From positions 1-34,730 of the forward strand of contig JAHEDT010000032.1 in NCBI GenBank assembly GCA_024641085.1: a DNA stretch of 34,730 bases, given 5' to 3'. Each line of letters begins with the position of its first letter. Within the stretch, counting starts at the first letter, position 1. The notes beneath the pieces are model-generated. The model was given only the letters and a program-made list of their open reading frames with translations. It did no database searches and was not told the DNA's origin. This document shows, in pieces, positions 1 to 34,730 of the stretch. This DNA is from Geobacteraceae bacterium. Its GTDB lineage: Bacteria; Desulfobacterota; Desulfuromonadia; Desulfuromonadales; BM103. The position numbers were made by a program, and so were the translations under genes.

Positions 1-309
1 CTATTTGGAATCTACTGTTGAAATGATCAGATTTTATCCCTCTTTGAAATTTCGGCTCGGTGTTGAAAAATGTGGTTTAAAAGTCCTTAGGTAATTCGAG
101 AATGAGTCGCAGTAATACTTATAATAAAGCCCCAACCCAAGTAATTGGGAAGGGGTTAATTTTTACTAGAAATTGTGATTTGTGAGAACTTGAAGGAACG
201 GCCCCTGGAGTCAATTCTCAGGGGCCACATCAGAAGGGCCTTGTAGAAAAAAGGGTGGCCCATCACAAACGTCTACACCAAGTCAATCTATCCTCTGCGC
301 TGAATTCTT
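1..309. other. Non-coding, AT-rich left edge
   Basis: I see no convincing gene here. The stretch is AT-rich compared with the GC-rich DNA after 2.2 kb. Positions 2-23 are one arm of a 22-bp inverted repeat whose partner is at 1712-1733. Positions 200-226 form a hairpin (8-bp GGCCCCTG/CAGGGGCC stem, 11-nt loop) downstream of the minus-strand lipoprotein gene. It lacks a T-run on the minus strand, so it is at best a weak terminator. Confidence 0.5.
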
Positions 310-1733
310 CTATGGTGCCGTTGTAAATGTCCAGACATAAGGTTCGTCCATCCTGTTGCCTGCCTGGTCTGACACCTGAATTCTCGCATTATAGGTTACG
401 CCAGCCTTTAAACCTGCTGTTGGTTTCAATGAGAAAGTAGTGTAACTGTCATTAAATGTGACAGCGACAGGCCTGCCGTCGATGACACCAAACTCGAAAG
501 GTTCAATCGGTTCATTGAAGTTCGCCACAAGCGATGAATCCGTCGGCACATTGACTGCGCCGTCCGGTGGAGAAACGGACAGCACTTGCGGGCTCTGCAC
601 ATCCGCTTGATTGCCGGTGGTAAAACTCCAGACCACCGGTGCCCCCATGGAATTCCCCGCCAAATCCTTGATGGTTCCCGCCACCGTGACAGTATAGACC
701 GTGCCGGCTTTGAGGTCGGACGCTGGTTTGAACAGGGCCGTTGTGCCCACATACGATACGGTCCCGGGTATTGAACTTGCCCCTTGAAGAGTCACTGTAT
801 TCTTGTTGATAGTAAAAGGATCAATTGGTTCATTGAACGTGACCGAAATCACCGCATTGGGTGCGACAGAAATGGCATTGGGGGCCGGGAATCGGCTCAG
901 CACAGCCGGGGGAGTGGTATCAATAGCATTAACTTCCGGGGGCGCGGCCGTCGTAAATTGCCACGTATAATCCTTGCTGAGTGTATTGCCCGCCAAATCC
1001 TCCACAGCATTGGTGACCGTGGCGACGTAAGTGGTACTGGTCGCGAGATTGACTGCGCTGCGGAAGGTTGCTGTCCTGCTGGCAGCATCGTAGGCAACCG
1101 TGCCCGTGACGATGCCTCCGGTCGCCTTGTCGACCAGAAAGGAGTTTGAGGTGATTGTGTCGGGGTCGACGGCTTCATTGAAGGTGACTGTGATGGCGCG
1201 GTTGATATCCGCCGCCGTGCTACTGTGCACCGGGTTTGTGGAGAGGACAGAGGGGGCCACTGTATCCCCAGGTACGCGGTTGCCGCCATCGTCGGAACTT
1301 CCTCCACCACCGCCACCACACGCTGCCAGTTGCAATACTAGAAAGAAAACACCCAGCAGCATAGTCATTCTTGACTTCATAAATGTCTCCTTGCCTTGCA
1401 ATGTTGTGCGGAGAAAAAACATTCTGGAAACGAGGATCTTTAACGTAACTATAACTTTCTGATAAATATAGAAGAATGATTAGGAGGTATCAATACAGCT
1501 GAGGTTTAAATGTTATAGATATAAAGTTATACGAAAATGGTTGAATCGAAAAATGGTGAAGATTCCATCCCACGGTACCCCCAGCGGCAGATAAACACTT
1601 TTTATTATTGGGTACTTGCTTATCGAAAGGGTTTATTACAAGCCCTGATTTCTAGGATTCAACAGTATGTTCCCATTTTGGAGTTAATTTTCTGGTCAGC
1701 TAAATTTTCGTTTTCAACAGTAGATTCCAAATA
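2..1733. repeat. 22-bp inverted repeat pair (2-23 and 1712-1733) around the lipoprotein gene
   Basis: Positions 1712-1733, beginning TTTCAACAGTAG, are the exact reverse complement of positions 2-23. The pair encloses the Ig-like lipoprotein gene and its AT-rich flanks. No transposase gene lies between the arms, so this could be a cargo or MITE-like unit or two copies of a dispersed repeat. The window starts at the left arm, so any flanking target duplication cannot be checked. Confidence 0.6.
310..1380 (-). CDS. Lipoprotein with three bacterial Ig-like (Big_5/SbsA-type) domains
   Basis: The start at 1380 (MKSRMTMLLG) is preferred over the upstream in-frame codon at 1422 because AAGGAG lies about 6 nt before it. 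Residues 1-20 form a lipoprotein signal ending in LAAC, and a run of glycines follows the lipidated Cys. Three repeats of about 100 residues follow (roughly 38-142, 155-255 and 263-356). Each opens with a Pro-rich stretch leading to VxFNExxDP or a variant (TFNEAVDP, TFNEPIDP, NFNEPIEP) and closes with a D-x-AGN-x-M/L motif before a WxFTT strand. This is the Big_5 Ig-like fold of surface-layer and adhesin-type proteins. It is probably anchored to the outer membrane and extracellular or periplasmic. No enzymatic domain is visible, and the partner is unknown. The gene stands alone in AT-rich DNA between inverted repeats, which hints at transfer. Confidence 0.85.
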   Translation of the reverse strand: MKSRMTMLLGVFFLVLQLAACGGGGGGSSDDGGNRVPGDTVAPSVLSTNPVHSSTAADINRAITVTFNEAVDPDTITSNSFLVDKATGGIVTGTVAYDAASRTATFRSAVNLATSTTYVATVTNAVEDLAGNTLSKDYTWQFTTAAPPEVNAIDTTPPAVLSRFPAPNAISVAPNAVISVTFNEPIDPFTINKNTVTLQGASSIPGTVSYVGTTALFKPASDLKAGTVYTVTVAGTIKDLAGNSMGAPVVWSFTTGNQADVQSPQVLSVSPPDGAVNVPTDSSLVANFNEPIEPFEFGVIDGRPVAVTFNDSYTTFSLKPTAGLKAGVTYNARIQVSDQAGNRMDEPYVWTFTTAP

Positions 1734-2217
1734 CCCTTTTTTTCTAACGGCATCTCCTCGATATCCACGAAGACTCTGCCTTGTCTGCTATCATCCTGAG
1801 CCGGGAACAGTCCCCTAATTGTTCATGATTCTCATGGTTTCCTCCCGTGTGCCACCGCCGGAGTTCTTCTGTTGTGCGACGCAGGGAACCCGCCGTCGCG
1901 CGCAGCGCTATGGCGGGCCAGGCTTCGGGTCGCTTTCTTTTGGTTCCTTGTCTTTCGTCGACACAAAGAAATCATCACGCCCGTCGGGCGAAAGCGGCTT
2001 GCCAGCTTTGCAGCCTTGAAGCTCAAAACTCAAGTTGTGCGTCACCCAAAGGAGATCCAAGCAGGGGCTGTCCGCAGGTTGCGGGATTGCGAATGGGGAC
2101 AGCCCCCGGATTAAACCTTCGACTTGCCGAGGACCATTCAATTGTGTCACTATTTATTCAAGGTTTTTGCTAAAATAATCCGATAAATATATCATGCCAT
2201 CCGGAGGACCCCGCAAG
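1381..2217. other. Long intergenic region with decayed repeat DNA
   Basis: No supported gene. The first part (1381-1800) is AT-rich and holds the right arm of the inverted repeat (1712-1733). From about 1845 to 2114 the sequence is GC-rich and gives short overlapping open frames in several phases with no ribosome sites. It looks like a decayed copy of a repeat. At 2064-2106 GGGGCTGTCC and GGACAGCCCC form a 10-bp stem around a 23-nt loop. Confidence 0.5.
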
Positions 2218-4515
2218 GTGAGCGCATTGCTCGTCAGGGCCGCTGGTGACATCATCAGGCTCATCCCTGGCCGGACGGACCTGATCGTACTGAGGGTTGC
2301 CTTCGTGGATGTGAAATCGCCCCAAAAAGGTCTCGATCTCGACACCAAGCTGATGTCCGATTTCATCTATTCGATGAATATCGCCCGTCGCCAGGTCCAT
2401 GCTTACCCGTCAGGTCACAAGGTGATCACCGCGACTGCCAACAGGCTCGCCAGAGTCCTGCCCAGGCTGTTTGAATTCCGTTCGGAAATCACCCTCGGTA
2501 TCGCCCGTGACACCTTGATGGTCGGCGGCCATGTGCTTGACGATAAAAACCCCATATACCGGGATTTCGCCACCTACCTCTTCGAGGCGAAAGTGGCCTC
2601 TCTGACCATCAACAATGACCTGACGGCTGCTGACATCTGCAAGTTTTTCGAGATCCTGCGCGACAACCCTGAAAAAGTCGTCAAGCGCGGCGGTTTGCAT
2701 CGGATTCTGACCCACGCTGCCATTCAGGGGATTTCTGCCCAGGAGGTCGATTTTCGGGCGTTTCACGCAACGGAAGTCAGTAAGGTCCATGCCCCGAAAT
2801 CGAAACTCATCGAAGACGAAACGACCATTCTCTGGAAATCGTTCGTCAGTGGTGTGGTTGCCGGCACCCTCGATCCAAACGGTGAAAAACTTGCCACGAA
2901 CGTAGACCTCGACCCGGAACTGCTGGCCGAAATCATGAACCGCGGCGCGGGCGAAAAAGGCCGGAACCTGGTCCGCAACTACGAAGAGGCGATCACCTCG
3001 TTTCTCAAGGAGACGGACCACAACAAGCTGAGAAGCCAGGCTTACCAGGAGACCATGGGACGACTCGGCAACCTGGTCGGCAGCCTCAAGCCGGAACTGC
3101 GCCGGCGTTTTCTCAACAGTACCCTGAAATCCTGTTACGATCGCCAGGAAGTCGCCGCCGAATTCCTCGGCCACCTGCCGCAGGCCCAGATCCTCGAGGC
3201 GATGGAACAAGTCGCCGCGGACCAGCTCGAAGTCCCCCGGCCCCTGATGGACCTGCTCGGCAAATTGAGCCAGCAAAAAGGTAGCGAAACCGGCGGTAGC
3301 CGGGTCGCCGGTAAGAGCGCACGGTCCTCCGAAGAGACCACCGCTCTGCTCGGCCAACTCTTCAGCGCCGACCACTCCGACGAGTTTGTCCCCGAGGATT
3401 ACCAGGACTCCCTGGCCATCATGGCGGCCGCCGAGAAGTTGCCCGGGCTGGACCGCAAACAGCTCAAAGGGCTGGTTGACACACTGGAGGGTAACGCGGT
3501 CGAAAAGCAATTCTGCAACATCATGTTCAACTTGCTCGATCGCGGGGCGCAAGGGGTCACCGTCAAGGCGATCAGCCGCAACGTGGAAGAGCTGGTCTTC
3601 TATTTCCTGGAAATCGACGACTTCGCTTCACTGATCAGTATTCATAAACAGCTGTCGCGGAATCTAAGCAACATAGACCCACACCTCAATTCCCCGGAAA
3701 AGTCAGCTCTGCAAGCTTATGCTTCGGAAGAATTCATCGATTACGTACTCGATGGCCTCGATATCTGGGAAAAACCAAACTACCCCGCGATCAGGACACT
3801 GGTCGGCAGGGTTGGCGCACCCTTTGCCGAGCCACTCCTGTTAAGACTGGCCGATGAGCCGAACATGTCGAAACGGCGGCTGCTCATGGGGTGTCTGCAG
3901 GCAATCGGCCAGGCTGCGCGTGAATCGATCGTTGGCCAACTCCATGACGCGCGCTGGTTCTTCGTCCGCAACCTGGTTATCCTGCTGCGGGTCATGGACG
4001 ACCCCACGGTGCTGCAGCCGCTCGGGCACCTGGTCGGCTATGCGAATCCCAGGGTCCAGTTCGAGGTCATGCGCACTTTCCTTTATTACAAGGATCCGCG
4101 TGTCGAAAGTTATCTGCTCAAGGAGCTTGACAGCAGTGATCCGGCAACCCTGCGCAATGCAGCCCGCCTGGCCATCAGCAGCCGCAACCCCGATATTGCC
4201 AGGAAACTGGCCGGGGTTTTACAGCTCAACCTGCACACGGAGGCCGATGAGAATGTCAAGGAGACGGTGATCAATTCCCTGGCCGAGATGGCGCGCTCCG
4301 AGGCCTTGCCGGGACTCGAACGGTTCCTGCTCGGTCGCAGCCTGGTGCAGACCTTGCAAGGGAATCGACTCAAAATCGAGGCTGTACGAACATTGGTGCG
4401 CTACAGTGATCCGGCTGCAGCCGCTCTTGCGGAAGAGGTCTGTCGCAGGTCTTCGGGAGAACTGGCCCGGGCCGCCGGCGAGGTCCTCGAAGAATTAAGA
4501 GGGAAACAGACGTGA
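2218..4515 (+). CDS. HEAT-repeat-like helical protein, unknown function, coupled to HD-GYP protein
   Basis: About 765 residues, almost wholly alpha-helical by eye. The C-terminal third (about 480-765) carries HEAT/PBS-like helical pairs (LKELDSSDPATLRNAARLA, LVGYANPRVQFEVMRT), which usually act as protein scaffolds. The N-terminal ~110 residues resemble the N-terminus of the next gene product. No signal peptide or membrane segment is seen, so it is likely cytoplasmic. The start is uncertain. GTG 2218 has GGAGGA 9 nt upstream and is preferred. ATG 2194 has no ribosome site, GTG 2305 has GAGGG 8 nt upstream, and ATG 2353 begins right at the conserved part. The stop overlaps the next start (GTGA at 4512), so the two are translationally coupled. 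A role in c-di-GMP or stress signalling is inferred only from that partner. Confidence 0.8.
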   Translation: MSALLVRAAGDIIRLIPGRTDLIVLRVAFVDVKSPQKGLDLDTKLMSDFIYSMNIARRQVHAYPSGHKVITATANRLARVLPRLFEFRSEITLGIARDTLMVGGHVLDDKNPIYRDFATYLFEAKVASLTINNDLTAADICKFFEILRDNPEKVVKRGGLHRILTHAAIQGISAQEVDFRAFHATEVSKVHAPKSKLIEDETTILWKSFVSGVVAGTLDPNGEKLATNVDLDPELLAEIMNRGAGEKGRNLVRNYEEAITSFLKETDHNKLRSQAYQETMGRLGNLVGSLKPELRRRFLNSTLKSCYDRQEVAAEFLGHLPQAQILEAMEQVAADQLEVPRPLMDLLGKLSQQKGSETGGSRVAGKSARSSEETTALLGQLFSADHSDEFVPEDYQDSLAIMAAAEKLPGLDRKQLKGLVDTLEGNAVEKQFCNIMFNLLDRGAQGVTVKAISRNVEELVFYFLEIDDFASLISIHKQLSRNLSNIDPHLNSPEKSALQAYASEEFIDYVLDGLDIWEKPNYPAIRTLVGRVGAPFAEPLLLRLADEPNMSKRRLLMGCLQAIGQAARESIVGQLHDARWFFVRNLVILLRVMDDPTVLQPLGHLVGYANPRVQFEVMRTFLYYKDPRVESYLLKELDSSDPATLRNAARLAISSRNPDIARKLAGVLQLNLHTEADENVKETVINSLAEMARSEALPGLERFLLGRSLVQTLQGNRLKIEAVRTLVRYSDPAAAALAEEVCRRSSGELARAAGEVLEELRGKQT

Positions 4516-5771
4516 GTCGGCAAACTGGGAGATCCATTGATCAGTTCCTGAGGCATCTGGCCACCGCGGTTTCGACGGCCAGGCTCTATTCGTTGGAGCA
4601 TCCGCAGGTCAAAAAGCTTTGTCAGATGGCCCATTCCGGCCTGCTCGAAACCATGGCCGGCGAGGGGGCTATGTCACTGCTGCGGGTCGACGAACAGCTT
4701 GCCATCGATGAGCAGCCCATCGGCCGCACCCTGTACAACGAACGCTTCGCCCGTCTGCTCAAGCTGAGTGGCATCGGTCATATCAAGTTCATCCGCAACA
4801 TCAGCACCGAGGAACTGCATGCCCTGGTCGGCAGCCTGGCCGGCCGCGAGCAGGTCGCCCACAGCAGCGAAAACCTGCGGCTTGGCCAGGTTGAAGTACG
4901 CCATCGCAGGATGCCGGGCAAATCACGGGTAGAGCCGCCGGTCGTTCTCGATAAGCAGGAAGATGTCCAGCAAAAAGCTGGCCACGGCTTGGGAGGCGGG
5001 AATCCAGAGGCCGTTGACGACCAGCACAAACAAGCTGTCGACAGCAACCTCCTGGTCGAGTCTGCACAGATTCTTGAAAATATCAGCAGCGAAGAGCTGG
5101 CCCGCGTCATGGAAATTTACGAAGCGGTGCATAACAATCGCCGGCTGCAGGTGGTCGGCCTCTCGGAAATAGTCACCGGTTTCATCAACATCTTTGCCGG
5201 CTATGCCGATCCGCTGCTGACCCTGGTGCCGTTGCGCAACATGGACGAGTACACCTTTACCCATTCGCTCAACGTCTGTCTGCTCAACCTAGCCCAGGCC
5301 ACCGCTCTCGGCATAGAGGGGCAGATGCTCCACGATATCGGCCTTTCTGCCATGCTTCACGATGTTGGCAAGCTGTTTGTTCCGGAAGAGGTGCTCAATA
5401 AACCGGGGAAACTCGACAAGAAAGAATGGACCTTGATCCAGGAGCACCCGGTGCGCGGCGCCGAGTACCTGCTCGACAACCCCGGTGTACCGCGCATGGC
5501 GGTCATCAACGCCTACGAGCATCACCTGCGTTTCGACCTCAAAGGCTACCCCCGGGTCAGGAACGAGTGGCAGCAGAACCTCTGCAGTCAGATCACCAGC
5601 ATCTCCGATATCTACGACTCCCTGCGGACCAGGCGCCCGTATCGCGAACCCATCGAACGCAAGCTGGTGCTGGCAAACATCAAAGACCTGATGGGAACCC
5701 AGCTGCACCCACTGCTGGTCGAGAATTTCCTGCGCCTGATGAGGAAAGTCACCCCGCCTGACGTCTCGTGA
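4512..5771 (+). CDS. HD-GYP domain protein, probable c-di-GMP phosphodiesterase
   Basis: 419 residues from a GTG start that overlaps the previous stop. The C-terminal half (about 230-410) is an HD-GYP domain. The visible motifs are the first ligand His in FTHSLNV, the HD pair in MLHDVGKL, the His in QEHPVRGAEYLL, EHH followed by KGYP (the GYP motif), and the late Asp in SISDIYDSLRTRRPYREP. All metal ligands look present, so hydrolysis of cyclic di-GMP (or cGAMP) to linear product is expected from the family. The N-terminal ~110 residues lack a known sensor fold but parallel the N-terminus of the upstream HEAT protein. A charged linker lies around 130-185. No membrane segment is seen. Confidence is high for the family and moderate for the substrate. 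Confidence 0.9.
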   Translation: MSRQTGRSIDQFLRHLATAVSTARLYSLEHPQVKKLCQMAHSGLLETMAGEGAMSLLRVDEQLAIDEQPIGRTLYNERFARLLKLSGIGHIKFIRNISTEELHALVGSLAGREQVAHSSENLRLGQVEVRHRRMPGKSRVEPPVVLDKQEDVQQKAGHGLGGGNPEAVDDQHKQAVDSNLLVESAQILENISSEELARVMEIYEAVHNNRRLQVVGLSEIVTGFINIFAGYADPLLTLVPLRNMDEYTFTHSLNVCLLNLAQATALGIEGQMLHDIGLSAMLHDVGKLFVPEEVLNKPGKLDKKEWTLIQEHPVRGAEYLLDNPGVPRMAVINAYEHHLRFDLKGYPRVRNEWQQNLCSQITSISDIYDSLRTRRPYREPIERKLVLANIKDLMGTQLHPLLVENFLRLMRKVTPPDVS

Positions 5772-5854
5772 CTCCCGTTCCCTGGCCCGTCAGCCCGTTG
5801 TCTGGTCCCTGCTCCTGGATACCCCAGCCGAACAGGTGCTGAAGCGACCATCCC

Positions 5855-6034
5855 TTAGCGGCAGTCGGTATACCAGAGACACTGGTCCTGGCCGCAGCCT
5901 GCCATCTGGCCGGTATTGAAGCAATCGGCGTTGCCTTCCTGGCGCTGTATGGTTCGCACCAGCTCGGTCTTGTTCATCCTGCCGCTTCTGATGCCCCTTT
6001 CCCTGGCGATCGCCCTGATCTCGGTCATATTCAT
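5855..6034 (-). CDS. Small SAP/Rho-N-like protein with Cys-rich tail
   Basis: 59 residues. The start at 6034 (MNMTEIRAIAR) is chosen over 6040 because GGGAGA lies 6 nt before it and would abut 6040. Residues 1-33 form the helix-extended-helix of a SAP or Rho-N type domain (TEIRAIARERGIRSGRMNKTELVRTIQ), a fold that often binds nucleic acid. The tail has three cysteines and a Trp (C-x-TG-x-x-x-GCGQDQCLW), suggesting a small metal site or disulfide. Similar short proteins are common in Geobacter-type genomes, as I recall. Role unknown. It is convergent with the HD-GYP gene. Confidence 0.8.
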   Translation of the reverse strand: MNMTEIRAIARERGIRSGRMNKTELVRTIQRQEGNADCFNTGQMAGCGQDQCLWYTDCR

Positions 6035-6416
6035 CGTCATTCTCCCACGTAACAGTTTAACCCCCGGCGCAGTGGTGACTGTCGCGCCTGCATGTCAACA
6101 GTATACGGTGGATTGCGCGATTCGCGAATCGAGACGAGCGAAGCTGATAGCTGTAAGCTGTAAGCTGGAGGGTGGAGGCCAGACGTTATTTCCGCGCCAC
6201 TCGCCACGGGCTCCTCACTTCAATAGACGAGAGGGTTGATTCTCCGGAGCTTGCTTCGCCATGCATTGATCGCCGCTTGGTTCGTGCCTTATTGAGGGAA
6301 TCCAGTACCCAGAATCCAGAATCCAGAATAAGTCCCGGCAGACAGGTGGTGCCGCAAGTTTATTCTGACTACTGGATTCTGAATTCTGGATACCCCGCGG
6401 CTCGCTGCGGGGCAGT
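6035..6416. other. Intergenic region with tandem and inverted short repeats
   Basis: No gene is supported. Positions 6118-6131 are a perfect 14-bp palindrome (CGATTCGCGAATCG). Around 6145-6165 AGCTGTA repeats in tandem. At about 6303-6330 CAGAATC repeats occur, with the inverted form (CTGGATTCTG) at about 6371-6390, giving a long imperfect hairpin just downstream of the minus-strand yaiI gene. It could end that transcript. Confidence 0.45.
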
Positions 6417-6860
6417 TCATTGTTTAGCAAGAAACCGATCGAGCTGGTTGGCGAAGGCCTGTCGGTCGCAGCTGCTGAAGGCCGCCGGTCCGCCGGTCTC
6501 GATGCCGCAGCCGCGCAGCTCGTCGAGCATGTTGCGCACCGCGAGGCGCTCATGGATGTTGTCTTCGGAGTAGAACTCACCACGCGGGTTAAGGGCATGG
6601 CCGGCCTTCTTGATGGCCGCCGCGGCCAGGGGAATGTCGGCGGTGATCACCAGGTCGCCGGGCTCCAGCAGCTCGACGATGCGTTGGTCGGCCACGTCGA
6701 AGCCGGCGGCCACGACCAGCGACTTGATGTAGGGGGAGGGCGGGGAGGGCATGGGCTTGTTGGCCACCAGGGTCAGCGGCACCTGTTTCCGCTCGGCAGC
6801 CCGGAACAGGATTTCCTTGATTACCCTCGGGCAGGCGTCGGCATCGACCCATATCTGCAT
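6417..6860 (-). CDS. yaiI: YaiI/YqxD family protein (UPF0178, DUF188)
   Basis: 147 residues, the usual family length. The N-terminus [18 protein letters not shown] is the family signature: an Asp-x-Asp-x-Cys-Pro start with an NYN/PIN-like fold. Other conserved blocks are PLTLVANKP, a D-x-x-IVEL stretch, [13 protein letters not shown] and NPRGEFY. The conserved acidic residues suggest a metal-dependent nuclease-like fold, but no activity is established. The start at 6860 has GAGGAG 7 nt upstream; longer in-frame extensions run antisense into ugpC territory and are not used. It lies 59 bp after ugpC on the same strand and may share its transcript. Confidence 0.92.
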
Positions 6861-6919
6861 CTGTGACTCCTCTGTCGGGTTTCGGCAATAATCGAGCCTG
6901 GTCAGGCCGACTGGCCTGG

Positions 6920-8017
6920 TCAGTAGATCGACTGCTCGGTTGCGGCGTCGAAGATGTGCAGGTGCTGGAGGTTGAGGCGCATGGCGAGATGGTCGCCGAC
7001 GGTCACCTGGCGGCGGCCTTCGCACCTGGCTACCAGGGGAACGCCCTGCAGGTCCATGTGCAGGTTGGTCTCGCTGCCGAGCGGTTCGACCACCTTGACC
7101 AGACCGTCGACGCAGTGGCTGAAGCTCAGGTCGTCCTCGCCGTGGTCGATGAACAGGTCTTCGGTGCGCAGGCCCATGACCACCTTGAGACCGCTCTTGA
7201 ACTGACAATCCGGTTTTGACGGAATCGGCAGGCTCAGGCTGTCGCTCAGCCGCAGCGCCTGGCCAACAGCGCCGTCCTCGATCACTGCCGGCACCAGGTT
7301 CATCGGTGGCGAGCCGATGAAGCCGGCCACGAAGATATTGGCCGGGTTCTGGAAGATGTCGAGCGGGCTGCCGACCTGCTCGATGTAGCCATCGCGCATG
7401 ACCACGATGCGGTCAGCCAGGGTCATCGCCTCGACCTGGTCGTGGGTCACGTAGATGATGGTGCTCTGCACGTTATGGTGCAGCAGCTTGATCTCCAGGC
7501 GCATCTGGGCGCGCAGCTTGGCGTCGAGGTTGGAGAGCGGCTCGTCGAACAGGTAGACCGACGGGTGGCGGACGATGGCCCGCCCCATGGCGACCCTCTG
7601 CCGCTGACCGCCGGAGAGCTCGTGGGGCTTGCGCTGCAGCAGCTCCGACAGTTCGAGGATGGCCGCGGCTTCCTTGACGCGCCGGTCGATCTCGTCCTTG
7701 GGCATCTTGCGCAGGGTCAGGCCGAAGGACATGTTCTTGTAGACGTTCATGTGCGGGTAGAGGGCGTAGTTCTGAAACACCATGGCCGCGTCGCGGTCTT
7801 TGGGCGCCAGGTCGTTGACCACCCGGTCCGCGATGGAGATGGTGCCCCCCGAGATATCCTCGAGCCCGGCGATCATGCGCAGGGTGGTTGATTTGCCGCA
7901 GCCCGACGGCCCGACCAGCACCACGAACTCCTTGTCGGCAACGTGCAGGTCGATACTGTGCACGACTTCCAGCTTGCCGTAGCGCTTGACGACGTCCTTG
8001 AGAATGACATTGGCCAT
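6920..8017 (-). CDS. ugpC: Glycerol-3-phosphate-type ABC importer ATPase
   Basis: 365 residues, MalK/UgpC class. The nucleotide-binding domain (1-235) has Walker [10 protein letters not shown], a Q-loop, the signature LSGGQRQR, Walker [13 protein letters not shown] and the switch His in VTHDQVEA. The C-terminal ~120 residues are the TOBE/regulatory domain typical of this class. The start at 8017 (MANVILKDV) has GGAG 9 nt upstream. The neighbours ugpB, ugpA and ugpE are divergent, from 8272 onward, and lack an ATPase of their own, so this subunit almost certainly powers that importer. ATP is hydrolysed on the cytoplasmic face. No ugpQ phosphodiesterase is present. Unlike the E. coli ugpBAECQ order, the ATPase gene here is split off and divergent. 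Confidence 0.93.
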
Positions 8018-8151
8018 GAATCTATGCTCCGTGTTCCCGGCGGCTGCCGCCAGCCAGGGCATGTGATCGGGATTCGGTGCAGTCACGACCGTCCCGGTTT
8101 GGAACTGTAGAATTTTTTTCGCCTGAAGCCAAGTATTTTAAATTGTTATTC

Positions 8152-8180
8152 TTGACGGATGCAATCTGTTGGTTTTAACT
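8152..8180 (+). promoter_or_regulatory. Candidate sigma70-type promoter for ugpB
   Basis: TTGACG at 8152-8157, a 17-bp spacer, then TTAACT at 8175-8180, in an AT-rich part of the 254-bp divergent ugpC/ugpB region. The start would lie about 85 nt before the ugpB ATG. No convincing Pho box was found, so phosphate control is not shown by the sequence. Confidence 0.45.
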
Positions 8181-8271
8181 TAATTTGCTGTTTTTTAATT
8201 TTGTCATCGACATCATATCCAATCCGTGGCGGTACCGTGAATCAGTTTCCCTGAGAACAGGAGGTAAGACC

Positions 8272-9600
8272 ATGTTCAAGAACAAATTTGTCTGGATGAC
8301 CCTGGCCGCAACCCTGATCTGCAGCAATGCCTTGCCGGCTCTGGCCGCGCCGATCGAAATCAACTGGTGGCACGCCATGCGTGGTCCCCGCGGAGAAACT
8401 GTCCAGAAGATAGTCGACAGTTTCAACAACTCGCAATCCGAATACAAGGTGAACGCCATCTACAAGGGCGAGTATGACGAAGTGGTCAACGCCGGAGTCG
8501 CGGCGGTCCGCGCCGGCAAGCAGCCGCACATCCTCCAGTCCTTCGAGGTCGGCACCCAGACCATGATGCTCTCGGGGGCGATCTACCCGGTCTATCAGCT
8601 GATGGCTGACAACGGCTATAAAGTCGACTGGTCGCAGTACCTGCAGCCGGTGCTCTCCTACTACATGAACGCCGACGGCAACCTGATGTCGATGCCGTTC
8701 AACTCCTCGACCCCGGTCATGTATTACAACGCCGACATGTTCAAGAAGGCCGGCCTGCCGATGCTGTCCAAGGAGAAGCCGGTGACCTGGGACGAATTGG
8801 GCGAGATTACCGCGAAACTGATCAAGTCGGGCGCCACCGGCGGCCTGGTGACCGGCTGGCAGTCCTGGACCCAGGTGGAAAACTACAGTGCCATGCACGA
8901 CCTGCCCTTCGCCAGCAAGGCCAACGGCTACGAGGGCCTGGACACCGAGCTGCTGATCAACAACGACAAGGTCGTCAACCATATCGCCCGTCTGAAAAGC
9001 TGGATGGCCGATAACCGCTTCTATTACGGCGGTCAGAAATACCAGGGTCCCCAGGCCGAATTCATTGCCCAGAACGCCGGCCTCTACATCGATTCGATCA
9101 GTGCTATCGCCAAGATCCAGAAATCGGTGAAAGATTTCCAGTGGGACGTTGCACCGCTGCCGGTCGAAGCCTGGATGACCAACCCGCAGAACAGCATCAT
9201 CGGCGGCGCCTCGCTGTGGATTTTCAAGGGGCTGCCCAAGCAGGACTACAAGGGCGTCGCAGCTTTTCTCAATCACCTGGCCGGCACCGAGTCGCAGGTT
9301 CTCTGGCACAAGGAAACCGGATACTTCCCGATTACTCTCGGTGCTTACGAGCAGCTCAAGAAGGACGGCTACTACAATGAATTCCCTTACCAGGAAGTCG
9401 GCATCAAGCAGCTGACCCGGCGTAACCCGACGAAAAATTCCCGTGGTCTGCGCCTCGGCTATTTCATCCAGATCCGCAATATCATCAACGAGGAACTCGA
9501 GCTGGTCTGGAACGGCAGCAAAACCCCGAAACAGGCCATGGACACGGCCGTGGAACGCAGCAACGCCAAGCTCCGCGAGTTTGAAAAGACTTACAAATAA
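8272..9600 (+). CDS. ugpB: Periplasmic glycerol-3-phosphate-type binding protein
   Basis: 442 residues. The start at 8272 has GGAGG 8 nt upstream. Residues 1-26 are a Sec signal peptide (MFKNKFVWMTLAATL...ALAA). The mature protein is a solute-binding protein that follows E. coli UgpB closely in the stretches I remember: WWHAMRG, YKGEYDEVVNAGVAA, EVGTQTMM, MPFNSSTPVMYYN, WQSWTQVENYSAMHDLPFASK, IIGGASLW and GLRLG near the C-terminus. The family binds sn-glycerol-3-phosphate or glycerophosphodiesters in the periplasm. It is the first gene of the importer operon. A strong hairpin follows it before ugpA. The exact ligand in this organism is an inference, given the glycerol-1-phosphate dehydrogenase downstream. 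Confidence 0.93.
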   Translation: MFKNKFVWMTLAATLICSNALPALAAPIEINWWHAMRGPRGETVQKIVDSFNNSQSEYKVNAIYKGEYDEVVNAGVAAVRAGKQPHILQSFEVGTQTMMLSGAIYPVYQLMADNGYKVDWSQYLQPVLSYYMNADGNLMSMPFNSSTPVMYYNADMFKKAGLPMLSKEKPVTWDELGEITAKLIKSGATGGLVTGWQSWTQVENYSAMHDLPFASKANGYEGLDTELLINNDKVVNHIARLKSWMADNRFYYGGQKYQGPQAEFIAQNAGLYIDSISAIAKIQKSVKDFQWDVAPLPVEAWMTNPQNSIIGGASLWIFKGLPKQDYKGVAAFLNHLAGTESQVLWHKETGYFPITLGAYEQLKKDGYYNEFPYQEVGIKQLTRRNPTKNSRGLRLGYFIQIRNIINEELELVWNGSKTPKQAMDTAVERSNAKLREFEKTYK

Positions 9601-9632
9601 ATAAAGTTGTCACAAAGATAATCTAAAGAGCC

Positions 9633-9662
9633 GGGGGCGCCTTCGCCATTGAGGGCGCCCCC
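9633..9662 (+). terminator. Intercistronic hairpin between ugpB and ugpA
   Basis: GGGGGCGCC (9633-9641) pairs with GGCGCCCCC (9654-9662) around a 12-nt loop. There is no U-run, so it is more likely a partial terminator or mRNA-stabilising stem that keeps the binding protein message in excess of the permease messages, as in other binding-protein-dependent importer operons. Confidence 0.6.
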
Positions 9663-9682
9663 GAATAGTGCTAAGATCGACC

Positions 9683-10576
9683 ATGCTGAAAAAACGTTCC
9701 TATTTCAAGAAGCGCACCCTGCCGTACCTGCTGATCCTGCCGCAGCTGCTGATCACCGCAGCTTTTTTCTACTGGCCGGCGCTGCAGGGGCTGGTCGCGT
9801 CGTTTCAGCTGAGCGATCCTTTCGGCTTCCGTACCCGCTTTGTCTGGTTCGATAACTTCATCACCCTGTTCCAAGACCCCCTCTACCTGAAGTCGTTTCT
9901 CATCACCCTGGTCTTCAGCGGCTCGGTGGCGGCGGTGTCGATCTGCTTCGGCCTGTTCCTGGCGACCATGGCCAACCGGGCGCTGCGCATGACCGCGGTC
10001 ACCCGGACCCTGTTGATCTGGCCCTACGCCATCGCCCCGGCGATCTCCGGCGTTCTCTGGCTGTTCCTCATGCACCCGTCCTACGGGGTGATCGCCATCG
10101 CTTTCAAGCGCTGGTTCGGACTCGACTGGAATCCGCTGCTGGAGAGCTCCGACGCCATGCTGCTGATCGTGCTGGCCAGCTCATGGAAGAATATCAGCTA
10201 CAACTTCGTCTTCTTCCTCGCCGGGCTGCAGGCGGTCCCCCGTTCGCTGATCGAGGCGGCGGCCATGGACGGCGCCGGCCCCTTTCGGCGTTTCTGGACC
10301 ATCACGTTCCCACTGCTCTCGCCGACCCTGTTCTTCGTGACGGTCATGACGATTATTTTTTCCTTTTTCGAGTCCTTCGGGATCATTCACACGGTCACCC
10401 AGGGCGGCCCGGGCGGTTCGACCAACATCCTGGTCTACAAGGTCTACCAGGACGGCTTCATCGGCCTCAATCTCGGCTCGTCCTCGGCACAGTCGATCGT
10501 GCTGATGGCGTTGATCATCCTGATCACCGTGCTGCAGTTCAAGTATGTCGAACGTAAAGTCCAGTACACCGGGTAA
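9683..10576 (+). CDS. ugpA: Glycerol-3-phosphate-type ABC importer permease
   Basis: 297 residues from ATG 9683 (MLKKRSYFKKRT); a GTG five codons earlier at 9668 is the alternative, and neither has a strong ribosome site. Six membrane segments are apparent, with the first at about residues 13-35. The EAA loop that docks on the ATPase is clear (EAAAMDGAGPFRRFWTITFP, about 193-212). This is the MalF-like half of the inner-membrane channel, pairing with the ugpE product. It lies 5 nt before ugpE. Confidence 0.92.
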   Translation: MLKKRSYFKKRTLPYLLILPQLLITAAFFYWPALQGLVASFQLSDPFGFRTRFVWFDNFITLFQDPLYLKSFLITLVFSGSVAAVSICFGLFLATMANRALRMTAVTRTLLIWPYAIAPAISGVLWLFLMHPSYGVIAIAFKRWFGLDWNPLLESSDAMLLIVLASSWKNISYNFVFFLAGLQAVPRSLIEAAAMDGAGPFRRFWTITFPLLSPTLFFVTVMTIIFSFFESFGIIHTVTQGGPGGSTNILVYKVYQDGFIGLNLGSSSAQSIVLMALIILITVLQFKYVERKVQYTG

Positions 10577-10581
10577 CGCTT

Positions 10582-11505
10582 ATGATGGTAGAAAAGACTC
10601 CCATACTCGACACCTTTACCTACGCTGCCCTGGTGCTGGGAATCGTCGTGGTCGGTTTTCCGATCTTCTATGCGATCATTGCCGCTACGCTGCCGATCGA
10701 GGAGGTGTCGCGAGTGCCGATGCCGATGGTCCCCGGTGACCAGCTCTTTGACAATATCGGCGAAGCCTGGCGACGGGGGGACCTCGGCACCCAGCTGTTC
10801 AATTCCTTCATCATGGCCGGCGGCATTACCCTCGGCAAGATCGTCGTCTCGCTGTTCGGGGCCTTTTCCATCGTCTACTTCGATTACCGGCTGCGCACCA
10901 TTGCCTTCGCCACGGTCTTCTGCACCCTGATGCTGCCGATCGAGGTGCGCATCCTGCCGACCTACGAGATGGCGGCCAACATCTTCGGCCCGCTGCAGTC
11001 GGTCTGGGACGCCCTCGGGCTGGACGGCCTGATCGGCTGGTTTGCCGGCCATGACATCCACGTCACTCTCGATTACAGCCTGCTCGACAGCTATGCCGGA
11101 CTGATCCTGCCGCTGACCGCCTCGGCGACCTGCACCTTCCTGTTCCGCCAGTTCTTCCTGACCATCCCCGAAGAGCTCTGCGAAGCAGCCAAGATGGACG
11201 GCGCCTCGCCGATGACCTTCTTCTGGAAGATTCTGGTGCCGCTGTCGAAGACCAATATTGCCGCCCTGGTGGTCATCGAATTCGTCTACGGCTGGAACCA
11301 GTACCTCTGGCCACTGTTGATCACTACCGATCCGAAGATGACGACCGCGGTCATCGGTCTCAAGCACCTGCTGCCGTCTCCCGACGACCCTCCCGACTGG
11401 CATATCGCCATGGCCGGGGCCCTGCTCGTTGTGTTGCCGCCGGTCCTGGTGGTGCTGTCCATGCAGCGCTGGTTCGTCAAGGGGTTGGTGGAGAGGGAGA
11501 AGTAA
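10582..11505 (+). CDS. ugpE: Glycerol-3-phosphate-type ABC importer permease
   Basis: 307 residues. The ATG at 10582 follows ugpA after 5 nt; a second Met codon is next to it. The first membrane segment spans about residues 11-35, with further segments around 77-105, 110-130, 170-190, 230-250 and 275-295. The EAA loop is EAAKMDGASPMTFFWKILVP (about 202-221). It is the MalG-like partner of UgpA. It has a rather long loop (about 135-165) between the helices before the EAA region. Its stop is 4 nt before the dehydrogenase start, so these are one operon. Confidence 0.92.
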   Translation: MMVEKTPILDTFTYAALVLGIVVVGFPIFYAIIAATLPIEEVSRVPMPMVPGDQLFDNIGEAWRRGDLGTQLFNSFIMAGGITLGKIVVSLFGAFSIVYFDYRLRTIAFATVFCTLMLPIEVRILPTYEMAANIFGPLQSVWDALGLDGLIGWFAGHDIHVTLDYSLLDSYAGLILPLTASATCTFLFRQFFLTIPEELCEAAKMDGASPMTFFWKILVPLSKTNIAALVVIEFVYGWNQYLWPLLITTDPKMTTAVIGLKHLLPSPDDPPDWHIAMAGALLVVLPPVLVVLSMQRWFVKGLVEREK

Positions 11506-11509
11506 CCAC

Positions 11510-12844
11510 ATGCCCGTAAAGTCTCATCAACATCCCGTGATCATCAAAGCCAGCCAGTGCCGCAAACTGTGCAGCTGCGGCGGCAAGCATCCGGCCCCCG
11601 GCGTCACCCTCTACGCCGCCGCCGATGCCGCCGAGGTCCTGGCCGCCGACTACCTGGCTCTCCATGGCGGCCGCGAACTGCTGCTGATCAGTGATCCGCT
11701 CACCCATGAGGTGGCCGGTGCCCGGGTCCTCGCGGCGCTGCGCGCCCAGGGGGTCGTCGTCGACCATCTGCTGCTTGGCGACGAACCCTCGGCCACCGAG
11801 GAACTGGCCGAAAGTGTCCGCGCCAGGGCCCTGGGCCGGGAGCTGATCGTCGCGGTCGGGGCGGGGACGGTCAACGACCTGGCCAAGTACGCCGCTGATC
11901 GCAACGGCATGCTTTACTGGACCGTACCCACCGCGCCGTCCATGAACGGGTTCACCTCGAGTATCAGTGCCGTCAAGGTCAAGGGGGTCAAGCTGACCGT
12001 GCCGGCCGCTCCGCCGCAACGTATCTATGCGGACCCCCAGATAATCTGCGATGCCCCTTTGAAGCTGCGCCAGGCCGGGTTCTGCGACGTGCTGGCCAAG
12101 GTGGTGTCCGATATCGACTGGCGTATCGATTCGCTGCTCTTCGATGGCGGCTACTGCCGCCTGCCCACGTCGCTGCTGTCCGGGGTCGAGGAGAGCTATA
12201 GCGGGCATCCGGAGCAAATCGGCCGCGGCGAACCGGCTGCGGTCATGGGGTTGTTCCACGGCCTGCTGGTCTCCGGGGTCGCCATGAGCCTGGCCGGCTC
12301 CAGCGCGCCGGCCTCCGGCGGCGAACACCTGGTCTCGCATTTCTGGGACATGCGCGAACCGCTCACCGGACGCGTGCCCGAGCTGCACGGCCTGCAGGTC
12401 GGCGCCGGTATCATTCTCTCGACCGCCTGCTACGCCCGCCTGGCCGAGCTCGACGGCCGCACTCTGGCAGGGCGGGGGGCAGCCGCTTTCGATGCCACCG
12501 CAGCACGCATCCCGGGCATCTGGGGGGACTACGCCGACGAGGTTGCCCGACAGTTCATTGGCAAGCGTGACCAGCTCTTGCGTTTCGATACGCTGCTGCC
12601 ATTGCACTGGCCTGAACTGGTCCCTCTGTTTCGCCAGGTACGTTCTCCGGAATATTTCCTTGACCTGTTCCGGCGCACCGGGCTCGACTTCTCCTTAGCC
12701 AGCCTGCGGCTCTCCGCCGACGAATTCCTGCTCGCGGCGCGCAACGGGCGCGCCATCCGCACCCGGATCACGGTGCTCGACCTGGCCGCCCACGCCGGCG
12801 TCCTCGACACCGCGGCCGAGCAGACTCTTGCCATGCTCAGCTGA
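11510..12844 (+). CDS. araM: sn-Glycerol-1-phosphate dehydrogenase (AraM/EgsA family)
   Basis: 444 residues from ATG 11510, with GGGAGA upstream inside the end of ugpE. An iron-type alcohol dehydrogenase fold is seen: NAD-binding GAGTVNDLAKY (about 117-127), the AraM hallmark VPTAPSMNGFTSS, and likely metal ligands Asp in GFCDVLAK (about 192), His in GGEHLVSH and His in LHGLQVGAG. The family interconverts dihydroxyacetone phosphate and sn-glycerol-1-phosphate with NAD(P)H, the stereoisomer used in archaeal lipids. Being the fourth gene of an ugp operon suggests it acts on an imported glycerophosphate or feeds the following phosphatidyltransferase. The N-terminus (SQCRKLCSCGGKH) has three extra cysteines of unknown purpose. 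Glycerol dehydrogenase activity cannot be excluded from sequence alone. Confidence 0.88.
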   Translation: MPVKSHQHPVIIKASQCRKLCSCGGKHPAPGVTLYAAADAAEVLAADYLALHGGRELLLISDPLTHEVAGARVLAALRAQGVVVDHLLLGDEPSATEELAESVRARALGRELIVAVGAGTVNDLAKYAADRNGMLYWTVPTAPSMNGFTSSISAVKVKGVKLTVPAAPPQRIYADPQIICDAPLKLRQAGFCDVLAKVVSDIDWRIDSLLFDGGYCRLPTSLLSGVEESYSGHPEQIGRGEPAAVMGLFHGLLVSGVAMSLAGSSAPASGGEHLVSHFWDMREPLTGRVPELHGLQVGAGIILSTACYARLAELDGRTLAGRGAAAFDATAARIPGIWGDYADEVARQFIGKRDQLLRFDTLLPLHWPELVPLFRQVRSPEYFLDLFRRTGLDFSLASLRLSADEFLLAARNGRAIRTRITVLDLAAHAGVLDTAAEQTLAMLS

Positions 12845-12882
12845 AAGCCTGCGGCACCGGGCGTCCTGAAATCCCAAAATAG

Positions 12883-12910
12883 TTGGAAAAGTGCAAATAT
12901 CAGGCATACT
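12883..12910 (+). promoter_or_regulatory. Candidate sigma70 promoter for the phosphatidyltransferase gene
   Basis: TTGGAA at 12883-12888, a 16-bp spacer and CATACT at 12905-12910 lie in the 120-bp gap before 12965. Each box matches its consensus at four of six positions. Confidence 0.35.
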
Positions 12911-12964
12911 TAAAGGGTAGCAACCGATCAATAGGCGGCAACCCCTTCTGAGTGGAGGATCCGC

Positions 12965-13504
12965 GTGAACCTTCCCAATGCCCTGAGCCTGCTGCGTATC
13001 TTCCTGGTCGCGCCATTCCTGATCGCCGTCATCTATCGCCAATACCCCCTGGCCCTGGCGCTGTTCGTGGCCGCCGGCCTCTCCGACCTCCTCGATGGTT
13101 ACCTGGCACGTCGCCTGGCTCAGAAATCGGTGCTCGGCAGCTTCCTTGACCCGCTCGGCGACCGCCTGCTGACCACCGTGGCCTTCATCGCCCTGGGTGT
13201 TCAGGGCCTGCTTCCCCCCTGGCTGACCGTCATCGTGGTCGCCAAGGATCTCTATGTTGCCCTCGGTGCCGGGGTTCTGTATTTTACCGGCAACCTGCCG
13301 GTCGCCGAGCCTAGCTTCTGGGGGAAGTTGACCACAGTGCTGCAGCTCTTCACCCTCGGCTTCGCTCTGCTCTCGGCGTTCGCTGCGATCAGCACGGTCC
13401 TGCTCGAGACGCTGTTCATTGCCACCGGCCTGGTCACGATCATTACCTGCCTGCACTATATCCTGCGTGGTATCAGGCTGTTTCCAAGCACTCCGAAAAC
13501 CTGA
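12965..13504 (+). CDS. CDP-alcohol phosphatidyltransferase (PgsA-like)
   Basis: 179 residues from GTG 12965, with GGAGGA 6 nt upstream. The CDP-alcohol phosphotransferase motif D-x2-DG-x2-AR-x8-G-x3-D-x3-D is complete (DLLDGYLARR...GSFLDPLGD, about residues 39-65). Four or more membrane helices are present. The enzyme transfers a phosphatidyl (or archaetidyl-like) group from a CDP-activated lipid to an alcohol; phosphatidylglycerophosphate synthase is the usual activity for this size. It lies 120 bp after the glycerol-1-phosphate dehydrogenase on the same strand, so a shared role in phospholipid headgroups is plausible. Its acceptor could be glycerol-3-phosphate or another polyol. Confidence 0.88.
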   Translation: MNLPNALSLLRIFLVAPFLIAVIYRQYPLALALFVAAGLSDLLDGYLARRLAQKSVLGSFLDPLGDRLLTTVAFIALGVQGLLPPWLTVIVVAKDLYVALGAGVLYFTGNLPVAEPSFWGKLTTVLQLFTLGFALLSAFAAISTVLLETLFIATGLVTIITCLHYILRGIRLFPSTPKT

Positions 13505-13606
13505 AGCGAGAAGCGCAAAACGCGTGGCGGGTGGCGGGTAGCGTGAAAAGGCATAAAAGATTTTTTTTGACTGCTCGCACCTCCTCCCTCATACCTCCTC
13601 CCTCCA
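13503..13606. repeat. Dispersed A/T-core element, copy A
   Basis: GAAGCGAGAAGCGC, then GGCGGGTGGCGGG, then CATAAAAGATTTTTTTTGAC and TGCTCGCACC. The same order of blocks recurs at 22611, 27824, 29576 and 34628. The copy fills the gap after the phosphatidyltransferase gene. Confidence 0.6.
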
Positions 13607-13638
13607 TGTCACATCAGGTAAATAATTACTCTCTTGTA

Positions 13639-13666
13639 TTGACGACGCGTGCTTCGCGAGTATCAT
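13639..13666 (+). promoter_or_regulatory. Candidate sigma70 promoter for the histidine kinase gene
   Basis: TTGACG at 13639-13644, a 16-bp spacer and TATCAT at 13661-13666 (each five of six to consensus). It lies about 130 nt before the kinase start. Confidence 0.5.
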
Positions 13667-13796
13667 TATTAGCGATGGCTAAGAATTGGCCGCATTTACG
13701 ACCAGGGACGGCACCCGGAGCGCACAGTAAATTCAACCCGTGTCATCGTATCGTTAAGTCAACGGTACGGCAGTGCTCCCTCATTTGAGCGATGTG

Positions 13797-16145
13797 ATGA
13801 AAAAGCGGACCATTTCGCAATACATATTCAAACCCTGGTATACAGCGTTCGTCATCAGCGTGATCTATGCGGTTGTCGGTGGGATGTGGGTGTTTTTCTC
13901 CGAACCGGTTTTGGCGCAATGGATCGACGAGCCAGACAACTTACGCAATTCCAAGATTGTCAGCCAATGGCTGTTTATCGTCATCTCGGCCCAACTGCTC
14001 TTCCTGCTGATCCGTCACCGGGAAGTCGCGTTCAGCCGCAATGAAGAGTCCCTCTACCGGGTCAACCGGGCCCTGCGGGTGTTCAGCGAGTGCAAGAAGG
14101 CCATCACCTGGGACATGGATGAATTCGAACTGCTGCGGAAGATCTGTCGCATTCTGGTGGCCCTGGGCGGGTATCGTCTGGCCTGGGTCGCTTATGCGTC
14201 GCATGATATCGACAAGAGCGTCAAGCCGGTGGCCTACTGGGGGAACGATGAAGGTTACCTGCATTCACTGAAAGTGACCTGGGACGAGTCCATCTACGGG
14301 CAGGGCCCGGCCGGGACGACTATCCGTACCGGCCAGACCGTGATCGTGCAGGATATCATGTCCAATCCAAACTTCAAGCCGTGGCGTGAGGAGGCCCTCA
14401 ACCACGGCTTTGCATCGGCAATCTCCCTGCCGCTGCACAACACCAGCAAGATTTACGGCGCCCTGGTAATCCTCGCAGCAGAAGCTGATTCATTCGATCT
14501 GGAAGAAGCCAGCCAATTGGAGGAACTCGCCGACGATCTGGCCAATCGAATCCGGACGCTTCACAGCGAAGCCGCCCAAAAGAAGGTCAAGGAGGAACAA
14601 CTGCTGCTGGCCAAGGTGATCCACCAGGCCGCGGAGGGGGTGCTGACTTTCGACCAGGACGCCCGTGTCCAATATCTCAATCCTGCCTGGGAGGTCATTT
14701 GCGGGGTCAATGCCAAGGATGTCTTCAACAACAGCCTGCACGAACTGGCGTGCTGCCGTCGCAACGAGCAGTTCTACGAGGCCATCAGGCAGGTTATCGA
14801 AACCGGCGATGTGAGCACCGGCCAATATCTGAATGTGCGCGAGGATGGCTCCCGGTACCGGATCGAGGCCAATATTTCACCGGTCATGGCAGAATATTCC
14901 GACGTCATCCGCTACGTTGCCGTGATCCGGGATGTGACTTACGAAAGCCAGTTGGAAGATCAGCTGCGCACCGCCCAGAAGATGGAGGCCATCGCGACGC
15001 TCGCCGGCGGGATCGCCCATGATTTCAATAACATCCTGGCGGCCATCCTGACCAATACCGAGCTGGTCCTTGACGATCTGCCCAAGGATGGCCTGCTGCG
15101 TGAACATCTGGAAATCGTTTACCAGGCCGGTGCCCGTGGCAAAAGTTTGGTCAAGCAGATCGTGACCATCAGCCGGCAGAACGTTCAGGAGCGCAAGCCG
15201 GTGTGTGTTGCGTTTATCGTCGACGAATGTCTCAACCTGCTGCGCGCCACCCTGCCGACCACCATTGAGTTCCGCAAGGACATCGCCCCGAACCTGGATC
15301 CGGTTTCGGCTGACCCGACCCAGCTGCACCAGGTCATCCTCAATATCTGCACCAATGCGGCTGATGCCATGGAAGAGCAGGGCGGAATCCTCGAGATCCG
15401 GCTGGAGGAAGTGACGGTCGCGTCCCGCTACGACGACATCCATGCCAGCCTGCACCCGGGGAGTTACCTGAAGCTCTCGATCAAGGATACCGGTCACGGC
15501 ATGGAACGGGACGTCCTGGAACGGGTATTCGACCCGTTTTTTACCACCAAGGGGCTTGGCAAGGGGACCGGCCTGGGCTTGTCGGTAGCCCACAGCATCA
15601 TCAAGAACCACGGTGGTCTCCTCAACGTGGAGAGTATCCCCGGCAAAGGGACCGAATTCCATATCTACCTGCCGAAAATTTACTGCATTGAACAACAGTC
15701 CGCAGCTAATGACAGCCTGATGGTCGCCAACGGGCACGAGCGGATCCTGTTCGTCGATGACGAGCCGGCCCTGGCCTTTGCCGGGCAGAAGATGCTTGAG
15801 AAACTCGGCTACGAGGTGGTTAGCGGCACCGATAGCCGTGAGGCCCTGCAGTTGTTTCTGGAGCAGCCGGCAAGCTTCGACCTGGTGATCACCGATCAGA
15901 CCATGCCGCATATGACCGGAGAAATGCTGGCCCGGGAGATGCTCAAGGTGCGGGAAGAACTGCCGATCATCCTCTGCTCGGGGAACGTACTGAACGACAG
16001 CTCCGGGGTCTCCATGGCGAAGGCCCGGGCGATCGGTATCCGTGAGTTCATGAACAAGCCTTATGAACGCAGCGAGATGAGTCAGCTGATCCGCCGGACA
16101 CTCGACAACCGGCCAGTGGATGGTGCGTCATGGCGACAATCCTGA
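13797..16145 (+). CDS. Membrane hybrid sensor histidine kinase (GAF, PAS, HisKA, HATPase, REC)
   Basis: 782 residues from ATG 13797 (MKKRTISQYIFKP); GTG 13773 is an alternative. Two membrane helices lie at about 14-35 and 56-76, enclosing a short periplasmic loop of about 20 residues. Then come GAF (about 100-250), PAS (about 270-390), HisKA with the phospho-acceptor His408 in GGIAHDFNNIL, HATPase with the N-box (NICTNAADAM), DTGHGM and GTGLGL, and a C-terminal receiver (about 645-775) with acceptor Asp700 in VITDQTMP and the conserved Lys in NKPYE. All catalytic motifs look intact. Such a small periplasmic loop suggests sensing inside the cell or membrane (GAF/PAS). The last 16 nt overlap the next gene, so the cognate regulator is almost certainly the product of 16130. 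The C-terminal receiver may act as a phosphate sink. Confidence 0.92.
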   Translation: MKKRTISQYIFKPWYTAFVISVIYAVVGGMWVFFSEPVLAQWIDEPDNLRNSKIVSQWLFIVISAQLLFLLIRHREVAFSRNEESLYRVNRALRVFSECKKAITWDMDEFELLRKICRILVALGGYRLAWVAYASHDIDKSVKPVAYWGNDEGYLHSLKVTWDESIYGQGPAGTTIRTGQTVIVQDIMSNPNFKPWREEALNHGFASAISLPLHNTSKIYGALVILAAEADSFDLEEASQLEELADDLANRIRTLHSEAAQKKVKEEQLLLAKVIHQAAEGVLTFDQDARVQYLNPAWEVICGVNAKDVFNNSLHELACCRRNEQFYEAIRQVIETGDVSTGQYLNVREDGSRYRIEANISPVMAEYSDVIRYVAVIRDVTYESQLEDQLRTAQKMEAIATLAGGIAHDFNNILAAILTNTELVLDDLPKDGLLREHLEIVYQAGARGKSLVKQIVTISRQNVQERKPVCVAFIVDECLNLLRATLPTTIEFRKDIAPNLDPVSADPTQLHQVILNICTNAADAMEEQGGILEIRLEEVTVASRYDDIHASLHPGSYLKLSIKDTGHGMERDVLERVFDPFFTTKGLGKGTGLGLSVAHSIIKNHGGLLNVESIPGKGTEFHIYLPKIYCIEQQSAANDSLMVANGHERILFVDDEPALAFAGQKMLEKLGYEVVSGTDSREALQLFLEQPASFDLVITDQTMPHMTGEMLAREMLKVREELPIILCSGNVLNDSSGVSMAKARAIGIREFMNKPYERSEMSQLIRRTLDNRPVDGASWRQS

Positions 16146-17548
16146 TTATCGACGATGACGACCTGATGTGCGCCACCCTGGCCAACCTGGTGCAGCACAG
16201 CGGTCATCAAGCCACCTGCGCCACGTCGCTGCATGCCGGGCAGAAGCAGGCGGAAACACGCCTGTTCGACGTGGTCTTTCTGGATGTGCACCTGCCGGAC
16301 GGCAACGGCCTCGATCTGCTGCCCAGGCTCGAAGCGCTCTCGTCGGCCCCTGAGGTGATCATCATCACCGGGTTCGGTGAGCCGAGCGGCGCGGAGCTTG
16401 CCATCAAGAGCGGCGCCTGGGACTACATCGAGAAGAGTTCATCGGTCAAGGAGATCTGTCTCGCCCTGGAACGGGCTCTGCAGTATCGTCATGAAAAGCA
16501 GGCTGTCGGCAGGCAGAACCAGGTCGCGGTGCTCAAACGCGGCAACATCGTCGGCGAGAGCCATAAACTGCAGACCTGCCTCGATCTGGTCGCCCAGGCG
16601 GCCGGCAGCGATGTCAACGTCTTCATCTTCGGCGAGACCGGCACCGGCAAGGAGCTGTTTGCCCGGGCCGTCCACGAGAACAGCCAGCGCACCCGCGGCA
16701 ATTTTGTCGTCGTCGACTGTACGGCCCTGCCGGAAACCCTGGTCGAGAGCCTGCTCTTCGGTCACGAGAAAGGCGCCTTCACCGGTGCCGAAAGGGCCCG
16801 CGACGGTCTGGTGCGCCAGGCGCACTGCGGAACGCTGTTCCTCGACGAAGTGGGGGAGTTGCCCTTCACCCTGCAGAAGGCCTTTCTGCGGGTGCTGCAG
16901 GAGCGCCGCTTCCGGCCGCTCGGCGGTAGCCATGAAGTCGCAAGCGACTTTCGGCTGGTCGCGGCCACCAACCGCAACCTCGAGCAGATGGTCCAGTCGG
17001 GCCAGTTTCGCGAGGACCTCCTGTTCCGCCTGCGTTCGTACGTCATCGAACTGCCGCCCCTGCGCGAACGGCCCGAGGACCTGCAGGTGTTGACCCGCCA
17101 CTATGCAGATCGCCTCTGTACCCGTTACGGCCTGCCGCCCAAGGGTTTCTCGCCTGACTTTATCGACACCCTGCGGGCTTACCCCTGGCCGGGCAACGTG
17201 CGTGAATTCATCCATACCATGGAACAGACGCTGGCCGTGGCCCGCCATGAACCGACCCTGTTCCCAAAACACCTGCCCACCGGCATCCGCGTTCAGGTCA
17301 CCCGCGCGGCGGTTGACCATGACCATAATCATGACCTGGCGACCGATCTCCGTCAGCAGGTCGCTCACAACCTGCCGAAATTGCATGACTATCGTGACAC
17401 GGTTTATCATGAAGCCGAGAAGAACTACCTGCACGATCTCCTGGCCCTGGCCGAGGGGGAGATCGCCGGAGCCTGCCGGCTCTCCGGCCTGTCCCAGTCC
17501 CGCCTGTATGCCCTGATGAAAAAACACGACGTCTCCCGCGACCGCTGA
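16130..17548 (+). CDS. NtrC-type sigma54-dependent response regulator
   Basis: 472 residues overlapping the kinase gene by 16 nt. The receiver (1-120) has DDDD at 8-11 and acceptor Asp52 in VVFLDVHLPDG. The AAA+ domain (about 138-370) has Walker A GETGTGKE, an intact sigma54-contacting loop GAFTGA at 215-220, Walker B GTLFLDEVGEL and the arginine-finger region FREDLLFRL. The C-terminus has a Fis-like helix-turn-helix (ACRLSGLSQSRLYALMKKH). It should activate sigma54 promoters after phosphorylation by the upstream kinase. A His/Asp-rich linker (VDHDHNHDLATD) before the DNA-binding domain is unusual. Its likely targets are the two promoters at 17698 and 19164. The helix-turn-helix is nearly identical to that of the 17768 product. 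Confidence 0.93.
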   Translation: MATILIIDDDDLMCATLANLVQHSGHQATCATSLHAGQKQAETRLFDVVFLDVHLPDGNGLDLLPRLEALSSAPEVIIITGFGEPSGAELAIKSGAWDYIEKSSSVKEICLALERALQYRHEKQAVGRQNQVAVLKRGNIVGESHKLQTCLDLVAQAAGSDVNVFIFGETGTGKELFARAVHENSQRTRGNFVVVDCTALPETLVESLLFGHEKGAFTGAERARDGLVRQAHCGTLFLDEVGELPFTLQKAFLRVLQERRFRPLGGSHEVASDFRLVAATNRNLEQMVQSGQFREDLLFRLRSYVIELPPLRERPEDLQVLTRHYADRLCTRYGLPPKGFSPDFIDTLRAYPWPGNVREFIHTMEQTLAVARHEPTLFPKHLPTGIRVQVTRAAVDHDHNHDLATDLRQQVAHNLPKLHDYRDTVYHEAEKNYLHDLLALAEGEIAGACRLSGLSQSRLYALMKKHDVSRDR

Positions 17549-17574
17549 CCTTGCCGCACGCCCCCATCGATTTT

Positions 17575-17613
17575 TTCCTGCGCTGCGAGAGGACAATTCC
17601 TGTGCGACAGGAA
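17575..17613 (+). promoter_or_regulatory. Enhancer-type operator sites upstream of second activator gene
   Basis: TTCCTGTGCGACAGGAA at 17597-17613 is a perfect palindrome of the form TTCCTG-N5-CAGGAA. A weaker copy (TTCCTG-N5-CGAGAG, 9 of 12) begins 22 bp upstream at 17575. They lie about 100 bp before the sigma54 promoter, the usual place for activator binding. The perfect form recurs at 19063. Confidence 0.7.
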
Positions 17614-17697
17614 AATTCCTTATCCGGCATGGCGGCAACCGGCTTCGCAGGGAGCCAAACAGCCGATTTGTCGTCTTGTGCCCTGCACCTGCGGTTT

Positions 17698-17713
17698 TGG
17701 CACGGCTCCTGCT
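17698..17713 (+). promoter_or_regulatory. Sigma54 (-24/-12) promoter for second activator gene
   Basis: TGGCACGGCTCCTGCT matches TGGCACG-N4-TTGCW with one mismatch and exact GG-to-GC spacing. Transcription should start near 17725, about 43 nt before the ATG at 17768. Since the gene encodes a sigma54 activator, this implies a cascade or autoregulation. Confidence 0.75.
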
Positions 17714-17767
17714 CAATGGTTATGACAGACCCAGCAACCCAGAGCATAAGCAACAGGCGGTCAGGCC

Positions 17768-19000
17768 ATGGATCCAGAACTTTCCAAGCGTGCACCCCTT
17801 CCGACCCCATCGGGCCCGCCCTCCGCTAAGTTGGTCGATGTCGTTGAAGAGGGTGGGCGGCTGTATGTCACAGTGGAGCTTCCGGGAGTCAGCGCCGGTG
17901 AGATCGACATCCGCATCTCGGACAGCCTGCTCGACATCTGCGCCGAGCGCGAGTCGCTGGCCGCGTGGCTGTCCCACAACGAAGATCATCATACGGGCGT
18001 GATCGTCGGCTGCAGTCGGCCGCTCACGGACACCCTGAGGATGCTCTATGAGGCGGCCGCGAGCGATGCCAACGTGCTGCTCTGCGGCGAAACCGGCACG
18101 GGCAAGGAACTGTTCGCCCGGGCCCTGCATGAAAAGAGTGCCCGGGCACGCGGTAGCTTCGTGGCAGTCGACTGCACGGTCCTGCCGGAAACGCTGGCCG
18201 ACAGCCTGTTGTTCGGACACGAAAAGAACTTTTTTGCCGGGGCCGACATAACCTGTGCGGGGCTGATCCGCCAGGCCCGCTGCGGAACCCTGTTCCTCGA
18301 CGAAGTCGGCGAGCTATCGCCGACCCTGCAGAAGGCCTTTCTGAGGGTCCTGCAGGAACGGCGCTTCCGGCCGACCGATGGCCACGCTGAAGTCGACAGC
18401 GATTTCCGGCTGGTCGCAGCGACCAACCGCGACCTGCAGCGCAGCGTCGCCCGCGGTCACTTCCGCGAGGACCTGCTGTACCGCCTGCAGTCCTGCCGGA
18501 TCGAACTGCCGGCCCTGCGCCGCCGTACCGATGACATCCCACCCCTGACCGACTACCATGTGGAGCGGCTGTGCCGCAGGTACGGGTTCCCCGCCAAACA
18601 GATGACCCCTGAATTCATCAGGACCCTGGTGCTCTACCCCTGGCCTGGAAATGTCCGCGAACTGATCAGCTCCCTGGAGCAGGCTGTGTTGGCGGCACCA
18701 CTGGAGGAGACCCTGTTCCCCAAGCACCTGCCGCAGCATATCCGCATCCAGGTCGCCAGGTCGGCCCTCGAATCTCGTCGTGGCGGCGGTTCCGGAACGC
18801 CGACCGGCGCACCCGCCGCCGGCTGCTGGCCCCGCCTGCACGATTTGCGCAGCCGGGTCTTCGACCTGGCTGAAAAGCAGTACCTCGCCGGCCTCGTGCA
18901 GCTTACCGGGCCGGACGTCAGCCAGGGTTGCCGGTTGTCAGGGCTGTCACGCTCTCGCCTCTATACGTTGCTGAAAAAACATCGCATCACCCTGCATTGA
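17768..19000 (+). CDS. Sigma54-activator paralogue with Hsp20-like N-terminus and changed GAFTGA loop
   Basis: 410 residues, no receiver domain. Residues ~22-61 (VDVVEEGGRLYVTVELPG then EIDIRISDSLLDICAE) look like the first half of an Hsp20/alpha-crystallin domain, close to the short HSP20-like module. The AAA+ domain (about 75-310) keeps Walker A GETGTGKE, Walker B GTLFLDEVGEL and FREDLLYRL. The sigma54-contact loop is NFFAGA (154-159) in place of GAFTGA, so the key Thr is Ala. The C-terminal helix-turn-helix (GCRLSGLSRSRLYTLLKKH) is nearly identical to that of the 16130 product, so both should bind the same operator. ATPase activity is expected; sigma54 activation is doubtful. It may work as a mixed oligomer with, or brake on, the 16130 regulator. 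The ribosome site is weak. Confidence 0.88.
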   Translation: MDPELSKRAPLPTPSGPPSAKLVDVVEEGGRLYVTVELPGVSAGEIDIRISDSLLDICAERESLAAWLSHNEDHHTGVIVGCSRPLTDTLRMLYEAAASDANVLLCGETGTGKELFARALHEKSARARGSFVAVDCTVLPETLADSLLFGHEKNFFAGADITCAGLIRQARCGTLFLDEVGELSPTLQKAFLRVLQERRFRPTDGHAEVDSDFRLVAATNRDLQRSVARGHFREDLLYRLQSCRIELPALRRRTDDIPPLTDYHVERLCRRYGFPAKQMTPEFIRTLVLYPWPGNVRELISSLEQAVLAAPLEETLFPKHLPQHIRIQVARSALESRRGGGSGTPTGAPAAGCWPRLHDLRSRVFDLAEKQYLAGLVQLTGPDVSQGCRLSGLSRSRLYTLLKKHRITLH

Positions 19001-19023
19001 ATCCGCATCCCGCCCGCCGTTGA

Positions 19024-19079
19024 TTCCTCTTCGACGGTAATCTTCCTGTCCGGCAGGACAGTTTCCTGCCAAACAGGAA
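19024..19079 (+). promoter_or_regulatory. Tandem enhancer-type operator sites upstream of the cytochrome operon
   Basis: Three copies of the TTCCTG-N5-CAGGAA palindrome spaced 19-20 bp apart: 19024-19040 (TTCCTC..CGGTAA, 9 of 12), 19043-19059 (TTCCTG..CAGGAC, 11 of 12) and 19063-19079 (TTCCTGCCAAACAGGAA, perfect). They sit on one face of the helix about 85-140 bp before the sigma54 promoter at 19164. Confidence 0.72.
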
Positions 19080-19163
19080 CCCCGGTCTGCCGCCTAGTTC
19101 AGGTGACCCCCATAAGTAACTGTTATTGCGGTCTAAAAAACTATCTTCTTGATGACTTGCCTT

Positions 19164-19179
19164 TGGTATGGCGGTTGCT
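19164..19179 (+). promoter_or_regulatory. Sigma54 (-24/-12) promoter for the cytochrome operon
   Basis: TGGTATGGCGGTTGCT has exact GG-to-GC spacing and a perfect TTGCT -12 element, with two mismatches in the -24 element. The start is expected near 19191, about 30 nt before the ATG at 19222. Upstream tandem palindromes support activator control. Confidence 0.72.
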
Positions 19180-19221
19180 CCTCCAGTAAGACAGCACACA
19201 ACATGAACCGGGGAGGCTGTC

Positions 19222-19446
19222 ATGAAAGCAAAATTCTTCAGCACGTTGATCATTATCGTCGTCGCCACCGGGACGGCAATCATCCCCCTGGCCGGCGGCG
19301 CCTCGCTGGGCGCGGAACCGATGCGGACCGTGTTCTTCGCATTCGTCTCCGCCATCATCGCCATCCAGGTCGTCCCTGCCGTCATGCTGGTGGCTTGCCT
19401 GGTCAAATCGCTGCTGTTCGGCAAAACCGACAAACAGGAAAGTTGA
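19222..19446 (+). CDS. Tiny membrane protein, first gene of the cytochrome operon
   Basis: 74 residues, GGGGAGG ribosome site. A first hydrophobic segment (about 6-25, possibly a signal sequence) and a second (about 37-62) are followed by a basic tail, CLVKSLLFGKTDK. The second half matches the 81-residue protein at 19954 (QVVPAVMLVACLVKSLLFGK against QLMPAMFLLFGMLKSLFFGH), so the two are paralogues. I do not recognise the family. From position it may be a small accessory subunit of, or assembly factor for, the cytochrome bc complex encoded downstream. Confidence 0.75.
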   Translation: MKAKFFSTLIIIVVATGTAIIPLAGGASLGAEPMRTVFFAFVSAIIAIQVVPAVMLVACLVKSLLFGKTDKQES

Positions 19447-19453
19447 TGCGGCC

Positions 19454-19912
19454 ATGAGCGATCCAAGCAAAACCTGCAGAATCGGGAAAACCGGGTGGTC
19501 GACGCCGAACCTCTCGATTATCATCGCGGCCAAAAACCGCATCAGCCGCAGGCGCCTGGCACGGGCGCTGGCTGGCCGGGCCGGCAGAGTCGAAACGACC
19601 GGGTCGGCAGCCCGCCTGATGTCGTCCCTGCTGCACGGTGGGCGTTCGGTGGTCGTGCTGGCCGACGGCTTGGCCGAAGGCCTTGCGTTGCCGACCCTGG
19701 TGCCGCTGCTGAAACGCTGCAATCCGCAGACAGCAATTATCCTGGCGGCCGACGACGTGCCACGGCGGGAAGAATTCAAAGTGCGCGAGCAGGGGATCTT
19801 TTACTGCGCACATCGACCAGTTGGTGCCATGGCTTGGGACGAACTGCAGCTGGCGGTCGACTGCGCCTGCAACCGGGTGCTGCTCGAGGACGGGCCGGTC
19901 CGCTGTCACTGA
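19454..19912 (+). CDS. Receiver-like (pseudo-receiver) protein
   Basis: 152 residues, 7 nt after the previous gene. From about residue 20 the pattern is that of a receiver fold: LSIIIAAKN, then a helix rich in Arg, VVVLADGL (strand 3, possible acceptor Asp), PQTAIILAADD (strand 4) and GIFYCAHRPV (strand 5). The acidic pair expected after strand 1 is replaced by AKN and the strand-5 Lys by Arg or His. Phosphorylation is therefore doubtful. It may be a protein-interaction module acting on the kinase or activators. It is encoded between two tiny membrane proteins in the same operon, which is unusual for a regulator. The assignment is by pattern only. Confidence 0.65.
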   Translation: MSDPSKTCRIGKTGWSTPNLSIIIAAKNRISRRRLARALAGRAGRVETTGSAARLMSSLLHGGRSVVVLADGLAEGLALPTLVPLLKRCNPQTAIILAADDVPRREEFKVREQGIFYCAHRPVGAMAWDELQLAVDCACNRVLLEDGPVRCH

Positions 19913-19953
19913 AACCAGCCAGGGCTTCAACCACCTTGCAAAGGAGAACACAG

Positions 19954-20199
19954 ATGAAAAGCAAACTGACAATCCTGATGGTCCTGACTACCCAACTCGG
20001 CCTGGCTTCGAACCTGATGGCCGCGACTGGTGTCAGGGAAGATACCAGCATGGTCCTCGTCTACCTGTTCCTCGGCATGTGCGCGATGATCGTGATCATG
20101 CAGCTCATGCCGGCCATGTTCCTGCTGTTCGGTATGTTGAAATCACTGTTCTTCGGCCACAAGGGGCAGGTCAAGGCGAATCCGGCCGCAAAGCACTAG
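19954..20199 (+). CDS. Tiny membrane protein, paralogue of the 19222 product
   Basis: 81 residues, strong AAAGGAG ribosome site. A signal-like segment (about 3-23, ending ASNLMA-A) is followed by a hydrophobic segment (about 33-60) rich in Met and then KSLFFGHKGQ. It shares the P-x-x-x-L...KSL-x-FG end with the 74-residue protein at 19222. Function unknown. Two small paralogues flanking a receiver-like gene ahead of a c and a b cytochrome suggest a conserved module. Confidence 0.75.
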   Translation: MKSKLTILMVLTTQLGLASNLMAATGVREDTSMVLVYLFLGMCAMIVIMQLMPAMFLLFGMLKSLFFGHKGQVKANPAAKH

Positions 20200-20275
20200 G
20201 GCGGCCCTGGCATAGGTGAAGAATGCGCAGTGATGACCGCGGAATGTTTGTTGAAAATCTGGAAGGGTGAATCAA

Positions 20276-21331
20276 ATGAAAACAGAAATAGTACACAAAA
20301 TCATGATATTGGGATTACAAATCTCATTGTATACCTTAATACCATTGCTGGCTGTCGCCACGGAAAACAGCGCCTGTCTGGAATGTCACGGCGATGCCGC
20401 CGCGGTCGGTGAGTCGTTGGTGATCGAGGCGTTGAGTTTTGACAATACGGCGCATGGCGAGCTCGGCTGCCACATCTGCCACGCTTCGATCAGCGACGGA
20501 CACCCGGATGACGGACTGACGCCTTCACGGACCAGCTGCGTCGAGTGCCACGATCCGATCAGCCAGGAATATGCCGCCAGCCTGCACGCCGGCAAGGCCA
20601 GTTGCAGCGACTGCCATACCCCTCACCGGGCTCTTGGCCCGACCGCGGTCTCCGGGCACGATATGAACCGGCAGTGCCTGACCTGCCATGATCATGCCGA
20701 CATGCTGGATAAACACGGCGAGTGGCTGCCCCAGGCTGACCTGCACGTCAGCATGCTGCCCTGCATTACCTGTCACTCTTCATCCGACCAGTACGTCATC
20801 AGTCTGTACATCATCAAGCGCCACGGCAACATGCTCTCAGGTGGCTACGAACTCGCTTCCTTTGATGAGCTGAGCGTCCAGTCCAATGGCCGGCCGATCG
20901 AGCAGCTGGTCGACCGCAACGCGGATGGCTACGTCTCGCTGGCCGAGTTGCGCATGTTCAACCTCGACCCGGAGAACAAGCAGCTGCGCCTGCAGGGGAT
21001 GATCACACCGGAAGGGGTCAGCCACAACTTCCGGACCCAGGATGACCGCTGGGACTGCTCCTTTTGCCACGCGTCCGGCCCGGCCGCCAGGCAGGTGAGC
21101 TTCCTGTCTCTGGCAGAGCCGGACGGCAGTTACAAGCGGGTTCCGGTCGAGAAGGGCGCCGTGCTCGATGCTCTCTATGGTACGCCGGATTTTTACATGG
21201 TCGGTTCCACCCGTAGTACCGCTCTCAACTACGTGGGCCTGGTGATTCTTGCCGGCGGCCTGGTCATGCCGATCGGCCACGGAACTCTGCGGATTCTGAC
21301 CCGTAAAAACCGCACGAAAGAGGAGGAATAG
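20276..21331 (+). CDS. cbcA: Seven-haem c-type cytochrome, membrane-anchored (CbcA-like)
   Basis: 351 residues from ATG 20276 (GGAAGGG 8 nt upstream). The N-terminal hydrophobic segment (about 9-28) should be a signal. Seven CxxCH motifs are present: CLECH, CHICH, CVECH, CSDCH, CLTCH, CITCH and, well apart, CSFCH. Between haems six and seven an EF-hand-like loop (DRNADGYVSLAE) occurs. A C-terminal membrane helix (about 314-336) anchors it facing the periplasm. Seven haems next to a di-haem cytochrome b fits the Geobacter CbcBA menaquinol oxidoreductase used at low potential; that identification is from memory and not aligned. It should pass electrons from quinol to periplasmic c cytochromes. 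The first ~25 codons are notably AT-rich. Confidence 0.85.
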   Translation: MKTEIVHKIMILGLQISLYTLIPLLAVATENSACLECHGDAAAVGESLVIEALSFDNTAHGELGCHICHASISDGHPDDGLTPSRTSCVECHDPISQEYAASLHAGKASCSDCHTPHRALGPTAVSGHDMNRQCLTCHDHADMLDKHGEWLPQADLHVSMLPCITCHSSSDQYVISLYIIKRHGNMLSGGYELASFDELSVQSNGRPIEQLVDRNADGYVSLAELRMFNLDPENKQLRLQGMITPEGVSHNFRTQDDRWDCSFCHASGPAARQVSFLSLAEPDGSYKRVPVEKGAVLDALYGTPDFYMVGSTRSTALNYVGLVILAGGLVMPIGHGTLRILTRKNRTKEEE

Positions 21332-21333
21332 CC

Positions 21334-22053
21334 ATGTCAAAGATCAAGATCTACCTGCAGCCGACCCCGATCCGCATCTGGCACTGGCTGAATGCCTTCG
21401 GGATCATCACCCTGTGCATCACCGGCGTGCAGATCCGCTTCCCCGATCATCTCCACCTGTTTGCCAGCTACAAGTCGGCGATCCTGCTGCACAACGTGGC
21501 CGGCCTGGTGGTGGCCTTCTCATTCTCGCTCTGGTTCATCTACTACGCTGTGGTCAGCCGCACCCTGCTCAAAACCTATATGCCGAGCAGGGACGACCTG
21601 GAGCACGGTCTGGCCCGCCAGGCCAAGTTCTACCTGTTGACCTATTTCCTGGGCTGGAAGAACCCCCACCATGCGACGCCGGACAACAAGTTCAATCCGA
21701 TGCAGAAGTCGGCATACCTGGCGATCATGTTCATCCTGGTGCCGCTGGTCAGCCTGAGCGGGCTGCTGCTGACCAACGTCAGCCCGATGCGCGACCTGGT
21801 GTTGATGATCGGTGGCCTGAAGATCCTGGTCGCCATCCATTTCCTGCTGGCCTGCTGCCTGTGTGCATTCCTCTTCACCCACGTGTACCTCGCCACGCTC
21901 GGCAAGACGCCGCTGGAGCATATCAAGCCGATGTGGACCGGCTGGGAAGAGGAAGACAGCACGGAGCAACCACACCACGTGACCGGATCGTCGCGTTTGC
22001 CGAGCGTGGCCGCTATGCCGCGAACCGGCATGACGACAAGGAGGAGACCATGA
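21334..22053 (+). CDS. cbcB: Di-haem cytochrome b, quinol-oxidising subunit (CbcB-like)
   Basis: 239 residues, 2 nt after the c cytochrome, GAGGAGGAA ribosome site. Four membrane helices: about 14-34, 48-74, 128-150 and 165-188. His candidates for two b haems are in RIWHWLN, ILLHNVAG, AIHFLLA and FTHVYLA. This is the b561/hydrogenase-type cytochrome b family (PF01292-like). The family takes electrons from menaquinol in the inner membrane and passes them to its partner c cytochrome. The C-terminal ~40 residues are hydrophilic and low in conserved features. The stop overlaps the next start (ATGA at 22050). Confidence 0.85.
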   Translation: MSKIKIYLQPTPIRIWHWLNAFGIITLCITGVQIRFPDHLHLFASYKSAILLHNVAGLVVAFSFSLWFIYYAVVSRTLLKTYMPSRDDLEHGLARQAKFYLLTYFLGWKNPHHATPDNKFNPMQKSAYLAIMFILVPLVSLSGLLLTNVSPMRDLVLMIGGLKILVAIHFLLACCLCAFLFTHVYLATLGKTPLEHIKPMWTGWEEEDSTEQPHHVTGSSRLPSVAAMPRTGMTTRRRP

Positions 22054-22610
22054 CATACCGCAGCCAGATGATCGATAAAAGCTCCCGCAGGAATGATCGA
22101 AAAGTGTCCCGGTCGACGACGGTCGCCGTGAAGAAGGCCTGGTTTGACGATCAAAATGACGAGGTGCAGAGTACGGGGCCGCGACTGACCAATGCGGAAC
22201 TGCACGCCTTGTCACGTAAGGGGCTCTGGGGGTTGTTGTTTTTCCTGCTCGCCAGCGTCGCGGCGTGCATGGCCCAGGACTTCAACCTCTACCGGACCTT
22301 TCCCGAGCCGGTCCTCGAGATTCTTGGCTGCCCGCCGCCAGCCACCCTGATTCACCTGACCCTGATCGGCTACAGCGTGACCGTGATCATCCCGGTGCTG
22401 ATCCGTATGGCTACGGGGGTCATCCCGGTGGTCGGTTGGCACCATCTGGCCTGCCGCTCGGTCTTCTACCTCTTTTACCTTGTCTCGACCACCTTGCCGC
22501 AGAATTTCCTGGCCGTGATCATCATCGGCAGTCTCCTCTACCTTGTCGAGCAGTTGGCGGTTTGGACCTACCTGTACCGCAACCTGCATGGCTCCGAGGC
22601 TACCAGTTAG
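22050..22610 (+). CDS. Membrane protein of the cytochrome operon, unknown function
   Basis: 186 residues, ATG 22050 overlapping the cytochrome b stop, with AAGGAGGAG upstream. Open reading runs on in frame to 21414, but that part is a shadow of the cytochrome b gene. Residues 1-55 are charged and soluble. Hydrophobic segments follow at about 58-76, 97-123, 130-150 and 152-175. The WHHLACRSVFY stretch has two adjacent His that could bind a haem or metal. I do not recognise the family. Coupling to the cytochrome b gene suggests a subunit or assembly factor of the same complex. Confidence 0.78.
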   Translation: MTYRSQMIDKSSRRNDRKVSRSTTVAVKKAWFDDQNDEVQSTGPRLTNAELHALSRKGLWGLLFFLLASVAACMAQDFNLYRTFPEPVLEILGCPPPATLIHLTLIGYSVTVIIPVLIRMATGVIPVVGWHHLACRSVFYLFYLVSTTLPQNFLAVIIIGSLLYLVEQLAVWTYLYRNLHGSEATS

Positions 22611-22692
22611 AAGCGAGTGGCGCGTGGCGTAAAAAGGCGTAAAAGATTTTGCTTTTGATTGTTCGCGCTGCCCGCTATCCACCACGCGCCAC
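22611..22692. repeat. Dispersed A/T-core element, copy B, with 11-bp terminal stem
   Basis: GTGGCGCGTGG (22617-22627) pairs perfectly with CCACGCGCCAC (22682-22692). Between them is the A/T core GTAAAAGATTTTGCTTTTG followed by TTCGCGC. It lies between two convergent genes, where it could fold as a bidirectional terminator. Confidence 0.65.
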
Positions 22693-22697
22693 GGCCT

Positions 22698-23885
22698 TTA
22701 ATCTTCTGGCCCCCGCCGGTGCCGCTTGAGGGTGCTGAACCACTGCATCAGTCGCATCAGCTGTCCGAGCAGGTCTTCGCGCAGCCGCTGCAGGCGGGGC
22801 CGGGCACGCCACAGCTGGTAGTCGAATTCACGACAGTAGGCGAAGTCGGCCTCGAACAGGGCCTGCATCCGTCCGATCAACTCGGGGTCCCTGAGCTCCT
22901 GGTTAGCCTCGAGGTTCCAGTGGTAGTTCCAGCGATCGGCGTTGCACGAGCCGATGCTGACCCAGTTGTCGCAGAGCAGCACCTTGGCGTGCAGGAAGCG
23001 TGGCTGGTATTCGAAGACGCGAATGCCGTTGCGCATCAGCGACTCGTAGTAGCGGCTCGACATGTGGCGAACCCCAGGCAGATCGGTGTGCGGCCCGGGG
23101 AGCATCAGGCGCACGTCGGTGCCACGCCGGGCGCTGTGGCGCAGGGCCCGGCGCAGCTTCCAGGGGGGGACGAAGTAGGCCGTGGCCAGCCACACCTTGT
23201 GCCTGGCCCGGCGCATGTGGCTGACGTAGGAGCGGATGATCTCCGAGGGACTCATGATGTGGCCGTGCACCACCACCCGCCCGGCGGGCCCGCCCGGGAA
23301 GAACAGCACCTCGCGGGGCGTTTCCAGCACCAGGGGCTCGTTCGACCAGCGCTGCCAGGTCTCGCTGAACAGGGCCTCCCAGTCGGCTACGTTCGGTCCG
23401 CACACCTCGATCATGGCCTCATGCCAGAAGCCGTCGGGGCGTTCGCCGGGGTCAAAGGCGTCGGTGATGCCGGCGCCGCCGGTGTAGGCGACCAGTCCGT
23501 CGACCACCAGCAGCTTGCGGTGGTTGCGAAACAGGTTGCGATGCAGGCGCAGGGTCTTGAGGGGGTTGTAGAACGTCAGGTGGACGCCCGCGGCGAGGAG
23601 GCGCCGCCGGTCCCTCTTGCGTAGCCACAGAGAGCCGAAGGCGTCGAGCAGCAGGTAAACCTGCACGCCCTTCTGCCGGGCGGTGGTCAGGGCATCGATG
23701 AAGCGGTCGGCCACCCGACCCGACTCGAACAGGTACATCTCCAGCAGCACGTAGCGTTTCGCCCTGGCGATGCGTCCGAGCATGGCCGTGTAGAATTCCC
23801 GGCCGTCGACCAGCAGCTTGAAGCGGTGGCCGTTGCGCCAGGGGAAGCGGTAGGCGCTGTGCGCTTTGCGTGGAGCTTTATCCAT
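22698..23885 (-). CDS. Phospholipase D family, cardiolipin synthase-like protein (ClsB type)
   Basis: 395 residues. Two HKD motifs are visible: HRKLLVVDG (about 122-130) and HAKVLLCDNWVSIGS with a following N (about 298-315). The family condenses phosphatidyl groups with glycerol or another lipid (cardiolipin synthesis). There is no N-terminal membrane helix, which is like ClsB rather than ClsA. The protein is very basic. The Met at 23885 is the only sensible start. It is downstream of the Spy-like gene on the same strand, 126 bp away. Other PLD-family activities are possible. Confidence 0.88.
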   Translation of the reverse strand: MDKAPRKAHSAYRFPWRNGHRFKLLVDGREFYTAMLGRIARAKRYVLLEMYLFESGRVADRFIDALTTARQKGVQVYLLLDAFGSLWLRKRDRRRLLAAGVHLTFYNPLKTLRLHRNLFRNHRKLLVVDGLVAYTGGAGITDAFDPGERPDGFWHEAMIEVCGPNVADWEALFSETWQRWSNEPLVLETPREVLFFPGGPAGRVVVHGHIMSPSEIIRSYVSHMRRARHKVWLATAYFVPPWKLRRALRHSARRGTDVRLMLPGPHTDLPGVRHMSSRYYESLMRNGIRVFEYQPRFLHAKVLLCDNWVSIGSCNADRWNYHWNLEANQELRDPELIGRMQALFEADFAYCREFDYQLWRARPRLQRLREDLLGQLMRLMQWFSTLKRHRRGPED

Positions 23886-24011
23886 CGCTTTGCTCGCCTC
23901 CGAACTGGGCTTTGGGCGGCACCCGGGTACAGCAAAGGCGGTGACCGTCCGCCAGGGGAGCCACCGCCTTATCGCTCATCGACTGGTGCTGTCAAGAGCC
24001 TGGACGACGGT

Positions 24012-24740
24012 TTACCTGAACAGGTCCTCGGCGTCGTCATCCCTTCCGGCCTCCGCCTTGCGCAGCTGGTCAGCGGTCAGGACCTTGCGCGCCTCGGCCA
24101 CGGCCCGCAGGTGTCGCACCTGCATGTCGCCTTCGAGGGTCTTGATCTTGCGAACCAGCTTTTCCGCCGCGGCAGGGATCCAGTTGGACTCAGCGACGAG
24201 GTCCTTAAGCTCCAGGCGGGCGATCCGGACTTCGGCGCCCTGGCGGATGTTCTCCCTGCGGCAGTCGGCGTGGATCGCCTTGAGTTTCGACACCTGGTCA
24301 GGGGTCAGCTCCAGGGCTTCGGCCCGGTCGAGGAACAGCATGCGTCCCATTTGGTGATGCATCCCACCGCCGTGCCTGCCCATTTTACCGTGACCCATGC
24401 CCATCATGCCGCCGTCCATCTGATGCATGCCATGCCCTCGAGCCATCATCTCGCAGTCCATCTGAGCCATGCCGTGCTCACGGTCCCTCATGTGGTGGCG
24501 GGCGCGGATCGGCCCCTCTTCATTGCACGGTCTGGGGCAGGGCGCCCCGGCCATCATGCCGGGTCTTCCGCACGGCATCTCGTCCATGCCCTGCACCATC
24601 ATCCCCGGCATGGTTGCACTGTTCGCCGCGAGCGCCTCGCATGGTGGCTGTGGTTGATCGTCGGTTGCCGCCTGACTGTAAATTAACGCGCTGCAGAGCA
24701 AGAGAGCTGCCAGGATTGCTGTTCTGATGATGGTTTTCAT
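24012..24740 (-). CDS. Spy/CpxP-like periplasmic protein with Met/His-rich insert
   Basis: 242 residues. Residues 1-24 are a signal peptide (MKTIIRTAILAALLLCSALIYSQA). Residues ~40-135 are extremely rich in Met, His, Gly and Cys (for example GHGMHQMDGGMMGMGHG, HHQMGRM), suited to binding copper, nickel or zinc. The C-terminal part (about 140-230) is helical with two LTxxQ motifs (LTPDQVSKLKAI, LTADQLRKAE), the mark of Spy/CpxP/ZraP proteins. A periplasmic chaperone or metal-buffering role under envelope or metal stress is inferred. AGAGGT lies before the start. No regulator is adjacent. Confidence 0.85.
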   Translation of the reverse strand: MKTIIRTAILAALLLCSALIYSQAATDDQPQPPCEALAANSATMPGMMVQGMDEMPCGRPGMMAGAPCPRPCNEEGPIRARHHMRDREHGMAQMDCEMMARGHGMHQMDGGMMGMGHGKMGRHGGGMHHQMGRMLFLDRAEALELTPDQVSKLKAIHADCRRENIRQGAEVRIARLELKDLVAESNWIPAAAEKLVRKIKTLEGDMQVRHLRAVAEARKVLTADQLRKAEAGRDDDAEDLFR

Positions 24741-24808
24741 GGTGACCTCTTTCGAATGTGTCCAGGGATCCGCCCAGGCTCTCCCCGGATGTAAAATGTC
24801 TGGTCAAT

Positions 24809-24836
24809 ATTATAGCTCACTTTGCAGCGCGTGTAA
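24809..24836 (-). promoter_or_regulatory. Sigma70-type promoter for the Spy-like gene
   Basis: On the minus strand TTACAC (24836-24831), a 16-bp spacer and a perfect TATAAT (24814-24809). The start would be near 24800, about 60 nt before the ATG at 24740. Confidence 0.6.
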
Positions 24837-25017
24837 GTCAAGATAGGCTTAATAACCGGGGGGATCGGTCCAGACGCAAACCCCTGCTCTCGAAAAGACC
24901 TCCAGGCGACCGCCCCGCGGTTATACTTGACGCACTCATTCGTAAGCAGTAGTGTCAACACTCGACCGCGGCCACCCTGGCAACCCCAGCCGCGACCAGC
25001 TCCCTGGAGGCTCACCA

Positions 25018-26853
25018 GTGAACGAACATATCCTGTTGATCGTTGCCGGGCTGGTGGTTGTCTGCGCGCTGTGCCAATGGCTCGCCTGGCGGGTCAAGCT
25101 GCCGGCCATCATCTTCCTACTCCTGGTCGGCATCCTGTCCGGTCCGGTGCTGGGCCTCTTCGATCCGCAGGCGCTGCTCGGCGAACTGTTCTTTCCCTTC
25201 GTCTCACTCTCGGTTGCTATCATCCTTTTCGAGGGCAGTCTGACCCTCAAATTCAGGGAAATCCTCGGCCTGGAGAAGGTCGTACGCAACATGGTTTCAA
25301 TTGGCATGGTGGTCACCTGGCTGATCACTGCGTTCGCGGTCCACTTTGCACTCGATCTCTCATGGCAGCTTTCCTTCCTGTTCGGAGCGATCACCGTCGT
25401 GACGGGGCCGACCGTCATCGTGCCGATGCTGCGTACCGTGCGTCCGACCGCCTCGGTGTCCAACATCCTGCGCTGGGAAGGAATCGTCATAGACCCGATC
25501 GGTGCTTCTCTTGCCGTTCTGGTCTACGAATTCATCGTCTCCGCGGGCGGCCAGGCCGCACTTGGTCATACCCTTTTGACCTTCGCCGAGATCATCCTCA
25601 TAGGGTCCTTCATCGGGGCTGGTGGCGGCTACCTGTTCGGACTGCTGCTGCGACACCACTGGCTGCCGGAGTTCCTGCACAACGTCTCCGCCCTGGCGCT
25701 GGTGTTGGGCAGCTTTGCCCTTGCCAACCATCTGCAGGAGGAGTCCGGGCTGATCACCGTCACTGTGTTGGGGGTCTGGCTTGCCAACATGCGTGACGTC
25801 GACACGGAGGAAATCCTCGATTTCAAGGAAAGCCTGAGCATCCTGCTGATTTCCCTGCTCTTCATCCTGCTGGCTGCGCGCCTTGAATGGGCGACCTTCC
25901 GCGAACTGGGCTGGGCGGCACTCTGGGTGTTTCTGGCAATCCAGTTCCTGGCCCGGCCGCTGAATATCCTGGTCTCCACCTACAGGTCCAAGCTCAGCTG
26001 GCCGGAACGCCACCTGCTGGCATGGATCGCGCCGCGCGGCATCGTTGCCGCGGCCATCTCGGCCCTGTTTGCCCTGCAACTGCAGGCTGTCGGCTTTGAA
26101 GATGCCCGCCTGCTGGTCCCACTGACCTTCCTGGTGATCATTGGCACGGTGCTCCTGCAGAGCACCACCGCGCGGCTGATGGCTCTCTGGCTGGGGGTTG
26201 CCGAACCGGAACCGCGCGGTTTTCTGATCATCGGCGCCAACGATGTCGCCCGCATTCTCGGTCAGGCTCTGGTCAAGAACGGTCTGCGCGTCAAGCTGGC
26301 CGATACTGACTGGGACAAGGTCTACAAGGCCAAGATGGCGGGCCTGCCCACCTACCTGGGCAACCCGATCTCGGAACATGCCGAACGCCACCTCGACCTG
26401 ATTGGCATCGGCCGCATGCTGGCACTCGCTGACCTGGACAGCATCAATCTGGCCGCAGCGCTGCACTATCGCATGGAACTTGGCAAAAACAACGTATACG
26501 TGCTCCAGTCACAGCCTGCGGAAGACCTGGCCAGGTCCTTGCGGGTTTCCGCCAGCCGGCGCGGTCGGACGTTGTTCGGCGCCGAGGTTACCTACGATAT
26601 GCTTTCCACGGCGTTCGCCGCCGGCGCGCAGGTGAGGACCACCCAGCTGACTGAGAGCTTCGGCATGGACCAGCTGTTCGCAACCCACGGCGAACAGACA
26701 GTCCCGCTGTTCGCCATCGACCCGCGCGAACGCATCTACGTCTTCTGTGCCGAGCAGACGATCTCCGCCGAGGCGGGCTGGTCGATCATCAGCCTGGTCG
26801 AGAAGGCTGCCGAGCCGGTGAATAAAGCCGATGAGGAAGGGCAAGCTCCATGA
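25018..26853 (+). CDS. CPA1-type cation/proton antiporter with C-terminal RCK-like domain
   Basis: 611 residues from GTG 25018, with GGAGG 7 nt upstream; an in-frame start at 24952 lacks support. The first ~390 residues contain 12 or so membrane helices with the antiporter signatures FEGSLTLKF, TVVTGPTVIVPML and EGIVIDPIGA (family Asp near helix 6). Residues ~400-520 look like a TrkA-N/RCK Rossmann domain (GFLIIGANDVARILGQALV...LADTDW...DLIGIGRMLALADLD), then ~90 residues of unclear fold. Probably exchanges Na+ or K+ for H+ across the inner membrane, gated by nucleotide binding to the RCK domain. The exact cation is unknown. The gene stands alone. Confidence 0.9.
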   Translation: MNEHILLIVAGLVVVCALCQWLAWRVKLPAIIFLLLVGILSGPVLGLFDPQALLGELFFPFVSLSVAIILFEGSLTLKFREILGLEKVVRNMVSIGMVVTWLITAFAVHFALDLSWQLSFLFGAITVVTGPTVIVPMLRTVRPTASVSNILRWEGIVIDPIGASLAVLVYEFIVSAGGQAALGHTLLTFAEIILIGSFIGAGGGYLFGLLLRHHWLPEFLHNVSALALVLGSFALANHLQEESGLITVTVLGVWLANMRDVDTEEILDFKESLSILLISLLFILLAARLEWATFRELGWAALWVFLAIQFLARPLNILVSTYRSKLSWPERHLLAWIAPRGIVAAAISALFALQLQAVGFEDARLLVPLTFLVIIGTVLLQSTTARLMALWLGVAEPEPRGFLIIGANDVARILGQALVKNGLRVKLADTDWDKVYKAKMAGLPTYLGNPISEHAERHLDLIGIGRMLALADLDSINLAAALHYRMELGKNNVYVLQSQPAEDLARSLRVSASRRGRTLFGAEVTYDMLSTAFAAGAQVRTTQLTESFGMDQLFATHGEQTVPLFAIDPRERIYVFCAEQTISAEAGWSIISLVEKAAEPVNKADEEGQAP

Positions 26854-26902
26854 CCTTTGGGACTAACTACAAGAGGCCCGCCTCCACCTCGATCTGCCCT
26901 GT

Positions 26903-26932
26903 TTTTTTGTGAAAGGTATCGACCTGACCCCT
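26903..26932 (+). repeat. Dispersed repeat ending GACCTGACCC, copy 1
   Basis: TTTTTTGTGAAAGGTATC followed by GACCTGACCCC. Copies also lie at 28190-28220 and, inverted, at 34592-34627. This one has diverged at GGTATC, where the others read TGTGTA. Confidence 0.6.
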
Positions 26933-27220
26933 TTTGGCTGGCGGTGAGATATCCTGCACTTCCGTAGCCCCAGGTCGGGGGCGGGTCCCGCAAAACAGCT
27001 GTCCCCACCTGAAAAGATTGCCGCATCCCGCGGCCCGTCGTTCTGCTTGACGAACGGTATTCAAAGGAGTAGTTTCAAGCTGTTAATCGAATTCTGTGGC
27101 AGATGTTTCGCCTTATTCTGGTTGTGACAAGGAGGGTGTCACGCCGGTTGCAGCGTGGGGCCTTGATTGTTATTCGGGGGATAGCGTCGCCAATGCAGGG
27201 GGCACTCGTGCGAACTATTC

Positions 27221-27275
27221 AAGCCGTCCAGCCCGTTGCATGGGGCTGTACGGCTTGATTGTTTTAATAAATTTT
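27221..27275 (+). terminator. Strong hairpin with T-rich tail in the leader of the 27300 gene
   Basis: AAGCCGT (27221-27227) and CAGCCC (27229-27234) pair with GGGCTG (27243-27248) and ACGGCTT (27250-27256), with one mismatch between the two stems. A T/A-rich tail ending in six T follows. It ends about 25 nt before the next gene's start codon. It looks like an intrinsic terminator, possibly conditional, since a gene follows immediately. Confidence 0.6.
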
Positions 27276-27299
27276 TTGAGTTCCGTTTCGGAGGTGTCC

Positions 27300-27815
27300 A
27301 TGCACCGTCTTCTGCTGCTGATCGCTATGCTGCTGCCGGCAACTTCCATGGCCGGCGAAAACAGTGACAGTTGCGCACCCTTCTTCCAGGCGCTGCTGCA
27401 GGTCCCACACGAATCGCTGGTCCGGCACGACGGACTGTTCACCTCGCAATGGTCGGGGCACTGCGTGGAGGGTTGTCTGGTGGTGTTGCAGACCGACCAG
27501 GTCCACCTGGGCAGCCCGATACTCCTGGACAGCCAGGCCCTCGCCGACCTCAACGCCGCCCCCGGTACGCCGCTCTACCAGGATGGTTGGCGCAACAACC
27601 CGGCCTACACGGCCGACGGCGCCGGCACCGGCGTGGTCGGTCTGGAAAGGGAGGGTGCTCTGTGCCTGGTCTACACTGAACAGCCATCCTTCATCGACGA
27701 CAACGGCCAGTTCGTACAGAGCGAAGAGATCAAGGTGCGGGTGGAATGCCCGGTCAGCCTCCAGGGCGATGGACCGTGTCCGGGAGATGAACCCTGTGCA
27801 GGATCCTGTAAATAA
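27300..27815 (+). CDS. Secreted Cys-rich protein of unknown function
   Basis: 171 residues from ATG 27300 (CGGAGGTG upstream); the in-frame extension to 27096 is not supported. Residues 1-19 form a signal peptide (MHRLLLLIAMLLPATSMA-G). The mature part has eight Cys: DSC, GHCVEGC, ALC, VEC and the C-terminal cluster GPCPGDEPCAGSCK, with no CxxCH haem motif. I do not recognise it. Probably periplasmic or outer-membrane-associated with disulfides. The hairpin in its leader suggests regulated expression. Confidence 0.75.
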   Translation: MHRLLLLIAMLLPATSMAGENSDSCAPFFQALLQVPHESLVRHDGLFTSQWSGHCVEGCLVVLQTDQVHLGSPILLDSQALADLNAAPGTPLYQDGWRNNPAYTADGAGTGVVGLEREGALCLVYTEQPSFIDDNGQFVQSEEIKVRVECPVSLQGDGPCPGDEPCAGSCK

Positions 27816-27823
27816 TGGCGATT

Positions 27824-27881
27824 GAAGAAGCGCGCAATGAGAAGAAGCTTAAAAGATTTTTCTTTTGCCTGTTCGCGCCAC
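27824..27881. repeat. Dispersed A/T-core element, copy C
   Basis: GAAGAAGCGCGC, then TTAAAAGATTTTTCTTTTGC and CTGTTCGCGCCA. A short form lacking the right arm, lying between the Cys-rich gene and the DUF3185 gene. Confidence 0.55.
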
Positions 27882-27903
27882 TATATTTAAGAAAGGAATA
27901 GCC

Positions 27904-28110
27904 ATGGGTAATTCAGTCAACAGGGCCCTCGGCCTGGCCCTGATCGTCATTGGCGCCGGCCTGGCTTACTGGGGTTACCAGATTTCCGAGACCCTGGCAT
28001 CGCAGTTGTCCCACACGATCTCCGGAACCCTGTCCGACGAGGTCATGCTTCGCTATATCGGCGGCGCTGCCTGCGGTGTCGCCGGTCTGTTCTTAACAGT
28101 AAGGGGTTAG
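27904..28110 (+). CDS. DUF3185 family small membrane protein
   Basis: 68 residues from ATG 27904 (AAGGA ribosome site, 5 nt spacer). Two hydrophobic segments: ALGLALIVIGAGLAYWGYQ (8-26) and YIGGAACGVAGLFLTVRG (51-68), with S-x-T-x-SD between them. This matches the DUF3185 pattern I recall. Probably a two-helix inner-membrane protein; function unknown. No operon partner is evident. Confidence 0.8.
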   Translation: MGNSVNRALGLALIVIGAGLAYWGYQISETLASQLSHTISGTLSDEVMLRYIGGAACGVAGLFLTVRG

Positions 28111-28189
28111 CGCGGCATTCCGCAGCGCTCGAAACGCGAAGCGAGAAGTGTTCGGTGGCTGGCCCTTGATACCTGACCCCGCTTTTAGT

Positions 28190-28220
28190 GCATTATTTGT
28201 GAAATGTGTAGACCTGACCC
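28190..28220 (+). repeat. Dispersed repeat ending GACCTGACCC, copy 2
   Basis: GCATTATTTGTGAAATGTGTA followed by GACCTGACCC. It matches the inverse of 34592-34627 almost base for base. An extra ACCTGACCCC is at 28171-28180. It precedes the HisD-like gene by 25 bp, so it may lie in its leader. Confidence 0.65.
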
Positions 28221-28244
28221 TTAACACACTTTCGGGAGAGCATC

Positions 28245-29561
28245 ATGGCGATCTTCATAAAGCGTGGCATCAGCGCCAAAGAGCAAGACAACTCGGAACT
28301 GCGTCGCACCGTCGAGGGGATTATCTCCGATGTCAAGGCCAGGGGCGACCTGGCCGTCCGTGAGCTCTCAGCGAGATTCGACAACTGGTCGCCGCCAAGC
28401 TTTCGCTTGAGTGCTGCAGAGATCGATGCGATCGTCTCCAAGGTGCCCCCACAGACGCTGGACGACATCAAGTTTGCCCAGGCCCAGGTGCGTAACTTTG
28501 CCACCCACCAGAGAGCAGCCCTGCAGGACATCGAGGTCGAGACACTCCCTGGCGTGCGCCTGGGTCACAAGAACATTCCCGTCCAGAGCATCGGCTGCTA
28601 CGTGCCGGGCGGCCGCTACCCCATGGTGGCCTCGGCGCATATGAGCATCGTCACGGCCCGCGTGGCCGGGGTGGAGCGCATCATCGCCTGCACGCCGCCC
28701 ATCGACGGCGGGCCGCCGGCTGAGACGGTCGCAGCCATGGCACTGGGCGGCGCTGACGAGATCCACATCCTCGGTGGCGTCCAGGCGGTCGCCGCGATGG
28801 CACTTGGAACGGAGAGCATCGCTGCCGTCGACATGCTGGTCGGCCCGGGCAACGCCTACGTGGCCGAAGCCAAACGCCAGCTCTACGGCAGGGTGGGTAT
28901 CGACCTGTTTGCCGGGCCGACCGAGGTCCTGGTCATCGCCGACGACAGCGCCGACGTCGAGATGGTGGCCGTCGACCTGCTCGGCCAAGCCGAGCACGGC
29001 CCGACCAGTCCGGCTGTTCTGGTCACCACCTCGCGCGCCCTCGCCGAGGCCTTGCCGGCTGAGATCGAGCGGCGGTTGAAGATCCTGCCGACCGCCGATG
29101 TCGCCGGTGTTTCCTGGCATGATTACGGCGAGATCATCCTGGTCGATTCCCTGGAGGAAGCGGTGCGCGAGGGCGACCGGATCGCCGCCGAGCACGTCGA
29201 GATTCTCACCCGCGAACCGCGCTATTTCCTCGAACGCCTGCGCAACTACGGTTCGCTGTTCCTCGGCCCGGAGACCAACGTTTCCTACGGCGACAAAGTG
29301 ATCGGCACCAACCATACGCTGCCCACCCTGGGCGCGGCGCGCTATACCGGCGGGTTGTGGGTCGGAAAGTTCCTCAAAACGGTGACTTACCAGGAATGCA
29401 CCGCCGAGGCCAGTGTTTTGGTCGGCGAGTACTGTTCCCGTCTCTGCGCCATTGAGCGTTTCTGGGGGCACAAGGAGCAGGCCGACCTGCGCCTGCGCCG
29501 CTACGGCGGGCAAAACGTCGGTCTCGGCGCCAAACCCGAGGATCAAGGGTCTGGCACATGA
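28245..29561 (+). CDS. Histidinol-dehydrogenase family enzyme, possibly sulfopropanediol (HpsN-like) dehydrogenase
   Basis: 438 residues from ATG 28245 (CGGGAG upstream). The HisD fold is clear: [27 protein letters not shown] (NAD region), [14 protein letters not shown], zinc ligands Gln and His in [11 protein letters not shown], the catalytic Glu-His in AAEHVEIL, the zinc Asp in [15 protein letters not shown], and a C-terminal zinc His in [11 protein letters not shown]. Classical HisD has a different ending around that last His. The phrases [19 protein letters not shown] and [15 protein letters not shown] resemble HisD-like enzymes that oxidise other alcohols, such as HpsN (dihydroxypropanesulfonate). 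No his genes are nearby, favouring a non-histidine role. Two steps of NAD-linked alcohol-to-acid oxidation are expected. Confidence 0.85.
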
Positions 29562-29575
29562 TGCCTGTTAAAGCC

Positions 29576-29682
29576 TGTGGCGCGTGCCGTGAAAAGTCTT
29601 TAAAAGCTGAAGCGCGAGGCGCGAGAAAGCTTTGTAAAGATTTAAGTTTTGACTGTTCGCGCCACCCGTTTCGCACCACCGT
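29576..29682. repeat. Dispersed A/T-core element, copy D
   Basis: GTGGCGCGTGCCGTGAAAAG, TTTAAAAG, then GAAGCGCGAGGCGCGAG, TTAAGTTTTGACTGTTCGCG and CCACCC. This longest copy has the left arm duplicated. It fills the gap before the HIT gene. Confidence 0.6.
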
Positions 29683-29739
29683 TTCAGATGTTAAAAAATT
29701 TCCGAGTCCCGCGTCCCGGGCTTCTAAGGAGTACAACCA

Positions 29740-30126
29740 TTGAGTACAGCAAACGATTGCCCGTTCTGCCAGGCCGGGCGCAGCAAGGAGATTGTCGTCG
29801 AGTATGGCTCGGTCTTCGCGACCCTCGATAAGCACCCGGTGACGCAAGGTCACCACCTGGTGATCACCAAGCGGCATATCGGCGACTATTTCGGGATGTC
29901 CTTCAATGAAAAGCGTGATGCCGAGTCGCTGCTGTCGCTTTTGCGGAAACAGATTGTCGCTGATGATCCCAGCGTGACCGGCTTCAATGTCGGTATGAAC
30001 TGCGGCGAGACGGCCGGGCAGACGGTGATGCATGCCCATATACACCTGATCCCGAGGCGAGCAGGGGATGTCGAAGCGCCGCGGGGTGGGGTGCGTGGAT
30101 GTGTGCCTGGGAAGATGGGGTATTGA
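29740..30126 (+). CDS. HIT family nucleotide-binding protein
   Basis: 128 residues from TTG 29740, supported by AAGGAG 8 nt upstream. The histidine triad HAHIHLIPRR lies at about 98-107, with GHHLVITKRH and NVGMNCGETAGQTV before it. The N-terminal CPFC pair is typical of the HIT group that hydrolyses dinucleoside polyphosphates or AMP/GMP conjugates. The cytoplasmic substrate is unknown. Length and motifs are normal. Confidence 0.92.
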   Translation: MSTANDCPFCQAGRSKEIVVEYGSVFATLDKHPVTQGHHLVITKRHIGDYFGMSFNEKRDAESLLSLLRKQIVADDPSVTGFNVGMNCGETAGQTVMHAHIHLIPRRAGDVEAPRGGVRGCVPGKMGY

Positions 30127-30174
30127 CGGGTGTAGCGAACAGGTTGACGTTGCGAAACTTTATCGTGTCAGAAA

Positions 30175-30190
30175 AAAGTCATGTGACTTT
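30175..30190. promoter_or_regulatory. Short inverted repeat before the decarboxylase gene
   Basis: AAAGTCA-TG-TGACTTT, two perfect 7-bp arms with a 2-nt centre, about 40 nt before the ATG at 30230. It could be an operator; no regulator gene is adjacent. Confidence 0.35.
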
Positions 30191-30229
30191 CGAGCGTAGC
30201 AAAGGTCTTAAAAAAGCGAGGAGCGAAAG

Positions 30230-30607
30230 ATGAATGAGGAATTATATGAAAAAGGATTGAAGATCAGGCGTGAAGTCCTGGGAGCAGAGTATGTCGACAA
30301 TGCCATCAAGAACGCTGACGAATTCACCCGGCCCTTGCAGGAGCTGGTGACGCAATATTGCTGGGGCGAGGTCTGGGGACGGCCCACCCTCGATCGCAGA
30401 ACACGTAGCATCATCAACTTATCGATGTTAACCGCTCTGAACCGGCCGCACGAGGTTAAGCTGCATATTCGCGGAGCCATCAATAACGGCCTGAGCAAGG
30501 AAGACATCAGAGAAATCCTCCTGCAAACCGCAATTTATTGCGGTGTCCCTGCGGCTATCGACAGCTTCCGGATTGCCAGGGAAGTCTTCAAGGAAATGGA
30601 TATTTAG
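30230..30607 (+). CDS. Carboxymuconolactone decarboxylase family protein (PcaC-like)
   Basis: 125 residues, ribosome site GCGAGGAG. All-helical CMD domain with TQYCWGEVWGRPTLDRRTRS (about 41-60) and EDIREILLQTAIYCGVPAA (about 89-107). These resemble 4-carboxymuconolactone decarboxylase (PcaC) more than AhpD, which needs a CxxC pair that is absent here. It stands alone, without other protocatechuate-pathway genes, so its substrate is open. Cytoplasmic. Confidence 0.9.
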   Translation: MNEELYEKGLKIRREVLGAEYVDNAIKNADEFTRPLQELVTQYCWGEVWGRPTLDRRTRSIINLSMLTALNRPHEVKLHIRGAINNGLSKEDIREILLQTAIYCGVPAAIDSFRIAREVFKEMDI

Positions 30608-30656
30608 TTGCCCTTCGGTTGTTGACCGTATCGCCGGATGGCCGCCGCGTTGAACC

Positions 30657-30695
30657 GGGGACACTCAAAATAGAGTGTCCCTTTTGAGTGTCCCC
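30657..30695. repeat. 39-bp REP-like palindrome, copy 1
   Basis: GGGGACACTCAAAA and TTTTGAGTGTCCCC are the outer arms, around a centre with TAGAGTGTCCC. Copy 2 (31837) is its exact reverse complement on the other side of the transporter gene. It lies between convergent genes and could end both transcripts. Confidence 0.75.
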
Positions 30696-30706
30696 GATTC
30701 CGTGAT

Positions 30707-31729
30707 CTACACCAATCCGCGTGAATTCAATTCGTCCTTCATGTAGGCGTAGCAGACCGGAGCGGCAATCAGCCCGCGAAAGCCGAAGGCAGCCTCCATG
30801 ACCAGCATGGCGAGCAGCAGCTCCCAGGCGCTGGCGCGGATGCGCGTGGCGATGATGTGGGCATTGAGGAAATACTCGAGTTTGTGGATCACGATCAGAA
30901 AGCTTAAGGAGCTGACGGACAGCCAGAAGGAATAGGTCAGGCTGACCGCCACCAGCACGGTATTGGAGATGAGGTTGCCGATTACCGGCAGCAGGCCGGC
31001 CAGGAAGGTAATCGTGACCAGGGTCTTTATGTAGGGAAGCTCGTAGCCCATGACCGGCAGGACAACAGCTATGTAGAGCCAGGTCAGCAAGGTGTTGATC
31101 GCCGAGATGCGGACCTGGGCGAAGACGATGCGCCGGAAGGCGTCGCCGAAGCGCTTGACCCGGGCGACCATGGCTGCCGCCAGCGGTCGTGAGGTGGTGT
31201 CGCCGGGCAGGACCTCGCGCAGGGACAGGATCGCGCCCACCACCATGCCGATCAGCATATGTGCCAGGGTGCGCAGGGTCTCATGGCCAAACAGTTTGAG
31301 ATCATCTGCATGGTTGCGCAGCCAGTTGGCTGCCGTCAAGCGCAGATCACCGACGTTGGAAGGCAAGTACTGGTTGATCGATGCGGGGAGCAGGTCGCGT
31401 GATTCCCCGAGCGCCTCGGCGAGCATTTCGGCCAGGCGCGGCAGGCTGTCGTCGGCACCACGGATCATGGCCACCAGCCAGGTGGTCATGAGGGTCAGGG
31501 TGCCGACAATCAGGGTCGCGATCAGCGCGACCGCCAGCAGCTTGGCGCGCTTGCCGGCCAGTTGCTGCAGGCGGAACACCCGCACCAGAACGTAGACCAT
31601 TTCATAGACCAGTAAGCCGGAGAACAATGCCGCCAGCAGGTGTAGCTTGAGCGTCAGCACCAGGGCCACACCGGCCAGAATTAAAGCCGCCAGCTCGCAG
31701 CGACGGTTATGCGTATCGATTGTGCTCAT
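30707..31729 (-). CDS. AI-2E transporter family membrane protein
   Basis: 340 residues from ATG 31729 (MSTIDTHNRR); the in-frame extension to 31822 has no support. The expected seven or eight helices of this family are seen: two close together near the N-terminus (about 14-47), one at about 64-87, a soluble central stretch (about 90-150), then four more. Typical stretches include FAQVRISAINTLLTWLYI, LPVIGNLISNT and the end LVMEAAFGFRGLIAAPVCYAYMKDEL. It may export or exchange a small solute or ions; quorum signal export is only one family role. The gene is bracketed by inverted palindromes at 30657 and 31837. Confidence 0.88.
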   Translation of the reverse strand: MSTIDTHNRRCELAALILAGVALVLTLKLHLLAALFSGLLVYEMVYVLVRVFRLQQLAGKRAKLLAVALIATLIVGTLTLMTTWLVAMIRGADDSLPRLAEMLAEALGESRDLLPASINQYLPSNVGDLRLTAANWLRNHADDLKLFGHETLRTLAHMLIGMVVGAILSLREVLPGDTTSRPLAAAMVARVKRFGDAFRRIVFAQVRISAINTLLTWLYIAVVLPVMGYELPYIKTLVTITFLAGLLPVIGNLISNTVLVAVSLTYSFWLSVSSLSFLIVIHKLEYFLNAHIIATRIRASAWELLLAMLVMEAAFGFRGLIAAPVCYAYMKDELNSRGLV

Positions 31730-31836
31730 CGGGGCGGAACCCTTAGTGGCATTGCAAGGCAAGCGGTCAACATCATCACATTCATTCACGGCATTGTTAA
31801 TCCCGCCCCAGAGGGCTGTCAAGCAGAACCGGAGCC

Positions 31837-31875
31837 GGGGACACTCAAAAGGGACACTCTATTTTGAGTGTCCCC
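31837..31875. repeat. 39-bp REP-like palindrome, copy 2 (inverted to copy 1)
   Basis: GGGGACACTCAAAA, GGGACACTCTA, TTTTGAGTGTCCCC. It lies just upstream of the transporter gene and about 70 bp before greB. Confidence 0.75.
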
Positions 31876-31947
31876 GATTCTCACAATAAAGTCAGTAGAT
31901 GTTAAAGGGCCCTTTACAGAAAGCCAAAAGTGGGGACAATAGGAACC

Positions 31948-32469
31948 ATGTCGACAGTGATCCCGATCTACATGACTCCGGACTGTGCTAAACAGATGCG
32001 GGCCGAGCTCAAGGAACTGCTTTATGTCAAGCGCCCCGACACGGTGCGACGCGTCTCCGATGCGGCTGCCGAAGGGGATCGCTCGGAAAATGCCGAATAT
32101 ATTTACGGCAAGCGCCACCTGAGAAAAATTGATTCCCGGATTCATTTCTTGACCAAGAGAATTGAGAACGCTGAAATCGTCGATCCCGTTGCCCAGGGCA
32201 AAACCGCTGCCGGCCGGGTTTTGTTCGGCGCAACCGTCACCGTTGAGGACGAAGAAGGGGAGGAAAAGACTTACTGCATTGTCGGCGCCGACGAGTATAA
32301 CGGCGCGAAAGGCCTGGTAAGTTGGCAATCCCCGATTGGCAAGGCCCTCATGCGCAAAGAGGTGGGCGATATTGCCACTGTGAGAACGCCCTCCGGGTCC
32401 AGGGAGTTTGAAGTCCTGTCCATAGACTACAAGCCAATCGAGGGCGTTGAAATCATCAGTCGTGTTTAG
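31948..32469 (+). CDS. greB: Transcript cleavage factor GreA/GreB family
   Basis: 173 residues from ATG 31948 (AGGAA upstream; GTG 31930 is an alternative). The N-terminal coiled coil (about 8-80) carries the tip residues in AAEGDRSENAEYIYGKR that go into the RNA polymerase channel and trigger cleavage of backtracked RNA. The C-terminal FKBP-like domain (about 90-165) has VTVEDEEGEEKTYCIVG and SPIGKALMRKEVGD. The GKRHLRKID stretch after the tip favours GreB over GreA. A cytoplasmic housekeeping factor. Confidence 0.9.
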   Translation: MSTVIPIYMTPDCAKQMRAELKELLYVKRPDTVRRVSDAAAEGDRSENAEYIYGKRHLRKIDSRIHFLTKRIENAEIVDPVAQGKTAAGRVLFGATVTVEDEEGEEKTYCIVGADEYNGAKGLVSWQSPIGKALMRKEVGDIATVRTPSGSREFEVLSIDYKPIEGVEIISRV

Positions 32470-32507
32470 TGTGGGAGCAGGGCGCCACACCCCCTGTTTT
32501 CATCTTT
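32469..32507 (+). terminator. Possible terminator after greB
   Basis: GTGTGG (32469-32474) pairs with CCACAC (32485-32490) around a 10-nt loop, followed by CCCCTGTTTTCATCTTT. The stem is short and the T-tract broken, so the case is weak. Confidence 0.35.
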
Positions 32508-32577
32508 ATGCCCCAGCCCATCCAGTTGCTTTTACGCAGCCAGGGAAGGGCTAAGTTCTTCGAAAAGGAAAGGTTCC

Positions 32578-32931
32578 ATGTCCGATCTTGATGCTTTACA
32601 ACACAAAATCAGGAAGTTCGCCGATGATCGCAACTGGGATCAGTATCATACCCCCAAAAACCTTTCCATGGCACTGATCGCCGAGTGTGCTGAACTGGTC
32701 GAGCATTTCCAGTGGCTGACTGAAGAGCAAAGCTCAAAGATTCCTGCAGAAACCCTTGAAGAAATAAGCCACGAACTCGCAGATGTATTCGTCTATTTGT
32801 TGCGCCTGTCCGATAAGCTTGGGGTCAATCTGGTAGCGGCGGCACATAGTAAAATGGCACTGAACGAAATCAAGTATCCAGCCGATAAAGTCCATGGTTC
32901 TGCAATGAAATACACGGAATATCAAGATTGA
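32578..32931 (+). CDS. MazG-like nucleotide pyrophosphohydrolase
   Basis: 117 residues, ribosome site AAGGAAAGG. Metal-binding acidic motifs of the all-alpha NTP pyrophosphatase superfamily: AECAELVEHFQW (about 35-46) and EISHELADVFVYLLRLSDKLGV (about 61-82). It resembles the short MazG-like/dCTPase (RS21-C6) group. It should hydrolyse (d)NTPs to NMP and pyrophosphate, as a house-cleaning enzyme. It lies next to the unknown gene at 32986, on the opposite strand and convergent. Confidence 0.9.
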   Translation: MSDLDALQHKIRKFADDRNWDQYHTPKNLSMALIAECAELVEHFQWLTEEQSSKIPAETLEEISHELADVFVYLLRLSDKLGVNLVAAAHSKMALNEIKYPADKVHGSAMKYTEYQD

Positions 32932-32935
32932 CCTG

Positions 32936-32973
32936 GTGGACACTCAAAAGGGGTACTCAAAAAAGAGTGCCCC
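32936..32973. repeat. REP-like palindrome, copy 3 (diverged)
   Basis: GGACACTCAAAA, GGGGTACTC, AAAAAAGAGTGCCCC. The least regular copy, lying between convergent genes. Confidence 0.6.
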
Positions 32974-32985
32974 ATATGTCAGCGA

Positions 32986-33627
32986 TCACAAGAGGGTTTC
33001 AATCTCGCGATTGAAATTTAGAATAAACTTCGCAATCGTTTGAATCGATGTTAATTTTTCTTTTGATTCACCGGTCAACCAGGTCACCGAGTCTTCGTTG
33101 ATAGAAGTGACGATTTTTTCGGTATCAAAATTCTTGAGGTGCTCGAGAACATACTTTGCAGTGGTGTTGATGCCCAGGTTGCGCCGCGTTTCCAGGAAGG
33201 TTCGAAAGATTAATCGCCCTAAAGGGGTACGATAGGCTGTGGCGAGAGGGTCAGTGACCGTCCCGCAGTTGCGGCAGACGATATCGAAGTATTGTTCGAA
33301 TTGGGCAGGATCGATCGATCCCTTGCTATTGTTGTTCGTTGTGTCCGCAGGCTGCAGTGTGGCAGGGGCCGGCAAACCATGCTCTTTGAGCAGCTGAATA
33401 ACCGCCTTGGGGCAAATGAATTTTCCTGCGAGGAACGACTCTGATTCACCACGTTGATCCATGATATGCACAACCAATGCATGAATCATTTGCTCGCTGT
33501 TATCGGTTCGTTCAACGGAAGCTAACCCGAATTTACGCAATGCAGCTGACATGTTGTTCTGTACGCCGTAGTGCTTATCGTGTCGGAACACTGTCAGAAG
33601 ATCCGTAGCAAACAAGAAGTCTTTCAT
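32986..33627 (-). CDS. Unknown protein, lower GC than its neighbours
   Basis: 213 residues from ATG 33627 (MKDFLFATDLLTVF; AAGGG about 8 nt upstream); GTG 33651 is an alternative but lies in the repeat. Largely helical, with a cytoplasmic look and no signal. One CxxC pair (VCRNCGTV, about 124-131). The N-terminal part suggests a helical domain (MSAALRKFGL...EQMIHALVVHIMDQ), and the C-terminal part (TAKYVLEHLKNFDTEKIVTSINEDSVTWL) another. I do not recognise the family. AT-richer codons and flanking by REP-like palindromes on both sides suggest acquisition. Confidence 0.7.
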   Translation of the reverse strand: MKDFLFATDLLTVFRHDKHYGVQNNMSAALRKFGLASVERTDNSEQMIHALVVHIMDQRGESESFLAGKFICPKAVIQLLKEHGLPAPATLQPADTTNNNSKGSIDPAQFEQYFDIVCRNCGTVTDPLATAYRTPLGRLIFRTFLETRRNLGINTTAKYVLEHLKNFDTEKIVTSINEDSVTWLTGESKEKLTSIQTIAKFILNFNREIETLL

Positions 33628-33644
33628 TCCGGGCCCTTGATGTT

Positions 33645-33682
33645 GGGACACTCAAAAAAGAGTGTCCCTTTTGAGTGTCCCC
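33645..33682. repeat. REP-like palindrome, copy 4
   Basis: GGGACACTCAAAA, AAGAGTGTCCC, TTTTGAGTGTCCCC. It lies in the upstream region of the unknown gene and ~125 bp before the transposase relic. Confidence 0.75.
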
Positions 33683-33790
33683 GATTGAATTTAGATTGAT
33701 CTTTGTCATAAGAACCAATCTTCGCCAAGAATGCAACATTCTGTTTTTTTATTTTCCAGGGCATTAATTTGGGGGAATCAGAAACCCTCA

Positions 33791-33880
33791 TCTCGTTTGG
33801 TTGCTATCGGCTGTCCGCACCACGTGGCGCAACGCGGCAGCAATCGTGATGCCGTCGTCTCTGACGAACAGACACCCACT
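33791..33880 (+). pseudogene. Relic of a REP-associated tyrosine transposase (RAYT, IS200-like) N-terminus
   Basis: The frame reads RLVAIGCPHHVAQRGSNRDAV then VSDEQ, which closely follows the conserved start of RAYT/IS200-like transposases (R-x-V-x-x-G-CPHHV-x-QRG-N-R). The match ends after about 30 residues and the frame runs into unrelated sequence and a stop by 33943. The HUH catalytic His pair region is only partly kept and the catalytic Tyr part is gone. It lies beside REP-like palindromes, the usual partners of such enzymes. Confidence 0.7.
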
Positions 33881-33955
33881 CTCATCATTTGGCCAGTTGT
33901 CTTCCATCGCCAAACCTGTAATTCTTATCTCCTGATCAACTGACGGAGACTACCC

Positions 33956-34585
33956 ATGCCCGATCCAAACTCCCGCTACCCGATCCCGGCGCTGCGCTTG
34001 CGCGACGAACTTGAGGTCGAGCGCAGCCGTTTTATCACTACCGTGCAGGAAGTGACCTCGCCGGAGGCAGCGCAGGCGTTTGTTGCTGAGCTCAAAGCCG
34101 AATTCACGGATGCCAACCACAACTGCTGGGCTTACCTGGTCGGACCGCCCGGCAGCAGTGACCGGATCGGCTTGAGCGATGACGGCGAACCGCACGGTGT
34201 GGCCGGCAAACCGATGCTGACCGCATTGCAGCACAGCGGCCTTGGCGATACGGCGGTGGTGGTGACCCGCTATTTCGGTGGGATCAAGCTCGGCAAGGGC
34301 GGCATGGTCAAGGCCTACACTGCGGCGGTGCAGACGGCGCTGGCGAAGCTGCCGCGCGGCCAGCGTATCGCCTGGGCGCATCTGGTCATCAGTTTCGATT
34401 ACAGTCTCCTGGCCCCCCTGCAACGCCGGCTCGCCGACTTCGAAGCCGAGGAGCTTGAGAGCAACTACGCCGACAAGGTAAGCCTTAAAATCCGCCTACC
34501 CCGGGAGCAGCAGGCCGCATTTGAAAAAATGTTCACTGACCTCACCGCGGGCCAGGGCGAATTCAGCCGCCCCGGTGACAGCTAA
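33956..34585 (+). CDS. yigZ: YigZ/IMPACT family protein (UPF0029)
   Basis: 209 residues from ATG 33956 (CGGAG upstream). The N-terminal UPF0029 domain (about 15-130) has SRFITTVQEV, HNCWAYLVG, DDGEPHGVAGKPML and VTRYFGGIKLGKGGMVKAY, all family hallmarks. The C-terminal domain (about 140-200) is the smaller ferredoxin-like DUF1949 part. The family may act in translation-related regulation; no reaction is established. Cytoplasmic, single gene. Confidence 0.92.
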   Translation: MPDPNSRYPIPALRLRDELEVERSRFITTVQEVTSPEAAQAFVAELKAEFTDANHNCWAYLVGPPGSSDRIGLSDDGEPHGVAGKPMLTALQHSGLGDTAVVVTRYFGGIKLGKGGMVKAYTAAVQTALAKLPRGQRIAWAHLVISFDYSLLAPLQRRLADFEAEELESNYADKVSLKIRLPREQQAAFEKMFTDLTAGQGEFSRPGDS

Positions 34586-34591
34586 AAATAT

Positions 34592-34627
34592 CGGGGTCAG
34601 GTCTACACATTTCACAAAAAATGCAAC
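34592..34627 (-). repeat. Dispersed repeat ending GACCTGACCC, copy 3 (inverted)
   Basis: On the minus strand GTTGCATTTTTTGTGAAAT, GTGTA, GACCTGACCCC, matching 28190-28220. It follows the yigZ stop by 7 bp. Confidence 0.65.
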
Positions 34628-34700
34628 ACGAAACGCGACCAGGGACGTGCAACAGATTTTTAAAAGTTTTCTTTGACTGTGAATGCCTCGCACTTCTCCT
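34628..34700. repeat. Dispersed A/T-core element, copy E (diverged)
   Basis: CGAAACGCGACC, then ACAGATTTTTAAAAG, TTTTCTTTGACTGTG and GCCTCGCAC. It is near the window end and the core is rearranged compared with copies A-D. Confidence 0.45.
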
Positions 34701-34730
34701 TTGCAGCCTTTCTGCTAAGATGAAGAGGCG

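Follow-up and report, generated by a model that had tools for sequence, protein, structure and literature searches.

A sigma54-activator paralogue with an Hsp20-like N-terminus and an altered L1 loop beside the presumed activator of a CbcBA-like cytochrome cluster

Paralogous pairs of bEBPs are already known, as are bEBPs without GAFTGA; interactions between bEBP homologues are described as rarely reported (PMC9542535), and the pairs treated in the papers cited here are presented there as activating. One of these pairs comprises FleQ and FleT of Rhodobacter (Cereibacter) sphaeroides, where the first sigma54 activator induces the second and the complex of both acts, FleT being described without an N-terminal receiver (PMC7277832, PMC9542535). 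Another comprises VnfA1 and VnfA3 of Azotobacter vinelandii, reported as paralogous activators that act on the same promoters, VnfA3 being induced by VnfA1; hetero-oligomers were demonstrated for them, and the effect of the pair can be negative at one promoter (PMC9542535). HrpR and HrpS of Pseudomonas syringae are described as two paralogous bEBPs without an N-terminal regulatory domain, forming a hetero-hexamer (PMC7057263). Natural bEBPs without a working sigma54 loop are represented by the GAFTGA-less NtrC proteins of Caulobacter and Rhodobacter, in the account given by PMC10274813. This report deals with P2, a bEBP paralogue encoded beside an NtrC-type response regulator, RR.

P2 and the cytochrome cluster

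The window (the whole 34,730-nucleotide stretch of DNA analysed) contains, in this order, the genes for a hybrid kinase, RR, P2, the small protein TM1, a pseudo-receiver, a second small protein TM2, a heptahaem cytochrome c and a cytochrome b561-type protein (Table 1). RR is presumed to be the activator of the cytochrome cluster. An RR match at E<=1e-150 was identified in 75 of 277 genomes of the class and the RR-cytochrome arrangement in most of the clusters opened; to judge by these, the arrangement is old. The cytochrome pair resembles CbcBA of G. sulfurreducens (GSU0593/0594), also described as a heptahaem cytochrome c with a b561-type subunit (PMC7726332, PMC12307469, PMC10553843). There CbcA is given as heptahaem and CbcB as PF01292 (PMC7726332), and the complex as used near -0.2 V (PMC12307469); in the window a cytochrome c with 7 CxxCH lies beside a PF01292 cytochrome b, an agreement by description of the G. 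sulfurreducens proteins.

Table 1. Features of the P2 locus, with window coordinates
Feature	Coordinates	Strand	Remarks
Hybrid histidine kinase, GAF-PAS-HisKA-HATPase-REC	13773..16145	+	overlaps RR start
RR, NtrC-type response regulator with GAFTGA	16130..17548	+	PF00072 E=2.5e-21, PF00158 E=1.2e-64
Operator dyad TTCCTGTGCGACAGGAA before P2	17597..17613	.	
Sigma54-type promoter TGGCACGGCTCCTGCT before P2	17698..17713	+	C for first T of TTGC
P2, paralogue of the adjacent RR	17768..19000	+	410 aa; Hsp20-half N-terminus, AAA+, HTH
Hsp20/alpha-crystallin half domain of P2, residues 23-62, VDVVEEGGRLYVTVELPGVSAGEIDIRISDSLLDICAERE	17834..17953	+	sub-threshold Pfam HSP20
AAA+ sigma54-activator domain of P2, residues 79-245	18002..18502	+	PF00158 E=1.4e-54
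P2 L1 loop NFFAGA in place of G[AS]FTGA, residues 154-159	18227..18244	+	
P2 HTH recognition segment CRLSGLSRSRLYTLLKKH, residues 388-405	18929..18982	+	15/18 identical to RR
Two tandem operator dyads before the TM1-cytochrome gene group	19043..19079	.	
Sigma54-type promoter TGGTATGGCGGTTGCT before TM1	19164..19179	+	
TM1, small hydrophobic protein, 74 aa	19222..19446	+	syntenic homologues; no Pfam match
Stand-alone pseudo-receiver without phospho-accepting Asp, 152 aa	19454..19912	+	
TM2, small hydrophobic protein, 82 aa	19953..20199	+	syntenic homologues
CbcA-like multihaem cytochrome c, seven CxxCH	20267..21331	+	
CbcB-like cytochrome b	21334..22053	+	PF01292 E=2.4e-28

The initial annotation placed the P2 reading frame correctly and its reading of the motifs holds: the frame was found and the AAA+ motifs are intact, namely Walker A (GETGTGKE), Walker B (GTLFLDEVGEL), sensor I (AATNRDL), the R-finger segment (FREDLLYRL) and sensor II (WPGNVREL); a lid is also matched (Pfam PF25601, E=1.6e-17). 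Among bEBP features P2 has the AAA+ domain with Walker A and B, both sensors and the R-finger, and lacks a GAFTGA-type L1 loop with its Thr. The loop is altered as annotated: NFFAGA differs from GAFTGA at positions 1, 2 and 4, the Thr among them, and keeps the Phe. A C-terminal Fis-type HTH is present, judged by the recognition segment. Its annotated near-identity to the HTH of RR stands for that segment and fails for the last 48 residues, which are 48% identical. Pfam HTH_8 gave no match in P2 and only E=0.14 in RR; among the NCBIfam matches listed, no family was above its cut-off for P2, RR, the kinase or the cytochrome c, and NCBIfam gave none for the two small proteins.

In the 3.5-Mb genome only two places carry the exact dyad TTCCTGY-N3-RCAGGAA, one at 17597 ahead of P2 and one at 19063 ahead of TM1, both upstream of sigma54-type promoters; with one mismatch there are 11 sites genome-wide against 3 for the reversed control. 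The proposed action of P2 and RR on the same operators is supported by this restriction of the exact dyad to the P2 gene and the cytochrome operon, together with recognition segments differing at only 3 of 18 residues. Across genomes, with patterns devised after viewing the sequences and shuffles using identical patterns, a sigma54-type promoter was identified upstream of P2 in 23/25 (shuffle mean 0.00) and a dyad in 20/25 (0.75), G113 being left out; downstream of P2 the counts were 20/23 (0.05) and 23/23 (0.65), leaving out G102, G082 and G084. Within the window, the sigma54 pattern matched 4 times for 1.78 expected, with as many in 10 of 100 shuffles, which is not significant. At the first T of TTGC, 23/23 P2 promoters have C, A or G, and 18/20 of the promoters downstream of P2 have T; this difference suggests that the P2 promoter is the weaker.

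Other members of the cluster deserve mention. Most of the cbc clusters opened contain the pseudo-receiver gene, whether or not P2 is present, and the protein has Gly or Ala at the phospho-Asp position; its homologues match Response_reg (1.7e-9, 2e-8 and 2.2e-9), and the window copy matched no receiver model. Directly after the cytochrome b gene, at 22053-22610, lies a conserved gene without a Pfam match, syntenic in most clusters. Rearranged cbc clusters with two pseudo-receiver copies and an ORFx-like gene between them were seen at L121 (G075) and L125 (G083). The regulator in G. sulfurreducens is named BccR; an open-access literature search for CbcBA together with BccR found nothing.

N-terminus, distribution and divergence of P2 relatives

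Comparison with RR shows that P2 has lost the receiver and that a predicted half Hsp20 fold stands there instead. The N-terminus alone matches Pfam HSP20 over positions 2-40 of 102 with 15.7 bits against a threshold of 20.8 (E=0.016), and the whole of P2 with E=0.14; a complete alpha-crystallin domain above the HSP20 score cut-off is absent from P2. The G006 orthologue reaches E=3.8e-4 with ArsA_HSP20 and E=2.1e-3 with HSP20, and among 18 chosen P2 N-termini HSP20 matches 9 and ArsA_HSP20 8 at E<=1. A profile of these 18 run against PDB returned small heat-shock proteins as its top 24 (one labelled only 'putative uncharacterized protein ST1653'), with a best E of 5.5e-6 that is flattered because the 18 were selected by eye out of 25. 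On these comparisons the Hsp20 match of P2 is genuine despite its sub-threshold score. P2 shares with HSP20 and ArsA_HSP20 domains the first ~40-45 residues including the LPG motif, but lacks the rest of the domain and stays below the curated score cut-offs. The Hsp20-like N-terminus of the initial annotation is thereby upheld as a match, by G006 and the PDB profile, and reduced to a half domain that is sub-threshold in P2 itself. The alternative of an ordinary Hsp20 fusion was discarded, since half of the domain is missing.

In 9 of 27 P2s, same-genus G001 included, the segment cannot be recognised or has been cut; G001 has lost part of the half and G043 has an eroded one, so the half is dispensable. 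Regional omega, from few and non-independent pairs, was 0.069 for the Hsp20 half, 0.074 for AAA+ and lid and 0.38 and 0.43 for the flanks in f1 P2s, the corresponding values in genus g40 being 0.164, 0.110, and 0.32 and 0.79. AlphaFold2 on P2 with 4 sequences (window, L039) gave a mean pLDDT of 41.4 and a pTM of 0.27. The Hsp20 half is probably a protein-protein docking or inter-subunit beta module and not a chaperone.

P2 with its AAA+ part was identified in 27 genomes from three families: six from f1, one from f3 and 20 from f8, including all 19 f8 genomes with an RR match. No P2 lies beside RR in 13 inspected clusters of f2, f9, f12, f14, f24 and f25. In a phylum-wide sample of 395 genomes, only the window's own match, among the matches listed, starts before P2 residue 53; eroded P2 forms were possibly missed there, because scoring was limited to four candidates per genome. 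A scan of genome contigs matched L039 and one distant activator, L040.

In a 60-row tree, 22 P2s form one clade (88/90) adjoining the RRs of f1, f2 and f8. Within it are sub-clades for f1/f3 (96/68) and f8 (99/97), in a branching order similar to that among the RRs; the outgroup is a single long one, the P2 branches are long and support for the P2 clade is moderate. The tree was built without the P2s of G007, G082, G084 and G102 and without G088 and G108; the P2s of G082, G084 and G102 end at contig ends, many of the genomes being apparently draft. P2 is most likely, from its sequence relationships, the product of one old duplication of the adjacent RR, and the simplest reading would be one duplication with later loss in f2. 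One placement stands apart: at L044 (G043), labelled f3, RR and P2 nest with the f1 genomes G012 and G004, either a cluster transfer or a labelling matter.

Among the seven f1/f3 P2s the loop is GSFTGA in five, GSFTSA in G010 and NFFAGA in the window; all seven retain an intact AAA+ core and R-finger. The initial annotation had held that GAFTGA in homologues at this site would count against its reading, and formally this is what is seen, with GSFTGA in 5 of the 6 close orthologues; NFFAGA is for this reason peculiar to the window's P2, a paralogue that evolves fast, and is not a trait conserved among P2s. The window differs from same-genus G001 (GSFTGA) by five transitions in three codons without an indel, and a local artefact of assembly or strain is unlikely. 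The f8 P2s lack the loop in 20 of 20; in 17 of the 19 readable they lack the R-finger pair (exceptions are G108, keeping one Arg, and G110, keeping both) and in 17 of 19 the HTH (kept in G110 and G108), and the Walker B Asp-Glu is altered in 13 of 20. G007 presents a 116-aa ORF with the HTH only, downstream of a P2-type promoter and dyad. From this distribution of loop and HTH, P2 appears to have lost its sigma54 contact at least three times (window, f8 stem, G007), the parent being unaffected: the RR loop G[ASTV]FTGA is kept in 37 of 38, the tally excluding G113 (frame broken) and G134, and the 38th being G111.

Two RR genes and one residue of the HTH are noted apart. At L128 (G111) the RR frame stops (TAA) exactly at the GAFTGA loop, by real nonsense or assembly error, and P2 there is very eroded; the RR match at L131 (G113) is spread over two overlapping frames, in the manner of a frameshift. 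The recognition-helix residue at 18953-18955 is Gln or Pro in the RR C-termini shown, Arg in the seven f1/f3 P2s and the G007 remnant, and Pro in G110 and G108, a possible tweak of affinity or specificity.

Frames are open and without internal stops at 25 P2 loci, contig-end truncations aside. P2 omega (NG86) lies between 0.08 and 0.30 in the 13 computable pairs of 16, and is higher than that of RR in 10 of 10 comparable pairs; dS is infinite in 3 of the 16 P2 pairs and in several RR pairs, and saturated for others. On these ratios, well below 1 even among the loop-less forms, purifying selection is acting on the P2 genes. At four of the 91 columns that are otherwise invariant, the window P2 alone differs, and two of these four fall in the loop. 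Its core lies no farther from the f1 relatives than the core of G001 does.

Possible roles of P2

RR and P2 qualify as adjacent or co-regulated paralogues by synteny, operators, promoters and tree, and would have operators and an AAA+ surface in common. The reading put forward here, at about even chances, is that in this genome P2 is an RR-induced, non-activating partner that damps or reshapes RR output. Phosphorylated RR would activate both P2 and the CbcBA-like operon, and P2 would presumably be made only while RR is active. P2 could then occupy the operators of RR, join RR in mixed AAA+ rings, or both; a subunit unable to grip sigma54 would leave fewer working loops per mixed ring, or the operator would be occupied, either of which would act as a brake. 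The damping would follow from P2 making no productive sigma54 engagement in this organism, GAFTGA mutants being reported as in most cases unable to activate (PMC7175178). Negative feedback on the low-potential cytochrome complex would be built in via P2. Only the ring route would be left in f8, and only the DNA route in G007.

The partner or anti-activator role proposed in the initial annotation gains from the relatives, which repeatedly lose the sigma54 loop, R-finger or HTH under purifying selection. Several observations count against a damping partner: five of the six nearest orthologues, with GSFTGA, could activate; P2 evolves faster than RR in all ten comparable pairs; the Hsp20 half is unrecognisable or cut in a third of the P2s (9/27); the sigma54 pattern of the window by itself is within chance; and the HTH-less f8 forms are unable to compete for DNA alone. 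More tentatively, the P2 lineage as a whole may consist of natural dominant-negative sigma54-activator subunits, induced by the parent, keeping ring or operator surfaces, devoid of the sigma54 grip, and docking on parent or kinase through half an alpha-crystallin sheet. If true, such a dominant-negative P2 would give a self-limiting switch for a respiratory complex near its energetic limit.

The main rival to P2 as a brake is co-activation, rather unlikely on balance, where P2 and RR form obligatory or tuning hetero-oligomers, the RR loops suffice and P2 adds assembly or signal input. Most f1/f3 P2s retain GSFTGA, listed in PMC4641369 as a variant that would retain activation, and have core and R-finger intact (7/7); precedents are FleQ, described as switching fleT on and then acting with FleT (PMC7277832), VnfA1, described as activating vnfA3, interacting with VnfA3 and binding the same promoters (PMC9542535), and HrpRS (PMC7057263). 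The f8 forms argue the other way, loop-less in 20/20 and mostly without R-finger and HTH, as do the inspected clusters of other families, 13 of 13 running without P2. The same losses of motifs and of the Hsp20 half, the omega above that of RR (10/10 comparable pairs) and the HTH-only remnant of G007 could also mark a decaying duplicate, in which selection was relaxed after duplication and NFFAGA is a step towards a pseudogene. This is improbable in view of the open, stop-free frames at the 25 loci (contig-end truncations aside), the omega well below 1 even in loop-less forms, the conserved promoters and operators, and an Hsp20 half constrained next to unconstrained linkers.

An ordinary sigma54 activator, whether NFFAGA is an artefact of assembly or strain or the loop works despite its change, would agree with GSFTGA in close orthologues, with the conserved loop Phe and with DVUA0100, whose GVATGV is predicted in PMC4641369 still to act; five clustered transitions without frameshift are atypical of error, the loop Thr is changed and the loop is gone altogether in the sister-family P2s, so that this explanation is quite improbable. 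Very doubtful is a sigma70-type regulator binding the dyads and acting on other polymerase forms, for which the GAFTGA-less NtrC of Caulobacter and Rhodobacter, reported at sigma70 promoters (PMC10274813), provide the example: the only two exact dyads are both upstream of sigma54-type promoters, and most f8 forms have no HTH. The chaperone-like sensor of the initial annotation, its Hsp20 segment sensing misfolding or binding clients, is scarcely credible; a first half of the alpha-crystallin domain is matched (~40-45 residues), but the second half is absent and 9 of the 27 P2s have the segment missing or eroded.

Comparison with described pairs and loop variants

The open-access literature searched yielded neither a paralogue of this kind, induced by its parent, repeatedly silenced and bearing half an Hsp20 domain at the N-terminus, nor anything relevant on an Hsp20-containing activator. 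If P2 as a partner does brake RR, it would be a feedback element for CbcBA-type electron transfer at very low potential. The silenced parent-induced subunit and its loop-, R-finger- and HTH-less sister forms would be a ready-made set of subunits for asking what number of working loops an AAA+ ring requires and by what means a rival subunit disables the ring.

P2 resembles FleT in the missing receiver and in its induction by a first activator, as proposed above; FleT is described as an activator partner, whereas in P2 the sigma54 loop is altered and the N-terminus is half an Hsp20 domain, with loop and HTH both absent from many P2 relatives. The VnfA paralogues, similar as paralogous activators of which one would induce the other, carry GAF domains, and the account of them in PMC9542535, as far as it covers the pair, makes no mention of sigma54-loop loss. 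HrpR and HrpS are likewise paralogues, but both are described as retaining all characteristic motifs and as mutually dependent (PMC7057263); here the parent RR keeps its receiver and the 13 inspected clusters outside f1, f3 and f8 have no P2 beside RR, a difference that also sets these CbcBA clusters apart from that of the window. Finally, the GAFTGA-less NtrC proteins share the lack of a working sigma54 loop, but are described as sole copies with the receiver kept, at sigma70 promoters (PMC10274813), whereas P2 adjoins an intact parent and lies at sigma54-type promoters.
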